Part shown: in pieces, positions 1-64,000 of the stretch | Numbering within the stretch: the stretch's first letter is position 1 | Layout: every line of letters begins with the position of its first letter | NCBI RefSeq assembly: GCF_004328075.1 | Contig: NZ_SJFN01000009.1 | Location: 62,667 to 126,666 of the forward strand | DNA length: 64,000 nucleotides | Reading direction: 5' to 3' | From: Siculibacillus lacustris | GTDB lineage: Bacteria; Pseudomonadota; Alphaproteobacteria; Rhizobiales; Ancalomicrobiaceae | Translations under genes and position numbers: made by a program | Notes under the pieces: generated by a model | Seen by the model: the letters and a program-made list of their open reading frames with translations, nothing else | The model's database searches: none | Told to the model about the DNA's origin: nothing

Positions 1-1796
1 CGTTCGCCGATCGACGTGTCGTAACCGCGCGGCATGCGGACGATGAAGTCGTGGGCCCCGGCGAGGCGGGCCGCGGCGATCACCCGCTCGATCGGCATCG
101 CCGGATCGATGAGGGCGATGTTCTCCCGGACCGATCGGTTGAACAGGACGTTCTCCTGCAACACCACGCCGATCTGGCGGCGCAGCCAGGCGGGGTCGAG
201 CAGGGTCGCGTCGGTGCCGTCGACCAGCACCCGCCCCGACTCCGGCTGGTAGAGTCGTTGGACCAGCTTGGCGAGGGTGCTCTTGCCCGAGCCCGACGCG
301 CCGACCACCCCGATCACCTGACCGGCGGGGATCGAGAGGGTCAGGTCGCGCAGGACCGGCGGTCCATCGATCCCATAGCGGAACGTGACGCGTTCGAATT
401 CGATGCGGCCGTCGAGTGGCGGCCGATCGTCGGAGGCGGTGGTCGCCGGCTCGACCGGCGTGTCGAGAATATCGCCGAGCCGCTCGACCGACAGCCGGAC
501 CTGATGGAAGTCCTGCCACACCTGGACCAGCCGCAGCACCGGCCCACTCACCTGCGAAGCGAGCATGTTGAAGGCGACGAGTTCGCCGACCGTCAGCCGG
601 TTGGCGATCACCAGCCCGGCGCCGAAGAACAGGGTCGCCGCACCGACGCACTTGTTGATCAGATTGGCCGACTGGGTCGCCCAGTTGCCGATCGAGGTGG
701 CGGCGAAGGCGGCGGAGACATAGGCCGCGAGTTGCTCCTCCCACCGTCGGCGCATCTGCGGCTCGACGGCCATCGCCTTGACCGTCTCGATGCCGGTGAC
801 GCTCTCGACCAGAAACGCCTGGTTCTCGGCGCCACGCCGGAACTTCTCGTCGAGACGGCGCCGGAAGGCCGGAGTCGTGACGATCGACAGCAGCGCATAG
901 AGCGGCAGGCTGCCGACCACGATCCACGCCAGCGTCGCGCTGTAGAGGAACATCACCCCGATGAACACGGTGCCGAAGGCGAGATCGAGCACCAGGGTCA
1001 GGCTGGAGCCGGTGATGAACTGGCGGATGGTCTCGAGCTCGCGCACCCGGGCGACGCTGTCGCCGACCCGCCGCGCTTCGAAATAGGCGAGCGGCAGGCG
1101 GACGAGATGCCCGAACACCCGCGCCCCGAGTTCGACGTCGATCCGGTTCGACGTGTGGCTGAACAGGTGGGTCCGGAGGCCCGACAGCAGGGCGTCGAAG
1201 GCGGCGATCAGCACGAGCCCGGCGACCATCACTTCGAGGGTCGAAAAGCCGCGATGCACCAGCACCTTGTCGATGACCGTCTGGAACACGATCGGCGTCG
1301 CCAGGGCGAACAGCTGGACGACGAAGGAGGCCAGCAGCACCTCGGCGAAGATCGACCGGTACTTTCGCACCGCCCCCCAGAACCACGAGAGGTCGAACCG
1401 ACGGCCGGGATCACCGAGCGCGGCGCGTTTGGCGAGCAGGATCAGATCGCCCGACCATTCGCGCTCGAAGTCGGCGAACGGGACCAGCCGCGGGACCGGA
1501 TCGGCAGCGCCCTGAACGAGCACCCCCTCCTCCGCCGTGACCCGGCCGATCACCACGTAACGGCCGTCGGTGAGCCGGGCGATCGCCGGAAGCGGCGTCT
1601 TCGCCAGCCGCCGGATCGAGGAGCGGGCCCGACCCGCCTTGACCGGAAAGGCGCGTGCCGCCCGAATGAGATCGTCGAGGTCGAGCGCATCGGATCGACC
1701 GGTCGCGTGACGAATCGCTCCGGGATCGGCGACGATGCCGATCAGTCTGAGGGCGAGCGCCAATGCCCAGGCACCCTGATCCGCTTCGACGTGCAT
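1..1796 (-). CDS. Type I secretion system ABC exporter, HlyB-like (3' end cut by window start)
   Basis: This is an inner-membrane ABC exporter of the type I secretion class, which moves unfolded proteins out in one step with a membrane-fusion protein and an outer-membrane channel. The first ~130 residues look like a C39-like domain whose catalytic cysteine is missing (the region reads QGAWALALALRL), as in HlyB, where the domain docks substrate without cutting it. A six-helix transmembrane region follows, then an ATPase domain with Walker A GASGSGKST. The signature and Walker B motifs lie beyond the window. I chose the ATG at 1796 because AGGGGAC sits just upstream. The gene lies 113 bases after the calpain-like gene on the same strand. 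The HlyD partner is not in view and may follow outside the window. Confidence 0.85.
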   Translation of the reverse strand, partial: MHVEADQGAWALALALRLIGIVADPGAIRHATGRSDALDLDDLIRAARAFPVKAGRARSSIRRLAKTPLPAIARLTDGRYVVIGRVTAEEGVLVQGAADPVPRLVPFADFEREWSGDLILLAKRAALGDPGRRFDLSWFWGAVRKYRSIFAEVLLASFVVQLFALATPIVFQTVIDKVLVHRGFSTLEVMVAGLVLIAAFDALLSGLRTHLFSHTSNRIDVELGARVFGHLVRLPLAYFEARRVGDSVARVRELETIRQFITGSSLTLVLDLAFGTVFIGVMFLYSATLAWIVVGSLPLYALLSIVTTPAFRRRLDEKFRRGAENQAFLVESVTGIETVKAMAVEPQMRRRWEEQLAAYVSAAFAATSIGNWATQSANLINKCVGAATLFFGAGLVIANRLTVGELVAFNMLASQVSGPVLRLVQVWQDFHQVRLSVERLGDILDTPVEPATTASDDRPPLDGRIEFERVTFRYGIDGPPVLRDLTLSIPAGQVIGVVGASGSGKSTLAKLVQRLYQPESGRVLVDGTDATLLDPAWLRRQIGVVLQENVLFNRSVRENIALIDPAMPIERVIAAARLAGAHDFIVRMPRGYDTSIGE

Positions 1797-1909
1797 GAAC
1801 GCGTCCCCTGTCGTGTCGAGGGGAGCATCGCTTATTCCACTTAGAGCCCGGTTAAGACGCGCTCCGAGCTCGCGATGGCCGCCGGCGGCCGGCGACGGGG
1901 CGTTCTCGT

Positions 1910-3640
1910 TCAACCGAGCGGCGAGGCCAGGGTCGAGGTCGTGACGGAGGTGAGCGACATCGCCACCATGGCGGTCGAGCTGGTGCCGCTGGTGACCGAG
2001 GCGATCGACTGAGCGAACAGTGTCGCCGTGGCTTCGAGCGAGATACCGACCGTCGGATCGGTCGCTCCGCCCGCCAGATCGGCGACCGCCTTGACCGTCG
2101 AAGTCGTGCCGGTCGACGAGGTCTTCGTGGTGGCCATCGTGCCGGCGCCGACGTTGTCGACGGTGATCACGTCGCCGGCGGCGAGCAGGGTCGCAAGGCT
2201 CACCTCGAAGGTCGTCGCCCAGGTCTGGCCGGGCTCGGTGCCCCAGGGGTTGCGGACCTGCAGCAGGCCGGTCGCGCCGTCCCAGCCGTAGATCGACATG
2301 GCGTGTCCGGCGACCAGCGTGGTCTTGCCCGAGGAATCTCTGGCATTGGTGTAGGACGACAGGACGACGTCGTCGCCGGCCGCGATGTCGGCGATCAGTG
2401 TGTTCAGGACCGAAGCGTTCGACAAGCCGGCCGAATAACCCACCCGGCTCAGAGACGAATTGTAGACGTTGCAGGTCCAGGACCCCTTGGCCGAGCAGAA
2501 GTCGGTGATCTGCGAGGCGCCGGTGATCTCTTCGAGGGCGTATTCGGGGGCGCCGCCGTTGCCGATCGTCGTCCAGCTGTTGCCGTAGTTGTAGATGTTG
2601 CCGGTCACCGTGCCGGAGGTCTGCAGTTCGGCATAGGCCTTCTCGGCGAGACTCGCCCAGACATCGGTGCCGCAATAGTTGAAGATGGTGCCACCGTTGG
2701 CGAGGCTGGTATTGACCGTCACCCAGGTGGCACTGCCGTTGACGTAGAACTTGACGCCGTAGCTGCCGTTGCCGTTGTCGGTGAACATCGATTTGATCAG
2801 CGACGAATTCTGGTCGGCGACCTCGGCCAGACTGGCGAGCAAGAAGCAGTCACCGATGAAGCCCTGATTGACGTCGTTCATGGTCGGGCCGGACGACGCG
2901 AACAGCGGCTTCGACACCGCCGAATAGGAGACGGTATAGGTACCGTAGCCGCTCAGCGTGAACCGGCTGGCGGGCAGATCGGAGCCGAGGAACCACTTGC
3001 CGATCAACTCGTTGAGCTGGGTCGCGGTCGACCCGGCGGCGAGGTTGCCGAGCGCCACGGACGTCGCGGCCCCACCCGTCCAGGTGGCGTTGGCCTTCGA
3101 TCCGCCGACCAGCGAACCGGCCAGCGCCGTCAGATAGGCGGAGGTGGAGACGCCGTTGGCGAGATCGGCGACGAGGGTCTTCAGATCGGCGAACTGGGTC
3201 GCGCTGAGCGTCGACTTCGCCGAGGTCAGCGACGAGGCGACGTCGGAAAACACCTTGACCAGTTCGGCGTAGGTGATCGTGCCGTCGGCGACGGCGGTGG
3301 CGACGTCGCTCTGGATCGCCGCCGTCTTGATCGAGCTCACCCAGGCGGGGAGCTTGGTGGCGGTCGGCGTGGCCGTCGCCGTCGGGGTGGTCGACGCCGT
3401 GACGACCGATGGCGTGGTCGTCTTGAGCGTGGTCGTCGTGGCGGCGACCGCGAGACCGAAACCGAAGGCCGAGCCATCGGCGACCGTGACGGCCGATGCG
3501 AGTGCATCCACGCCGCGTGCCGGTTGAGAGGAGATCAGCCCATCGGCGAGGTCGAGCAGCGTCTCCTCGCTGGACGACGACCCGAGGTCGGTCGATTTCG
3601 CGGATTTCTGACGATCGAACTTCGCGAACATGTACGACAT
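1910..3640 (-). CDS. Calpain-type (C2) cysteine protease, putative type I secretion substrate
   Basis: The 576-residue protein carries the papain-fold calpain triad. Cys265 is in GFIGDCFLLAS, His446 in AGHAMSIYGW and Asn464 in RNPWGT, matching the C2 signatures GDCW, GHAY and RNPWG. About 240 residues precede the protease core. They are rich in Thr, Ala and Ser, with a Thr/Pro linker near 70-97 and a helical segment near 100-180. There is no N-terminal signal peptide. The C-terminal ~90 residues are Ser/Thr/Ala/Val-rich and almost free of Lys and Arg, which fits an uncleaved type I secretion signal. No RTX nonapeptides are visible. The exporter gene follows directly. Protease identity is seen in the motifs. 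Export by the neighbouring transporter is inferred. Confidence 0.85.
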   Translation of the reverse strand: MSYMFAKFDRQKSAKSTDLGSSSSEETLLDLADGLISSQPARGVDALASAVTVADGSAFGFGLAVAATTTTLKTTTPSVVTASTTPTATATPTATKLPAWVSSIKTAAIQSDVATAVADGTITYAELVKVFSDVASSLTSAKSTLSATQFADLKTLVADLANGVSTSAYLTALAGSLVGGSKANATWTGGAATSVALGNLAAGSTATQLNELIGKWFLGSDLPASRFTLSGYGTYTVSYSAVSKPLFASSGPTMNDVNQGFIGDCFLLASLAEVADQNSSLIKSMFTDNGNGSYGVKFYVNGSATWVTVNTSLANGGTIFNYCGTDVWASLAEKAYAELQTSGTVTGNIYNYGNSWTTIGNGGAPEYALEEITGASQITDFCSAKGSWTCNVYNSSLSRVGYSAGLSNASVLNTLIADIAAGDDVVLSSYTNARDSSGKTTLVAGHAMSIYGWDGATGLLQVRNPWGTEPGQTWATTFEVSLATLLAAGDVITVDNVGAGTMATTKTSSTGTTSTVKAVADLAGGATDPTVGISLEATATLFAQSIASVTSGTSSTAMVAMSLTSVTTSTLASPLG

Positions 3641-4046
3641 CGGATCCGACTCCGGTGAAAAGGGGGTGCGACTTCGCGAGGCGTCGCTCGGCCAAGAGTC
3701 GCATCATCGGTGCCGGAACTTGAGAAGAAGCATTCGAAATCGTGAAAATTGCGCCTTTCGGCCTCGATCGAGCGCAAGACCCGAGTCGAGGCGTCGATGT
3801 GCGGAGACCGATCGAAGTCCGAGGGCCTCGCCCACCGACAATTCGGAGTGAACGGAGCCTCGGGCCGGAGTCCTCCCCAGGAAGACGACCGCGCCTGACT
3901 TTCCGTGTTGCCGACAAGGCGTCGGAATACCTGTGACCGAGGCACACGCAACCCGATTGCGCGTGCCGCGTGGCCACGGCGACGAGCGACCGCGCGCTCT
4001 CCGCGGGCTGTGTCCCGAGGGAACCGTCTACATTCGCCTCGAACGC
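3641..4046. other. Gene-free stretch upstream of the calpain-like gene
   Basis: About 400 bases without a convincing gene. It should hold the promoter of the leftward protease-exporter unit and the 3' flank of the leftward orphan gene at 4047. Open frames here on both strands are Arg-rich shadows without ribosome sites. I see no clear terminator hairpin or operator. Confidence 0.5.
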
Positions 4047-4520
4047 TCAGAGGTCCGTGCGGCTGAGAGCCTTCTGAAGGGCCGCTGCGAGCGCGGGTGG
4101 GCAATAGCCGTCGGTGGGGATACCGCGCATGACCGCGTTGAGTCGTTCGATGCTGAGCTGATTGACTCCAAATCCCGTCGCTCTGCGGACGTAATTCTCC
4201 AAGAGAGCATCCAACTTGAAATTCTTATTTCCAGATGTGTGGTGATCGAATGGTTCGGGAAGCGGGCTGATGTAGCCGTCGTGCACGACCCGCCGAAATG
4301 TATTCTGCTCCATGGCGCGCATGACCGCACTGGTTCGCGGCCCCCAATAGCCGTCCACTTCCGTGAGTTCGTAACCCAGTTCAAAAGTATACGACCAATA
4401 CACGAGGAGATATTGCGCGAACCGCACGTCGTCCCCATGTGATCCAGGGCCAATCTGCCGGTCGATGTTCCAATAGAGCCAGCGATTCTTATCCGACGAC
4501 AACAGGATCAGCACATGCAT
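4047..4520 (-). CDS. Hypothetical protein with a peptidoglycan-binding-like motif
   Basis: I do not recognise this 157-residue protein as a whole. Residues ~30-72 hold a block reading DDVRFAQYLLVYW, then VDGYWGPRTSAVMRAM. The second part is close to the VDG-x-x-G-x-x-T-x-x-A core of the PG_binding_1 helical domain. It is Trp- and Tyr-rich and has no obvious signal peptide. The ATG at 4520 has GGGAG about eight bases upstream. An in-frame ATG at 4559 would add 13 residues but has no ribosome site. Base composition is visibly more AT-rich than the flanks, which suggests recent acquisition. It stands alone, with gaps of 400 and 270 bases on its sides. A link to the protease-exporter pair is possible but unsupported. 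Confidence 0.6.
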   Translation of the reverse strand: MHVLILLSSDKNRWLYWNIDRQIGPGSHGDDVRFAQYLLVYWSYTFELGYELTEVDGYWGPRTSAVMRAMEQNTFRRVVHDGYISPLPEPFDHHTSGNKNFKLDALLENYVRRATGFGVNQLSIERLNAVMRGIPTDGYCPPALAAALQKALSRTDL

Positions 4521-4787
4521 CTCGAACACTCCCATACCATGGGCCGCGGCGCATTTCATCTGCGAGACTACGCGTAAATACGGTGATTGGCGAGCCCGCT
4601 CGCGCCGACGGTCGGGTCGAGGTCAGGGTCGAACGCGTGGCCGCTCTCCGAACGACGACCTGCATCTGCGTCATCGGGCGCAGGCTCGCCAACTCGGAAC
4701 CGCCCCCCATACCCGGACAGGCCCCCGACCGACGATCCATCGGTCGCCACGCGTCGCCACGCCGAAGACCGTTGCGACGGTGGCCGC

Positions 4788-5612
4788 TCAACGGATGCCG
4801 GCCCGCATGAACGACTGAACGAATTGGCGCTGAAAAATCAGGAAGGCGCCGAGCAAGGGACCGGCGGTCATCAGGGTCGCGGCGGTGATCACCGACCAAT
4901 CGATCCCCTGGTCGACCGAAGAGAACACCGAAAGGCCGACCGTCAGCGGCCGGGTCTCGACGGAGTTGGTGATGATCAGCGGCCACAGGAAATTGTTCCA
5001 ATGGTAGCTGACCTGGACCAGGCCATAAGCGACGTAGATCGGCCGGGCCGCCGGGACATAGACACGCCACAACACCCCGAAGGTGCCGCAACCTTCGATG
5101 CGGGCGGCTTCCTCGAGTTCCTTCGGCACGGTCTTGAAGGTCTGACGCAGGAGGAAGATGCCGAAGGCCGAGGTGAGATAGGGCAGCGCGATGCCCCACA
5201 GCGTGTCGACCGCGCCGAGCATCTTCATCGTGCGGTAGTTGACCACCGCCAGGATCTCCGGCGCGATCATCAGCTGCAACAGGATCAGCGCGAACAGGAC
5301 ATCGCGGCCGCGGAACTCGAGGCGCGCCAGGGCGAAGGCCGCCATGGTGCAGAGCACGATCTGCGCCGAGACGATCACCGTCACCAGAACGATGGTGTTG
5401 AGGAAATAGCGGGCGAAGGGCGCGGCGATCCAGGCGCGGCGGAAGTTGTCGAGCGACAGCGGCGCCGAGAGATCGAAATGGGTGGCATAGGCCGGCGGGT
5501 GGAAAGCCGTCCAGATCGCATAGACCAGCGGCAGCAGCCACAGGATCCCGACGGTCCAGGCCAGGGCGGTGTCGACGGCATGGGCGACGTGAGCGAGGGG
5601 CGTGCGCTTCAT
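4788..5612 (-). CDS. ABC transporter permease, UgpE/MalG-type (carbohydrate uptake CUT1 family)
   Basis: A 274-residue inner-membrane permease with about six helices. It has the MalG-type EAA loop near residue 175 (EELEEAARIEGCGTFGVLW), which contacts the ATPase. It ends the leftward operon ATPase - binding protein - permease A - permease E. Its ATG lies inside the stop of the preceding permease gene (ATGA, four-base overlap), so the two are probably translationally coupled. The family imports sugars, sugar alcohols or glycerol-3-phosphate. The substrate cannot be read from the sequence. I give no gene symbol because ugp-like sets occur for many substrates. Confidence 0.9.
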   Translation of the reverse strand: MKRTPLAHVAHAVDTALAWTVGILWLLPLVYAIWTAFHPPAYATHFDLSAPLSLDNFRRAWIAAPFARYFLNTIVLVTVIVSAQIVLCTMAAFALARLEFRGRDVLFALILLQLMIAPEILAVVNYRTMKMLGAVDTLWGIALPYLTSAFGIFLLRQTFKTVPKELEEAARIEGCGTFGVLWRVYVPAARPIYVAYGLVQVSYHWNNFLWPLIITNSVETRPLTVGLSVFSSVDQGIDWSVITAATLMTAGPLLGAFLIFQRQFVQSFMRAGIR

Positions 5613-6547
5613 CGATAGTGCACTCCGCGCCCGGCGACGAGAAACTGAATCAGCGCCAGGGTCGACAGAATGGCGATCAGCACGATGGTCAGCGCCGTCG
5701 CCTGACCCTGGTCCCAGAACTTGAAACCGACTTCGTAGAGGTGGAACAGCAGCACGTTGGTGGCGTTGTCGGGGCCGCCGCCGGTCATCAGGAAGATGTG
5801 GTCGATGGTGCGGAAGGCATTGATCACCGCGTTGACCAGGATGAACAGCGTCACCGGCTTCAGGAGTGGCCAGGTCACCCGCCGGAAGAACGTCGATCGC
5901 GAAGCGCCTTCGATCGACGCGGCCTCCCGGAGATCGGGCGAAATCTGCTGGAGGGCGGCGAGATAGAAGATCATGAAGAACCCGGCTTCCTTCCACACCG
6001 TCACGACCATGATCGCGGCGAGCGCCGAGTGCGGATGGCCGAGCCAGTTCGTGGCCGAAAAGCCGAAGAGATGGGCGATCTGATCGAGCAGGCCGTAGCT
6101 CGGCGTGTAGAAGAACAGCCAGATGTCGGCGACGGCGATCATCGGCAGCACGGTCGGGGTGAAATAGGCCATCCGCAGCAGACCGCGGCCGGCGATCTTG
6201 CCGTCGACCCACAATGCCATCAGGAGCGCGAGGGCGATCGACGCCGGGATCGTACCGACCGCATAGATCGCGTTGTTGACCATCACCTTCCAGAAGATCG
6301 GATCGGCGGCCATGTCCTGGTAGTTGGCGAGGCCGACGAAGCGCGACGGCCGAGCGCCCTTGGGCGTCGAATAGAAGCTGTCGATCAGGGTGCGCACCAC
6401 CGGGACATGGGTGAAGGTGGCGAAGAGCACCACCGACGGCAGGAGCAGCAGCCAGGCCTCGATCGACTGCGGCCACACCCGCCGGCGCACGGGGCGCCGT
6501 GCGCCGGAGCGTGCCGATGCGGTCTCGATGGGTGTGGCGTCGCTCAC
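5609..6547 (-). CDS. ABC transporter permease, UgpA/MalF-type
   Basis: A 312-residue permease that partners the UgpE-type subunit to form the transmembrane channel. The N-terminus is Arg-rich and cytoplasmic, then six predicted helices begin with IEAWLLLLPSVVLFATF. The EAA loop lies near ISPDLREAASIEGASR. I chose the GTG at 6547 because GGAGGGG stands about nine bases upstream. An upstream frame to 6628 gives an Arg/Pro-rich extension with no ribosome site. The gap to the binding-protein gene is ~100 bases. Confidence 0.9.
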   Translation of the reverse strand: MSDATPIETASARSGARRPVRRRVWPQSIEAWLLLLPSVVLFATFTHVPVVRTLIDSFYSTPKGARPSRFVGLANYQDMAADPIFWKVMVNNAIYAVGTIPASIALALLMALWVDGKIAGRGLLRMAYFTPTVLPMIAVADIWLFFYTPSYGLLDQIAHLFGFSATNWLGHPHSALAAIMVVTVWKEAGFFMIFYLAALQQISPDLREAASIEGASRSTFFRRVTWPLLKPVTLFILVNAVINAFRTIDHIFLMTGGGPDNATNVLLFHLYEVGFKFWDQGQATALTIVLIAILSTLALIQFLVAGRGVHYR

Positions 6548-6650
6548 CGCGCGGCACCCCTCCGACGGTCCGAGAAACGGGGCTCGCGGCCGACCCCTGG
6601 GGATCGGTCGCGAGCGGCGGGGGCGCATCGGGCGCGGCCGCGGACGGCGT

Positions 6651-7943
6651 TCACCGATAGTCCTTGAGGATGCGTTCGGCCTCGGCCTGCGCGTCCTTCA
6701 TCGCCTGCGCGGGCGACTTGGCGAGGGTCAACGCGGCCTGGAGATTGTCGTTGAGCGCCTTGGCGACGCGCTGATTGTCGTGGGTCGAGAGCTCGGCGAC
6801 CGACACGGTGAGTTGGTCGCGGGCGACCGCCGCCTGGGGGAAATCGGCCAGATAGGCCTTCATCGCCGGAGTCTCGAAGGCGGCGGGCGACACCGCGACA
6901 TAGCCGGTGGCGATCGACCACTGGGCGGCGCGTTCCGGGGTGGTCATCCACTTGGCGAATTCGACCACGGCCTTCTGCTGCTCGGGGCTCGAGCCCTTGA
7001 ACAGATAGAAGTTGCCGCCGCCGGTCGGGCTGCCGCGACGCTGCTTGGCCGGCAGCATGGCGACGCCGAAGGGGAAGCTCGCGTTCTTGCGGACGTTGGT
7101 GAGGTTGCCGGTGGTCTGCCACATCATCGCGGTCTTCCCCTCGAGGAAGTCCTTGGGCGTGGTGCCCCATTCGACGATGCCGGCCGGATGGACCTTGTCC
7201 TTGGCGGCGAGATCGACCCAGTACTGCAGCGCCTCGACCACTTCCGGCGCATCGAAGGTGATCTTGTTGCCCGCCTGGTTCATCAGCTCGACGCCATTGG
7301 GCGTGGTCAGGCCCTGGAAGAGCCAATAGGGGAAGCCCGACGACGGGATCTCGACGCCCCACCTGACGACGTTGCCGTTTGCGTCGCGCTTGGTCAGCTT
7401 CGCCGCGAAGTCGCGCATCTCGGCCCAGTTCGCCGGCGCCTTCTCCGGATCGAGACCGGCCTCGGTGAAGGCCGCCTTGTTCCAATAGAGCACGATGGTC
7501 GAGCGCTGGAACGGGATGCCCCAGGTCTTGCCGCCGGTCTGGCTGTTGGCCATGAAGGCCGGGTAGAAGGACGAGAACCACGCTTGGGCGTCGGCTCCGG
7601 CGGCCGCGTCGAAGGGGATGACGGCGTCTTCGTCGATCAGGGTGAACATGTCGGTGGACAGCGCGATCGCGGTGTTCGGGGCATTGCCGCCCTTGGCCGC
7701 GGTCAGGATCTTGGCGATCGTGTCCTGGTAGGAGCCGGAATAGACCGCCTCGACCTTGATCTGCGGATGGTCCTTCTCGAAGTCGGCGACCATCCCGTCG
7801 ATGATCTTGGTGACCGGACCGCCGACCGCGACCGGATAATAGAACGTGATCTTGGTCTCGGCGGCCGACGCCGCCGGAGCGAGAGCGAGACCGGCGACGA
7901 GGGTCGCGGCGGTTGCGAGCAGGGTGCGACGGGTGGGGGTCAT
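6651..7943 (-). CDS. ABC transporter periplasmic binding protein, UgpB-like
   Basis: The 430-residue protein has a Tat-like or Sec signal peptide (MTPTRRTLLATAATLVAG, cleavage near ASA-AET). The mature part has the fold of family 1 extracellular solute-binding proteins. Features include KITFYYPVAVGGP at the start, a mid-protein GIPFQRSTIVLYWNK block and a TGGGNFYLFKGSS block, the latter two typical of the UgpB/MalE subgroup. It captures the solute and delivers it to the two permeases encoded downstream. Its ATG overlaps the stop of the ATPase gene by four bases. The closest named relatives I know bind glycerol-3-phosphate or oligosaccharides, so the ligand is open. Confidence 0.88.
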   Translation of the reverse strand: MTPTRRTLLATAATLVAGLALAPAASAAETKITFYYPVAVGGPVTKIIDGMVADFEKDHPQIKVEAVYSGSYQDTIAKILTAAKGGNAPNTAIALSTDMFTLIDEDAVIPFDAAAGADAQAWFSSFYPAFMANSQTGGKTWGIPFQRSTIVLYWNKAAFTEAGLDPEKAPANWAEMRDFAAKLTKRDANGNVVRWGVEIPSSGFPYWLFQGLTTPNGVELMNQAGNKITFDAPEVVEALQYWVDLAAKDKVHPAGIVEWGTTPKDFLEGKTAMMWQTTGNLTNVRKNASFPFGVAMLPAKQRRGSPTGGGNFYLFKGSSPEQQKAVVEFAKWMTTPERAAQWSIATGYVAVSPAAFETPAMKAYLADFPQAAVARDQLTVSVAELSTHDNQRVAKALNDNLQAALTLAKSPAQAMKDAQAEAERILKDYR

Positions 7944-9016
7944 GCGCGGACACGCTCCTGTGGGGCGATTGGGTGTGGTTGGTCGAGCCGACGACCGCTG
8001 GCGACGTCGAAACGATGTTCGTGGAAGTCTTCCCAGGCGAGGCCGACGGCGTCCCCGACGCGAGCGCCGACCCGCCCGGGGAGGCGTGCGGCGACACTGC
8101 AGCCGTCGGCGAGGACCACCGCCACGACCGTGTCCGCACCGAGATATTCGACGCTCGCCACCACCCCGTCACGATCCGTGCCCCGGGGCGGGGCGAGGCG
8201 CACGTGCTCGGCCCGGACGCCGACGACGATCTCGTCGACGTGACCATCGATCCGCTGGGGTGCCAGGAGGTTCATGGCCGGAGCGCCGATGAAGCGCGCG
8301 GTGAACATCGTCGCCGGACGTTCGTAGAGGTCGGCGGGTACGCCGTTCTGCTCGATCCGGCCGTCCTTCATCAGGATCACCCGGTCGGCCATGGTCATGG
8401 CTTCGATCTGGTCGTGGGTGACGTAGATCATCGTCATGCCGAGGCGCTGTTGCAGGGCGCGGATTTCCAGGCGCATTTCGCCGCGCAACTGGGCGTCGAG
8501 ATTGGAGAGCGGCTCGTCCATCAGACAGATCGGCTGCTCGCCGACGATGGCGCGCGCGAGCGCGACCCGCTGCCGCTGGCCTCCGGAAAGCTGCGACGGT
8601 TTACGATCGAGATAATCCGACAGTCCGGTGAGGGCCACGACCCGCATCAACCGGTCCGCGCGTTCGGCCTTGGGCACGCCGCGCACCTTGAGACCGAAGA
8701 CGATGTTCTCGGCGACGTCGAGGTGAGGAAACAGAGCGTAGGACTGGAACACCATCGAGATGCGCCGGTCTTTGGGCGGCATCGCGACCACGTCCGCATC
8801 GTCGATCAGAATGCGCCCGAAGTTCGGTTCCTCGAGCCCGGCGATCAACCGAAGCGTCGTCGATTTGCCGCAGCCCGACGGCCCGAGCAGGACGCACAAT
8901 TCGCCGGCACCGACTTCGAAGGCGATGTGGTCGACGACGACCCGCCCGTCGAACGCCTTGGTGAGATGTTCGACACGCACTCCGGACAATGAAGTCTCCA
9001 CCACGGTCGCTCGCAT
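7940..9016 (-). CDS. ABC transporter ATP-binding protein, UgpC/MalK-type
   Basis: The 358-residue ATPase energises the importer. Walker A is GPSGCGKST (~45), the Q-loop follows at VFQSYALFPH, the signature is LSGGQRQR (~142) and Walker B is ICLMDEP. The H-loop is THDQIEAMT. A C-terminal TOBE/MalK regulatory domain follows (VGVRAEHVRL). It is first in the operon, which is unusual since ugpC often comes last. The ATG at 9016 has a weak ribosome site. A TTG at 8989 preceded by GGTGGAG would start the protein at LSGVRVEHL, closer to the family norm, so the start is uncertain. Confidence 0.9.
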   Translation of the reverse strand: MRATVVETSLSGVRVEHLTKAFDGRVVVDHIAFEVGAGELCVLLGPSGCGKSTTLRLIAGLEEPNFGRILIDDADVVAMPPKDRRISMVFQSYALFPHLDVAENIVFGLKVRGVPKAERADRLMRVVALTGLSDYLDRKPSQLSGGQRQRVALARAIVGEQPICLMDEPLSNLDAQLRGEMRLEIRALQQRLGMTMIYVTHDQIEAMTMADRVILMKDGRIEQNGVPADLYERPATMFTARFIGAPAMNLLAPQRIDGHVDEIVVGVRAEHVRLAPPRGTDRDGVVASVEYLGADTVVAVVLADGCSVAARLPGRVGARVGDAVGLAWEDFHEHRFDVASGRRLDQPHPIAPQERVRA

Positions 9017-9175
9017 CGGCGCGTCGACCGACGGTCGGCCGCAACGGCGCCGAGCCGTCGTCCGTGCAATAGAGCCGCACCATCACAGTTTCATGTCACC
9101 GATGACGTCGAACGGGCCCCGCGACGGCCGTCGGTGCCGCCGCCGGGTCCGACGACCGAGCGGCGGCGCCGTTCG

Positions 9176-10237
9176 TCACGGACGACCGTATTGGAGAACG
9201 GAGAACGTGTTCTTGGTGAACCCGTTCGGATAGTAGGGCGCGATATAGGCGAGGTTCTTCTTGGTCGCGTCGAAGACGGGCTCCGCGGCGATCGAGAACA
9301 GGTCGCCGGTCGCCGGATCGAGCGCGATGGTCTTGGCCATCGGCCGCGTCCCGATCACCTCGTTCAGGGTGTAGGTGTCGGGATTGGCCTGCTCGAAGAC
9401 GATGAGATGGGCGCCGATGCCGTTGGTGACGTAGACGCGCTTGCGGGCCGCGTCATAGGCCACGCCGTCGTTGCCGGGGCTGGTCGGGGCCTTGAAGACG
9501 ATGTCCCCGGTCTCCGCATTGGCCACCACGAACATCGGTTCCGTGAAGGCGCCGCGGCAGCCGATCATCAGGCGCTTGCCGTCCTTGTCGTAGTCGAGGC
9601 CGGTCGGCTGTTTGCAGGGAACCGCGAAGGACGCGGTGATGGCCAACGTGCCGAGATCGACGCGGACGATGGAGTTGAGGTCCTGTGCGGCGACGAAGAC
9701 CCCGCCCTTGCCGTCGACCACCGAATTCTCGAGCTTGGCCGACGGCGCATCGATCTCGCCGATCCGTTTGCGCTCCGGCATCTGGTAGACGGCCACCTTC
9801 GAACTGGTCTTGTCCTTACCGGGCAATCCGAAGACCGCGAGGCGTTTGGTGGTCGGATCGTAGCGGGTCGAATCGAGTTCCTCGCCGACCTTGATCTGTT
9901 CGACGACCGAGAGATCCGAGGGCTTGAACACGGTGACGGTGCCGTCGCCGTTCTCGGAGAAGCCGAGATCGAGTTCCGGGGCGACGGTGGCCCCGTTCGA
10001 CGACTTGGTCTTCTCGACGAGTGAAACCTTGCCGCCGTTCGCCAGATCCACCACCTGCAGACCCTCGGCGCGATGGCCGATGAACAGTTTGCCGGCGGAA
10101 TAGGTGACGTAGTCGAAGCCCGAACCTTCGCTCGGAATCGGAATCTCGCGTTTGAGATGATTGCCGTCGCGTGCCGCAACCGGCGTCGCCGCGATGATCG
10201 CCAACGATACGAAGACCGTCTTCGAAGTGATCGACAT
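9176..10237 (-). CDS. Exported YncE-like beta-propeller protein
   Basis: A 353-residue protein with an N-terminal signal peptide (SKTVFVSLAIIAATPVAA), so likely periplasmic. The rest is a run of ~45-residue repeats of the seven-bladed propeller (YVTN/NHL/YncE) kind, such as KLFIGHRAEGLQVVDLANG and RVYVTNGIGAHLIVFEQ. Such proteins bind ligands or partners. No enzymatic residues are evident. I took the ATG at 10237 because it sits before the signal peptide with GAGGGA upstream. A longer frame to 10459 adds a non-signal N-terminus. Two cysteines (CKQP and GCRG) could form a disulfide. It stands alone and its role is unknown. Confidence 0.75.
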   Translation of the reverse strand: MSITSKTVFVSLAIIAATPVAARDGNHLKREIPIPSEGSGFDYVTYSAGKLFIGHRAEGLQVVDLANGGKVSLVEKTKSSNGATVAPELDLGFSENGDGTVTVFKPSDLSVVEQIKVGEELDSTRYDPTTKRLAVFGLPGKDKTSSKVAVYQMPERKRIGEIDAPSAKLENSVVDGKGGVFVAAQDLNSIVRVDLGTLAITASFAVPCKQPTGLDYDKDGKRLMIGCRGAFTEPMFVVANAETGDIVFKAPTSPGNDGVAYDAARKRVYVTNGIGAHLIVFEQANPDTYTLNEVIGTRPMAKTIALDPATGDLFSIAAEPVFDATKKNLAYIAPYYPNGFTKNTFSVLQYGRP

Positions 10238-10607
10238 GGTGTTTCCCTCGCCTCGTGATGCTTCTGGGTCGATCCGCCCGGTGGGGTCGTCGGTACCGGT
10301 GCGAAACGACGGGAGTTCTGCGACGACGCCGGAGAGATCGGACCTCCCGGCGTTCGCTGCATTCGCAGAAACACGCAAACGACGTGCCGTCCGCGAGGTC
10401 ACCGGCGACGGGCTGACCACACAGGGGAATTCGCCGCGGAGGCTCGCATCGCGCATCACCGATGTCCGGAAGTCCGGAAATTTGCCTGTTTGGGGTTCCG
10501 GATTTCCGACCCTCGCGGCGAACGCGTCGTCCGGAATTTCGCGGGTCGAGCGTGCGGCTCGTGGCCGGCGACTGGGCGGGCGTTACCGGAGACGCCCGCC
10601 CCCCGGA
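10238..10607. other. Gene-free stretch with a cluster of TCCGGA sites
   Basis: About 370 bases upstream of the propeller gene and downstream of the DUF1003 gene. It contains TCCGGAA at 10465-10471, 10473-10479 and 10530-10536, and the inverse TTCCGGA at 10496-10502, several followed by ATTT. I see no gene and no terminator here. Confidence 0.5.
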
Positions 10608-11123
10608 TCACGCGCGACCATCAATCGCGCCGGAGCTTTCGGCGGCACCGGTGACGTGCCGGTGCACCTCGACGGTCAGGGCCTCGACCCGTTCGGTCAG
10701 CGCCTTGATCGTCTCGGTCAGTGCGGTGTTCTGTCTGACCAGTTCGAGGAGCATGGTCGTCTGTTGCGCAGCCAGTGCTTGGCGCTGGTCGCTCGCATGA
10801 GCGATATCCTCGCGATGCTGGGCGTCGGCCTCGGCATGGGCCTTGTCGCGATCGGCCTGACGGGTCTGGGCCAAGAGGATGAGCGGAGCCGCATAGGCCG
10901 CCTGCAAACTGAAGGCGAGATTCAACAGGATGAAGGGGTAGATGTCGAACTGGGTCCACCCGATGACATTGGCCAGAATCCAGCCTGCCACGATCACCGT
11001 CTGGCCGATGAGGAACACGGGAGTTCCGAAGAACCGCGCAAATTTCTCGGCTTTCAACGCGAACCAATCGTCGCCGAAGACGGAATGGAGATGCGCGTGC
11101 GGAAGATGAAATCGAAAGAACAT
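10608..11123 (-). CDS. DUF1003 family membrane protein
   Basis: A 171-residue protein with the DUF1003 layout. A short cytoplasmic start is followed by two helices (FLIGQTVIVAGWILANVIGW and YPFILLNLAFSLQAAYAAPL), the conserved AAPLILLAQTRQADRD segment, and a charged coiled coil near residues 85-150. The family's function is unknown. I placed the start at the ATG at 11123, with AAGGA nine bases upstream, rather than the TTG two codons earlier. It is last of three leftward membrane-protein genes (DUF4337, DUF1345, DUF1003), ~200 bases after the second, and may share their transcript. Confidence 0.8.
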   Translation of the reverse strand: MFFRFHLPHAHLHSVFGDDWFALKAEKFARFFGTPVFLIGQTVIVAGWILANVIGWTQFDIYPFILLNLAFSLQAAYAAPLILLAQTRQADRDKAHAEADAQHREDIAHASDQRQALAAQQTTMLLELVRQNTALTETIKALTERVEALTVEVHRHVTGAAESSGAIDGRA

Positions 11124-11325
11124 CTTCAAATCCTTGTGTCCGTTCGGCTGGCCATCGGGTTCTGTGGAAATTGCAAACCGCCTCCGGGGGAACGATGCCC
11201 CCTGTGTCTCGGACTCGTCGTGGCAGATGCGACAGGTCGGTCCATGACCGATCGGCGGGCCCGATCCCTTTCGGATCCCGTCGGCCGAGAGGACGTCACC
11301 TCACGTCGAGGCGCAGCGGTGTCGT

Positions 11326-12009
11326 TCATATGAGGCCGGCGGCGATGTTGATCATCAGAGCGAGCACCGTCGTATTGAAGATGAAGGACAGCACGCAGTG
11401 GATCAGACCGAGCTGCCGCGCTTCGGTCGTCAGGAAGCTGATGTCGGCCGTCTGCCCCGACGTCCCGATGACGAAGGCGAAGTAGAGGAAGTCCGAGTAG
11501 CGCGGCTCCGGCGTCTTCGGAAATTCCAGGCACGGGGTGTGATTGCGGATGAGGCCGGCATAGTAGGCATGGGCATAGTGGAAGGCGAAACTCGTGTGGA
11601 TGAACACCCACGAACTGAGCAGGGTGACCACGCCGAGCGAGATATGCGCGGTCTTCAACCACCCGACCGCGTCCTTGGTCGTCGCCAGTTCCGCGACGAT
11701 GGCGATCAGGCTCAGCGTCGCGGCGAAGGCCGTCGCGATCAGAATGACCATCCCGCCTTCGTCGTGCAGCTTGGAACGGGCCCGCATGCGTTCCGCGCCG
11801 CTGCGGAGCATGGTCGTCCAGGCGAGCACCACGTAGAGGCCGGCGCCGGCGTTCCAGGCGATCAGCGCCCGCGTCGACGCACGCCACGGCGTGCCCAGGG
11901 CAATTCCCACCAGCACGACGAGCCCGACCGCGATCGACACGAGCAGGCGCGGCCGGTGCCGGAGATTGCGGGCGAGGACATGGATTCGATGTTTCGAGAC
12001 GTCGTTCAC
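11326..12009 (-). CDS. DUF1345 family membrane protein
   Basis: A 227-residue protein with five to six predicted membrane helices. It has the DUF1345 hallmarks: HTSFAFHYAHAYY mid-protein, the PRYSDFLYFAFVIGTSGQTAD block, and the closing helix LSFIFNTTVLALMINIAAGLI. These parts are conserved across the family, but no activity is known. I chose the GTG at 12009, which has a GGGGAG site upstream and precedes the first basic segment. It lies between two other small membrane-protein genes on the same strand. Confidence 0.82.
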   Translation of the reverse strand: MNDVSKHRIHVLARNLRHRPRLLVSIAVGLVVLVGIALGTPWRASTRALIAWNAGAGLYVVLAWTTMLRSGAERMRARSKLHDEGGMVILIATAFAATLSLIAIVAELATTKDAVGWLKTAHISLGVVTLLSSWVFIHTSFAFHYAHAYYAGLIRNHTPCLEFPKTPEPRYSDFLYFAFVIGTSGQTADISFLTTEARQLGLIHCVLSFIFNTTVLALMINIAAGLI

Positions 12010-12089
12010 TGCGGCTCCCCTCCCCTGACCGTGGCCTCGACCGACGGTTCGTTCTCTTTCGATCGACGATCGACCGCGGATCGGCGACC

Positions 12090-12656
12090 TCAGGCGAGAT
12101 AGGCCGCGGCCGCCAGAGCGCTGCCGGCGCTCCCCATCGCGATCGAGACGTACCACGGCCAGCGGCGGCCGCGTGCCACGATGGCGATCGTCGCGATGGC
12201 GATCGAGATGTGGAGCAGGGTGGCGGCGATGGTGAGCGTGTGGTGCCGGTGCTCGTGCTCGGCGGCGGCCTGCAGGGCCTCCTCCGACTGCGCTTCGAGC
12301 CCCTCCGCCTTCTTCTGGATGGCGCCGTTCTCGGCGTCGTATTGCGCCGCCTTCTTGGTCAGTTCGGCGGCCTTGTCCGGATTGGTGATCGCCGCGACCT
12401 CGTAGAGGTTCTTCTTGATGCTGCGCGCCTGGAAGAAGGCCCAAGCGTCGGTGGCGCGGTTCTGATGGAGGACGGAGTCGTTCTTGGCGGCGATCGCCCG
12501 GCCGCTCTCCATGGTCTCCAGACTGCCGACCGACGCCGCGATCACCGCGAGCAGGGCCACCGTCACGGTGACCTTGATGATGAAGGGTTCCCCGGCGTGG
12601 GCGGCGTGTTGGGCGTGCTCGGCGTGTTCGTAGGGCTCCAGCGGTGCGTCGCTCAT
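12090..12656 (-). CDS. DUF4337 family membrane protein
   Basis: A 188-residue protein resembling the DUF4337 family. An acidic His-rich start (HAEHAQHAAHAGEP) is followed by a helix (VTVTVALLAVIAASVG). A long coiled-coil segment with WAFFQARSIKKNLYEVA comes next, then two C-terminal helices after HRHHTLTIAATLLH. The layout of one helix, a coiled coil and two helices is typical. The function is unknown. The ATG at 12656 has GGAG eight bases upstream. An ATG 13 codons earlier lacks a ribosome site. First gene of the three-gene membrane-protein run. Confidence 0.75.
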   Translation of the reverse strand: MSDAPLEPYEHAEHAQHAAHAGEPFIIKVTVTVALLAVIAASVGSLETMESGRAIAAKNDSVLHQNRATDAWAFFQARSIKKNLYEVAAITNPDKAAELTKKAAQYDAENGAIQKKAEGLEAQSEEALQAAAEHEHRHHTLTIAATLLHISIAIATIAIVARGRRWPWYVSIAMGSAGSALAAAAYLA

Positions 12657-12936
12657 GGCGAGTCTCCATTCGTCGGGGGAAGTCATACGCCGCACCGCGC
12701 CGGGTGAGAGAGAAAGGTCCGTCGCGATCTGCTGGGCGCCGGCGCAGGCCGAAGGTCGGGTTGGGGGGCGTTCTTCAGGCGTTACGCGACCGTTTATGGG
12801 AACTACGGTATTTCCGCGGCGTCAGAAACCGGATTTCGACGTGAGCCCCTTAGACTTCCAATGGCGGCGGCTTTCGAAACCGACCGCTCCGCTACCGAAG
12901 ATTTGCGACACTGTCCCCCGAACGAGGCGCGTTTCG

Positions 12937-13281
12937 ATGAGACACCCAGCGATGATCGTCATCGTGGCAACGATCCTCGGCCAGTCGGCGACCATCGCCA
13001 CGGCTCGCGCCGAAGGCTGGCTGTTCTGTGTCGTCTCCGGACCGGACGGGCACGACGTCGCCGTGACCGACGTGTTCACGACCCGGGCGACGCGCCTGTC
13101 GATCGAGAACCAACTGGTCGACGAAGAAAAGCGACGGCGCGGGCTCGACGTCGTCGCTCAATGTCCATTGCCCAAGGCCGATCGCGGATCCGTCGTCGGC
13201 GACCAGACTCGTGCGGTCACGTTCAATCGGTCGATGGGCAACCGTGTGGAGATCGTACCGGAGCCGTCGATCCTGCGCTGA
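12937..13281 (+). CDS. Small secreted hypothetical protein
   Basis: A 114-residue protein with a signal peptide (HPAMIVIVATILGQSATIATARA) and a compact mature part. It has two cysteines (LFCVVSG and AQCPLP) that could pair, and a VTDVFTTRATRLSIENQ segment. I do not recognise a named domain. The ATG at 12937 has GAGG about ten bases upstream. It is read rightward between a leftward membrane-protein unit and the rightward TRAP genes. Being a short gene with a clear signal peptide, it is likely but not certain to be real. Confidence 0.6.
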   Translation: MRHPAMIVIVATILGQSATIATARAEGWLFCVVSGPDGHDVAVTDVFTTRATRLSIENQLVDEEKRRRGLDVVAQCPLPKADRGSVVGDQTRAVTFNRSMGNRVEIVPEPSILR

Positions 13282-13519
13282 TCGCCCGGCAGCGCCTCGG
13301 GCGGGGGGCGCCGACGGCGTCGGTCGGACACGTCTTCGTGAAGCCGGTCTTCGCCGCCCCGGCGACGTTCGGTGGCCGATGCGACCCCCTGTTCTCACCG
13401 CGATCCACATCGGCCGCGCGACCCGCGTTCGAGACCGATCGAGGGTCGCCATGGACGAATCCGCTGAATCCCCGCCATAGTCCGCCCGACGGCATCGCGA
13501 GGATCGGCGGGAGAGTCGG

Positions 13520-14002
13520 ATGGTTGGCAAGATCGTTCTCGGGCTCGATCGAACGATCCGCGCGCTCGCCGCGGCCGGACGCTGGTTGGCGCTGCCGATC
13601 ATGCTCCTGCTCTTTCTGCAATGGCCGCTGCGCGAAGGGCTCGGCCGCTGGTCGCGGGAAGCCAACGATCTCGGTCAATGCGTCTTCGCGCTCTACGTGG
13701 CGATCGCCATGACCGCCGCGACACGGGCCGGCCGCCATCTGTCCGCGGATCTCATCGCCCATCGCTACGGCGATCGTCTGCGCCGACGGCTGCATGCGAT
13801 CGCCATCCTCACCGCGACCCTGCCGTGGTCGGCGTTCGTTCTGTGGAAGGCGTGGCGGCCGGTGGTGATGTCGATCGGCGGCCTGGAGCGGTTTCAGGAC
13901 ACCGACGATCCCGGTTACTTCGTGGTCAAGGCCGCGCTGCTCCTGCTGGCGGCGATGGTGGCGATCCAGGGCGTCCTCGACCTGCGCCGCGGGGCCGCCT
14001 GA
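13520..14002 (+). CDS. TRAP transporter small permease subunit (DctQ-like)
   Basis: A 160-residue protein with four predicted helices. It matches the DctQ layout: an N-terminal amphipathic start, helix one (WLALPIMLLLFLQWP), the conserved mid-region with RAGRHLSADLI (family motif GRHIRVD-like), and a C-terminal helix. DctQ subunits brace the large permease in sodium-driven uptake of acids. GGGAG precedes the ATG. The stop overlaps the next gene's start by one base (TGATG), so the two are coupled. No DctP binding-protein gene stands next to them. Confidence 0.8.
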   Translation: MVGKIVLGLDRTIRALAAAGRWLALPIMLLLFLQWPLREGLGRWSREANDLGQCVFALYVAIAMTAATRAGRHLSADLIAHRYGDRLRRRLHAIAILTATLPWSAFVLWKAWRPVVMSIGGLERFQDTDDPGYFVVKAALLLLAAMVAIQGVLDLRRGAA

Positions 14003-15480
14003 TGGCGGCGCTCGGGCTCCTCCTGCTCCTCGGCGTGGCGGTGGCGCTGGTCACGACCGGCCTGCCGGCCCATGTCGTGCTGGTCGGCGCGTCGGTGATC
14101 GGCGCGCTGGCGGCGGTGATCGGCGGCGTCGGCTCGTTCGACGTCTTCGCCGCCCTGCCGTCGCGGCTGATCGGCCTGCTCGACAACGACCTGCTCCAGG
14201 CGATCCCGCTCTACGTGGCGATGGGGGCGCTGATCGATCGGCTGCCGATCGTCGATTCGGTGTTCGTCACCCTGATGGCCGCCCTGCCCGGCCGGCACGA
14301 CAATCGCCCGCTGGTCGCGGCCCTGGCCCTCGGCGCCCTGATGGGTCCGATGAACGGATCGGTCGGGGCCAGCGTCGTCGCCTTGACCCGGACCCTGGCG
14401 CCACGGCTGAAAGCCAGCGGCATCGACCCGGCGACCCGCCAGACCCTGATCGCCGTGGCGAGCACCCTCGGCGTGGTGGTGCCGCCGTCGTTGGTGCTGA
14501 TCCTGCTCGGCGACGCCATGCTCTCCGCGCACACCGCCGCGCTCAACGCCACCGGCCGCTTCGATCTCATCGTCAACAACCGCGACATCTTCCGCGCCGC
14601 CCTGCTGCCGGCCGGTCTGTTTCTGACGGCGGCGATCGTCGTCGCCCTGGTCCTCGGACGCCGCCGGGCGGCCGTGGACACCGTCGCGTCGCCGCCCAGC
14701 CGCCGCGACGTCGCCGTCACGGTGACGGCGTTGACCTTTCTGGTGGCGTTGCTCGGTGGCGTCGCCACGGGACGCTTCTACGCGGTCGAAGCGGCGGCGA
14801 TGGGGGCGCTGGTGCTGTTCGTCGCGGCGGCGGTGGGCGGACGGCTCCGGGGCGGCGAACTCCCCCGGCTCCTCGACGAGACCCTGGCGACCACCGGCGT
14901 GTTGTTCGCCCTGCTCGCCGCGGCCACGACCTTCACGCTGGTGTTGCGGGTGCTCGGCACCGATCGTCTGGTCGGGAGCTGGCTCGAGCATCTGCCCGGC
15001 GGCCCGACCGGGATCGCCGCGGCCGGTCTGGCGATCATCGGTCTCTCGGCCTTCGTCCTCGACGCCTTCGAGATCATCTTCGTGATCGTGCCGATCGTCG
15101 CGCCGGCGATCCTGGTGCACGTCGAAGACGCCGCCTGGGTCTCGGTTCTGATCCTGCTCACCCTGGAACTGAGCTTCCTGACGCCGCCGATCGGCTATGC
15201 CCTGATGCTGTCACGCAGTCTGATGCCCGATGCGCCGCCCTTGCGCTGGACGCTGCGCCGCCTGGCGCCGTTTCTGGTCGCCCAGGCCGCGGTGCTCGGG
15301 CTGGTCTTCGCCTTCCCCGGCCTGACCCACCCCGAACGAATCTTCGCCGGCGCCACCGTTCCGGTCGCACCGCGTGGTCCGGCGACGACCGGCGGCGACA
15401 TTCCCTTCCCCGAGTTTCCCGCCACCCCGGACTTCTCCGGCATCGGCCCGGCTGGTGGTGATCCGTCGCATCCCCGTTGA
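14002..15480 (+). CDS. TRAP transporter large permease subunit (DctM-like)
   Basis: A 492-residue protein with about twelve helices, longer than the ~430 residues usual for DctM. The family blocks are present: IPLYVAMGALIDR, MGPMNGSVGASVVALTR, GVVVPPSLVLILLGD, FVLDAFEIIFVIVPIVAP and LTPPIGYALM. The last ~50 residues form a Pro/Gly-rich tail after the final helix, which is unusual. It would carry the transport path together with the DctQ-like subunit. The ligand is unknown because the binding protein is not in the window. I see no clear terminator before the convergent TerC gene. Confidence 0.85.
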   Translation: MAALGLLLLLGVAVALVTTGLPAHVVLVGASVIGALAAVIGGVGSFDVFAALPSRLIGLLDNDLLQAIPLYVAMGALIDRLPIVDSVFVTLMAALPGRHDNRPLVAALALGALMGPMNGSVGASVVALTRTLAPRLKASGIDPATRQTLIAVASTLGVVVPPSLVLILLGDAMLSAHTAALNATGRFDLIVNNRDIFRAALLPAGLFLTAAIVVALVLGRRRAAVDTVASPPSRRDVAVTVTALTFLVALLGGVATGRFYAVEAAAMGALVLFVAAAVGGRLRGGELPRLLDETLATTGVLFALLAAATTFTLVLRVLGTDRLVGSWLEHLPGGPTGIAAAGLAIIGLSAFVLDAFEIIFVIVPIVAPAILVHVEDAAWVSVLILLTLELSFLTPPIGYALMLSRSLMPDAPPLRWTLRRLAPFLVAQAAVLGLVFAFPGLTHPERIFAGATVPVAPRGPATTGGDIPFPEFPATPDFSGIGPAGGDPSHPR

Positions 15481-15707
15481 GCGCACATGCCGGCCGTCGC
15501 GATCGATCGCGCGACGATCCTCACCATCTCTGGGATGCGCCTGCCCCGGCAAGGGGAGGCTGCGCTCGGAGGATGTGATCGGTCGAGGTCACGCTCCCCG
15601 CCGCTTTGCGTGGCGACCGGCCATCGGTCGCGAGGATTTCCCGGCCGACGACCGCCCGGCCGCCATCCTCTCGACGGCCCGCTCGGCTTGCGGACTTGGT
15701 CCGTCAC

Positions 15708-16418
15708 CTAGCCTCCGGCCAGACGTTGGACGACACCGGCGAGGTCGCCGATCCGGCAGGTCGCGCCGGTGAGATCGGTGCAGACCTCGAGCGAACCGCG
15801 GTGGATCATGTCGACGGCGACATAGAAGATCATCGCCAGCCCGATCCAGGCGATCCAGCGGAAGCGGGTGAGGATGCCGGCGATCAGGTTGGCGGCGGTG
15901 CCCATCAATGCGACCGACAGCAACAGGCCGATGATCAGCACGCCGACGTGCTCCCGAGCAGCCCCGGCCACCGCCAGCACATTGTCGAGCGACATCGACA
16001 GGTCGGCGACGATGATCTGGATCATCGCCTGTCGGAAGGTCTTGCCGGGCGCCGCCGGTGCGGCGTCGCAGGACCCGGACCCGAAGGCCGCCTCGACCGC
16101 CTCGCCCGCCTCCCGCTCCGCCCGTGCGTCGGCGCGGATCTCCCGGAACATCTTCCACGACACCCAGAGCAACAGCACGCCACCGGCGAGCGTCAACCCG
16201 ACGACCTCCAACAGCCGGGTAGCGACGATCGAGAAACCGATGCGCAGCACCACGGCGCCACCGATCCCCCAGAGGATCACCTTGCGGCGGATCTTCGCAT
16301 CGACCCCGGCCGCGGCCATGCCGACGACGATGGCGTTGTCGCCGGAGAGAACCACGTTGATGAACAGGACCTGGGCGAGCGCCGCCAGCTCCGTCGACAA
16401 GAGATCGAAGGAAAACAC
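15708..16418 (-). CDS. TerC/YjbE family integral membrane protein
   Basis: A 236-residue membrane protein of the TerC superfamily. It carries the two repeated acidic motifs of the family in helices: LSGDNAIVVGMAA (~25) and DLSMSLDNVLAVAG (~145). TerC relatives are linked to metal-ion export (manganese, calcium) or tellurite resistance, and the Asp/Asn pairs probably bind metal. A charged loop (ADARAEREAGEAVEAA) sits between the halves. The start is GTG at 16418 with GGGAAG upstream. I looked for a yybP-ykoY manganese riboswitch in the 150 bases upstream and did not find one. Confidence 0.85.
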   Translation of the reverse strand: MFSFDLLSTELAALAQVLFINVVLSGDNAIVVGMAAAGVDAKIRRKVILWGIGGAVVLRIGFSIVATRLLEVVGLTLAGGVLLLWVSWKMFREIRADARAEREAGEAVEAAFGSGSCDAAPAAPGKTFRQAMIQIIVADLSMSLDNVLAVAGAAREHVGVLIIGLLLSVALMGTAANLIAGILTRFRWIAWIGLAMIFYVAVDMIHRGSLEVCTDLTGATCRIGDLAGVVQRLAGG

Positions 16419-16571
16419 AGTTTTCTTCCCGTTGAGTTCGACCGGCGTCGCTCCGCTGAGCGACCGTCGGCGCGCGACGACGTCCGGCCGGGCCGCGTCG
16501 GTCCGGTCTGTGGTCGGTCTCGATGTCGAAGGCGGCGATGGTCGGCGAAGCGATCCGCGACCGCCGGACGG

Positions 16572-17216
16572 CTACGGAGTCGGCGGCCCGCCGAAGGCGC
16601 CTCGCAGAGCCTGGACCTGGTCGGCCGACAGCAGCCGGACCCTCTGGCCCTGCAGCAGCACCAGAAGCTTCGCGGTTTCCTCGAGTTCTTCGGCGGCCTG
16701 GACCGTCGAGCGCAGATCGGCGCCCGCCACCACCGGCCCGTGATTGGCCAGCAGCACGGCGGCGTGCGCCCCGTTCAGTCCGCGGATCAGGTCTCCGGCC
16801 GAGGCGTCGCCGGGGCGGAAATAGGGCAGGAGTTTCACCGTCCCGACCCGCATCACGACATAGGGCGTCAGCGGCGGGATGCAGTCGTCGGCATCGACGT
16901 CGGCGAGGCAGGACAGGGCCGTCGCCCCGGTCGAATGCAGATGCACCACCGCTCCGGTCGCTGGTCGGGTCTCGTAGAAGGCGCGATGCAGAAACACCTC
17001 CTTCGACGGCGGGTCGCCGGCGACGTGCCGTCCGTCGCGGTCGAGCTTGCTGATCCGGTCGGCGTCGAGGAAGCCGAGACAGGAGTTGGTCGGCGTGATC
17101 AACAGCCCGTCCGCGACCCGGACGCTGATGTTGCCGGCCGATCCCACCGAGAAGCCGCGCTCGAACAACGACTTCGCCAGCCGTACCAAGTCATCGCGCA
17201 ATTGCGCTTCGGTCAT
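16572..17216 (-). CDS. otnC: 3-oxo-tetronate 4-phosphate decarboxylase, class II aldolase family
   Basis: A 214-residue class II aldolase/adducin protein. The zinc site is visible: His pair in VVHLHSTGA (~95) and a third His in NHGPVVAG (~155). SAGNISVR near residue 30 is the phosphate-binding start, and SKEVFLHRAFYE holds the likely acid. In DUF1537 pathways OtnC decarboxylates 3-oxo-tetronate 4-phosphate to dihydroxyacetone phosphate and CO2. It overlaps the OtnK gene by four bases (ATGA) and ends the operon. The assignment over other class II aldolases (fuculose or ribulose phosphate) rests on this pairing. Confidence 0.88.
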   Translation of the reverse strand: MTEAQLRDDLVRLAKSLFERGFSVGSAGNISVRVADGLLITPTNSCLGFLDADRISKLDRDGRHVAGDPPSKEVFLHRAFYETRPATGAVVHLHSTGATALSCLADVDADDCIPPLTPYVVMRVGTVKLLPYFRPGDASAGDLIRGLNGAHAAVLLANHGPVVAGADLRSTVQAAEELEETAKLLVLLQGQRVRLLSADQVQALRGAFGGPPTP

Positions 17217-18487
17217 GACCGTCCCTCCAGCCGCAGCAGGGCTTTTTCGAAGAAGTCCGGAGCGCCGAAATTGCCGGACTTGAGCGCCAGCGCCACCGGG
17301 TCGGTGCCGTCCGACACCAACACCGGCACGCCGGGATCGATCTCGCCGCCGATCGTCAGAGCGCCGAGATCGAGCGCCGAGACCACCGCCCCCGAGGTCT
17401 CGCCGCCGGCCACCACCAGACGCCGAAGGCCGCCGGCGACGAGTTTCACCGCGGTTTCGGCGAACAGTCCGTCGAGCGCCGCCGAAACCCGCTCGCGCCC
17501 ATGGCGGTCCTGCAGCGCCCGCACCGCCTCGGGCGTCGCCGAGGAATAGGCGAGCGGGGCCGCGTCGGGGACGGTGAGCAGAAAGGCCGCGACGTCGTCG
17601 GCGGTGGTCCGCCCCGCCATCACCGCGTCGACGTCGATGGCGAGGGACGCATGCGTGGCGATGTGGCGATCGATCTGGCCCCGCGTCGCGCCGGAACAGC
17701 TCCCGGCGAGGATCGCACCGCGACCGGGCACCCCCGGCACCGTCGGTGCCCCTCCCACGGTGAGGCCGCGCCGGATGAAGCCGTCGGCGAGGCCGAGGGC
17801 CACGCCCGAGCCGCCGGTGATCAGGCGATCGTCGCGGCAGGCTTCGGCGATGGTCAGGAGATCGGCATCGTCGATTGCGTCGACGATCACCAGCGTCTCG
17901 CCGCGCGCCGCTGCGGCGTCGAGCGCGGCGCGCAGGGCACCGGGTCCGGCCCGCGACGTCTGCCACGGCACCAGCCCGACCGGCCGGCGCGCCTGACGCG
18001 CCAGCCAGCGGCGGAGATCCGGATCGGTCATCGGATTGATCGGATGGTGCTCCAGCCCCGACTCGCTCAGCAGCCGGTCCTTCACGAACAGATGCCCCTG
18101 ATAGACGGTGCGCCCGACGGTCGGAAACGCCGGACAGGCGACCACGCCGGTCACCCCGAGCGCTTCGGCCAGCGCCTCGGCCACTGGGCCGATGTTGCCC
18201 TCGGGCGTCGAATCGAAGGTCGAGCAGTATTTGAACACGAACTGCCGGCACCCCTGGGCGCGGAGCCAATCGAGCGCCGCAAGCGACTGCGCGACCGCCT
18301 CGCCCGCGGCGATCGAACGGCTCTTCAGCGCCACCACGCCGGCTTCGATCCCGTCGCGCGCCGGCCCGGCCGGCACGCCGAGGAACTGGGCGGTCTTCAG
18401 TCCGCCGCGTCCGGGCAGGCCCTTGGCGATGGTGTCGGCGATGTCGCTCGCCCCGGTGAAATCGTCCGCAATGACGCCTAGCAACAT
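17213..18487 (-). CDS. otnK: 3-oxo-tetronate kinase (DUF1537 family)
   Basis: A 424-residue protein of the DUF1537/OtnK family, which phosphorylates four-carbon acid sugars. The N-terminal domain opens with GVIADDFTGASDIAD, the family signature. FKYCSTFDSTPEGNIG follows near residue 95 and binds the sugar acid. The C-terminal nucleotide domain has AGSCSGATRGQI, VVAGGETSGAVV and KSGNFGAPDFF. I start at the ATG at 18487, which places the signature at the terminus. A longer frame adds 21 residues without support. It is coupled to otnC downstream and lies 85 bases after the racemase-like gene. Confidence 0.9.
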   Translation of the reverse strand: MLLGVIADDFTGASDIADTIAKGLPGRGGLKTAQFLGVPAGPARDGIEAGVVALKSRSIAAGEAVAQSLAALDWLRAQGCRQFVFKYCSTFDSTPEGNIGPVAEALAEALGVTGVVACPAFPTVGRTVYQGHLFVKDRLLSESGLEHHPINPMTDPDLRRWLARQARRPVGLVPWQTSRAGPGALRAALDAAAARGETLVIVDAIDDADLLTIAEACRDDRLITGGSGVALGLADGFIRRGLTVGGAPTVPGVPGRGAILAGSCSGATRGQIDRHIATHASLAIDVDAVMAGRTTADDVAAFLLTVPDAAPLAYSSATPEAVRALQDRHGRERVSAALDGLFAETAVKLVAGGLRRLVVAGGETSGAVVSALDLGALTIGGEIDPGVPVLVSDGTDPVALALKSGNFGAPDFFEKALLRLEGRS

Positions 18488-18572
18488 GACGATCCACCGT
18501 CGAATTTGCGGGCGCGGGGCCCGGCTTTCGGGTTCATGAGGGTCTCCCATTCGTCTTCGATCGACGGCGGTC

Positions 18573-19259
18573 TCAGGCGTCCGTCGGCCGGTGCGTGATC
18601 GCCGCCCGGAGCGCGGCCACGGCGCAGGCCGGGCTGGTCAGCACCGGCACCGGGACGTCCGACAAGCGCTCGGCCACCGCCGCCATCGACATCTGCGCCA
18701 GGACGATGACCTGGAAGTCGGCGGCCAGCCGTCGCGCCGCTGCCGCGACCAGATCGTCGTGGCGGGCCCGGTCGCCGGCGGAGAGCGCCGCGAGGGCGCC
18801 GTCGACGAGGGCCACCTCGACGTCGGCGGTGAGGCCGAGAGCCGCGGCCGCGGCGCGGAACATCGCTTCGGAGGTCGCCAGCGACGCCGGGAAGGTACAG
18901 AGGATCGCGGTGCGTCGCCGGAGCTTCGCCGCGGCTTCCAGCATGGCGAGGTCGGCGGCGACGATCGGCACCGGAAACAGCCGCTGCAGCGTCGCCAGAT
19001 GCGGCGAGAACACGGTGCAGGTCAGAAGCACGGCTTGCGCCCCGTCGTCGACCGCCCGTTCGATGAGGCCGATCATCCGGCACAGGCCGTGGTGGTCGAC
19101 CCCGCCGCGGGCGGTGACCGTGGCCTGCAGTCCCTCGTCGAGGGTGTGCCGGATGCGCCAGGCGATGTCGGTCGGCGCCTCGCGGAAGGCCAGCATCATC
19201 GGCGCCACCGCGTTCAGGGTCACACTGATCACGGCGATTGGGTGCTGCGTCTCGGTCAT
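18573..19259 (-). CDS. Asp/Glu/hydantoin racemase family protein
   Basis: A 228-residue protein of the Asp/Glu racemase superfamily. One catalytic cysteine lies in AVLLTCTVFSPH (~81) and the second in LTSPACAVAAL near the end, the two-cysteine arrangement of cofactor-independent racemases. Members act on amino acids, hydantoins, malate or maleate. Here it sits inside an acid-sugar operon, so it may invert a hydroxyacid centre or isomerise an intermediate. That role is inferred. GAGGAG precedes the ATG. Confidence 0.8.
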   Translation of the reverse strand: MTETQHPIAVISVTLNAVAPMMLAFREAPTDIAWRIRHTLDEGLQATVTARGGVDHHGLCRMIGLIERAVDDGAQAVLLTCTVFSPHLATLQRLFPVPIVAADLAMLEAAAKLRRRTAILCTFPASLATSEAMFRAAAAALGLTADVEVALVDGALAALSAGDRARHDDLVAAAARRLAADFQVIVLAQMSMAAVAERLSDVPVPVLTSPACAVAALRAAITHRPTDA

Positions 19260-19325
19260 CGGCGATGCTCCTCTCGTCTCTGTCGCGCGGGTGGGACGGC
19301 TCCCACCCGCGGTCTCGCGCCGCGC

Positions 19326-20708
19326 TCAGCGATAGAGCGGCACCACGCCCAGCACGACCGCCGTCGACACGAAGATCGCGAAGATCACCAGCGTCCAGCC
19401 GAAGCAGGCCTTCTGCCACTCGCCCATGTCCAGGCCGGTCATGCTGAGCAGCAGATAGATGAAGGCGGTGAGCGGGCTCAGCATGTGGAAGGCCTGGCCG
19501 AGCAGCGAGGCGAAGCCGATCTCGAACGGCGAGAAGCCGTAGAGCTTGCCCGCCTGCACCAGGACCGGCAGCACGCCGTAGAAGAAGGCGTCGTTCGACA
19601 GGAAGAAGCCGCCCGGCGCCGAGATCAGAACGACGATCAGGCCCCAGAAGCGCCCGAAGGATTGCGGCACCACGCTGACCAGACTGCCGGCCATGGCGTC
19701 GGACATGCCGGAGTTGGTGAACAGGCCCATGAACACGCCGGCGCCGATCACCATGATCACGGTGGTCAGAACCTCGCCGGAATTGGCGTAGATCCGGTCC
19801 TTCTGCTCCTTCAGCGTGCGGTAGTTGACGACCAGCGCCAGCACCGTGCCGACGATGAAGATGAACACCGGGTCGAAGGTGCCCTGGATCAGCAGGAACA
19901 GCGCCGCCGCCGTGAGGACGGCGTTGATCGCCGCGTGATTCGGCCGCTTCAGGGCCTCTTCCTCGCTGGTGCTGGTCGCGAAGATCTGGGCGATGTCGGC
20001 ATCGCTCAGGCTGCGGATGCCGAGGCGGCGACGCTCGGCGAGGCCCAGCCAGTAGGACCCGGCGGTGACGAACAGGCTGGCCAGGATCATGCCCGGCAGC
20101 AGGGCGTTGAGCAGCGCCGGGACGTCGATGCCGTCGATGACCGCGATGACCCGCGCGGTCGGTCCGCTCCACGGCAGCAGGTTGAGAATGGTGTTCTGCA
20201 GGATCAGCAGCATGCCGAGATGCATCATCTTGAGATGCAGCTTCTGATAGACCGGGATCAGCGCGCTGCAGCAGATCAGGGTGGTGGTGGTCCCGTCGCC
20301 GCTGAGCGACACGACGGTCGCCAACACGCTGGTCGCCACCAACACCTTGAGCGGATCGCCCTTGGCGAGTTGCACCACCTTCTTGGTCAGCGGATCGAAC
20401 AGACCGACGTTCAGCATCAGCGAGAAGAACAGGATGGCGAAGAACAGCATGAAGGCCGTTCCCGACGTCTTGGTCAGTCCCGCCTTGACCCACAGCCCCA
20501 GGACCTTGAACTGATCCCAGAGGGTCAGGCTGTCGGCGGCGATCTTCAGGGTCTTGGCGGTCGGGACCTGATAGAGCCCGAGCAGCGCGCCGACCGCCGC
20601 AAACAGGATGGGGATCAGGACGATCGCCACGAAGGGGTGCATCTTCTTGGTGAGAATGAGCGACATGAAGACGAAGACCGTCGCCCATGCCAGGAAGGTG
20701 ATCAGCAT
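19326..20708 (-). CDS. CitMHS family transporter, probable acid-sugar or citrate carrier
   Basis: A 460-residue membrane protein with about twelve helices, of the CitMHS family (metal-citrate:proton symport). Typical blocks are MLFFAILFFSLMLNVGLFDPL, SLSGDGTTTTLICCSALIP, LLPWSGPTARV (the conserved WGGP-like turn) and SNDAFFYGVLPVL. In this operon, between an oxidoreductase and the otn genes, the cargo is more likely a tetronate than citrate. GGGAGA precedes the ATG. Confidence 0.85.
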   Translation of the reverse strand: MLITFLAWATVFVFMSLILTKKMHPFVAIVLIPILFAAVGALLGLYQVPTAKTLKIAADSLTLWDQFKVLGLWVKAGLTKTSGTAFMLFFAILFFSLMLNVGLFDPLTKKVVQLAKGDPLKVLVATSVLATVVSLSGDGTTTTLICCSALIPVYQKLHLKMMHLGMLLILQNTILNLLPWSGPTARVIAVIDGIDVPALLNALLPGMILASLFVTAGSYWLGLAERRRLGIRSLSDADIAQIFATSTSEEEALKRPNHAAINAVLTAAALFLLIQGTFDPVFIFIVGTVLALVVNYRTLKEQKDRIYANSGEVLTTVIMVIGAGVFMGLFTNSGMSDAMAGSLVSVVPQSFGRFWGLIVVLISAPGGFFLSNDAFFYGVLPVLVQAGKLYGFSPFEIGFASLLGQAFHMLSPLTAFIYLLLSMTGLDMGEWQKACFGWTLVIFAIFVSTAVVLGVVPLYR

Positions 20709-20765
20709 GTTTCTCTCCCAGAATTTTCTTCGGAAGTTTTCTTGATTGATTTCGTGACCGTCGTC

Positions 20766-22181
20766 TCAGGCCAGGAACGTCGCGTCCTGGCGCCGGCGCA
20801 GCGCCCACAGCACCGAGCCCGCCGGTTCTTCGACCATGGCGTAGGTGATGGGGGTGCCGGCCGGGATGTCCACCGCGGCGCGGTTGCCGGTCAGCAGGTG
20901 GGCGGCGGCGGCATTGCCGGGCGCGATCGGCAGGGCCGCGACGATGCGGGCGGTGGTCTGCGGACTGTGGTCGTTGCCGAAGATCTCGCCGGCCCGGATG
21001 TCGTGCGTCGCCACCTTGATCAGATCCCAGCGCGGCCGGAAATCGTCCGACGCGGTGTCGAGGCCGAGCAGTCCGGCGACCAGGATGGTGGTCGAGGTCT
21101 CGACGCCGCAGAGGTGATAGGGGCGGTAGATCACCGCGGCGGTGGCGTCGTAGTTGGCGATCTGTCCCTTGGTGGTCAGGACGTGGTTGGAATAGGCGTT
21201 GTCGCAGCGCACCACCAGGAACACGCCGCCGCCGAGCCCCGATTCCTCCGGCGCGCGCAGACAGGTCGCGAGATCGACGACGCCTTCGCCGGCGAAGACG
21301 CCGCCGTTGGCCGTGGCGCAATAGGCGATCGGGATCTCGGTGATGCGGAGCGGCGCGTGGACCAGGGTGTCGACTGCCGGGGCGAGCCCGGTGTAGTTCG
21401 CCGCCACCGTCATTTCGCAGAGGTCGTAGGAGCCGGGCTGCGGCAGCTTCGCCAGGATCGCCTTGCGGTGGGCGATGAATTCCGCCGCCCGCCCCTCGGG
21501 GATCAGGCCGAGATAGGGCCGATCCTCGGGGGCGACCGTCACGGTCTCGACGGAAGGCGCGTGGATCTTCTTGTCGGTCTTGATCGTGACGGTGCCGGCG
21601 GCGGCGTCCCAGATGAATTCGCCGTCGGTCGCCTTGCCGCCGGAGAGCACCGTCAGTCCGACCGTCTTCGCCCATTCGTGGAGCTGGATCAGCAGGCCGT
21701 GCTGGTCGCCGTCGACCGGCGTGTAGACGACGCCCGCCTCGGTCGCGATTGTCTTCAGGATCGGTCCGACGCTGGCGTCGGTGTCCTTGGTGATCATCGC
21801 GACGTGCTTGTGGTTGGCGATCGCGTCGAGCGCATAGACGACGCTCGCTTCCGGGATCCCGGTGGCCTCACAGACCACGTCGACGCTGCCGATCCGCGCC
21901 ACGATTTCGCACTTGTCGGTATAGACGCGCTTGCCGCGTTCGATTTCCGCCGCCGCCTCCTCGGTCGTCGCGCAATAGACGATGTCGGCCGGATCGAAGC
22001 CGGCTTTCGCATAGGCGCCACGGGCCGCCTCGAGCGACAGGTCGGCGACCACCACGACGCGCATCAGCGGCGTGTGCGGATCCTGTGTGACGATCGCGGT
22101 GCCGTAATTGCCGGCGCCGATGATCCCCACCCGGACGAGCTTTCGGTTGGAGAATTTCTTGTAGAGGTGGTGGTAGATCAT
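20766..22181 (-). CDS. NAD(P)-binding oxidoreductase with C-terminal SAF domain (COG4091-like)
   Basis: A 471-residue protein. The Rossmann fold starts at VRVGIIGAGNYGTAIV (GxGxxG, ~18). CEATGIPEASVVYALDAI and ANHKHVAMITKDTD follow, as in homoserine-dehydrogenase-like enzymes. The C-terminal ~75 residues form an SAF/antifreeze-like domain (DIRAGEIF, DIPAGTPITYAMVE). The family has been named predicted homoserine dehydrogenase, but its true activity is unclear. As first gene of the otn operon, with no LtnD- or DenD-type dehydrogenase near, it may oxidise the acid sugar before OtnK. That is inference. GGAGA precedes the ATG. LysR lies divergent. Confidence 0.8.
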   Translation of the reverse strand: MIYHHLYKKFSNRKLVRVGIIGAGNYGTAIVTQDPHTPLMRVVVVADLSLEAARGAYAKAGFDPADIVYCATTEEAAAEIERGKRVYTDKCEIVARIGSVDVVCEATGIPEASVVYALDAIANHKHVAMITKDTDASVGPILKTIATEAGVVYTPVDGDQHGLLIQLHEWAKTVGLTVLSGGKATDGEFIWDAAAGTVTIKTDKKIHAPSVETVTVAPEDRPYLGLIPEGRAAEFIAHRKAILAKLPQPGSYDLCEMTVAANYTGLAPAVDTLVHAPLRITEIPIAYCATANGGVFAGEGVVDLATCLRAPEESGLGGGVFLVVRCDNAYSNHVLTTKGQIANYDATAAVIYRPYHLCGVETSTTILVAGLLGLDTASDDFRPRWDLIKVATHDIRAGEIFGNDHSPQTTARIVAALPIAPGNAAAAHLLTGNRAAVDIPAGTPITYAMVEEPAGSVLWALRRRQDATFLA

Positions 22182-22398
22182 GCAAGTCTCTCCGTTGGCG
22201 CACAGGTTCGCCGTCGCACCGCAGGTGGCGCGTCATGTCGATGGTCGAAGTCGGTGGTGTATCTTTGCGAATCCCCCAGGAGCACGGCCGCTCGCGACGC
22301 ATGCCCGCGCTGTGCTTGTCGTGTGCACAGAACTATTTGCTTGAGTCGATGATAGGAGAACTTGCCGACCCTGTAAAATTGTGATCCTGTATCGCTTG

Positions 22399-22417
22399 CC
22401 ATTCAAAAATTGAATGG
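22399..22417. promoter_or_regulatory. Perfect palindrome with T-N11-A, probable LysR operator
   Basis: CCATTCAAAAATTGAATGG: eight-base arms around AAA. It contains ATTC-N7-GAAT, the T-N11-A form bound by LysR-type regulators. It lies in the space between the divergent LysR gene and the otn operon and overlaps the upstream of two possible LysR start codons, which favours the later GTG start. Confidence 0.7.
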
Positions 22418-22458
22418 AGACTGTTTCGACCGGGGTGTCGCCCGCGAAGGATGGGCCC

Positions 22459-23376
22459 GTGGACGAGAGCAACTGGAAGATCGTCATCGAACTGAAGCGG
22501 ACCGGCAACATCACCCGCGCCGCCGATCGGCTGTTCATGAGCCAGCCGAACCTGACGAAGAAGCTCCAGGCGATCGAGAGCGAACTGGGGGTGCGGCTGG
22601 TGGTGCGGACGCCGAAGGGGGTCTCGTTCACGCCGGAGGGCGAATATGTCGCCCGCGAAGCCGCCGACGTCCTCGCCCGTTTCGCCGAAATCCGCAAGAA
22701 CCTGCTGCGGATCGGCGACGGCCGGGCCGGCACCATCAAGCTCGGGATGACCAACGCCTTCGCCCGCTACACGCTGCCGTCCTGCCTGAAGCGCTACAAG
22801 GCGATCTGCCCGGAGGTCGAATTCGACATCGTCACGGACATCAGCGGGCGCATCGTTGAGCGATTGCACGACGACGAGATCCACGTCGGCTTCATCCGCG
22901 GCGATCTCGAAGGCGACTTCGAGCGGACCCTGGTCAGTACCGACCAGGCCGTGCTGGTGAATCGCGACGAGATCGCGCTCGCGGATCTGCCGAAGACGCC
23001 GCAGATCGCCTATTTGAGCGACCCTTTCGCGCTGCGCCTGCTCGACGGCTGGTGGCACGATCGGTTTTCCCGCCCGCCGCTGATCGGCATGCGCGCCAAC
23101 CACGGCGAGACTTGCCTGGAAATGGTGGCCAACGGCCTCGGCTATGCGATCTTCCTGTCGCCGCACTTCCTCGCCCGCTCGACCGACCTCTTCTGCCGCC
23201 CGCTCGACTACACCGATGGGCGACCGTTCGGACGAAACTCGTGGATGATCTGGACCCCGGCGTTTTCGAACATGCCGCTGGTCGGCAATTTTCTGCGCTA
23301 CATGCAGGACGACATCGCGAAGGGCACGGCTTCGAAACCCCTCCCCGTCGTCGGCCCGCCGCCCCTCTCGCGGTGA
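22459..23376 (+). CDS. LysR family transcriptional regulator of the otn operon
   Basis: A 305-residue regulator with an N-terminal winged helix-turn-helix (NITRAADRLFMSQPNLTKKLQAIE) and a C-terminal effector-binding domain. It is divergent from the otn operon and so probably senses an acid sugar and controls that operon and itself. I chose the GTG at 22459, which has an AAGGA site. The ATG at 22414 lies inside a perfect palindrome likely to be the operator, so translation from it is doubtful. The C-terminus ends in a short Pro-rich tail, 28 bases from the convergent VOC gene. Confidence 0.85.
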   Translation: MDESNWKIVIELKRTGNITRAADRLFMSQPNLTKKLQAIESELGVRLVVRTPKGVSFTPEGEYVAREAADVLARFAEIRKNLLRIGDGRAGTIKLGMTNAFARYTLPSCLKRYKAICPEVEFDIVTDISGRIVERLHDDEIHVGFIRGDLEGDFERTLVSTDQAVLVNRDEIALADLPKTPQIAYLSDPFALRLLDGWWHDRFSRPPLIGMRANHGETCLEMVANGLGYAIFLSPHFLARSTDLFCRPLDYTDGRPFGRNSWMIWTPAFSNMPLVGNFLRYMQDDIAKGTASKPLPVVGPPPLSR

Positions 23377-23404
23377 CGGTGGCGATCGACCGACCCTTCG
23401 CCCG

Positions 23405-23782
23405 TCAGCCGGTCTTCCGCTCGAGGAGTTCGATCCAGATCCCGTCGGGGCCGAGGACGTAGCATCCCCGCACGCCCGGCCGGAGCGTCTTCACCGGTTC
23501 GGCGAGTTCGACGCCGGCGCCGGTCAGCTCGGCCACCGCCGCGTCGAGATCCGGCACGACCAGACCGAAATGGTCGAGACCACGGTGCGGGTGGGCCGGC
23601 GGCGGCAGGACGCCGTCGCCTTGCGTGACCCGCGCGACGAAGATGTCGACGCCGTCGAGGCGGATGGTCAGGCGGCCGGGGCCGCTCAGGATTTCGGCGC
23701 CGAAGTGGCGCGCGAACCAGGCGGCGGTGTCTTCGGGCGCGGCACTGCGCAGTTGAACGTGGTCCCAGGTGTAGCCGGTCAT
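23405..23782 (-). CDS. VOC (glyoxalase/dioxygenase superfamily) protein
   Basis: A 125-residue single VOC module. The N-terminal beta-alpha-beta-beta-beta unit begins WDHVQLRSAAPEDTAAWFARHF. The second starts at GLDHFGLVVPDLDAAVAEL and closes with GPDGIWIELLER. The His in WDHV, the His in LDHF and the Glu in WIELLE are the usual metal ligands, so it could be an active metal enzyme. The substrate is unknown. It is last of the leftward catabolic genes 23405-27567. The ATG at 23782 has GGGAGG eleven bases upstream. Confidence 0.8.
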   Translation of the reverse strand: MTGYTWDHVQLRSAAPEDTAAWFARHFGAEILSGPGRLTIRLDGVDIFVARVTQGDGVLPPPAHPHRGLDHFGLVVPDLDAAVAELTGAGVELAEPVKTLRPGVRGCYVLGPDGIWIELLERKTG

Positions 23783-23881
23783 GCGCCGGGGCCTCCCATC
23801 GAGGGTCGCGGGGACGTCGGGATCCGGATCGACCCGACGGGCGGCGATCGCCGGCCCGACCATGGCCGGGCCGGCGTCGAT

Positions 23882-24253
23882 TCAGGCGGCCAGCGTCGAG
23901 GCGTGGCGGGCGAGGAGGCGCCAGTCGCCGCCCTGCTTCACCCAGACCTGGAGGACCGTCAGGTGGTTGACGTTGACGCCGCCGTCGGGGCGCAGGCGTT
24001 CGCCGTCGAAGACGTGACGGACGACGGCATTGGCGCCGACCACCTCGATCACCTGGTCGGACTGGACGATCGAGCGGAAGGCGACCTTGCCGTCGAGAGT
24101 GGCGAGGAGATCGGCCTTGCGATCGATCTTGCCGTTCGAATGGCCGAAGCTGACTTCGTCGGTGAACAGGCGGCGGAGGACGGCGCCGTCCCCCTCGACG
24201 GTGGCCTTGCGCAACGCCTCGACGGCGGCGGCGACGGCACGGGTTTCCGGCAT
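23882..24253 (-). CDS. SnoaL/NTF2-like (DUF4440-type) protein
   Basis: A 123-residue cone-shaped NTF2-fold protein. It starts with a long helix (VAAAVEALRKATVEGDGAVL), then LFTDEVSFGHSNGKIDRKADLL, a classic DUF4440 block, and ends in strands (LTVLQVWVKQGGDWRLLARHAS). Such proteins serve as isomerases, dehydratases or ligand carriers. The role here is unknown but probably tied to the catabolic operon around it. AGGAGA precedes the ATG. Confidence 0.8.
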   Translation of the reverse strand: MPETRAVAAAVEALRKATVEGDGAVLRRLFTDEVSFGHSNGKIDRKADLLATLDGKVAFRSIVQSDQVIEVVGANAVVRHVFDGERLRPDGGVNVNHLTVLQVWVKQGGDWRLLARHASTLAA

Positions 24254-24357
24254 GGGACTCTCCTGGAGGACTCGGGTGAAGACGGGGACGGTCGGCGCGA
24301 TCCGTCGCCCCTCTCGCCGGCGCGAGAGGGGGCGGCCGGCGGTCGCTTCGATCGGCG

Positions 24358-25296
24358 TCAGACGCGGTTGATCACTTCGCCGGTCTCGGCGAAGGCGGCG
24401 AGGTTCTGGAAGACCAGCTCTTCCATGGCGAGACGGGTCTCGGCGGTGCCGCTGGCGATGTGCGGCAACACCACGACGTTCGGACTGGCGATCAGCTCGG
24501 CCGGTACGTTGGGCTCGCTCGCATAGACGTCGAGCGCCGCGCCGGCGATGGTGCCTTTGGTCACCGCCTCGACCAGCGCCGGTTCGTCGACCACCGAGCC
24601 GCGCGAGACGTTGATCAGATAGCCCGTCGGCCCGAGCGCCTCGAGCACCCGCCGCGAGACGAGACCCTTGGTCGCCGGCCCGCCGATGCAGGTCAGCACC
24701 AGGAAGTCGGCCCATTCGGCCAACCCCTCGGCGGTCGGCTCGTAGTGGTAGTGGACGCGGTGGTCGCGGATCGGATCGCTGTAGCCGATCTGCATCTCGA
24801 AACCCGAGGCGCGCTGCACCACCGCCCGACCGATCCGGCCAAGGCCGACGATGCCGAGCTTCTTGCGGAACACCTGGGTGCCCAGCGGCGGAGCTCCGCT
24901 CAGCCACTTGCCTTCCCGCACGAAGCGGTCGGTCTGCGACATCCGCCGGGCGACGTCGATGATCAGGCCCATGGCGAGATCGGCGACGCAGTCGTTGAGG
25001 ACGTTCGGGGTGTTGCTGACCTGGATCGAGCGCCCCTTGGCGACGTCGACGTCGATCGCGTCATAGCCGACGCCGAAGCTGCAGATCGCCGCGAGGTTGG
25101 GCAGCAGCTTCATCTGGGCTTCGCGGCAGCCGTAGCGCGCCGAGGTGGCGACGACGTCGAACTTCGCGCCGTTCTCGGCGAGGAAGGCGGCGGGATCCGC
25201 CTCGGTCCACAACGGATGGGCCTTCCAGGTCTCGGCCATGCGCTGGTTGAAGCGATCGGTCATCGAGCCGATCTGCAATACCGTCGGTTTCTTCAC
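24358..25296 (-). CDS. D-isomer-specific 2-hydroxyacid dehydrogenase (glyoxylate/hydroxypyruvate reductase type)
   Basis: A 312-residue NAD(P)-dependent dehydrogenase. The nucleotide site is KKLGIVGLGRIGRAV (GxGxxG, ~146). The catalytic triad is visible: Arg in INVSRGSVVDE, Glu in YASEPNVP and His in LPHIASGT. It reduces or oxidises short 2-hydroxyacids such as glycerate or a C4 analogue. The start is GTG at 25296 with GGAGAA upstream. It follows the MFS gene by 37 bases, so both are likely on one message. The exact substrate cannot be read. Confidence 0.88.
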   Translation of the reverse strand: MKKPTVLQIGSMTDRFNQRMAETWKAHPLWTEADPAAFLAENGAKFDVVATSARYGCREAQMKLLPNLAAICSFGVGYDAIDVDVAKGRSIQVSNTPNVLNDCVADLAMGLIIDVARRMSQTDRFVREGKWLSGAPPLGTQVFRKKLGIVGLGRIGRAVVQRASGFEMQIGYSDPIRDHRVHYHYEPTAEGLAEWADFLVLTCIGGPATKGLVSRRVLEALGPTGYLINVSRGSVVDEPALVEAVTKGTIAGAALDVYASEPNVPAELIASPNVVVLPHIASGTAETRLAMEELVFQNLAAFAETGEVINRV

Positions 25297-25333
25297 GAGA
25301 ACTTCTCCGTCTCGGTGTGGGGCGTGGAGGGGG

Positions 25334-26656
25334 TCAGTCCATCTCGATGCGATAGAGCGGTCCGAGCAGGAACGAATAGGAGAACGCCCCGATCAGGCAG
25401 ACGCCGCCCATGATGTTGAGCGCCCAATAGAATTCGCCGGTGTAGTGGAGGATGTAGCCGATCAGGATCGGGGTCGTGATGCCGGCGAGGTTGGCGGCGA
25501 GGCTGGTGACGCCGCTGGTCAGGCCGATGTACTGGCGCGGCGCGATCTCCGACACCGCGGCCCACGACGACGAGGCGACGCCCTGGGCGAAGAACGACAC
25601 GGTGAGGACGGCGATCACCACCACGTCGGACTCGACGAAATTGACCAGCACGATCGACGAGGCGAGCACCGTGCCGATGATCAGCGGGGCCTTGCGGGCC
25701 GCCGACATCGAGTAGCCGCGGCGGATGAAGAAGTCGGAGAAGAAGCCGGCGAGCAGGATGCCGGCGGTCGCGCCGAGGAAGGGCAGCGCCTGGAAGATGC
25801 CGACCTTGATCATCGTCATGTGGCGGGCTTCGACCAGATAGGTCATGAACCAGGTGGTGAAGAAGATCAGGATCGAGTTGTTGCAGTACTTGCCGAGGCA
25901 GATCGCCAGGACCGGGCGATAGGTGAGGAGCTTGATCGCCTTGCGCCATTCGAAGGCGTCGCGTTCCTTCTTGCCGACGAGGCCGCCGCCGGCGCGGATC
26001 TCGTCGATCTCGGCGGCGTTGGCGGCCGGATGGTCGAGCGGGTCGCGGTAGAGGAAGTACCAGGCGAGGCCGAGCGCCAGGCCGCCGAAGCCGGTGGTGA
26101 AGAACACCGAGCGCCAGCCGAAGTCGTTGGCGAGCCACAGCAGCAGGCCGGCGAACAGCGGTGTGCCGATGTACTGGCCGGTGATGTAGACGCTGGTGGC
26201 GAAGCCGCGCTCGCCGGTCGGGAACCACATGGTCACGGCGCGGGCGTTGGCGGGAAACGCCGGCGATTCGAGCGCCCCGATCGCCAGACGCGACCCGAAC
26301 AGCATGTTGAAGCCGTTGGCGAAGCCCTGGGTCAGGGTGGCGATCGACCAGGTGGTGAGCGCGAAGGCATAGGCGATCCGCGAGCCGAGCACGTCGGCGA
26401 TGATGCCGCCCGGAACCAGCGCGAAGGCATAGGTCAGACTGAAGGCGGCGAAGATCTGTCCCATCTGGGCCTTGTCGAGTCCGAGATCCTTGCTCAGGAA
26501 CGGCGCGGCGATCCCCAGATTGGTCCGGTCGACGTAGTTCAGGATCGTGGCGATCAGCAGCAACGCGAGAATGAAGTAGCGAATACGGGTCGGTTTGGCC
26601 GATGGTGATGCGGCAGTCGGCGCCACCGTTCGGGCGGCGGGGATCGTCTCGGTCAT
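25334..26656 (-). CDS. MFS transporter, anion:cation symporter family (sugar-acid uptake)
   Basis: A 440-residue major facilitator with twelve predicted helices. The start of helix one reads YFILALLLIATILNYVDRTNLG, a mark of the ACS/ExuT group (NYxDR). The loop 2-3 motif is GGIIADVLGSR. IGALESPAFPANARAVTMWFP is the ACS block near helix four. Members import hexuronates, aldonates and other organic anions by symport. The dehydrogenases around it suggest a sugar acid as cargo. GGAGG precedes the ATG at 26656. Confidence 0.88.
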   Translation of the reverse strand: MTETIPAARTVAPTAASPSAKPTRIRYFILALLLIATILNYVDRTNLGIAAPFLSKDLGLDKAQMGQIFAAFSLTYAFALVPGGIIADVLGSRIAYAFALTTWSIATLTQGFANGFNMLFGSRLAIGALESPAFPANARAVTMWFPTGERGFATSVYITGQYIGTPLFAGLLLWLANDFGWRSVFFTTGFGGLALGLAWYFLYRDPLDHPAANAAEIDEIRAGGGLVGKKERDAFEWRKAIKLLTYRPVLAICLGKYCNNSILIFFTTWFMTYLVEARHMTMIKVGIFQALPFLGATAGILLAGFFSDFFIRRGYSMSAARKAPLIIGTVLASSIVLVNFVESDVVVIAVLTVSFFAQGVASSSWAAVSEIAPRQYIGLTSGVTSLAANLAGITTPILIGYILHYTGEFYWALNIMGGVCLIGAFSYSFLLGPLYRIEMD

Positions 26657-26811
26657 CGCGTATCCTCCATACGTCTTGGTGCCGGTCGAGCGGCTGGGTC
26701 GTCCGCTTCGTATCTGGCGGGATTTTCGGGCAGGGATCGGCGGTCCGGCGCCATGTCGGCGGCGCCGGAGGAAATCGTGCGGGAATCGTAACGGGGCAGC
26801 GGGCGACGGCG

Positions 26812-27567
26812 TCAGCCGCGTCCGACGAAGGGCATCTTGGCGGCCATCACCGTCAGGAACAGGATGTTGGCTTCGAGCGGCAGGCTCGCCATGTGGACCA
26901 CGGCGTCGGCGACGATGCCGACGTCGACCCGGTCTTCCGGGATCATCCGGCCGTCGGGCTGGAGCACTCCCTTGGTCATCCGCTCGGTCAGTTCGGTCGC
27001 GGCATTGCCGATGTCGATCTGGCCGCAGACGATGTCGAAGGCGCGGCCGTCCAGGGCGACCTGCTTGGTCACGCCGGTGATCGCATGTTTGGTCGCGGTA
27101 TAGGCGAGGGCGTTCGGCCGCGGTGCATGGGCCGAAATCGAGCCGTTGTTGATGATCCGGCCGCCCTGCGGCGTCTGCGCCTTCATCAGGCGGAAGGCGG
27201 CGCGGGTGCACAGGAAGACGCCGGTCAGGTTGGTCGCGACCACCTTGTCCCACAGGTCGAGCGGATAGTCGTCGAGCGGCGTCGCGCCGGCATTGCGGCC
27301 GGCATTGTTGAACAGCACGTCGAGACGGCCGAAGCGATCGCGGACCGCGGCGAACAGGGCCTCGACCGAAGCCTCGTCGGCGACGTCGGTGGCCACCGGC
27401 AAGGCGGTGCCGCCGGCCGCTTCGATCTCGGCGGCGACGGCGGCGAGCGCCTCGGCGCGTCGGCCGGCGAGCACCACGGCGAAACCGGCCTTCGCCAGGG
27501 CGAGGGAACTCGATCTGCCGATTCCCGACCCGGCGCCGGTGACGAGTGCGATCTTCTGCGATGCCAT
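26812..27567 (-). CDS. Short-chain dehydrogenase/reductase (SDR)
   Basis: A 251-residue classical SDR. The cofactor motif is [16 protein letters not shown] (TGxxxGxG), followed by GRRAE, which hints at NADP or NAD choice, then NNAG. The catalytic Ser is in [11 protein letters not shown] and Tyr-x-x-x-Lys in AYTATKH. It is first in the leftward catabolic operon and divergent from the GntR gene. The substrate is unknown; a polyol or sugar is plausible. GAGGAGG stands before the ATG. The longer upstream frame to 27852 is Arg/Pro-rich and not coding-like. Confidence 0.88.
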
Positions 27568-28179
27568 GCGTTCGTTCCTCCTCGCGGGATCGGACGGCTG
27601 CGCGCGTCTCTCTTTGCCGGTGCGATCGCCATCGGATGCACGGGTGCGTCCGGCGGGACCTCGCCGAGCGCGCCGTCCATCGGTCGGTCGCTCCGGCGGT
27701 CCGGGGATCGGTCGTCGGCGCCGCGCGATGGCGCCCGACCGCCGGAGCGGTCGGAGTCGTCGCGGGTCGGGGCAGGCGGTCGATCGGCGGATCGTCGGCG
27801 TCAGTCGTCTGATGACATTCGGGAGCATGCCGACAAGCTTCGAGATTTGCAATGTGCTATTTCATTTCGACGAACTCACCGATTGCCGCCGAATTGACCG
27901 TCGCCACCGAGATTGTCACGCATATCCAAGGGTCTGCGCCGGCCGTCAGCCTTCGTTCGATCCGTGATGGTGCGTAGCCGGAAGCTCTCTTTCGGTCGTG
28001 CCGAGCCATGCTCGTCCGGCGACCGCTGGTAGACATCAGATGTCTCGGGCGATCCCGAGGGGCTCGTGCCGGCCTTGCGCCGCGGCGGTCCGACCGCCGG
28101 CGCGCCCGACCATGGCGACCCGCCGCCATCCGGAAATCCCCTCTTGGCGCCCCGTGCATTCCGAGATAGCAGATTGTGG
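27568..28179. other. Divergent promoter region between SDR operon and GntR gene
   Basis: About 610 bases without a gene. It is more AT-rich around 27815-27920 and should hold promoters for both directions. A perfect inverted repeat lies at 28031-28045. An imperfect relative, GTCGTCTGATGAC, lies near 27804-27816 and shares the inverse of CATCAGA. Open frames here are low-quality shadows. Confidence 0.5.
28031..28045. promoter_or_regulatory. Inverted repeat AGACATC-A-GATGTCT, candidate GntR operator
   Basis: A perfect 7+1+7 palindrome about 135 bases upstream of the GntR start and ~460 bases upstream of the SDR start. Symmetric sites of this size are typical for FadR-type GntR dimers. Binding is inferred. 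Confidence 0.55.
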
Positions 28180-28854
28180 ATGGCAGCAGATCTGATTTCC
28201 CCGATCGTCTCCGAGGACGTCCCGTCACTGGCCGACCGTGCCTATGCGTCGCTGCGCGAAGCGATCATCGACGGGCGGCTGGCGGCCGGCGCCAAGCTCT
28301 CCGAACGATCGCTGGCCGCGGCCCTCGGCGTGTCGCCGCAGCCGGTGCGCGAGGCGTTGCGACGGCTGGAGAGCGAAGGGCTCGCCGAGGCGCGACCGCG
28401 CAGCGGCAGCTTCGTCACGGTGTTCACCGTCGAACGACTGGTGGAAATGGGCCTGATGCGGGCGGCTTTGGAGACGGTGGCCGCCGGCATCGCCGCGCGC
28501 CGCCGAACCGACGCCGACATCGCGGCGCTGCGGGCCTGCATGACGGTGGTCGATGCGGCCTCCGCCGCCAACGACGACCGCCGTCTGGCGGCCGCCAACG
28601 ACGCGCTCCACGCCGCCATCCACGCGATCACCGGCAATCTCGTGCTGATCCGCAACCTGCAGGCGCTGCGTGGCTACTATCACATCTCGAGCCGGTTGAT
28701 CCTGGTGCGCGAGCTCGAGATCGGCGAATCGCTGAAGGAGCACACGGCTGTGGTCGAGGCGATCATTGCCGGCGATCGGGCCGAAGCCGAGCGCCAGATG
28801 CACCATCACACACATCGCAACCTGCGCGTCGCCTTCCCCGGCAGCGACATCTGA
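28180..28854 (+). CDS. GntR family regulator, FCD (FadR-type) domain
   Basis: A 224-residue regulator. The winged helix-turn-helix spans ~15-80 (YASLREAIIDGRLAAGAKLSERSLAAALGVS, then QPVREALRRLESEGL). The all-helical FCD domain follows, with the metal-site His in AANDALHAAIHAIT, in LKEHTAVVEAI and in HHHTHRNL, as expected for FCD sensors of carboxylates. It probably controls the divergent SDR - MFS - dehydrogenase operon in answer to a sugar acid. The ATG at 28180 has only a weak purine-rich site. An upstream frame is possible but Arg-rich. Confidence 0.85.
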   Translation: MAADLISPIVSEDVPSLADRAYASLREAIIDGRLAAGAKLSERSLAAALGVSPQPVREALRRLESEGLAEARPRSGSFVTVFTVERLVEMGLMRAALETVAAGIAARRRTDADIAALRACMTVVDAASAANDDRRLAAANDALHAAIHAITGNLVLIRNLQALRGYYHISSRLILVRELEIGESLKEHTAVVEAIIAGDRAEAERQMHHHTHRNLRVAFPGSDI

Positions 28855-28960
28855 TCGAGATCTTCGCGGGCGCCGCGCGCCGCAACCAGCGTATCGCTCC
28901 CCGGCCCTTCGATGATCGGATTGATGGGCAGCACCACGGTCACCATGAAGAAGGCGCCGA

Positions 28961-29140
28961 TCAGCAGCGGATCAGCCGGCGGATTTCGTCGGCGGAAAGA
29001 GCCGTGCGGTTGATCGGCCGGGCGTGCAGCGCGTCGGAACCGAGCGCCATGTCGAGGGCGACCCGCTTCAGCGGAAAGCGCTTCTCGGCGACGATCACCG
29101 TGTAGGCGAGATCGGCGAATTCGCGGCCGCGCTCGCTCAT
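28961..29140 (-). CDS. Small helix-turn-helix-like protein of 59 residues
   Basis: The small protein overlaps the preceding gene by four bases (ATGA), so it is translated with it. Residues ~20-45 (FPLKRVALDMALGSDALHA) look like a helix-turn-helix of the phage-regulator kind, followed by LSADEIRRLIR. I know no named family. Together with its partner it forms a two-gene cassette beside a recombinase remnant and a tRNA gene. It could be a regulator, antitoxin or partner of the upstream protein. That is inference. Confidence 0.6.
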   Translation of the reverse strand: MSERGREFADLAYTVIVAEKRFPLKRVALDMALGSDALHARPINRTALSADEIRRLIRC

Positions 29141-29898
29141 CGCCCCCTCCCCCGCCCGGCGCCGAGCTCGGCGAGCCGGGCCACCAGCCGCTCGCGATCG
29201 ATCCATTCGAGCGGCACCAGCGCCACGCCGAGGGCCGCCGCCTTGCCGTGCAGTTGCTCGTAGCGCGGCTCGCCGCGGCGCTCGTCCCACAGATCGGTGG
29301 TGACCACCAGGGCGACGGCGGAGGTCGCCTCGCCGAAGTGGTCGATCAGATTGTCGGCCTCCTGGAGGGCCTCCATCAACCGGGCGCGATGGCGGGGGCC
29401 GCCGTCGTCGAGGCGCGAGCGCAGCGCCTTGGCCGAGACGAACACCAGGCGATCGGCGAAGCGGGCGATGGTGTCGATCTCGTTCTCGCCTTCGAAGCCC
29501 TGGGCGATCCAGCCGAGCTTCTGGCCGATCCGCACCTCGTCGGCGCCGGCGGCGAGCGCACAGAGCCCCAAGTGTTCCTCGAGCCAGCCGCCGCGCAAAT
29601 AGCGATCGGCCTCCGCCGAGGGCGAGAACACCCCGCCGCCGTCGACCACGAGCACGCCGCAGGCGACCAGTTGCCGGGCGAGCGCGACCTCCGCAGGCCC
29701 CGCGAGCGGCCCGGCGACACAGCCGGTCGCCACGTCGCGGACCCGTTCGAAGGTGGGAAAATGCGCGGCGATCGCGGTCGTCGCGTCGGCGCGGGCGGTG
29801 GCGCGGGAAAGATCGAGGCCGCGATCGGCGAACCACGCGCCGTGACGCCTGAGCCGCGCTTCGATGCCGGCGAGAGGTGCGAGATCGACGTCGGACAT
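29137..29898 (-). CDS. Card1/DUF1887-like protein without CARF domain, possibly inactive PD-(D/E)XK fold
   Basis: A 253-residue protein. Residues ~60-100 look like a winged helix (GPAEVALARQLVACGVLVVDGG). LRGGWLEEHL at 102-110 and ENEIDTIARFADRLVFVSAK at 138-157 then follow the order of the C-terminal nuclease of Card1/DUF1887 proteins: GGWLE, NEID, then E-C-K. Here the third motif reads VSAK, so the catalytic Glu is replaced by Ser while Asp142 and Lys157 remain. The CARF sensor half is absent. The family call rests on these short motifs only. The ATG at 29898 has GAGGGGG upstream. A DUF1887 name is tentative; an unrelated hypothetical is possible. Confidence 0.6.
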   Translation of the reverse strand: MSDVDLAPLAGIEARLRRHGAWFADRGLDLSRATARADATTAIAAHFPTFERVRDVATGCVAGPLAGPAEVALARQLVACGVLVVDGGGVFSPSAEADRYLRGGWLEEHLGLCALAAGADEVRIGQKLGWIAQGFEGENEIDTIARFADRLVFVSAKALRSRLDDGGPRHRARLMEALQEADNLIDHFGEATSAVALVVTTDLWDERRGEPRYEQLHGKAAALGVALVPLEWIDRERLVARLAELGAGRGRGR

Positions 29899-29953
29899 GA
29901 GACCCCCTCGGCGCGCGAAGCTGTAATCCACCTTCTTCATCCAACTGAGGCCA

Positions 29954-30292
29954 GTGTCCAGAGGTCAACGCGCCGTCACGCCGGCTGAGCGAATCGGCGC
30001 CGTGATCGTGAGCGAGGCCACCGGGCAGCCCTACAGCCCGGGGATCTTCGCGAAGACGTGGCGGAAGATCGCGGACGCGGCCGGCATCCCGAAGGAGGTC
30101 TGGAACCGCGACAGCCGGGCCGGGGCGGTCTCCGAAGGTGATGAGGCCGGCGCCACGCTCGGCGAGTTGCAGCGCATGGCTGGCCACACGACGTCGAAAA
30201 TCACGCAGCGCTACAGGCGGGGCGAGAACGTCGTTTCGTCTCAGGAATTGGCTGGATTGCGTGCGGAGAAACGAAAGGTCGGGAAAACGTGA
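29954..30292 (+). pseudogene. Tyrosine recombinase/integrase, C-terminal fragment
   Basis: Only ~110 residues remain. They show the C-terminal catalytic half of a phage-type integrase: NRDSRAG (Arg of the HxxR box, with the His changed), LQRMAGHTT (the GH box) and the Tyr in ITQRYRR. The N-terminal arm- and core-binding parts and the first catalytic Arg are missing. The frame opens with a GTG without a convincing ribosome site. It points toward the 3' end of tRNA-Arg 65 bases away, the usual place for an integrase at a tRNA attachment site. Probably a decayed relic. Confidence 0.8.
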
Positions 30293-30356
30293 TTCAGTCG
30301 GGAAAAACCGCTTCCCAACCGTAAATGAGGATACCCTTCCAAGTCATTGAAATCGT

Positions 30357-30432
30357 TGGCGACCCCGGCAGGATTCGAACCTGCGACCAACAGCTTAGAA
30401 GGCTGTCGCTCTATCCCCTGAGCTACGGGGCC
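30357..30432 (-). tRNA. tRNA-Arg (anticodon TCT)
   Basis: A full cloverleaf of 76 bases including an encoded CCA. The acceptor arm GGCCCCG pairs with CGGGGTC (one G-U). The D arm is GCTCAGGGGATAGAGC. The anticodon arm is ACAGC, loop CTTCTAA, GCTGT. The T arm is GCAGG, TTCGAAT, CCTGC. The discriminator is G. It reads AGA codons. Its 3' end faces the integrase fragment. Confidence 0.97.
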
Positions 30433-30533
30433 CGCGCGAACGCTTCGAGCCGGGCGCGGCGGATCTCCATGACGAATTCCGCCCCGGAATCCGCGTCTCG
30501 TCGACCGGCCCGACGCGCCCTCTGTAGCGGATT

Positions 30534-32960
30534 TCAGCGGGCCTTGTACAGGCCGATCGCCGCCGCCGGCCGCCCCGCCGAGCCTACGCCAGCGCCGCTC
30601 TCCGCAAAGGTCGGGTCCGGCTTCGCCTCGCCCACGCCGTGGGCCGTCGCCGCACCCGCGAGGTCGGCCGGCACCGCGCCGGCGCGGTCGGCGGTCGCGC
30701 CGCCCTCGCCCCCGCGCTCCGCCGCCCGCGCGCAGCGATGCGCATAGGCCAACGCCTCCGCGGCGATCGTCGGACGCGCGAAGACGAAGCCCTGGACCTC
30801 GTCGCAACCCAGATCGCGGAGAATCGCCACCTCCTCGGCCTTCTCCGCCCCCTCCCCGACCAGGTTCAGACCGAGACCGTGACCGAGCGCGACGATGCCG
30901 CGCAGGAGCTCGCGCGAGCGGCTGGATTCGGCGATGCCGTCGATGAAGACGCGATCGATCTTCAGCGTGTCGAAGGGAAGCTGGGTGAGATAGCCGAGCG
31001 AGGAATAGCCGGTCCCGAAATCGTCGAGCGACAACATCACCCCCTGCCGCTTCAGGGACTGCAGCGCCGCCAGCACCCGGCCCTCCTCGTGATCGGCGAG
31101 CAGGCTCTCGGTCAGTTCCAGGCACAGGAGATGCGGCGGCAGCCCGGTCTCGGCGAGCACCCGGGCGACGTCGGCGGCGAAGTCCGAAGCCCAGATCTGC
31201 GCCGCCGAAACGTTGACGGAGACCTTGCAGGCGGGCTCGCCGGCCGCGAGCCAGGCTTTGGCCTGACCTGCCGCCTCCCGCAGGATCCAGGTCCCGAGAT
31301 CGCAGATCAGATGCGAACTCTCGGCCACCCGGATGAACTCGATCGGCGGCACGTTGCCGAGACGCGGATGGGTCCACCGCGCCAGCGCCTCGAAGCCGCA
31401 CACCCGCCCGGTCGCGAGATCGATCTGCGGCTGATAGTGGACCGCCAGTCCGCCTTCGCCGGCGAGCGCACAACGCAGATCGCGGGCCAAGGTGGTCTTG
31501 TGTTGAATCTCGTCGTTCATCATCGGATCGAAGGTGGCGCAGCGCCCGCGCCCGGCTTCCTTTGCCCGATAGAGGGCGAGATCGGCGTTGCGCAGCAGGT
31601 CCGTCGCCGTGGTCCCGTGCTCGGGAATGAGCGCGATGCCGATGCTGGCGCCGACCGAGACTTCGGCGCGGCTGAGCCGCATCGGTACGCTGAGCGCCGC
31701 GATGATGCGGCGGGCCAGCGGCTCGGCCGTCGCGAGCACCGCATCGTCCTGGATCAGCACCGCGAATTCGTCGCCGCCGAGCCGCGCCACGAAATGGTCG
31801 GGGCCGAGCAGGCGCGAGATCAGATGGGCGATCTTGCCGAGCAACTCGTCACCGGTCGAATGGCCGAGCGCGTCGTTGACGTCCTTGAACCGGTCGAGAT
31901 CGAGGAGCAGCAGCGCCCCCGGAATCCCGCCCGCCCGGCAGCGGGTCAGAACCTCGTCGAGATTGCGCTGAAACAGCGCGCGGTTGGCGAGGCCGGTGAG
32001 CGGATCGTGATAGGCGAGTTGCGCCAGGCGATCTTCGGCCGATTTCCGCTCTGTGATGTCCTGAACGGTCCCGCGCAGACCGACGGTGCGGCCCCGCTCG
32101 TCGAAGAGCAGCTTGAGGATGATCGCGAAATCACCGACCGAACCGTCGCCGCGGCGCATCTTGACGTCGACGGCGGCGGCGCGCCCGGTCCGCATCACCT
32201 CGGCCTGGGCGTCGAGAATGCGTTTCGCGCCGTCGCCGACGTAGAGATCGAGCACAGCGCGCCGGGTCGGGAGAAAGGCCTCCCGTTCGTAGCCGAGCAG
32301 GTCGAAGACTTCGTCGGACCACTCCAGCACCTGCGTCTCGAACCGGCGACTCCAGGCACCGAGCCGCCCGATGCGCTGGGCCTCGACGAGTTGTTGGGTG
32401 CGTTGCTGCAGCAGGGTGTTGGCGAGCGTGATCTCGTCATTGGCCGAGCGCAGTTGCGCGAGCGCCCGATCGAGCGCCCTGAGCGGCAGAACCCGAACCG
32501 CACCATAGGTGACGATCCCGGTGAGGCCGCTCAGCAGGGCAATCAACGCCAACCGATCGATCAGCGGCTGCAGCGGGAAGGACACGTCGACCCGACCCAC
32601 CACTTGACCCGCCACTTCGATCGGCGCCCCGCGGACCAGTCGCGGGTAGGCCGGCAGCGTTCCGACCTCGACCAACGGCCGCCCCATCGCATCGAAGACC
32701 GCCTGATGGGGCGCGGGAATGGGTATCCGGTCGAGATCGATGAGTTCTTCGATTCGAACCTTCTGGTACTGCCACAGCTTGGGGTTCGCATAGACGTATT
32801 TGGCGACGCGAACCGCGCTGAGACTCGCCGTGAACATCGCCCGCTCGGACTCGTAGTGAACCGCGCCGAACCAATAGCTCGCCGGCACGAACACGGCGAC
32901 CGCGAGAGCGGCCGCCATGGCGATGAAATTGATGTTCCTGCGAACGGCGGTTTCTTTCAC
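30534..32960 (-). CDS. Membrane-anchored PAS-GGDEF-EAL cyclic-di-GMP enzyme
   Basis: An 808-residue protein. Helix one (IAMAAALAVAVFVPASYWF) and helix two (IALLSGLTGIVTYGAVRVL, ~145) flank a periplasmic sensor of ~120 residues. A short coiled coil and a PAS domain (WSDEVFDLLGYE to VQDITERK) follow. The GGDEF domain has an intact RLGGDEFA. The EAL domain has FEALARW, LELTES, DDFGTGYSS, KIDR and VGEGAEKAEE, so both synthesis and breakdown of c-di-GMP look possible. A low-complexity Ala/Gly tail ends the protein. The start is GTG six bases after the PstS-like gene, so the periplasmic sensor may bind that protein. Confidence 0.88.
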   Translation of the reverse strand: MKETAVRRNINFIAMAAALAVAVFVPASYWFGAVHYESERAMFTASLSAVRVAKYVYANPKLWQYQKVRIEELIDLDRIPIPAPHQAVFDAMGRPLVEVGTLPAYPRLVRGAPIEVAGQVVGRVDVSFPLQPLIDRLALIALLSGLTGIVTYGAVRVLPLRALDRALAQLRSANDEITLANTLLQQRTQQLVEAQRIGRLGAWSRRFETQVLEWSDEVFDLLGYEREAFLPTRRAVLDLYVGDGAKRILDAQAEVMRTGRAAAVDVKMRRGDGSVGDFAIILKLLFDERGRTVGLRGTVQDITERKSAEDRLAQLAYHDPLTGLANRALFQRNLDEVLTRCRAGGIPGALLLLDLDRFKDVNDALGHSTGDELLGKIAHLISRLLGPDHFVARLGGDEFAVLIQDDAVLATAEPLARRIIAALSVPMRLSRAEVSVGASIGIALIPEHGTTATDLLRNADLALYRAKEAGRGRCATFDPMMNDEIQHKTTLARDLRCALAGEGGLAVHYQPQIDLATGRVCGFEALARWTHPRLGNVPPIEFIRVAESSHLICDLGTWILREAAGQAKAWLAAGEPACKVSVNVSAAQIWASDFAADVARVLAETGLPPHLLCLELTESLLADHEEGRVLAALQSLKRQGVMLSLDDFGTGYSSLGYLTQLPFDTLKIDRVFIDGIAESSRSRELLRGIVALGHGLGLNLVGEGAEKAEEVAILRDLGCDEVQGFVFARPTIAAEALAYAHRCARAAERGGEGGATADRAGAVPADLAGAATAHGVGEAKPDPTFAESGAGVGSAGRPAAAIGLYKAR

Positions 32961-32966
32961 TCGGCT

Positions 32967-33815
32967 CTACCTGACCGGATCGATCCGAACGGTGGACGGA
33001 AGACAGCCCGCAGCCCGCAGCACCTCGGCTGCGGCGGCCGAGCCGGCGAATTCGACGAACCGTCGCGTGGTCGGCGACGCCGTCGCCGCGACGATGAACT
33101 GGAAGTCCTTCCCGTAAGGATAGCGACCCGACTCGAACGCCTCGAGGGTCGGCATCACCCCGTCGATGGAGAGGAACCGCAAGGCGCGGTTCTCGGTGCG
33201 GATCTGGGCGAGGCTGATCGCCGCGAGCGATCCCGGAATGGTCTCGGCGGCCGCGGCATTGTCCTGATCGGTGGCGGCGACCACCACTTCGGGACGGACG
33301 CGGACGCGGTCGATCGCTTCCGCCATGCCGGGGAAGAGACCGGCGAGCCGCGCCGTGTCGCTCTCGCTCTTCGGACGCAGCACCACCCGCACCGGCGCCC
33401 CGCTCGGCCAGATCGCCGTCGTCGAGGAGAAGAAGGCGGCGACGTCGCGAGATGCGAGGCCGCCGGGATCGCGCTCCGAACTCGCCAGCCCGAACGGCGA
33501 GCGCGCCAGGATCTCTCCGGTCAGCCCCTTGCCGATCTCCTCGACCCGCAGCAGGCGCCCGGAAACCGCCACATCGATCTCCCCGTCGGCGACCGCCGCG
33601 ATCGCCCCGGTACTGCCGAGACTGGGAATGACCTCGAGGGTCGTCCCGGGTTCGCGCGCCGAGAAGGCGGCTCCGAGGCGTTTCAGGAGTTCGGTCGCCG
33701 CCCCGGTTCCGCCGGCCCGCACCGTCTCGGCGCGCACGTCGCAGGCGACGACGAGCCACAGCGCCGCAGCAGCCACGAAGAACTCTCGATACCTGACGTA
33801 TGGTAATGTATTCAT
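32967..33815 (-). CDS. PstS-like periplasmic substrate-binding protein paired with a c-di-GMP enzyme
   Basis: A 282-residue PBP-like domain (phosphate-binding kind). It opens with GGTGAATELLKRLGAAF and has PSLGSTGAIAAVADGEIDVAVSGR, the family anion-binding loops. The leader LWLVVACDVRA can be read as a signal peptide cut after VRA, or as a lipobox with Cys then Asp, which in E. coli would hold it at the inner membrane. No pst permease genes are near. The six-base gap to the GGDEF-EAL gene suggests a ligand sensor feeding that enzyme. I took the ATG at 33815, which has a GGGGTGG site, over the ATG six codons upstream. Confidence 0.8.
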   Translation of the reverse strand: MNTLPYVRYREFFVAAAALWLVVACDVRAETVRAGGTGAATELLKRLGAAFSAREPGTTLEVIPSLGSTGAIAAVADGEIDVAVSGRLLRVEEIGKGLTGEILARSPFGLASSERDPGGLASRDVAAFFSSTTAIWPSGAPVRVVLRPKSESDTARLAGLFPGMAEAIDRVRVRPEVVVAATDQDNAAAAETIPGSLAAISLAQIRTENRALRFLSIDGVMPTLEAFESGRYPYGKDFQFIVAATASPTTRRFVEFAGSAAAAEVLRAAGCLPSTVRIDPVR

Positions 33816-34121
33816 TCGCCACCCCGAGCCCATACGTATAGATTCTAGGGGATGAAGTGCAATATGCCCTTAACAATCGAATTGCATTCCGAGGATTTCA
33901 TGCACGAGGAACGACGGCTGTGACGCCGATAATTCAAAAGAATGCTCCGGGCCGCAAATCGTCTTGAACCTTCAGGTGATACGAATTCAAATTGACGTTG
34001 CGTCAATTTGATTCCGATCGAGCGCGCAGCCGCGCGCCGGGCCGAGCGACCAGCCCCGGACGTGCCACGGCCGCCCGCGGTCTCCCGCGGACGGCCGTTC
34101 GATCGGACACGAAGTCGTCTT
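33816..34121. other. AT-rich gap between nifW and the PstS-like gene
   Basis: About 300 bases, clearly AT-richer than the neighbours over 33840-34010. It is downstream of the nif operon and upstream of the PstS/GGDEF-EAL unit. The main feature is a perfect palindrome at 33988-34010. No gene is seen. Confidence 0.6.
33988..34010. promoter_or_regulatory. Perfect 10-bp inverted repeat CAAATTGACG / CGTCAATTTG
   Basis: Ten-base arms around TTG. There is no T-run after it on either strand, so a terminator is unlikely. It is more probably an operator for the PstS-like/GGDEF-EAL unit, whose start lies ~175 bases further on in the reading direction. Confidence 0.55.
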
Positions 34122-34508
34122 TCAACCCCGGGGCGGCAGCGGCGCCAGGATGTCGTCGAAGTCGACGAAGGCGGTGCCGGGCTTCACCGGCCGATCGGGA
34201 TCGTTGTCCTTCAAGACCTTGAACACCCGCTCCTTGAGCGGCGACGACGTGACGAAGTCGTCGTAGGCGCGCTCGAGGTAGGAGCGGCAGCGCGCCGCGA
34301 TCACCCGGTCGGGCAGACCGTCGAAGTCCTCGGTCGCCAGATATTGGCCCATCCGCTTCAGGACGTGCAGCCGCGCCGAGGCGAGCACCTTGGGGTCGTA
34401 CTTGACCGACAGCGCGTCGAAGAAATCCTCGGCCGAAGACAGGGTCTTGAGGCGGGGCAGAATATCGACGACGTCGACCGGCTTGTCGTCGAGCGAACAG
34501 CTGGACAT
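34122..34508 (-). CDS. nifW: Nitrogenase-stabilizing/protective protein NifW
   Basis: A 128-residue protein with the NifW core LSSAEDFFDALSVKYDPKVLASARLHVL followed by KRMGQYL. NifW binds the MoFe protein and is thought to protect it from oxygen. It closes the nif operon. GAGGAGA precedes the ATG at 34508. The length fits the family (~110-125). An upstream open frame to 34640 is not used. Confidence 0.92.
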   Translation of the reverse strand: MSSCSLDDKPVDVVDILPRLKTLSSAEDFFDALSVKYDPKVLASARLHVLKRMGQYLATEDFDGLPDRVIAARCRSYLERAYDDFVTSSPLKERVFKVLKDNDPDRPVKPGTAFVDFDDILAPLPPRG

Positions 34509-34533
34509 GGGGCTCTCCTCGGGGGCTCGGGGG

Positions 34534-34692
34534 TCAGGGGCGGGTGCGGGCGGTGGTGGACGACGGACCGAACCGGCGCGGCGGCTCGTGGATCGCCAGG
34601 ATCTCGACATGGCAGCCCGCCGGGATCGGCGGCTCGCCACGCGGCCGGATGACCACGACGCAGCTCGGTTCGGAATGCGGGCAGGCGGACAT
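34534..34692 (-). CDS. Small nif-operon protein sharing a motif with the CysE tail
   Basis: A 52-residue protein between cysE and nifW, with GAGGAG before its ATG. It starts with MSACPHSEPSCVVVI, holding two cysteines, and then HVEILAIHEPPRRF. The same motif, [14 protein letters not shown], stands in the C-terminal tail of CysE just upstream. At the DNA level 34575-34612 and 34781-34818 match over 38 bases with few changes. So this gene looks like a partial copy of the cysE 3' end, or both carry a common docking peptide. The function is unknown. Its place in the operon suggests a link to nitrogen fixation. Confidence 0.65.
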   Translation of the reverse strand: MSACPHSEPSCVVVIRPRGEPPIPAGCHVEILAIHEPPRRFGPSSTTARTRP

Positions 34693-34715
34693 GGGCGATC
34701 TCCTCGGGCTCGGGG

Positions 34716-35549
34716 TCAGTGGGGAACGGGCGGGGCCTCGCCGACCGCAGGCGTCTCGGCGGCGGGCGGGGTGTCGAAGCGGCGCGGCGGTTCGTGCACG
34801 GCGAGGATCTCGACATGGATCCCACCGCCGGCGGCCTTGCGGGTGGCGTGGTCGAAGCGCGCCTCGAGAAAGTCGATGCGGTCGATCAACGAGGCGAGTG
34901 CTTCCCCGACCGGATCGGGCATCAGATGATGTTCGAGGTCGATCCGCCCGCCGATGCGCCGCCGATCGGCCGGCGCCTTGACGATCCGGCCGGGAATGCC
35001 GACCACCGTCATCTCCGGCGGCACGTCTTCGATCACCACCGAATTGGCACCGATCCGCGCACCGCGCCCGACGGTGATCGGCCCGAGGATCTTGGCGCCG
35101 GCCCCCACCAGCACGCCGTCCTCGAGGGTCGGGTGACGTTTGCCCGGTCGCCACGACACGCCGCCGAGCGTCACGCCGTGATAGAGCGTGACGTCGTCGC
35201 CGATCACCGCGGTCTCGCCGACCACCACGCCGGCGCCGTGGTCGATGAAGAAGCGCCGCCCGACGGTGGCTCCGGGATGGATGTCGACATTGGTCAGGAA
35301 CCGCCCGAGCCAGGCGGTGAAGCGCCCGGCGAAGCGATGGCCGCGCATCCACAGGCGATGGGCGAGGCGATGCCAGACGATGGCGTGGACCCCGGGATAG
35401 GTCAGGACGATCTCGAGGGTGAAGCGCGCCGCCGGATCGCGCGCCTTGACGCAGGCGACGTCCTCGCGCAGTTCCGCCCACAGCGTCGGGCGTCCTTTGG
35501 CCGGCACCGCAGCAGGGATCCCGGGCGAAGCGGCGGCGACGTCGGTCAT
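34716..35549 (-). CDS. cysE: Serine O-acetyltransferase of the nif operon
   Basis: A 277-residue enzyme making O-acetylserine for cysteine synthesis. This would supply NifS with sulfur when many Fe-S clusters are built. The left-handed beta-helix hexapeptide repeats run ~90-195 ([26 protein letters not shown], and so on). The catalytic His and Asp lie in FFIDHGAG, and the acetyl-CoA part in [21 protein letters not shown] ~60-residue tail follows the helix, with [14 protein letters not shown] and a Pro-rich end. AGGAGG precedes the ATG at 35549. It follows nifV by 23 bases. Confidence 0.92.
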
Positions 35550-35572
35550 GGGCTCCTCCTGCGGCAAAGGGG

Positions 35573-36733
35573 TCACGGGGCGGCGAACCGGCGGGCGAGC
35601 GACCGCGGTGCGGCCTCTTCGACCAGCCGGTCATGGAAATGGGCGAGCACGTCGATCGGCATCGTCCGCTTGTGACCGACCGCCCAGCCCTTCACCCGGT
35701 CGATCAGTTCGGCATAGACCCGGTCGTCGAGGTCGACACCGCGCGACGCCAGCGCGTGCGCAATCGCCGCGCGGCCGGAATGCTTGCCGATCGCGAAATC
35801 GTGGTCGCGGCCGAGGTCGCGCGGATCGAGGCCCTGATAGGTGTCGCGGTCGGTCAGGAGCCCGGCGACATGCAGGCCGGATTCGTGGGTGAACACCGCG
35901 CCGCCGATCACCGCCTTCTGCGGCGGGATCGGGCGGCCCGAGGCGGTCGCCACCACCGCGGCGAGATCGCACAGTTGGGTCGGGTCGATGCGCGAGCGAT
36001 AGCCGAGCCGGTCGAGCGCCAGCACCATCTCCTCGAGCGCGGCATTGCCGGCCCGTTCGCCGATGCCGCCGACCGTCACCGAGACGTGGCGGGCGCCGGC
36101 CCGCACCGCGGCGAGCGCATTGGCGGTGGCGAGCCCGAGGTCGTCGTGGGTGTGGATCTCCAGCGGCAGATCGGTCGAGGCGACGAGACGGACGACGAGA
36201 TCGTGGGTGGCGAAGGGGTCGAGGATGCCGACCGTGTCGGCGAGGCGGACGCGGAAGGCGCCGAGCCGCTCGACGGCCTCGATCACCCGGGCGAGATGGC
36301 CGAGATCGGCGCGGCTGGCATCCTCGCAGCCGATCGCCACCGCCATTCCCGCGTCGAGCGCCTTGGGCACCAGCCGTTCGATCCGCGCCAGAGCGGTCGC
36401 CCGATCGATGCCGAGCTTCGCCTTCAACTGGATGTCGGAGGCGGGGATCGACAGATTGACCGCGGCGACGCCCGCCGCCCGCGCCGCGGCGAGATCGGCG
36501 TCGGTCATCCGGCACCACGCCATCACCCGCAGCGGCAGATCGGCGGCGACGATCGCCCGGATCGCTTCGACCTCGTCCACGCCCATCACCGGCGTGCCGG
36601 CTTCGATCTCCGGCACCCCGGCCCGCGCCAGGGCCTCGGCGATCTCCACCTTCTCGTCGGTCGAGAAGGCGACGCCCGGCGCCTGCTCGCCGTCGCGCAG
36701 CGTGGTGTCGTTGAGGAAGACGCGATGGGCCAC
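35573..36733 (-). CDS. nifV: Homocitrate synthase NifV
   Basis: A 386-residue enzyme of the IPMS/HCS family. It joins acetyl-CoA and 2-oxoglutarate to homocitrate, the organic part of the FeMo cofactor. [18 protein letters not shown] at the start carries the metal-binding Asp, and [12 protein letters not shown] (~198) the two metal His. GEQAPGV, rather than the LeuA form GEQSPG, fits NifV. The start is GTG at 36733 with AAGGA seven bases upstream. It lies 18 bases after nifS and 23 before cysE. Confidence 0.93.
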
Positions 36734-36751
36734 GGCGGATCCTTTCTCGCC

Positions 36752-37957
36752 TCAGGCGTAGACCGGATTGAAGGTCGCCGGCGCCTGGTCGGCGCCCTTC
36801 CAGAACGGCGACAGGGCACGCAGTTTCTCGATGATCGGCGGCATCACCTCGAGCACCCGATCGACGTCGGCGTCGGTGTTGTCGCGGCTGAACGAGAAGC
36901 GGATCGCCCCGTGCGCGGCGGTGTAGGGGATCTTCATGGCGCGCAGCACATGGGACGGCTCGAGCGACCCGGAGGTGCAGGCCGAGCCCGACGAGGCGGC
37001 GATGCCCTCGCGGTTCATGAGCAGCAGGATGCCTTCGCCCTCGATGTATTCGAAGGCGATGTTGGCGGTGTTGGGCAGGCGCTCGGCCGGGTTGCCGGTG
37101 ACGAAGCAATTGGGGATGCGCTGGAGCAGGCCCTTCTCGAGCCGATCGCGAAGCCCCGCGACCCGGGTCTGTTCGTCTTCCATGTGGAGGAGCGCCAGTT
37201 CCGCGGCCTTGCCGAGACCGGCGATGCCGGGGGTGTTCTCGGTGCCGGCGCGCCGCCCGCGTTCCTGGTGGCCGCCCTTGAACAGCGAGCGGAAGCGCAG
37301 GCCCCGCTTGACGTAGAGCGCACCGATCCCCTTGGGGCCGTGCAGCTTGTGGCCGGACAGCGACAGCATGTCGATCGCCGTCGACTTCAGATCGATCGGG
37401 ATCTTGCCGACCGCCTGGACCGCGTCGGTGTGGAACACCGCGCCGACCTCCTTGGCGAGCTCGGCGAGTTCGGCGACCGGAAAGATCGTGCCGGTCTCGT
37501 TGTTGGCCCACATGATCGAGACCACCGCGGTCTTCTCCGACAGCGCGGCGCGATAGGCCGCGATGTCGAGCAATCCGCGGCCGTCGACCGGGATGACGTG
37601 GACCTTGATCCCGCGGGTCTTCTCGAGATGGGCGCAGAGCGACAGCACGGCGGGATGTTCGACCGCCGAGGTGATGATCTCGCTGCGCTCGGGCGCGGCT
37701 TCGAGCGCCGACAGGATGGCCATGTTGTCGCTCTCGGTCCCGCCCGAGGTGAAGACGATCTCGTGATCGAACTCGGCGCCGACCAGCTTCTGGAGGGAGG
37801 CGCGGGCCGCCTTGACGGCGCCGCCGACCGACGCACCGAAGGCATGCATCGACGACGGATTGCCGAACTGCTCGGTGAAATAGGGCAGCATCGCCTGAAC
37901 GACGGCCTCGTCGCAGCGCGTGGTGGCATTGTTGTCGAGATAGACGGGGGTGGTCAT
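36752..37957 (-). CDS. nifS: Cysteine desulfurase NifS
   Basis: A 401-residue PLP enzyme that takes sulfur from cysteine for nitrogenase clusters. Lys204 in SLSGHKLHGPKG holds PLP. Cys327 in ASSGSACTSGS is the sulfur carrier on the short class-I loop. NNATTRCDEAVVQAMLPY at the start is typical of NifS. Length and motifs are full. GAGGAGA precedes the ATG at 37957. A repeat-filled 630-base stretch separates it from nifU. Confidence 0.95.
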   Translation of the reverse strand: MTTPVYLDNNATTRCDEAVVQAMLPYFTEQFGNPSSMHAFGASVGGAVKAARASLQKLVGAEFDHEIVFTSGGTESDNMAILSALEAAPERSEIITSAVEHPAVLSLCAHLEKTRGIKVHVIPVDGRGLLDIAAYRAALSEKTAVVSIMWANNETGTIFPVAELAELAKEVGAVFHTDAVQAVGKIPIDLKSTAIDMLSLSGHKLHGPKGIGALYVKRGLRFRSLFKGGHQERGRRAGTENTPGIAGLGKAAELALLHMEDEQTRVAGLRDRLEKGLLQRIPNCFVTGNPAERLPNTANIAFEYIEGEGILLLMNREGIAASSGSACTSGSLEPSHVLRAMKIPYTAAHGAIRFSFSRDNTDADVDRVLEVMPPIIEKLRALSPFWKGADQAPATFNPVYA

Positions 37958-38052
37958 GGGGTTCTCCTCGAAAGTCTCGGCAAGGGGTGGTCGGTCTGCG
38001 AATGGTTCAGATGCGGCGCGGAGCCGATATGTTCGACGGGCCCTTCCACCTC

Positions 38053-38213
38053 GTCCCCTCCCCCCTCGAGGGGGAGGGACAGGGAGGGAGGGCGCGGCGG
38101 AGCGATCGAGTCCAGAGATCGGAAGCGGGCCCCTGCCCCCCCTCTCTGCCTCTCCCCCTCGAGGGGGGAGAGGACCCTGTGGCACCGACCTTCGGACCTC
38201 GAAGGCCGGACGA
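38053..38213. repeat. Palindromic repeat unit, copy 1
   Basis: About 160 bases. Each end carries an inverted pair centred on CCCTCGAGGG. The left half starts GTCCCCTCCCCCCTCGAG, and the right half is roughly its inverse (CCCTCGAGGGGGGAGAGGAC). Copy 2 lies 339 bases on. Repeats of this type are scattered in many Rhizobiales genomes. Confidence 0.85.
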
Positions 38214-38250
38214 GGGGTTTCGCCCTCACTCCCGAGTCCTGCGTCCGTGG

Positions 38251-38330
38251 CGCCCCCTCATCCGCCCCTTCGGGGCACCTTCTCCCACGAGGGGAGAAGG
38301 GAAGAGGGCTGCCCGTGTCGCGTCTCTTCC
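38251..38330. repeat. Short palindromic repeat of the CCGCCCCTTCGGGGC type
   Basis: Contains a hairpin CCCCTTCGGGG and then CTTCTCCCACGAGGGGAGAAG, a second hairpin. It lies between the two larger copies. It resembles short intergenic repeats common in Rhizobiales. Confidence 0.6.
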
Positions 38331-38391
38331 AGGCGAGGGCGCCCGTTTTGTCGTCCCCGCCCGTCGAACGGGCGACGGCCTCCGTTTTGTC

Positions 38392-38554
38392 GTCCCCTCC
38401 CCCCTCGAGGGGGAGGGACAGGGAGGGGGGGCTCGGCGGAGCGATCCGACACCGGGTCAAAGGCGGGGCCCTACCCCCCCCTCTCTGTCTCTCCCCCTCG
38501 AGGGGGGAGAGGACCCTGTGGCACCGACCTTCGCGCCTCGAAGGGCGTCTCGGA
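38392..38554. repeat. Palindromic repeat unit, copy 2
   Basis: A direct copy of the unit at 38053-38213, with the same CCCTCGAGGG-centred palindromes at both ends and the same right-hand part (AGGACCCTGTGGCACCGACC). The middle ~40 bases differ more. Confidence 0.85.
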
Positions 38555-38588
38555 CGGGGAAGCCACCGGCGCCCCGCACGCCCTCCCC

Positions 38589-39605
38589 TCACTTCACCGG
38601 GATCACCCGCAGCGGCAGGCCGGTCTTGGCGATCAGCTTCTCCTGGACGCCGTTGACGGTCACCGAGGCCATCTGGCAGCCGACGCAGGCGCCGGCCAGC
38701 TTGACGATGACGTTGTTGCCGTCGACGTCGACCAACTCGCAGTCGCCGCCGTCCTGCTTGAGGAACGGCCGGATCTCCTCCAGCGTCTCCTCGATCAGAC
38801 GGATCTTCTGCACCGTGGTCAGCCGCGCCACCGGCGCCGGCGCCTCCAGCACCGCGGTCGCGGCAGCGGCGGCCGGGGCCGGCACCGGAGCCAGGGTCTC
38901 GAACGCGATCAGCGGCTTGATGTCGAGCTTGGGCGGGGCCGGCGGGGCTTTCGGCCGCGCCTTCTGCTTGAGCGCCCGCGGATCGACCGAGCCGATGCGA
39001 TAGGCCTCGTCGAAGGACAGCAGCCCTTCGGCCACCAGCTCCTCGTTGACCCGCGCCAGCACCGCCTCGATGCCCTCGAAACAGGTGAGGCAGCCGCCGC
39101 CGGCCTTGGTGAAGTTGGTGACCTGCTCGGGCGTGGTCAGCTTGTTGGCGCGCACCGCCCGCTCGATCATGCCCTCGTCGACGCCGAAGCACTTGCAGAC
39201 CAGCCCGCCCTCTTCGTGGTCGTCGGACCAGGTCTCGCCGCGGAAATTGGCCACCGCCGCCTGCAGCGCCTCGTAGCCCATCACCGAGCAGTGCATCTTC
39301 TCCGGCGGCAGGCCGCCGAGGAAGTCGGCGATGTCCTGGTTGGAGATCTGCAGCGCCTCACCCAGCGTCTTGCCGACGATGATCTCGGTCAGTGCCGACG
39401 ACGAAGCGATCGCCGAGCCGCAGCCGAAGGTCTGGAAGGTCGCCGCCTCGATCACTTCCGTTTCCGGATCGACCCGCATCATCAGCTTCAGCGCGTCGCC
39501 GCAGGAGATCGCCCCGACCTCGCCGACCGCGTTGGCGGTCTCCAGCACGCCGGCGTTCTTCGGATTGAAGAAGTAGTCCTTGACCTTGTCGGTGTAGTCC
39601 CACAT
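38589..39605 (-). CDS. nifU: Fe-S scaffold protein NifU
   Basis: A 338-residue modular scaffold. Residues ~1-125 are the IscU-like domain, with three cluster cysteines in [18 protein letters not shown] and MHCSVMGYE. Residues ~135-185 are the 2Fe-2S domain, with CKCFGVDE and GGGCLTCF. After an Ala/Pro linker (~205-255), the Nfu domain has [13 protein letters not shown]. The full three-part form is specific to nitrogen fixation. It receives sulfur from NifS and iron to build clusters for nitrogenase. GGGAGA precedes the ATG. It follows iscA by 27 bases. Confidence 0.95.
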
Positions 39606-39632
39606 GGGTCGCTCTCCCGAAATGCCGTCGGA

Positions 39633-39953
39633 TCAACCGAAGGACTTGCCACACGAACACTTCGAGGCCGCGTTCGGGTTCTCGAACACGAAACCCGAGC
39701 TCTCCAGCCCGGTGACGAAGTCGACGGTCATGCCGGCGACCAGCGATTGGGAATTGGGGTCGACGTAGAGCTTGACGCCGCCCTGGTCGATCACGGCGTC
39801 GCCGTCGCGGGCGGTGCCCTCGAGGCCCATCATGTATTTGAAGCCGGCACAGCCCCCGGCCTCGACCATGATGCGCAGGCCCTCGGCGGGCACGGCGGCC
39901 CGGGACAGGGCGGTCTTGACGGCGGCGACGGCACTTTCGGTGAGTTGGATCAT
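39633..39953 (-). CDS. IscA/HesB-like Fe-S assembly protein of the nif operon
   Basis: A 106-residue A-type carrier. The conserved cysteines are in EAGGCAGFKY and KCSCGKSFG (C-x-C near the end). Proteins of this type just upstream of nifU are often called iscA-nif or hesB. It transfers or stores Fe-S clusters or iron. It is the first gene of the operon, 30-40 bases after the predicted transcription start. GAGGG precedes the ATG at 39953. An upstream extension to 40085 would run through the promoter and is not used. Confidence 0.92.
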   Translation of the reverse strand: MIQLTESAVAAVKTALSRAAVPAEGLRIMVEAGGCAGFKYMMGLEGTARDGDAVIDQGGVKLYVDPNSQSLVAGMTVDFVTGLESSGFVFENPNAASKCSCGKSFG

Positions 39954-39992
39954 GGCCGAACCCTCGATCTCGAATGGTCTCGAGGGGAGCTC

Positions 39993-40007
39993 GCAAGGGC
40001 CGTGCCA
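39993..40007 (-). promoter_or_regulatory. Sigma-54 promoter of the nif operon
   Basis: On the minus strand TGGCACGGCCCTTGC, an exact -24/-12 element (TGGCAC-N5-TTGC). The transcription start should fall near 39982, about 30 bases before the iscA start codon. Confidence 0.93.
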
Positions 40008-40051
40008 AACCCTAGGTGCCCGACAAATCAGGGCTTTTTCGCAACTCGCCG

Positions 40052-40067
40052 TGTCCGGAATCCGACA
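40052..40067 (-). promoter_or_regulatory. NifA upstream activator site
   Basis: TGT-N10-ACA with spacer CGGATTCCGG, itself symmetric. It lies ~75 bases upstream of the predicted start of the -24/-12 promoter on the same strand, the normal place for NifA. Confidence 0.9.
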
Positions 40068-40215
40068 ACGGGGCTTTTGCGACATGTCGCCGAGGCGACA
40101 GGCGGGGGCTCGGCGGGTGGCTCCGCCGTGCCCGGCCCGGGCACGCGGTCGGGCGGCGAGGCCCTGCGACCTCGCCGTTCTCCGAACCCATGCCGGCCAT
40201 CAAAGGTACCGTCGA

Positions 40216-41301
40216 TCAGGCGGCGCGGCTCTGGGCGCGGGCGTCGGCCGCCTCGACGATCACCCCGTACCAGCCGAGCCCGCGATAGGTCTCGTAGCCG
40301 GGCGTGCGGTGGAAGGCGACCGACCCGCCGCGCGGATCGGTCTCGAAGCCCGACTCCCGGCCCTTGGGATCGAAGCCGACCTGCTCGGTGAGGATGCCGT
40401 GGCCATCGGAGGCGGCGATCACCCGGCGATTGCGGTCGACCAGCAGCACCCGGGTGCGCTCGCGCCGATCGGGGTCGATGCGCACGCCCTCGACGATGCC
40501 GCGCGCTTGGGCCTCCCAGTCGAAATGGATGGCGAGCAGGCCGATCGCCGCGCCGTCCGCGGCGCCGTCGACCCGCACCGGCGTGACGAAGGTCGCGACC
40601 TGGGCATGACCGAGCAGGTCTTCGCGGGCGATGTCCTCGGCGTGGAAGTCGTCGCCGGTGGCGAGCCCGCGGCCGGCGCGCCACCAGCCGCGGTCGGCGA
40701 CCGAATGGCCGGCCACCGCCCAGCGCTCGGGCCGGCCGCTGGCGATCACCCGGCCCGCGGCGTCGATCAGCCAGATGTCGAGATAGACGGTGTAGGCGCG
40801 CAGGATCACCGCGAGGCGCTCGCTGGCATGGGCGCACAGATCCGGCGTCGGATCAGCGGCGGCGTCGACCACGGCGCTGTCGGTCGCCCACCAGCGGACG
40901 TCGCAGCTGCGCTCATAGAGATTGCGGTCGACCAGTTCGACGGCGTTCAGCGCCTGATCGACCATGCGCGTGCCGTGCGCCGAACGCGCCATGTCGCGCG
41001 CCATGCCCGACAGCCGTTCGATTTCGCCGCCGAGTTCGGCTTCGAGCCCGACCGCCATGGCGTCGACCTCTTCGGAGATGCCGCGCACCTCCTGGCTGAC
41101 CACGGCGAAGCCGCGCCCCATTTCGCCGGCCCGCGCCGCTTCGATCAGGGCGTTGAGCGCCAGGATCTTCATCCGCCGGGTGATCGCCCGGATCTCCCCG
41201 ACCTTCTTCATCGTCACGTCCCGCGCCCCATGGGCCCGGTCGACGATGTCACCGATCTTGGCACTCCCCCGGACGTCGTCCGTCGCAGCCGAACCTCGCA
41301 T
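40216..41301 (-). CDS. Soluble MCP-like signalling domain fused to a C-terminal Cache domain
   Basis: A 361-residue protein with no clear membrane helix. Residues ~35-85 carry the tip of the chemoreceptor hairpin ([26 protein letters not shown]), which binds CheA and CheW. After a linker of ~60 residues, a Cache-type sensor runs ~135-355 ([20 protein letters not shown], then ADRGWWRAG and [12 protein letters not shown]). The order, output first and sensor last, is the reverse of common receptors. The signalling half is short. I took the ATG at 41301 with GGGAG eight bases upstream. It lies just upstream of the nif promoter on the same strand, so it is not part of the nif operon. Confidence 0.8.
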
Positions 41302-41471
41302 CCGCACTCTCCCGTAGAATTTTGCCCATTTGAGGCGATCATCCCGGGGTCAGGGTTAAACATGCCCTAAGGGCAGCACGCGGAATCTCGTATAAATTGG
41401 ATCTGCTCAAACTTTCCGCAAAATCGACCCTTCGGAATACACCTGCCGGCGCCGACGCAAAGACGCGACAG

Positions 41472-41499
41472 CCCGCCGGAGCGGGTGCTCGGGCGGGCC
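41472..41499 (-). terminator. Candidate terminator after lpd
   Basis: GCCCGCC and GGCGGGC form a stem with a long loop, about 30 bases past the lpd stop. The following sequence (CGCGTCTTTGCG on the minus strand) has only a short T-run. Weak candidate. Confidence 0.4.
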
Positions 41500-41528
41500 G
41501 GATCGATCTTCGGAGCAGAGGAACCGCG

Positions 41529-42941
41529 TCACATGTGGATGGCGCGGCCTTCGGAATCGAGCACCGCCTCGTGCATCATCTCCGACAGCGTCGGATGCGG
41601 GAACACCGTGTGGATCAGATCTTCCTCGGTGGTCTCGAGGTTCATCGCCACCACGTAACCCTGGATCAGCTCGGTGACGTCGGCGCCGATCATGTGGGCG
41701 CCGAGCAGCCGCCCGGTCTTCTTGTCGAAGATCACCTTGATCAGGCCTTCCGGCTCGCCCATGGCGATCGCCTTGCCGTTGCCGATGAACGAGAAGCGAC
41801 CGACCTTGACCTGGAAACCGGCGGCCTTGGCCTTGGCTTCGGTATAGCCGACCGAGGCGACCTGAGGCTGCGAGTAGGTGCAGGCCGGAATCTTGGTCTT
41901 GTCCATCGGATGGGGATGTTTGTCGGCGATCGCCTCGACGCAGATGATGCCCTCGTGTTCGCCCTTGTGGGCGAGCATCGGCGGCCCGGCGACGTCGCCG
42001 ACCGCGTAGATCCCGGCGACCGACGAGCGCCCGAACGGATCGGCGACCACGCAGCCGCGCTCGGTCTTCACCCCGACCCGTTCCAAACCGAGGTTCTCGA
42101 CGTTGCCGACGACGCCGACCGCCGAGATCACCCGATCGACGATGATCTGCCGCTGCACGCCGTTCTTGTCCTCGAGCGTCGCGGTGACGCTGTCGGCGTG
42201 ACGGACCAGACCGACCACCTTGGTCTCGGTGTGGATGTGCAGGCCGAGCTTGGCGAAGCTCTTCTGCGCATAGGCCGAGATCTCGGCGTCCTCGACCGGC
42301 AACACCCGATCGAGCACCTCGACCACCGTCACCTCGACGCCGAGCGCGTTGTAGAACGAGGCGAATTCGATGCCGATCGCCCCCGACCCGACCACCAGCA
42401 TCGACTTCGGCAGGCTCTTCGGGGTCATCGCGTCGAAATAGGTCCACACCAGCTTGCCGTCGGGCTCGAGCCCGGGCAGCACCCGCGGCCGGGCGCCGGT
42501 CGCCAGAATGATGTGGGCGGCCCGGTAGTCGCCGCCGCCGAGCGCGCCCTTGGGCGGATTTTCGGTGGCGGTGACGGTCAGCGCGCCGGGCGTGGTCAGC
42601 TGCGCGCGGCCCCAGATCACGTCGACCTTGTTCTTCTTCAGGAGGAAGCCGACGCCGGTGTTGAGCTGCTGCGACACGCCGCGCGAGCGCTTGACGATCG
42701 CCGCGAGATCGAAGCTCGGGTTCTCGACCGACAGGCCGAAGGCCGAGGCGTGCTTCATGAACTGGTAGATCTCGGCCGAGCGCAGCAGCGCCTTGGTCGG
42801 GATGCAGCCCCAGTTGAGGCAGATGCCGCCGAGGTGCTTGGGCTCGACGATGGCCGTCTTGAAGCCGAGCTGGGCGGCGCGGATCGCAGTGACGTAGCCG
42901 GCCGGACCGGCCCCGATCACGATGACGTCGTAGGTGGACAT
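41529..42941 (-). CDS. lpd: Dihydrolipoyl dehydrogenase (E3)
   Basis: A 470-residue flavoenzyme that reoxidises the lipoyl groups of the pyruvate dehydrogenase complex. FAD site VIGAGPAGYVTAIRAAQLG is at the start. The redox disulfide is in GGICLNWGCIPTK (~40). The NAD site is VVGSGAIGIEFASF. The C-terminal dimer part has the His-Glu pair in HPHPTLSEMMHEAVL (usual HAHPTLSE). Last gene of the pdh operon, 30 bases after a small coiled-coil gene. Confidence 0.95.
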   Translation of the reverse strand: MSTYDVIVIGAGPAGYVTAIRAAQLGFKTAIVEPKHLGGICLNWGCIPTKALLRSAEIYQFMKHASAFGLSVENPSFDLAAIVKRSRGVSQQLNTGVGFLLKKNKVDVIWGRAQLTTPGALTVTATENPPKGALGGGDYRAAHIILATGARPRVLPGLEPDGKLVWTYFDAMTPKSLPKSMLVVGSGAIGIEFASFYNALGVEVTVVEVLDRVLPVEDAEISAYAQKSFAKLGLHIHTETKVVGLVRHADSVTATLEDKNGVQRQIIVDRVISAVGVVGNVENLGLERVGVKTERGCVVADPFGRSSVAGIYAVGDVAGPPMLAHKGEHEGIICVEAIADKHPHPMDKTKIPACTYSQPQVASVGYTEAKAKAAGFQVKVGRFSFIGNGKAIAMGEPEGLIKVIFDKKTGRLLGAHMIGADVTELIQGYVVAMNLETTEEDLIHTVFPHPTLSEMMHEAVLDSEGRAIHM

Positions 42942-42971
42942 GAAAGACCTCGCTTCGTCGAAGTCCCGCTC

Positions 42972-43220
42972 TCAGGAACGAGATTCGAGCACCGCGAGCC
43001 GCTTCTTCAGGTCGGTGATCTCGGTCTGGATCGCCTGAATGTCGGCCCGATTTTCGCCATGGAGACCGACCGTGAACGTGACGTAGCCCTTGACCTGCTC
43101 GAGGATCTCGCGCTGGTCTCGCACATCGCCCTTCAGTTCGGTGACATCCGCTCTCACTTTGCCGACATCCGCCTGGATGCGCTGAAGGATCGGCAGAACG
43201 ACGTCCGAGATCTCCGACAT
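42972..43220 (-). CDS. Small coiled-coil protein inside the pdh operon
   Basis: An 82-residue protein lying between aceF and lpd. Almost all of it is heptad-like: ILQRIQADVGKVRADVTELK early and IQAIQTEITDLKKRLAVLE at the end, with a short break at VTFTVGLHGEN. I know no named family. Such short coiled-coil genes occur in many alphaproteobacteria. GAGGAG precedes the ATG at 43220. The longer frame to 43280 would overlap aceF. It may bind the complex or simply ride along in the operon. Confidence 0.7.
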   Translation of the reverse strand: MSEISDVVLPILQRIQADVGKVRADVTELKGDVRDQREILEQVKGYVTFTVGLHGENRADIQAIQTEITDLKKRLAVLESRS

Positions 43221-43276
43221 GCTGGTCTCCTCATGTCCGACCACCGATGATGACGCCAGACTGCCGATCCGGCAAC

Positions 43277-44668
43277 TCACACCAGCATCGACATCGGCTT
43301 CTCGATCAGATCCTTGAACGCGCCGATCAGTTGCGCCCCGAGTGCGCCGTCGACCGCGCGATGGTCGGTCGACAGCGTCACGGTCATCTGAGTCGCGACC
43401 GCCGGCACCCCGTCCTTGACCACCACCCGCTTCTCGCCGGCGCCGACCGCCAGGATGGTGGCGTGCGGCGGGTTGATGATCGCCGCGAACTCCTTGATCC
43501 CGAACATGCCGAGGTTGGACACCGCGGTCGATCCGCCCTGATACTCCTCGGGCTTCAGCTTGCGCGCCTTGGCGCGCGCCGCGTAGTCCTTCATCTCCGC
43601 CGAGATCGTCGACAGGGTCTTGGTGTCGGCCTTGCGGATCACCGGGGTGATCAGGCCGCCGGGGATCGACACCGCGACGCCGACGTCGGCGTGATGGTGC
43701 TTGAGCATCGCCGCTTCCGTCCAGGTGACGTTGGCGTCCGGCACCCGGATCAGCGCCAGCGCCAGCGCCTTGATGACGAAGTCGTTGACCGACAGCTTGA
43801 AGGCCGGCTTGCCGTCGAGGCGCGGCGCGCCGCCGTTGATCTGCTCGCGCAGGGCCAACAGCGGGTCGAGATCGACGTCGAGCGAGAGGTAGAAGTGCGG
43901 CACGGTCAGCTTGGATTCCATCAGCCGCTTGGCGATGGTCTTGCGCATCCCGTCGTGCGGCACGCTCTCGTAGGAGCCGGCCTCGAACATCCGGGCGATC
44001 ACGTCGTCGGCCATGCCGGTCGGCAGACCCACGACCGGCTTCGAAGCCGGAGCGAACGCGGCGACCGGGGCCGGCGCGGCGGCGGCGATCGGGGCGGCGG
44101 CGGAGGCCGCGGCAGGGGTGCCGCCGGCCGCCACCGCGGCGTCGACGTCGGCGACCACGATGCGGCCGCGCGGACCCGAGCCCGAGATCTTGGAAAGGTC
44201 GATGCCCTTCTCGCGGGCGATCCGCCGGGCGAGCGGCGAGGCCACCACCCGTTCGCCGGACGCCGCCGGAGCGGCCGGCGCGGCAGCAGCCGGTGCGGCG
44301 ACCGGAGCGGGCGCTGCCGCCACCGCAGCCTGCGGGGCGGCGGGTGCCGCGGCGGGCGCCGGCGTTGCGGCTGCGGCCGGCGCGGTCGCCTTGGGCGCGG
44401 CGGCCGGAGCCGCGGAGGCGTCTTCACCTTCGGCGGCGATCACCGCGATCGGCGTGTTGACCGCCACGTCCTGGGTACCGGCCGGCACCAGGATCGCCGA
44501 GAGGATCCCCTCGTCGACGGCTTCCACTTCCATGGTCGCCTTGTCGGTCTCGATCTCGCACAGCACGTCGCCGGACTTGACGGTATCGCCGACGGCCTTC
44601 AGCCACTTGGCGAGGTTGCCCTTCTCCATGGTCGGCGAAAGGGCGGGCATCAGGATGTTGGTGGGCAT
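43277..44668 (-). CDS. aceF: Dihydrolipoamide acetyltransferase (E2) of pyruvate dehydrogenase
   Basis: A 463-residue E2. One lipoyl domain spans ~1-76 with the lipoylated Lys in [12 protein letters not shown]. An Ala/Pro linker follows (~80-135). The E1/E3-binding domain has VASPLARRIAREKGIDL. A second Ala-rich linker leads to the catalytic domain (~225-463), with the active His in STDHRAVDGALGAQ. It forms the core of the complex that makes acetyl-CoA. Also called pdhC in this group. Confidence 0.95.
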   Translation of the reverse strand: MPTNILMPALSPTMEKGNLAKWLKAVGDTVKSGDVLCEIETDKATMEVEAVDEGILSAILVPAGTQDVAVNTPIAVIAAEGEDASAAPAAAPKATAPAAAATPAPAAAPAAPQAAVAAAPAPVAAPAAAAPAAPAASGERVVASPLARRIAREKGIDLSKISGSGPRGRIVVADVDAAVAAGGTPAAASAAAPIAAAAPAPVAAFAPASKPVVGLPTGMADDVIARMFEAGSYESVPHDGMRKTIAKRLMESKLTVPHFYLSLDVDLDPLLALREQINGGAPRLDGKPAFKLSVNDFVIKALALALIRVPDANVTWTEAAMLKHHHADVGVAVSIPGGLITPVIRKADTKTLSTISAEMKDYAARAKARKLKPEEYQGGSTAVSNLGMFGIKEFAAIINPPHATILAVGAGEKRVVVKDGVPAVATQMTVTLSTDHRAVDGALGAQLIGAFKDLIEKPMSMLV

Positions 44669-44771
44669 GGGTCCCCCCGGGATGACGTCTCGAACAGTGG
44701 AATCGGGTCGCGGCAGCGACCGCGTCCGACGAGCGAGACCGCGGCGACGGCGCCGTCGCGGTCTCGGGGGA

Positions 44772-46139
<1,368 letters not shown>

Positions 46140-46152
46140 TGGTCGCGTCTCC

Positions 46153-47166
46153 TCAGCGCAGGATGTCGGTCCAGAGCTCGGCGGCATCCGGCTCGGGATC
46201 GTTCTGGGCGAATTCGGCGGACTCCTGCACGATCGCGCGGACCTCCGCGTCGATCTTCTTCAGCGCCTCTTCGTCGACCGCGCCGCCGGCGAGCAGGCGC
46301 TGACGCACCTGTTCGATCGGATCGTGGTCGTTGCGCATCTTCTGCACTTCTTCCTTCGAGCGGTACTTCGCCGGGTCCGACATCGAATGGCCGCGGTAGC
46401 GATAGGTCAGCATCTCAAGGATGTAGGGACCGGCGCCGGAGCGGGCGTGTTCCATCGCCCGCAGCGAGGCCTCGCGCACCGCCCGCACGTCCATGCCGTC
46501 GACCTGTTCGCCGGGGATGTTGAACGAGGCGCCGCGCTTGGAGAAGTCGGTCTGGGCCGAGGCCCGATTGACCGAGGTGCCCATGGCGTACTTGTTGTTC
46601 TCGATCACGTAGACCACGGGGAGCTTCCACAGCTCCGCCATGTTGAAGCTCTCGTAGACCTGACCCTGGTTGGCCGCGCCGTCGCCGAAGAAGGCGAGGC
46701 TGACCTTGCCGTTCTTGCGATAGCGGTCGGCGAAGGCGAGGCCGGTGCCGAGCGCCACCTGGGCGCCGACGATGCCGTGGCCGCCGAAGAACTGCTTCTC
46801 GACGCTGAACATGTGCATCGAGCCGCCCTTGCCCTTGGAATAGCCGCCGCGGCGTCCGGTGAGCTCGGCCATCACGCCGTTGGGGTCCATGCCGCAGGCC
46901 AGCATGTGGCCGTGGTCACGGTAGCCGGTGATGAACTGGTCGCCGGTCTGCATGGCCAGCTGCATGCCGACCACCACGGCTTCCTGCCCGATGTAGAGAT
47001 GGCAGAAGCCGCCGATCAGGCCCATGCCGTACATCTGGCCGGCCTTCTCTTCGAAGCGGCGGATCAGCAGCATGGTGCGGTAGGCCGCGAGTTCTTCCTC
47101 GGTGGTGAACGGGGCCGGCCCGGCCTCCGTCGGCGCCTTGCTCTTCGTGGACTTGGCCGTGGCCAT
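46153..47166 (-). CDS. pdhA: Pyruvate dehydrogenase E1 alpha subunit
   Basis: A 337-residue thiamine diphosphate subunit. [31 protein letters not shown] is the family start. The TDP motif runs from [24 protein letters not shown] (GDG) to the NNKYAMGT end (N-x26-N). [12 protein letters not shown] is the conserved loop that is phosphorylated in eukaryotic forms. First gene of the leftward pdh operon. GGGAGGA precedes the ATG. Confidence 0.95.
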
Positions 47167-47271
47167 GGCATCCTCCCGTGGGGTCGGCTGTCGCCGGTTC
47201 GATGGCGGGAGAATAGACCCTCTGAGGTTCGACGCAAGCGGCGCCGCGAGGCTTTTCAGAGCCCCGTAATA

Positions 47272-47286
47272 TGTTGCTGCGCAACA
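47272..47286. promoter_or_regulatory. Inverted repeat TGTTGC-TGC-GCAACA upstream of pdhA
   Basis: A perfect six-base inverted repeat ~105 bases upstream of the pdhA start, next to an A/T-run (AATAAAAAAG on the plus strand). The T-run lies before, not after, the hairpin in the reading direction of divIC and pdhA, so it is not a terminator. Candidate operator or promoter element. Confidence 0.5.
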
Positions 47287-47312
47287 ATAAAAAAGCGATT
47301 TACCGGATTTTG

Positions 47313-47332
47313 GTTCATGTGGTCACATGAAC
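47313..47332. promoter_or_regulatory. Inverted repeat GTTCATGTG-GT-CACATGAAC upstream of pdhA
   Basis: A perfect nine-base inverted repeat immediately after the divIC stop and ~147 bases before pdhA. No T-run follows. It may be an operator of the pdh operon or the stem of a weak terminator of divIC. Confidence 0.5.
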
Positions 47333-47674
47333 TCAATTCCGGTTTACGAGCGAATGCTGCGGTGCACCCGTCACGATGGCGATTTCGTTCGCATTTGCGA
47401 AGCCGAGGATCTCGCGGGCCCGTTCGTCGAGCATGTCGCTCTCGAGATTGGCCGAGCGCAGCAGGTTGACCCGCCGCTCCACCGCCCGCCGTTCGTCCTT
47501 GGCCTTCTGCAGATCGGCGTCGAGTCGGGCCGCTTCGACCACCAGATGGCGCCGCGCCTCCATGCCGAACGACCCGTGCCAGCCGTGCCAGGCGAAGTAG
47601 CCGGTGAAGGCCAGAGCGACGAGAGGGACGATCAGGGGGCGGACGTAGGACTTCTTACGCTGACGAGTGGACAT
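47333..47674 (-). CDS. Septum formation initiator family protein (FtsB/DivIC)
   Basis: A 113-residue bitopic protein. A basic start (TRQRKKSYVRP) is followed by one helix (LIVPLVALAFTGYFAWHGW), then a coiled coil (LVVEAARLDADLQKAKDERRAVERRVNLL), and LDERAREILGFANANEIAIV, which fits the DivIC/FtsB pattern. It is a cell-division scaffold with FtsL and FtsQ. Its place just upstream of pdhA is conserved in alphaproteobacteria. The ATG at 47674 has only a weak ribosome site. Confidence 0.85.
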   Translation of the reverse strand: MSTRQRKKSYVRPLIVPLVALAFTGYFAWHGWHGSFGMEARRHLVVEAARLDADLQKAKDERRAVERRVNLLRSANLESDMLDERAREILGFANANEIAIVTGAPQHSLVNRN

Positions 47675-47944
47675 GAAGAACGCGACGCCCCGATGATCGA
47701 CGCGACCCCGGCAGACGCGGGATCCGACCCGTCCATGACACCAGACTCTGGTTAACGCGAGCTTGCCGAGACGGTCACGAATCGCCCCGCCCCCCGTCCT
47801 TTCGCCGGCGCGAGACGATGCGGCGAGTGCGGCCGCCGACGAATCGGCCGCGGCGCGCCGGCGCGCCAACCCGATGTTCATCCGATCGTGCGATCCTCGC
47901 GGTCGAGACCCGGGTGTCGCCGGGTCGCCGTTCCGAGGTGCGCC

Positions 47945-48742
47945 ATGCCGGCCCGCGTTCCCCGCCCCCTCGCCCTGGTCCTGCTCGCGCCGCTGGTCGT
48001 CGGCTGCTGGGGTTCGTCGACCGACATCTCCGTGTCGCGCGACACCACCCGCGTCTCGCGCGAAGTGGTCGACCGGACCCTCGCCACCTTCCGCGCCGTC
48101 TGCGCGCCGCTGTTCGCCGCCCACGCCGCCGACGTCGCGGCGGTCGGCGCGGTGGTCTCCGACGAGACCGCCACCGAACCGCGCCGCCGCGGCTGGGGCG
48201 TCCACGTCGACCTCACCGTGACCCTGCGCGGCAGCCCGCGGACCTTCTCCGGCCCGGTCGATACCAACGAACCCGCCCGCTTCCTGATGGGCGGCGGCGA
48301 ACGCCCCGGCCTCGTCGCCTTCACGCCGACCGCCGCGGCGCTGTGCGACCGCTCGGCGCCGCCCGGCCGCGATCAGGTCTTCGTGCCGATCCCGGAACTG
48401 ACCGCCCTGCTGCCGCGCCTGCGCCAGCAGCCGACCGACGCCCAGCGCGCCTGGTGGGCCGACGAAATGGAGCGGGCGATGGCCGGCGACTATCAGAGCC
48501 AGCGCAACATCGCCTGGTGCCGTTTCGACGGCTGCGACGGGGTCGAACCGATCGACGACGCCGCGGCCTGCGTCTGGCGTCTGGTGATCGCCGCCGCCCG
48601 CGATCCGCGGTCCGACGCGTCCGACCGCGAGAATGTCGAGTTCTATTGCCGCAAGGCGCTGACGCCCCCCGACCTCGCCGATGCCCGCACCCGCGCCGCC
48701 GCCCTGTTCCGCCGCATCTACGGCCGCGACCTGCCGAAATGA
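47945..48742 (+). CDS. Putative lipoprotein of unknown function
   Basis: A 265-residue protein with a lipoprotein leader (PLALVLLAPLVVGC, lipobox VVGC). The mature part holds six further cysteines and no domain I can name. Parts such as AGDYQSQRNIAWC and ENVEFYCRKAL toward the C-terminus resemble loops of Sel1-like or similar periplasmic proteins, but this is weak. GAGG precedes the ATG at 47945. It is read opposite to its neighbours and ends four bases before the convergent gene at 48747. Confidence 0.65.
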   Translation: MPARVPRPLALVLLAPLVVGCWGSSTDISVSRDTTRVSREVVDRTLATFRAVCAPLFAAHAADVAAVGAVVSDETATEPRRRGWGVHVDLTVTLRGSPRTFSGPVDTNEPARFLMGGGERPGLVAFTPTAAALCDRSAPPGRDQVFVPIPELTALLPRLRQQPTDAQRAWWADEMERAMAGDYQSQRNIAWCRFDGCDGVEPIDDAAACVWRLVIAAARDPRSDASDRENVEFYCRKALTPPDLADARTRAAALFRRIYGRDLPK

Positions 48743-48746
48743 GGCG

Positions 48747-49454
48747 TCACGGCTCCGCGCGCGGCGCCTGACCGCCACGCCGGGCATCCGTGGGCGTCAC
48801 CCGCGCCGTCACCGCGGCGAGAATACGCCGGAAGGAGGCCAAGACCGCGCCGAGCAGAACTCGGCCGGCGTTCGACGCCTGCTTGGCGAGGAAGTCGAAG
48901 AGTCGATCCTGCCAAGTCTTCGGCGTCGGCTTGCCGGCCTCAGTTCGGGCCGCCAGGATTCCGATCACCGCTGCGAGGTTCCGGTCCACCGCAGCCTTTT
49001 CGTCGCGGGCCCGAGTGGTGTCGACACGGCAGCGATCGAGGGCGAGCGACAGCTCCACCTCCTGCGCCGATCGAATCGACGGCGGCTCACCGACGCCCTG
49101 CATCGTCGTGCCCACTTTGGCGGTCGACGAAAACTGGGCCACGAGGTCGCCGACTCCGTTGGACGCCCCGATGCGAGGGGGAGCGACGGCGACCGGCGGC
49201 GGCAGGGTGGGCGGATTCGATGGTGTGACACGCACCACCTCGATCGCTTCCGTGAGAGCCCCATGGGACCCCGCGGACGCCATGGCCTGCGCGAAGGCCG
49301 GTGGCCCGATCGCCGCCTGGGCCTCGACGAGCGCCATGGCCGCCGCCGCCGATTCGCCGTCGTCGCTCCCGTGATCCCGCCCGATCCGGTAGACGCCGTC
49401 GGCCATCAGCGCGAAACCGATGACCGCGATCAAGAAATGAATGAACGTCCTCAC
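48747..49454 (-). CDS. Membrane-anchored hypothetical protein
   Basis: A 235-residue protein with one N-terminal helix (TFIHFLIAVIGFALMADGVY), a Pro-rich stretch near 80-100 (NPPTLPPPVAVAPP), a charged central part and a C-terminal amphipathic segment. No domain is recognised. The start is GTG at 49454 with GGGGAGGGG upstream. It follows the eno terminator, so it is probably transcribed on its own. Confidence 0.6.
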   Translation of the reverse strand: MRTFIHFLIAVIGFALMADGVYRIGRDHGSDDGESAAAAMALVEAQAAIGPPAFAQAMASAGSHGALTEAIEVVRVTPSNPPTLPPPVAVAPPRIGASNGVGDLVAQFSSTAKVGTTMQGVGEPPSIRSAQEVELSLALDRCRVDTTRARDEKAAVDRNLAAVIGILAARTEAGKPTPKTWQDRLFDFLAKQASNAGRVLLGAVLASFRRILAAVTARVTPTDARRGGQAPRAEP

Positions 49455-49537
49455 GTCGACACCCCTCCCCGGTGAACCGCCGCCCGAACGTCATCATAGG
49501 TTGTATGTAAATCTATGCGCAACTTCGAAAACGCAAA

Positions 49538-49559
49538 ACGGCGGCCCGAAGGCCGCCGT
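49538..49559 (-). terminator. Rho-independent terminator of eno
   Basis: Stem ACGGCGGCC / GGCCGCCGT with loop TTCG, followed on the minus strand by TTTGCGTTTTCG. It lies ~40 bases past the eno stop. Confidence 0.85.
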
Positions 49560-49600
49560 CCGCTGGAGGAAACACGGCGTCGCCGCCGATGTCCGATCGA

Positions 49601-50915
<1,315 letters not shown>

Positions 50916-51062
50916 TACATGCGGTTTGCGCAGAATGGGACTTTGCTATAGCGGAGCCGGCGCCCGCTTGCTACCTCGGCATTCGCCGTATGTGATCCTC
51001 GGCGAACCCCTGCGGCATGTGGCCCCGGTCCTGCCGATCTACACCTTTCGGGAGACCGCCGG

Positions 51063-51524
51063 ATGACCGATTTCGATACGACCGCGCTTCAACTCGGCCA
51101 CGCCGTGGCGCGCCCGACCGATCCCGCCTCCGCGCGCCTCGACCGCGTCCCCGATCCCCAGGCCGACACCCGTTATATGGTGCGCTTCACCGTGCCGGAA
51201 TTCACCTCGCTGTGTCCGGTCACCGGCCAGCCCGACTTCGCCCATCTGGTCATCGACTACGTGCCCGACGCCTGGCTGGTCGAATCGAAGTCGCTGAAGC
51301 TCTACCTCGGCTCGTTCCGCGACCACGGCGCCTTCCACGAGGACTGCACGGTGCGGATCGGCCGGCGGCTCGTCGATCTGCTCGCGCCCCATTGGCTGCG
51401 AATCGGCGGCTATTGGTATCCGCGCGGCGGTATCCCGATCGACGTCTTCTGGTCGACCGGGCCGCAGCCGGCCGATCTGTGGATCCCCGATCAGGGGGTG
51501 GCGCCCTATCGCGGCCGGGGCTGA
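51063..51524 (+). CDS. queF: NADPH-dependent 7-cyano-7-deazaguanine reductase (preQ0 reductase)
   Basis: A 153-residue unimodular QueF of the tunnelling fold. It reduces preQ0 to preQ1 for queuosine in t[23 protein letters not shown] holds the catalytic Cys and Asp. [22 protein letters not shown] is the NADPH and substrate motif (ESKSxKLY). GGGAG precedes the ATG. I looked for a preQ1 riboswitch in the 110 bases upstream and saw none. The gene stands alone, divergent from eno. Confidence 0.95.
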
Positions 51525-51638
51525 GGCGCGCCACGACCCGAGCGAGCGCGCGTCGAATGCCGCAAGCCCGCGCGACGGATCGCGCGGCGCGGTCGCCGAT
51601 CGGCCGGTCCGGAACTTCGATGGCCCCGGTAGACCCGC

Positions 51639-51842
51639 TCAGCCGCACGCCCCGCCGGCGGCACGCTCGGCGATGCGGGCCGTCGGACGGCCGTCGATCA
51701 GCCCGATGTCGCGTCGCCGCTCGTCCGACAGAGTGTCGGTTCGCAGCCGCCGGCCCGACGGCGCCCCGAATCGCGCCGCCAGGCGCCCGAACAGCGATGA
51801 CGCGATGTCCGTCGACCGCTCGGCCGAACTGCCGTTCGCCAT
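51639..51842 (-). CDS. Small DUF1127-like protein
   Basis: A 67-residue basic protein whose C-terminal half (LSDERRRDIGLIDGRPTARIAE) matches the end of the DUF1127/YjiS domain (L-x-D-x-x-L-x-D-I-G-L). It lacks the usual N-terminal RRxRRELxxL helix, so it may be a divergent form. Such proteins act in RNA handling, phosphate or motility control in rhizobia and Agrobacterium. AGGGGA precedes the ATG at 51842. It is divergent from a LysR gene, 101 bases away. Confidence 0.65.
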   Translation of the reverse strand: MANGSSAERSTDIASSLFGRLAARFGAPSGRRLRTDTLSDERRRDIGLIDGRPTARIAERAAGGACG

Positions 51843-51886
51843 CGAAATCCCCTTGAACATCTGATGCATGAGCGGCATTTTCGGCG

Positions 51887-51904
51887 GGAAACGCGTGGGT
51901 TTCC
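51887..51904. promoter_or_regulatory. Inverted repeat GGAAAC-N6-GTTTCC between DUF1127-like gene and LysR
   Basis: A perfect six-base inverted repeat in the divergent promoter region. The same region also has CTGATGCATGA twice as a direct repeat, at 51861-51871 and 51937-51947. Candidate operator of the LysR regulator. Confidence 0.5.
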
Positions 51905-51943
51905 AATGAAAACTTCGGATCCACCGATCAAGAGAGCTGATGC

Positions 51944-52843
51944 ATGAAACAAGCGCGGCAAATCCCGCTGAATGCCCTGCGGGTCTTCGACGTGGTGGCG
52001 ACCCACCTGAGTTTCACCAAGGCCGGCGCCGAGCTCGGCATCACCCAGACGGCGGTCAGCTATCAGATCAAGCTGCTCGAGGAGATGCTGGCGACGCCGC
52101 TGTTCGTCCGCCGTCCCCGCCGCATCGAACTGACCGAGGTCGGCGCCCGTCTGGCACCCAAGATCGGCGAGGCCTTCGGCCTCATCGCCGAGGCGCTGAC
52201 CAGCGTTCTCGCCGGCGCCGAGGAGACCCTGGTGATCAGCACCACGCCGACCTTCGCCGCCCATTGGCTGGCGAGCCGCATCGGCAAATTCCAGCTCGCA
52301 GCCCCCCATGTCGCGGTCCGCATGATCGCCAGCCTCGACCTCGTCGATTTCGCCCGCGAGCCGGTCGACGTCGCCATCCGCTACGGGAGCGGCGACCAAC
52401 CGGGTCTCGTCACCCACGAATTGATGCGGATCGACTATGCGCCGATGCTCTCGCCGTCGCTGATCGAGAGCGCCGGCCCGTTGCACGAACCGCGCGATCT
52501 GTTGCGCCTGCGCCTGATCGATCCCTCCGACCCCTGGTGGCGCGTCTGGTTCGGCGCCGCCGACGTGCCCGACGCCGATCTCGACGGCCGGCCGAAGTCG
52601 CGCCTCGGCGCCCAGACCTACGAAGCCCACGCGGCGATCGCCGGCCACGGCGTCGCCATCCTCACGCCGGCCTTCCACCGCGCCGAATTGGCCTCCGGCC
52701 TGCTGGTCCAGCCCTTTCCGCTGGTCTGCCGCGACGACCGCAACGCCTATCTCTTGACCTATCCGGAGAGCCGGCGCCATCAGCCCAAGATCCGGGCCTT
52801 CCGCGACTGGTTGCTCGGCGAATTCGCCGAAACGCCGACGTGA
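51944..52843 (+). CDS. LysR family regulator, GcvA-like
   Basis: A 299-residue regulator. The helix-turn-helix reads FTKAGAELGITQTAVSYQIKLLEE and is followed by FVRRPRRIELTEVGARLAP, the GcvA/AmpR pattern. The effector domain has VDVAIRYGSGD (the GcvA/AmpR IRYG motif) and GHGVAILTPAF. Its target is probably the divergent DUF1127-like gene and itself. The start has an AGAG site only. The frame ends 58 bases before the convergent dnaE. Confidence 0.85.
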   Translation: MKQARQIPLNALRVFDVVATHLSFTKAGAELGITQTAVSYQIKLLEEMLATPLFVRRPRRIELTEVGARLAPKIGEAFGLIAEALTSVLAGAEETLVISTTPTFAAHWLASRIGKFQLAAPHVAVRMIASLDLVDFAREPVDVAIRYGSGDQPGLVTHELMRIDYAPMLSPSLIESAGPLHEPRDLLRLRLIDPSDPWWRVWFGAADVPDADLDGRPKSRLGAQTYEAHAAIAGHGVAILTPAFHRAELASGLLVQPFPLVCRDDRNAYLLTYPESRRHQPKIRAFRDWLLGEFAETPT

Positions 52844-52901
52844 CCGCGCGCGCCGGCGGCGACCGATCCGCCGCGCCCCACGGCTCCGAGGCCCGCTCGC
52901 C

Positions 52902-55900
52902 TCACACCAGTTGCACCTGCACCACTCCCGGCACCGTCTTCAGGGCACCGGCGACCTGCGGCGACACCCGGTAGCGGCCCGGCAGCTTCACTTCGACCTC
53001 CTGAGCGCCGTCGCCGAGCATCAGCACCAGACTGACGTCACCCTCGCCGCGGGTCTCGAGATGGCGGGCGAGGCTCTCCATCGGTCGGGTATCGCGCAGG
53101 AACACCCGGAGGCTCTGCTGCTCGCGCGCCGCCAGCAGATCGAGCGGCTCGACCTTCTCGATCCGCACCGAGACGCCCTCGGCGCGCTCCTCCGCCGAGG
53201 CATAGACCACCACCGATTGGCCGGCTTCCAACAGATCGCGGTAGAGCGCCAGCCCTTCGGAGAAGACGATCGCCTCGTAGGAGCCGGTCGGATCGGAGAT
53301 GCGCACGATCCCCATCTTGTTGCCGGTCTTGGTCTTGCGCTCCTGGCGGCTGGTCACCGTGCCGGCCAGGCGCCCGTGAGTGGCGCCGCGCTTCACCGAA
53401 ACCTGGAACTCCGCCCACATCTGCACCCGCATCTTGTCGAGCACCGCGCGGTAGTCGTCGAGCGGATGGGCCGAGAGATAGAAGCCGACCGCCGCGTGCT
53501 CGCGCTGCAGCCGCTCGGCCTGGGTCCAGGCGGCCGCCGGTGGCAGGCGGATCGGCTCGGCCGCGGCCGGCCCGCCGAACAGCGCCCCCTGACCCTGGAC
53601 GCTGTCGTCGCGCGCCCGGCTCGCCGCCGCGACGATCACCTCGAGCCCCTCGGAGAGCCGCGCCCGATCCGGCTCGAGCGCGTCGAAGGCGCCGGCCGCC
53701 ACCAGGCTCTCCAAGGTGCGCTTGTTGAGCTGGCGCGGATCGATCCGGCCGGCGAAATCGCCGAGATCGCGGAACGGCCGATCGCCGCGCACCGCCACGA
53801 GATGCTCGACGGCCTGACCGCCGACCCCCTTCACCGCGGCAAGCGAATAGAGGATCGCCCCGTCGCTGACGTCGAAATAGTCCCGCGAGCGGTTGACCGA
53901 CGGCGCCTCGACGCGGATCCCGAGCCGCATCGCCTCGCGGCGGAAATCGGCGAGCTTGTCGGTGTTGGACTGGTCGAGGGTCATGGTCGCGGCCAGGAAC
54001 TCGACCGGGAAGTTGGCCTTCATGTAGGCGGTGTGATAGGCGACCAGCGCATAGGCCGCCGCGTGGCTCTTGTTGAAGCCGTAGTCGGCGAACTTGGCGA
54101 GCAGGTCGAAGATGGTGTCGGCGTGCTCCTGGGTCAGCCCCTGTTTCAGGGCGCCGTCGACGAAGCGCACTCGCTGGGTGTCCATCTCCGCCTTGATCTT
54201 CTTGCCCATGGCGCGGCGCAGCAGATCGGCTTCGCCGAGCGAATAGCCCGACAGGATCTGGGCGATCTGCATCACCTGTTCCTGGTAGACGATGATGCCG
54301 AAGGTCTCCTTCAGTACCGGCTCCAGCAGCGGATGCATGTAGTCCGGCTTCTCGAGCCCCTGTTTGCGCGCGCCGTAGACCGGGATGTTGGCCATCGGGC
54401 CGGGGCGGTAGAGGGCGACCAGCGCGATGATGTCCTCGAAACGGTCGGGCTTGATGTCGCCGATCGCCTTGCGCATGCCGGTCGATTCCAGCTGGAACAC
54501 CCCGACCGTCTCGGCGTTGCCGAGCAGCGTGTAGGTCGCCGCGTCGTCGAGGGGCACATGGGCGAGATCGACGGTGATGCCGCGGCGCTCGACCAGCTTC
54601 ACCGCGGTGTCGAGCACGGTCAGCGTCTTCAGGCCGAGGAAGTCGAATTTCACGAGGCCGGTGCTCTCGACCCACTTCATGTTGTACTGGGTGACCGGCA
54701 TGTCCGAGCGCGGATCGCGGTAGAGCGGCACCAGGCGGTCGAGCGGACGGTCGCCGATGACGATGCCGGCGGCATGGGTCGAGGCGTGGCGATAGAGCCC
54801 CTCGAGCTTCATGGCGATGTCGAGCAGCTTCTCGACGATCGGCTCTTCGGCGCGCGCCTCCTGGAGCTTGGGTTCGTCGGCCACCGCCTGTTTCAGGGTC
54901 ACCGGATGGGCGGGGTTCTGCGGCACCAGTTTGGCCAGCCGGTCGACCTGGCCATAGGGCATCTGCAGCACTCGCCCGACGTCGCGCAGCACGGCGCGGG
55001 CCTGCAGCGAGCCGAAGGTGATGATCTGCGCCACCTGATCGCGGCCGTATTTCTCCTGGACGTAGCGGATCACCTCCTCGCGGCGATCTTGGCAGAAGTC
55101 GATGTCGAAGTCGGGCATCGACACGCGTTCGGGGTTGAGGAAGCGCTCGAACAGCAGCGCGAAGCGCAAGGGATCGAGGTCGGTGATGGTCAAGGACCAG
55201 GCGACCAGCGACCCCGCGCCCGAGCCACGGCCCGGACCGACCGGGATGCCGCGCGCCTTGGCCCATTTGATGAAGTCCGCGACGATCAGGAAGTAGCCGG
55301 GAAACTTCATCTTCTCGATGATGCCGAGTTCGAATTCGAGCCGCGCCCGATAGGTCTCGACGTCGAGCCCCGGCGCCGGCCCGTGCGCCGCCAGCCGGTG
55401 TTCGAGGCCCGCCGCCGCCTGGGTCCGGAGCTCCTGCACCTCCGCCGCTTCCGCCGCCTCGCCCGAACCGGTGAAGCGCGGCAGCAGCGGCTTGCGCTTG
55501 CGCGGGCGGGCGCTGCAGCGCCGGGCGATCTCGACCGTCGCCGCCAGGGCTTCGGGCAGGTCGGCGAACAGCACCGCCATCTCGGCGCGGCTCTTGAAAT
55601 AATGCTCCGGCGTCAGCCGGCGGCGATCCTCCTCGGCGACCACCCGGCCCTCGGCGATGGCGATCAGCGCGTCGTGGGCCTCGTAGTCGTCGCGCACCGC
55701 GAAGAACGGCTCGTTGGTGGCGACGATCGGCAGGGCGAGATCATAGGCGAGATCGAGCAGGCCGACCTCGGCGCGGCGCTCCTCGTCGAGGCGGTGGCGC
55801 TGGATCTCGACATAGAGCCGGTCGCCGAACACCTCGGCGAGCCGTTCCAGCCGGCTCCGCGCGAGATCGGCGCGCCCGCCGAGCAGGCAGCGATCGATCG

Positions 55901-56411
55901 GCCCGGTCGGCCCGCCCGACAGGACGATCAGGCCTTCGCCCAACCGTTCGAGGTCGGCAAAAGTGACGTGGGCCGCCTCCATCCCTTCGGTGCCGAGGAA
56001 GGCATGGGACACCAGCCGCACCAGATTTTCCCAGCCGACCCCGGTCTGGGCCAGCACGACGAGGCTCGGCAGCTTCTCGTGCGGCGTCGCCCGGCGGCCG
56101 TGGTCCTGGACCTGATCGGCGAAGTCGACCGCCACCTGACAGCCGACGATCGGCTGGAGCCCCTTGTCGACCGCCTTTTCGGCAAACTCCAGGGCGCCGA
56201 ACAGATTGCCGGTGTCGGTGAGCCCCAGGGCCGGCTGGCCGTCGGCCTTGGCGAGTTCGAGGAGACGCCCGAGTTGCAAGGCGCCTTCGAGCAGCGAATA
56301 GGCGGAATGGACGCGCAGATGGACGAAGCCGACCTCCGGCCGCGTCGCGCGCTCGGCCGCAGACGGCCCCCCGCCGCCCTGCGATCCCGTCCCACCAGCG
56401 CCTTCGGCCAT
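52902..56411 (-). CDS. dnaE: DNA polymerase III alpha subunit
   Basis: A 1169-residue replicative polymerase of the DnaE1 type. The PHP domain starts FVHLRVHSAYSLLEGAL (~35). The palm carries PDFDIDFCQDRREEVI (two catalytic Asp) and GRGSGAGSLVAWSLTI before it. Fingers include HASTHAAGIVI and GPMANIPVYGARKQ. The tandem HhH and OB (GRLAGTVTSRQERKTKTGNKM) regions follow, then the C-terminal tau-binding part. The Gly-rich first ~30 residues are not conserved. I took the ATG at 56411 with GGGAGGG upstream. Confidence 0.95.
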   Translation of the reverse strand: MAEGAGGTGSQGGGGPSAAERATRPEVGFVHLRVHSAYSLLEGALQLGRLLELAKADGQPALGLTDTGNLFGALEFAEKAVDKGLQPIVGCQVAVDFADQVQDHGRRATPHEKLPSLVVLAQTGVGWENLVRLVSHAFLGTEGMEAAHVTFADLERLGEGLIVLSGGPTGPIDRCLLGGRADLARSRLERLAEVFGDRLYVEIQRHRLDEERRAEVGLLDLAYDLALPIVATNEPFFAVRDDYEAHDALIAIAEGRVVAEEDRRRLTPEHYFKSRAEMAVLFADLPEALAATVEIARRCSARPRKRKPLLPRFTGSGEAAEAAEVQELRTQAAAGLEHRLAAHGPAPGLDVETYRARLEFELGIIEKMKFPGYFLIVADFIKWAKARGIPVGPGRGSGAGSLVAWSLTITDLDPLRFALLFERFLNPERVSMPDFDIDFCQDRREEVIRYVQEKYGRDQVAQIITFGSLQARAVLRDVGRVLQMPYGQVDRLAKLVPQNPAHPVTLKQAVADEPKLQEARAEEPIVEKLLDIAMKLEGLYRHASTHAAGIVIGDRPLDRLVPLYRDPRSDMPVTQYNMKWVESTGLVKFDFLGLKTLTVLDTAVKLVERRGITVDLAHVPLDDAATYTLLGNAETVGVFQLESTGMRKAIGDIKPDRFEDIIALVALYRPGPMANIPVYGARKQGLEKPDYMHPLLEPVLKETFGIIVYQEQVMQIAQILSGYSLGEADLLRRAMGKKIKAEMDTQRVRFVDGALKQGLTQEHADTIFDLLAKFADYGFNKSHAAAYALVAYHTAYMKANFPVEFLAATMTLDQSNTDKLADFRREAMRLGIRVEAPSVNRSRDYFDVSDGAILYSLAAVKGVGGQAVEHLVAVRGDRPFRDLGDFAGRIDPRQLNKRTLESLVAAGAFDALEPDRARLSEGLEVIVAAASRARDDSVQGQGALFGGPAAAEPIRLPPAAAWTQAERLQREHAAVGFYLSAHPLDDYRAVLDKMRVQMWAEFQVSVKRGATHGRLAGTVTSRQERKTKTGNKMGIVRISDPTGSYEAIVFSEGLALYRDLLEAGQSVVVYASAEERAEGVSVRIEKVEPLDLLAAREQQSLRVFLRDTRPMESLARHLETRGEGDVSLVLMLGDGAQEVEVKLPGRYRVSPQVAGALKTVPGVVQVQLV

Positions 56412-56973
56412 GCCGCCCTCCCCGCCGCCGCGACTCGCTCGCCCGGACTCGGGCCTACTGTGGTCCGCCCGCGCGGCGCGGATCAACCGCCGGCGTCGCC
56501 GCGCCGACCGTCGCCCCCGCTATCCCCGGCGCGGCGCGCGAGACCCGCCGAGAAATCGCCCTCGCCCGGCATTCCGCCTCCGCCCGCGGCTGCGACACGC
56601 AACCGCCGTCCCGGGCCGAGAGACGCCGCCCCCGGCATCGCACCCGCCGCTCCGCCCGAACCGTGCCCGCGCGCCATGCGAGCCGGCCTGCGCCGCAGTC
56701 GCCCGCCGCCCGCACCTTTCCTCTCGAGCGCCGCTCGCACGAGGCCCGTCCGACCCGGACCCCGGCGACGCACGCGCCCGCACCACACACCGATCCAGCC
56801 TTCACCCGTCGCCACGATCCGCCCGAGCGCGGCAACGCCCCCTCAACCGAGCGATCATGCCGCCGAGCACCATCCGGCCGGCCGCCTGCGCGTGGCTCCG
56901 CCACGATCACCCGCCGCACCGACCGCAGAGTCGTCGCCGACCGCGCCGCCGCCGCTTTGATCCCTCTTTGTTC
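56412..56973. other. Very GC-rich gene-free stretch upstream of dnaE
   Basis: About 560 bases. Several open frames cross it on both strands, but all are Arg/Ala/Gly/Pro-rich, lack ribosome sites and contradict one another. It is the dnaE upstream region, possibly with a decayed gene. No promoter or hairpin could be chosen with confidence. Confidence 0.5.
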
Positions 56974-57087
56974 TCACATCCCGGCGCGCCCGAGGAAGTC
57001 GCCCCACATGGCGATCATCGCCACGAAGGACACCACGGCCCCGAACGACGCGACGTCCCGCACCAAGCCCCGAACCACCCAGATCAT
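56974..57087 (-). CDS. 37-residue single-pass membrane protein
   Basis: The frame encodes a short basic start (IWVVRGLVRDVA), one helix (VVSFVAMIAMWGDFL) and the end GRAGM. GGGGAGGGG lies five bases before the ATG, an exceptionally strong ribosome site for so short a frame. Small proteins with a similar plan (a basic start, a helix with a Trp-rich second half) are common in Rhizobiales but unnamed. It is often missed by gene finders. Confidence 0.55.
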   Translation of the reverse strand: MIWVVRGLVRDVASFGAVVSFVAMIAMWGDFLGRAGM

Positions 57088-57412
57088 CGTCCCCTCCCCG
57101 GTTTTCCACAGGATACACACCACAATGTTCCTGTTATGTTCTTTTGTCAAGAGGCGTGATTTCGGGGCAGCGTCTCGGTTTGACGCCGGTGCTCGGAGCG
57201 TCGCGATCATCCGTAGGCGGGGTTTGCATGTAGAAGGCCGCGCGGGCGTCATGTGATCGGCAGGTTGGAACCGCGCCGGGTTTCGCGCGCCGCGGCGTCG
57301 GGATCCTCGGCGTCGTCGGGCACGGCCCCTCTCCACCAATGCCCGCGGCAGCCCCGGCGAAGAAGACGAGGCCCCGATCGAGTCGGTGGGGCGTTGCTCG
57401 GCCTCGAGACCG
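57088..57412. other. Gene-free stretch
   Basis: About 325 bases between two small leftward genes. The part at 57100-57160 is AT-richer (ACCACAATGTTCCTGTTATG) and probably holds the promoter of the 37-residue gene. Nothing else is seen. Confidence 0.45.
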
Positions 57413-57646
57413 TCAGGCATCGAGCTTGCGCCACGTGTTCCCGACCTTGCCCCAGCATTCGATCTCGGCCGTGCCCACGTCTTCGATTCGGAAGGAATGG
57501 GCGTCGTGCCTTTCGGCGGAGTACTTGGCTGCGGCGCGCGCGTCGCAGAGCGATGCGAACTCTCCGCGCAAATGGGAAACCAGAAATTGAACGACATCCT
57601 GTAGCGGAGGCCGTGTGTCGGAAAAGAGGAAGATCTTGAGCTCCAT
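57413..57646 (-). CDS. Hypothetical small soluble protein (77 residues)
   Basis: I do not recognise it. It starts ELKIFLFSDTRPPLQDVVQFL and continues with RGEFASLCDARAAAKYSAERH, then FRIEDVGTAEIECWGKVGNTWRKL, giving an alpha/beta pattern with two cysteines. GGAGG stands before the ATG at 57646. Codon use is natural, with fewer Arg/Pro runs than the shadows around it. Confidence 0.6.
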   Translation of the reverse strand: MELKIFLFSDTRPPLQDVVQFLVSHLRGEFASLCDARAAAKYSAERHDAHSFRIEDVGTAEIECWGKVGNTWRKLDA

Positions 57647-57893
57647 CGTTCCCTCCGCTCTTGCCCACCCACTCTTTCTCACGCGCGTGCGGTTTCACGC
57701 TCACCCTACCACGGGCATGGACCCGGCGCGGCGGCTCGGCCTTGTTTGAAATCGAACCGAAGCGCGAGCGATGCCCCCGCCGCTCACCGCAATATCCGCG
57801 GCCACCGTGGATGGCATTACGTGGCGTCACCAATAGGCGGAGGCGTGATTTTCTGCGCTGAAATGTCGATCGTTCGACGCGCGAGGTGGCACC

Positions 57894-58160
57894 GTGAAAG
57901 CAATTGTCGTTCTGGGACTGATCATTGCCGTCGGAGTGACCGCGACTCTGACACCGTCCTCCGCCGAGGCGCGTCAGGCCGGGATCCTCAAGGAAGGAAA
58001 CAACGCCTATCGTAATCCGGAGGACGTCAAGGCCGCCCCGCGGGCGATCCGCAAGGCCTGTATCGCGGCGATCGGCGTGCCGAAGGCCGACGATCCGCAG
58101 CATTGGGGAAGCCCGGAGATCACCGCCTGCATCCGCGCCGGCGGCCCCGGCCATCGTTGA
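57894..58160 (+). CDS. Small secreted hypothetical protein (88 residues)
   Basis: A signal peptide (KAIVVLGLIIAVGVTATLTPSSAEA) is followed by ~60 residues with two cysteines (RKACIAAIG and ITACIRAGG). No family is recognised. The start is GTG with GAGG upstream. It is read rightward and converges on the CSS-EAL gene 42 bases on. Confidence 0.6.
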   Translation: MKAIVVLGLIIAVGVTATLTPSSAEARQAGILKEGNNAYRNPEDVKAAPRAIRKACIAAIGVPKADDPQHWGSPEITACIRAGGPGHR

Positions 58161-58202
58161 CCGCCGCGGCCGGCGGGCACTGCTGCGCGCGGGCCGCCCC
58201 GC

Positions 58203-59834
58203 TCACGCCGCCGCGTCGAGGTCGCTCGGCTCGGCGCCGTCGGTGGGTGCGGCTTCCGGGTGGCGCGGGTGGAGGATGTTCTCGGCCAGGTCGATGAACA
58301 GCTTGGCCGGCAGAGCCGGGGCGAAGACGTAGCCCTGGGCCGAGGTCACGCCCTTCTCGCGCAGCCGCTCGAGCTGCTCCTGGGTCTCGACGCCCTCGGC
58401 AACCACCCCCATGCCCAGCGAATTGGCGAGCTCCACCAGCACGTCGACGATCGTCGAGGCACCCAGGTCGGTGCCCATGGCGTCGACGAACATCTTGTCG
58501 ATCTTGACGATGTCGATGCCGAGCTGCTGGATGTAGGCGAGCCCGCCGTGGCCGGTACCGGTGTCGTCGAGCGCCACCCGGCAGCCCAGCGCATGCATCT
58601 CGGCGATGATCCGCCGCGCCTGGACGATGTCGCCGAGCGGATAGCGCTCGGTCACCTCGAACACCAGCTGGTCGTAGGCGATCGGGCCGTTCTCGAAGAT
58701 CGCGATGATGTCCTCGACGATCCGGCGATCGGCGAAGTGCCCGGCGAACAGGTTGATCGACAACTTGAGCTCGCGATTGTCCGTATAGAGCCGGCCGAGA
58801 TCGGCGACCGAGCGGCGCATCAATTGGCGGGTCATCTCGAAGACGTGGCCGGAGGTCTCGCAATAGGACATGAAGGCGCCCGGCGAGACCATCGATCCGT
58901 CGGCGCGGATCCACCGCACCAGCATCTCGCAGCCCTCGATCCGGCCGGTGTCGATGTTCATCACCGGCTGGAAATAGGGCACGAATTCCTGGCGCTGGAG
59001 GGCGATCGACAGCTCGTCGTCGACCTCCGAGGACGGTTTCCAGAAGATCCATACGGCGATCGCGAACAGCACCACCATGCTCGCCAGCGACCCGATCGCC
59101 AGCGTGATCTCCAGCGGCTGGACCAGCGCCCGCAGGGCCGTCAGCGACGATTCGACGGTGACCGAGACGGGAAACAGCGCCGAGCGGATCTCCGAGGTCA
59201 CCACCTCGTCGCCGGCCGGTCGCCGCCCTTGGCTCGACCACACGTGGCCGCCGTCGAGGGTGACGGTCACCGCACGGGCGCCGCGCAGGTAGTCGGCGCC
59301 GCCGTCGAGGTCGAGCACCGAGGCGGTCAGCTCACCCACCAGCCGGTTGCCGGACGCGGTGCGCCACGCCACCACCGCGGTGCCGCCCGAGGGGCGGCCG
59401 TCGACCACCGTGTCCTGGTCGAGCATCGACACCGTGACCTGCGCCGACTTGTCGGCGAGGATCAGCATCGCCCCGCGCCGGACCGAGGTCGGCGGATCGA
59501 AACACATGGCATAGCCGTCGCGATCGACGAGGCCGATCCGCCGCAGATGCCGCGACTTGGCCGCCGCCTCGCCGAGCAGTCCGAGTTCGTTGGGCGAACA
59601 GGCGGTCAGCCCCGCCCGGTCGGCGGTGCGCAGCACCGTCACGGTCTCGGCGAGCGCCGCCTCGGCGCGCTCCAACTGCCGCGTCGCCAGACTGCGCAGA
59701 TCGGCCCGGCCGACCTTCTCCGCGAACCCCTGCAGAATCGCCCGCCCGACCAGGAGCGGCGCGGCACCGATGAGGACGACCATGACGATCGCCAGGGCGA
59801 GATGGGTGTTACGCTTGCGCAATGAGGGGTCCAC
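58203..59834 (-). CDS. CSS-domain cyclic-di-GMP phosphodiesterase (EAL)
   Basis: A 543-residue protein. Helix one (LALAIVMVVLIGAAPLLVGRA) and helix two (ITLAIGSLASMVVLFAIAVWIFW, ~245) flank a periplasmic CSS-motif sensor. The sensor's redox cysteines are in LTACSPNELG and GYAMCFDPP, the latter like the CSS region of PdeB/C proteins. The EAL domain has CEMLVRW (EAL as EML), FEVTER, DDTGTGHGG, KIDKMF and VVAEGVETQEQL, so phosphodiesterase activity is likely. The family answers to periplasmic thiol state through DsbA/DsbB. The start is GTG at 59834 with no clear ribosome site, so the N-terminus is uncertain. Confidence 0.85.
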   Translation of the reverse strand: MDPSLRKRNTHLALAIVMVVLIGAAPLLVGRAILQGFAEKVGRADLRSLATRQLERAEAALAETVTVLRTADRAGLTACSPNELGLLGEAAAKSRHLRRIGLVDRDGYAMCFDPPTSVRRGAMLILADKSAQVTVSMLDQDTVVDGRPSGGTAVVAWRTASGNRLVGELTASVLDLDGGADYLRGARAVTVTLDGGHVWSSQGRRPAGDEVVTSEIRSALFPVSVTVESSLTALRALVQPLEITLAIGSLASMVVLFAIAVWIFWKPSSEVDDELSIALQRQEFVPYFQPVMNIDTGRIEGCEMLVRWIRADGSMVSPGAFMSYCETSGHVFEMTRQLMRRSVADLGRLYTDNRELKLSINLFAGHFADRRIVEDIIAIFENGPIAYDQLVFEVTERYPLGDIVQARRIIAEMHALGCRVALDDTGTGHGGLAYIQQLGIDIVKIDKMFVDAMGTDLGASTIVDVLVELANSLGMGVVAEGVETQEQLERLREKGVTSAQGYVFAPALPAKLFIDLAENILHPRHPEAAPTDGAEPSDLDAAA

Positions 59835-60032
59835 CGAGTCCGAAGCCTGCGCAGTCTCCGCCGTTCGTGGTAAACAGCGACTGAAGACCTCGTCGCCGCG
59901 ACACCTCGTCCCGCGGAATTCCGCAAATTCGCGATGCCGCGCCACATTTCCGCCCGCCTCGCCATGGGAATTGCCCCGCGGCGCCGTCCGACGACCGCGC
60001 CACGGGCAAGCCGGACCGAAAGGATACGATCG

Positions 60033-61202
60033 ATGAAGAGCGTGACGACTTCGGCGAGCTTCGCCGCCCTGTTCCTGGCCGCCGCAGCGGTGCTGGCGCC
60101 GACCGCTCCGGCGACGGCCGACGGGACCCGCGACAAGGTTCTGGCGATCGTCGGCGAATCGGCCAAGGCGGCCGGCGCCGAGTCCGTCGCCTATGGCGCG
60201 GTCACCGGCGACGACGCCCGCTTCTCCGTCGCCGACACCCGCGCCACCGTGGCCGCCGACGGCAAGTCGTCGACCCTGGTGATCGCCACCACCACCTACA
60301 CCGGCGCCAAGCCGGCCGCCGACGGCGGCTATTCCGCCGACGAGATCGCCCTCGACGGGTTGAGCCTGACCTCCGCCGACGCCAAGATCACCGTCGATCA
60401 CGCGGTGATCCAGCGCTACGTCGGCCAGGCGCCCGAGCGCATCCGCGCCCACACCACCAGCGGCGAGCAGTTCGAACGCGCCGATCTGACCGGTCTGTCG
60501 GTCACCGGCGAGGACGGCAAGCGCATCCCGATCGCCGCGATCGGCTTCGGCGCCCGCGACTGGGTGGCCGGCGTGCCGCGCGCCGCAACCTTCGAGATGA
60601 AGGGTCTGGCGGTCCCCGTCGACAAGGCCGACGAGAGCATGAAGGAACTGGTGGCGCTCGGCTACGACCGGATCCTCGTCGATTTCGCCGCCGGCGGCAC
60701 CTGGGACGACAAGACCGGTCGCGCGGTGATCGATCGCTTCGACGTCGCCGCCGCCGACATGGGCGCGCTCAAGCTCACCGTCGTGCTCGGCGGCCTGACC
60801 CCGACGACCATCGCCGAAATGAAGAAGGCCGAAGGCGACAACGCCCGCCAGATGGAGCTGCTGCAGTCCCTGACCGTCGAACGTCTGGCGCTGCGCTGGG
60901 AAGACGCCTCGCTCGCCGGCCGGATCATCGCCGCCCAGGCCAAGGACCAGGGCGTCGAGGCCAAGGACTACGTCAAGCAGCTCAAGGCGATGCTGCCGAT
61001 GGTGCTGTCGATGGTCGGCAACAAGGACTTCGAGAAGAAGGTGGCGACCGCCGCCGGTGGCTTCCTCGATGCTCCGAAGTCGCTGACCGTCTCGGCGACC
61101 CCGACCAAGCCGCTACCGGTGTCGCAGATCATGGGCACCGCGATGATGGCGCCGCAGAGCCTGCCGACCGTGCTCGGCGCCGACGTGCGGGCCAACGATT
61201 GA
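60033..61202 (+). CDS. Exported hypothetical protein
   Basis: A 389-residue protein with a signal peptide (TTSASFAALFLAAAAVLAPTAPATA) and a mature part with no known motif. It has alternating strands with TADAK- and GLSLTSADAKI-like repeats. The plan of strand-rich halves around a helical end (DYVKQLKAMLPMVLSMVG) recalls periplasmic proteins of unknown function found in Hyphomicrobiales. AAGGA precedes the ATG. It is divergent from the CSS-EAL gene. Confidence 0.7.
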   Translation: MKSVTTSASFAALFLAAAAVLAPTAPATADGTRDKVLAIVGESAKAAGAESVAYGAVTGDDARFSVADTRATVAADGKSSTLVIATTTYTGAKPAADGGYSADEIALDGLSLTSADAKITVDHAVIQRYVGQAPERIRAHTTSGEQFERADLTGLSVTGEDGKRIPIAAIGFGARDWVAGVPRAATFEMKGLAVPVDKADESMKELVALGYDRILVDFAAGGTWDDKTGRAVIDRFDVAAADMGALKLTVVLGGLTPTTIAEMKKAEGDNARQMELLQSLTVERLALRWEDASLAGRIIAAQAKDQGVEAKDYVKQLKAMLPMVLSMVGNKDFEKKVATAAGGFLDAPKSLTVSATPTKPLPVSQIMGTAMMAPQSLPTVLGADVRAND

Positions 61203-61455
61203 GCGCGCGAGGCTGCCGGCAGCCGCCGGTCGTCCCGTCGGGCAGTGCCGCGAACCCCGGTTGCGGCACTTTCCGGTCCTGCGACGAAGGAACTCGCCGT
61301 TGCGCAGGCGGTCCGACCGGCGGACGGTTTACCGATACCGACAAATCAATTAAGTTCGCGCCCACTCGAGCCGACGCGCCGTCGCCGGTCGTCGTGGACG
61401 CGAGTCCGAGACGCCGCCGCGCGACAGACCAGTTCACCCCGAGCCGCGAGATCGC

Positions 61456-62670
61456 ATGCGACAGCCGCAGGATCCCCCGCAGAATGGTATCCGCACCATT
61501 TTCGCTTCGGCGATGGGGATCGAAGTCGATCGGCGTCCGGCATGGCGCCGGCATCTCGCATCCGTGGACGGCGCCGTGATCCGGCACGTTTTCGGGGGCC
61601 TCGCCTGTGGTCTGGCGGTTCTGGCGGTGGGCTCGGTGGGCATCGCCGGCCTCGCCGCGACCCGTGACGAACCGGTCGCGCCGCCGCCGCCCCTCGCCGG
61701 TCTCGAGCCGGTCGCCGCCGCCAAGGCCGACCGCGAGATCCCGCGCCGCCCGATCGTCCACGTCGCCACGGTGTCCGACACCGAAGTCTCGGTCTCCGAC
61801 GACGATGCCTTCGTGACCATCGTCACGCCGCGCCTCGCCTATGCCGCGACCGATCCGCGCTCGGACGCCGCGGTGGCGATCGACACCGTCCTGGAACGCC
61901 CGCCGATCCTCACCGCTTCACTGCAGATGCCGGGCGACGGCGGCGGCCGCTCGCTCGGCCTGATCGACCGGCCGGTGATCTCCGAGGACGAGGACGACGC
62001 CGAGATCATCCCCTTGCCGCGGCCGCGCCCCGCCGACGCCGTTTCGGCGTCCCTGGCCATGCCGCTGCCCAAGGCCCGCCCGCCGGTGATGCTCGCCTCG
62101 CTCGGCCAGCCCGAGACGCCGGCCGGCGAAGCCGACGACGAGGACGAGGCCCCCAAGCCGGCCGAGAAGCCGGGCAGCCGCGTGCTGTCGTTCTTCTCCA
62201 ACCCCAACGAACCGGTCGGCGCGCCCAAGGTCACCGTCGATACGCCCTTCGGGATCCCCTACATGCTGCAGACCAATTCGGTCGAGACCGCCTGTCTCAA
62301 GCCCGAACTGGTCGACATCCTGCGCCAGGTGGAAAAGCACTACGGCCGCAAGGTGGTGATCACCTCGGGTTTCCGCGACCGCGGCCGCCAGGGCTCGCTG
62401 CACCGCCAGTGCGCCGCCGCCGACATCGAGGTCCCGGGCGTCGACGCCGCCTCGCTCGCCAACTATTCGCGGACCCTACCGGCGGTCGGCGGGGTCGGCA
62501 CCTATTGCCACCCGCACATGATCCACCTCGACATCGGCGCGCCGCGCGATTGGAAATACGGCTGCGGCAGCTTCTTCGCGATGCGCGGCGGCGCTCCGGG
62601 CAAATGGGGCAAGGTGCCCTCGGCGCTCGCCCGAATGTCCGCCGCCCAAGGCGCGACCAGCGCCGAGTGA
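61456..62670 (+). CDS. M15/DUF882-type peptidase with N-terminal anchor
   Basis: A 404-residue protein. One helix (VFGGLACGLAVLAVGSVGIAG, ~45-65) anchors it at the inner membrane. A Pro-rich, acidic linker of ~200 residues follows. The C-terminal ~130 residues form the metallopeptidase fold of DUF882/M15 proteins: SGFRDRGRQGSLHRQCAAADIEVPG (His and Asp ligands) and HMIHLDIG (His pair). Such enzymes cut cell-wall peptides. The zinc set looks complete, so it may be active. The start at 61456 is uncertain because an ATG 19 codons on is also possible. Confidence 0.82.
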   Translation: MRQPQDPPQNGIRTIFASAMGIEVDRRPAWRRHLASVDGAVIRHVFGGLACGLAVLAVGSVGIAGLAATRDEPVAPPPPLAGLEPVAAAKADREIPRRPIVHVATVSDTEVSVSDDDAFVTIVTPRLAYAATDPRSDAAVAIDTVLERPPILTASLQMPGDGGGRSLGLIDRPVISEDEDDAEIIPLPRPRPADAVSASLAMPLPKARPPVMLASLGQPETPAGEADDEDEAPKPAEKPGSRVLSFFSNPNEPVGAPKVTVDTPFGIPYMLQTNSVETACLKPELVDILRQVEKHYGRKVVITSGFRDRGRQGSLHRQCAAADIEVPGVDAASLANYSRTLPAVGGVGTYCHPHMIHLDIGAPRDWKYGCGSFFAMRGGAPGKWGKVPSALARMSAAQGATSAE

Positions 62671-62714
62671 GCCGCACTCCCGCGCCCTCACCCCGCAAAC
62701 ACCCCCGAAACGCA

Positions 62715-62738
62715 CGAAGGGCCCCGAGGGGCCCTTCG
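62715..62738. terminator. Bidirectional terminator between the M15 gene and aspS
   Basis: Arms CGAAGGGCCCC and GGGGCCCTTCG with a two-base turn. On the plus strand CTTTGTCTTCG follows. On the minus strand TGCGTTTCGG follows. It lies between the two convergent genes. Confidence 0.85.
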
Positions 62739-62761
62739 CTTTGTCTTCGATCGCTCCGAGA

Positions 62762-64000
62762 TCAGCTCGGCAGGTTCAGCTTGATGTGCAGCTCGCGCAG
62801 CTGGCGGGTGGTGGCGGTGGCCGGCGCCCCCATCAGCAGGTCTTCGGCGCGCTGGTTCATCGGGAACAGGGTGATCTCGCGCAGGTTGGTGGCGCCGACC
62901 AGCAGCATCACCACCCGGTCGACACCGGCCGCCATGCCGCCGTGCGGCGGCGCGCCGTACTGGAACGCCCGGTACATGCCGCCGAACTTCTCCTCGACCA
63001 CCGCCTTGGACAGGCCGGCGATCTCGAAGGCCCGGACCATGGTCTCCGGCGAATGGTTGCGGATCGAGCCCGAGGCGATCTCGAAGCCGTTGCAGACCAT
63101 GTCGTACTGGAACGCCTTGATGGTCAGCGGATCCTGCCCGTCGAGCGCCTCGCGGCCGCCCTGGGGCATCGAGAAGGGGTTGTGGCAGAAGGCCACGGCC
63201 TTTTCTTCCTCGTCCCATTCGTAGAACGGGAAGTCGACGATCCAGGCCAGCGCGAAGCGGTTCTCGTCGATCAGCCCGAGCTCGCGCCCGACCCGGGTGC
63301 GGGCGTCGCCGGCGAAGCGCACGAACTTGTCCGGACGCCCGGCGACGAAGAAGCAGGCGTCGCCGACGCCGAGCCCCATCTGCACGCGGATCGCCTCGGT
63401 GCGCTCCGGCCCGATGTTCTTGGCGAGCGGCCCGGCGCCGCCTTCCTCGCCCTCACGCCAGAAGATGTAGCCGAGGCCCGGCTGACCTTCCGACTGCGCC
63501 CAGCCGTTCATGCGATCGCAGAAGGCGCGGGATCCGCCGGTCTTGGCCGGCACCGCCCAGATCTCGACCTTGGGGTCGGCGGCGATCATGCCGGCGAACA
63601 CCTTGAAGCCCGAGCCGGCGAAATGCTCGGTGACCGCCTGCATCTCGATCGGGTTGCGCAGATCCGGCTTGTCGGTGCCGTATTTGCGCAAGGACTCGTC
63701 GTAGGGAATCCGCGGGAAGCTCTGGGTGACCGGACGGCCCGCCCCGAACTCCTCGAAGATCCCGCGCATCACCGGTTCCATCGTCGCGAACACGTCGTCC
63801 TGGGTGACGAAGCTCATCTCCAGGTCGAGCTGGTAGAATTCGCCCGGCAGCCGGTCGGCGCGCGGATCCTCGTCGCGGAAACACGGCGCGATCTGGAAAT
63901 AGCGGTCGAAGCCGGCGACCATCAGCAGCTGCTTGTACTGCTGCGGCGCCTGCGGCAGCGCGAAGAACTTGCCGGGATGGATGCGGCTCGGCACCAGGAA
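62762..64000 (-). CDS. aspS: Aspartyl-tRNA synthetase (N-terminal part beyond window end)
   Basis: The visible 413 residues are the catalytic core and C-terminus of a bacterial-type class II AspRS. Motif 2 is [20 protein letters not shown]. The bacterial GAD insertion follows (~135-255 of the visible part). Motif 3 is [27 protein letters not shown]. The protein ends in [11 protein letters not shown]. The open frame runs past 64000 with no start in view. It loads tRNA-Asp. Confidence 0.95.

Follow-up and report, generated by a model that had tools for sequence, protein, structure and literature searches.

Genes and features at the locus

The window, i.e. the whole stretch of 64,000 nt of Siculibacillus lacustris DNA analysed here, contains two overlapping protein frames on the minus strand. 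P1 (29137-29898) is an intact frame of 253 codons with an ATG start at 29898, and P2 (28961-29140) is a frame of 59 codons whose start overlaps the P1 stop as ATGA. A start further upstream at 29940, where the long frame has its earliest start codon, would yield a P1 of 267 aa; it was rejected and the start at 29898 is preferred, because the ribosome-binding-site-like GAGGGGGT precedes the ATG at this position. To the left of both frames lies the gene of a GntR/FCD regulator (28180-28854). A short minus-strand frame of 46 aa (28806-28960), without Pfam match and located past the truncated end of P2, is probably host DNA at a deletion joint. On the other side of P1, the plus strand carries the C-terminal remnant of a tyrosine integrase (29954-30292), matched by PF00589 (3.9e-5, yet under the bit cut-off) and by PHROG integrases (1.2e-4 and 2e-4). 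It is present as a fragment only and adjoins a minus-strand tRNA-Arg (TCT) gene (30357-30432), detected by ARAGORN and by the Rfam tRNA model (2e-13). The G+C content of P1 is 0.731, compared with a mean of 0.681 (s.d. 0.032) in 762-base windows.

The tRNA-Arg is the probable attachment site of an island, and the P1/P2 site fits a decayed remnant of it. Outside the tRNA itself, the window contains a single exact tRNA-derived repeat of at least 13 bases, which is 13 bases long and lies at 47702; no clear attL repeat occurs among the exact matches. The original prediction had placed the genes in a tRNA island remnant, and the tRNA-Arg together with the integrase fragment bears this out. The prediction's wider idea of an island or defence setting applies to the window and to a single relative found in a CRISPR locus, but not to the surroundings of 11 other relatives (see below).

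A short family related to Can2/Card1 nucleases

Alone, the P1 sequence is matched in residues 92-238 by the PADLOC CARF_PDDEXK model (2.7e-10) and only at 0.048 by Pfam PF09002, under the Pfam cut-off. A single-sequence search returns no PDB chain, and no matches are found in NCBIfam and PHROGs. Relatives were sampled in 297 genomes of the same order, with 15 matches at E up to 0.001. One of them, in genome G100, was dropped, since by our own reading its frame (L015/L030) is an FAD oxidoreductase. The other 14 proteins constitute the short family, which comprises P1 from the window's genome plus 13 relatives sharing 29-46% identity; all 11 matches to PF09002 in the same 297 genomes belong to it. 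Wider samples gave matches in two of 385 genomes of the class (one being the window's own) and in eight of 329 of the phylum (including the window's own and one other of the same order, G022), and outside the order only long proteins are encountered. Relatives of P1 were found neither on plasmids or phages by tblastn nor in viral contigs searched with the family alignment. When long DUF1887-type proteins served as queries, plasmid matches came to one record for L068 and two for L016, a single distant long protein from one genome-contig scan; there were none for L072 and L073, and phages searched with L072 and viral contigs searched with L073 gave no match. Separately, a Caballeronia plasmid (NZ_CP049321.1, 20738-33439; locus L080) encodes an annotated 597-aa 'DUF1887 family CARF protein'. 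Its neighbours are genes for WXG100, FtsK/SpoIIIE, VWA, PP2C and kinase proteins, which is unusual company for a CARF nuclease.

The homology to Card1-type nucleases goes beyond chance. All 14 aligned members are matched by the PADLOC CARF_PDDEXK models (E up to 0.01) and by PF09002 (E up to 0.1), and the profile built from the 14 sequences reaches the solved structures of Card1 (4.6e-5), Can2 (5.1e-5) and VC1899 (8.5e-4). With the match of P1 itself, this upholds the original assignment as Card1/DUF1887-like. Aligned by hhalign with eight long relatives (probability 99.3%, E 6.6e-21), the profile covers solely columns 146-379 of 385, i.e. the part that follows the CARF domain, and P1 aligns with this part over its length. 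The CARF part is absent in 14 of 14 short proteins, so the lack of the sensor that had been noted for P1 extends to the whole family. Likewise, the motifs first recognized in the 253-residue protein (GGWLEE, NEID and the final, catalytic Lys) are all present. The residues that precede the GGW motif number 94-131 in the 14 short proteins versus 163-453 in the long ones measured. The lower value of the latter range is from L074, a frame of 303 aa counted as long with its CARF part presumed; L079, missed by the motif pattern used for these lengths, was added to the tree and column comparison, L075 and L069 are the same gene, and L078, a partial frame of 182 aa below cut-off and without readable ExK motif, was left out.

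The origin of the short proteins may be sought in one kind of CARF protein. The PADLOC model PDLC01880 (CARF4--CARF_PDDEXK) matches all 14 of them (best 9e-18) and, at 1.5e-28 over residues 2-368, the long protein L073, in which the E-x-K half-motif likewise reads S-x-K. As this model is the best or near-best match for the short proteins and for L073, it suggests a CARF protein of this kind as ancestral to the SxK branch. The gene of L073 itself (G707:C18; L082:7700-12613) directly precedes one for a TPR-rich protein of 1203 aa that begins with a P-loop-like stretch, and no cas gene was read in the vicinity; the two may form a separate two-gene defence cassette.

P1 is not a Can2/Card1 effector by membership, because the CARF part and the Glu of E-x-K were both tested and are both missing. 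It is a member of a CARF-less, SxK-plus-E branch of the Can2/Card1 nuclease family. The branch is a new variant within this family and not a toxin-antitoxin or regulatory pair; no description of a CARF-less Card1-type family was found in the open-licence literature, surveyed at listing level.

A Ser/Glu exchange in the active site

The catalytic site of this family is described for Cdn1, a DUF1887-family enzyme. According to excerpts of PMC12825302, its metal site is made of E274, E308, D310, E323 and K325, and the mutations E308A, D310A or E323A abolish activity. In the docked model of the same excerpts (PMC12825302), K345, written K345′, sits on the phosphodiester; this lysine perhaps belongs to the partner subunit. 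The counterparts in P1, all encoded on the minus strand, are E107 (codon 29578-29580), the Glu of GGWLE corresponding to E274; E140, corresponding to E308; D142 (29473-29475), the Asp of NEID corresponding to D310; and K157 (29428-29430), the Lys of E-x-K corresponding to K325. The numbering of E308, D310, E323, K325 and K345 was checked, and E274 was counted by hand on the alignment row.

Columns were compared in 27 nuclease domains aligned in three MAFFT modes: an SxK group of 15, made up of the 14 short proteins and the long L073, and a group of 12 long proteins with ExK. E107, E140, D142 and K157 are invariant in both groups (15/15 and 12/12). There are just two columns in which each group is uniform but the residue differs from one group to the other. 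At position 155 (codon 29434-29436), a Ser in 15/15 replaces the Glu of E-x-K found in 12/12 (Cdn1 E323), and at position 180 (29359-29361), in the next helix, a Glu in 15/15 replaces the Lys found in 12/12 (Cdn1 K345). The same residue pairing results from hhalign and from the pairwise alignment of P1 with L016. The four solved proteins VC1899, Can2, Card1 and Cdn1 all have E-C-K together with the helix Lys, 8bao being unscored for the helix residue. The Ser that the original prediction had noticed at the position of the catalytic Glu in P1 is common to all 14 short-family members, where the half-motif reads S-A-K in P1 and S-C-K in the other 13.

Migrated catalytic acids are documented among PD-(D/E)XK enzymes (excerpts of PMC551604 and PMC4652773). 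At the sequence level the branch displays the PD-XXK-E pattern, with D142, K157 and E180 invariant in 15/15 and E180 located in helix 168-191 of a low-confidence model. We propose E180 as the candidate migrated acid that would replace the lost Glu of E-x-K. Read in this manner, the Ser/Glu exchange with its invariant E180 suggests that P1 is probably an active nuclease of PD-XXK-E type, a reading favoured over that of a dead one. Ser155 was considered as proof of a dead enzyme and rejected, E180 being present in 15/15 and the remaining site residues being invariant.

The strongest competing view, which we hold to be rather unlikely, is that P1 is a Card1-type domain without catalytic activity, whose sole function would be to bind nucleic acid or a partner, perhaps in a regulatory role. 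It agrees with the replacement by Ser, in 14/14 short proteins, of a Glu that is essential in Cdn1 (E323A is inactive in the excerpts of PMC12825302). However, one would expect the residues of a dead site to drift, and the invariance of E107, E140, D142 and K157 in 15/15 and 12/12 weakens this view, as does the helix acid conserved in 15/15. In a tree with long branches, the SxK proteins are confined to one side of a branch with support 94/91, so the exchange may correspond to a single event and not to repeated covariation.

Predicted structure of P1

Structure models of P1 are of low confidence. Predicted from P1 alone, the model has a mean pLDDT of 45.1; a second one, with the Card1-type L016 added to the alignment, has a mean pLDDT of 44.6 and a pTM of 0.47. 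The order of elements in the latter is a helix, three strands, the long helix 168-191 that holds E180, and a strand. No Foldseek match reached E 0.001; the top two rows are AP endonucleases, and Can2 ranks third (E 0.18). The best rows of VIA-align are Can2 (Z 8.3), Cdn1 (8.2 and 8.1), 8bao (7.9) and VC1899 (7.8), followed by Upx (7.4), of unclear kinship, and Rab5B (6.5), of unrelated fold; the tool warns that Z values of 7-8 are common for models without clear matches. The check by structure prediction that had been suggested for P1 gives Can2, Cdn1 and VC1899 as best partners in VIA-align (Z 7.8-8.3), but no significance in Foldseek. In these low-confidence models the fold agrees with PD-(D/E)XK, which P1 may therefore have.

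Genomic surroundings and the CRISPR connection

The surroundings of the P1-like gene were read in 11 relatives, over 5 kb on each side where the contig allowed, from translated starts inspected by eye without HMMs; a twelfth relative, L025, was viewed with its immediate flanks only. In the 11 relatives, ordinary chromosomal genes surround the P1-like gene and no cas genes were seen in the stretches read. One neighbourhood is common to five of the six relatives in genus g74, and a quinone-oxidoreductase-like gene follows the P1-like gene in four of the five relatives of family f23. These common neighbourhoods speak for vertical upkeep. At the four f23 loci (L020, L024, L025 and L026), the quinone-oxidoreductase-like gene is on the same strand and, in three of them, lies within ~15 bases of the P1-like gene or overlaps it, a possible operon. 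P1-like genes are under purifying selection among the relatives, with pN 0.116 versus pS 0.751 in the closest pair, where synonymous change is near saturation; P1 itself has no close relative.

The last of the 13 relatives, in genome G223, is the only one seen with a type III CRISPR locus around its P1-like gene. Here the start codon of this gene lies within the stop codon (TAATG) of a DHH/NrN gene, whose predicted coordinates in turn overlap those of corA. The locus further comprises Cas10 (with GGDE and no HD), RAMP proteins, Cas6 and an RT-Cas1 fusion, together with arrays that count 17-18 and 7 repeats, and a Cas3e gene lies downstream; from the PADLOC hits we read it as 'type III-D-like'. 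As a whole (L055, L056 and L017; G223:C11, 919600-956000), it is a composite CRISPR locus, with type III genes beside a Cas3e operon and a phage CII-like gene past the RAMP genes. In the family of G223, the P1-like gene occurs in one genome of 20, G223 itself. CorA and NrN are parts of SAM-AMP immunity (excerpts of PMC10600005). Scanning the 329 genomes of the phylum with the NrN model turned up a single weak match; four plasmid records had partial matches, and viral contigs had none.

Given this arrangement, P1 could be imagined as a sensor-less accessory effector of type III CRISPR, acting for instance beside CorA in SAM-AMP signalling, the copy in the window being an orphan. The coupling of the G223 gene to NrN behind corA, near Cas10, Cas6 and RT-Cas1, speaks for it, as does a relative of P2 with 70% identity situated 17 kb away on the same contig. 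We nevertheless regard it as improbable, as a CRISPR locus accompanies the gene in just one of the 13 relatives (11 others read, one by its flanks only) and PF22335, the one Cas10 model searched, matches nothing in the genome of the window; nor does the window contain a type III CRISPR locus. Elsewhere in the window's own genome (L057; G000:C3:8000-27900), a CRISPR-Cas locus with ~50 repeats and a Cas1 matched by model looks like type I-C by gene order.

P2 and phage CII/CP76-type regulators

P2 alone has no family match in Pfam, PADLOC, NCBIfam or PHROGs. In the 297 genomes of the order it gives 12 matches, including that in its own genome, the best relative being a 161-aa protein (L056:7243-7728) with 70-71% identity over 57 residues. 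This protein is matched by PF06892 (Phage_CP76/CII; 1.9e-8) and by the PHROG of CII-like activators (2.3e-8). P2 follows it over residues 3-59, with a conserved start, and homology stops at position 58-59 of 161; the remaining ~100 residues of the regulator were not found beside P2 in the window. P2 is the truncated N-terminus of a ~160-aa phage regulator of CII/CP76 type and makes up about one third of it. A P2-like frame adjoins the P1-like gene in none of the 13 relatives' loci; P2-like genes exist elsewhere in the genomes of five relatives (G084, G119, G175, G197 and G223), at least 17 kb away or on another contig, the nearest being the one in G223.

The small HTH-like gene that the original prediction had coupled to P1 is a real frame with an ATGA overlap, but it is a truncated regulator and not a partner. 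A pairing of P1 with P2, whether for toxin-antitoxin action, defence or regulation, is highly improbable, despite the ATGA overlap and the conserved start of P2: P2 stops where homology to the ~160-aa regulator breaks off, and no adjacent partner gene is conserved in the 13 relatives' loci. A toxin-antitoxin or defence module made of the two genes was rejected on these grounds, and the proposed survey of other genomes returned the very outcome, a pair that is not conserved, under which the proposal was to be given up. The coupled start points to a former arrangement of P1 and the regulator in this order, and to nothing beyond.

Proposed mechanism and significance

Collectively, the explanation that we moderately favour is that P1 is a stand-alone PD-(D/E)XK nuclease derived from a Can2/Card1 ancestor by loss of CARF, with E180 as migrated acid and P2 as a broken regulator. 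A long CARF-bearing protein of Can2/Card1 type would have lost its CARF half, the ~100 N-terminal residues of P1 matching the module between CARF and nuclease and the rest the nuclease domain. The predicted metal site would employ E107, E140, D142 and K157 as in Cdn1, while E180 from the next helix would stand in for the Glu replaced by S155, giving a site of the PD-XXK-E kind. Such an enzyme would cut nucleic acid with Mg2+ or Mn2+, free of cyclic-oligoadenylate control, and its restraint, if any, might come from expression, oligomer state or a further partner. The P1 copy in the window would survive in the decayed tRNA-Arg island next to the broken phage regulator. What we infer for P1 is catalysis by E180, its substrate and its role, possible roles being defence, the turnover of nucleic acid or a CRISPR-linked one.

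A broader scenario, doubtful at this stage, may be envisaged. A Card1-derived lineage might have left CRISPR control by dropping CARF and moving an acid from strand to helix, the helix Lys becoming a catalytic carboxylate, so as to persist as an autonomous chromosomal nuclease, and might have been recruited again beside corA-nrn in at least one genome. The G223 gene would then act as a second effector without CARF, joined by translational coupling to corA-nrn type III immunity of the SAM-AMP kind.

In CARF nucleases, the sensor is believed to act as the restraint. A conserved blade without sensor and with an apparently rewired site raises the questions of how it is made safe and what it cuts. 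The S155/E180 exchange provides a two-residue prediction that is directly testable. Finally, the copy coupled to corA-nrn raises the prospect that SAM-AMP systems may include nuclease effectors which a search based on sensors would overlook.

Comparison with known systems

The closest known systems are Can2, Card1 and Cdn1, the DUF1887 CARF-nuclease effectors of type III CRISPR. P1 shares with them the nuclease domain, including GGW-x-E, N-E-x-D and its catalytic Lys, as well as the module preceding it. It differs by the absence of the CARF sensor, by a Ser in place of the essential Glu and a Glu in place of the helix Lys and, with respect to Can2 and Card1, by the absence of type III CRISPR linkage in the window and of a Cas10 match (PF22335) in its own genome. 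The same distinction separates the short family from PDLC01880, a model that contains the CARF part. P2 resembles the phage CII/CP76-type regulators (PF06892, phrog_101), its 57 N-terminal residues being 70% identical to a 161-aa member, but is short by ~100 residues. For the putative rewired site, the likeness is with Cfr10I, NgoMIV, Ecl18kI and PspGI, restriction enzymes of PD-XXK-E type in which the strand Lys is kept and the second acid comes from the following helix (excerpts of PMC551604 and PMC4652773). The spacing from Lys to acid is 22 residues in P1 versus 12-13 as quoted in the excerpt of PMC4652773, and P1 is likened to the Cfr10I/NgoMIV type with no sequence kinship seen here and without known sequence specificity or methylase.
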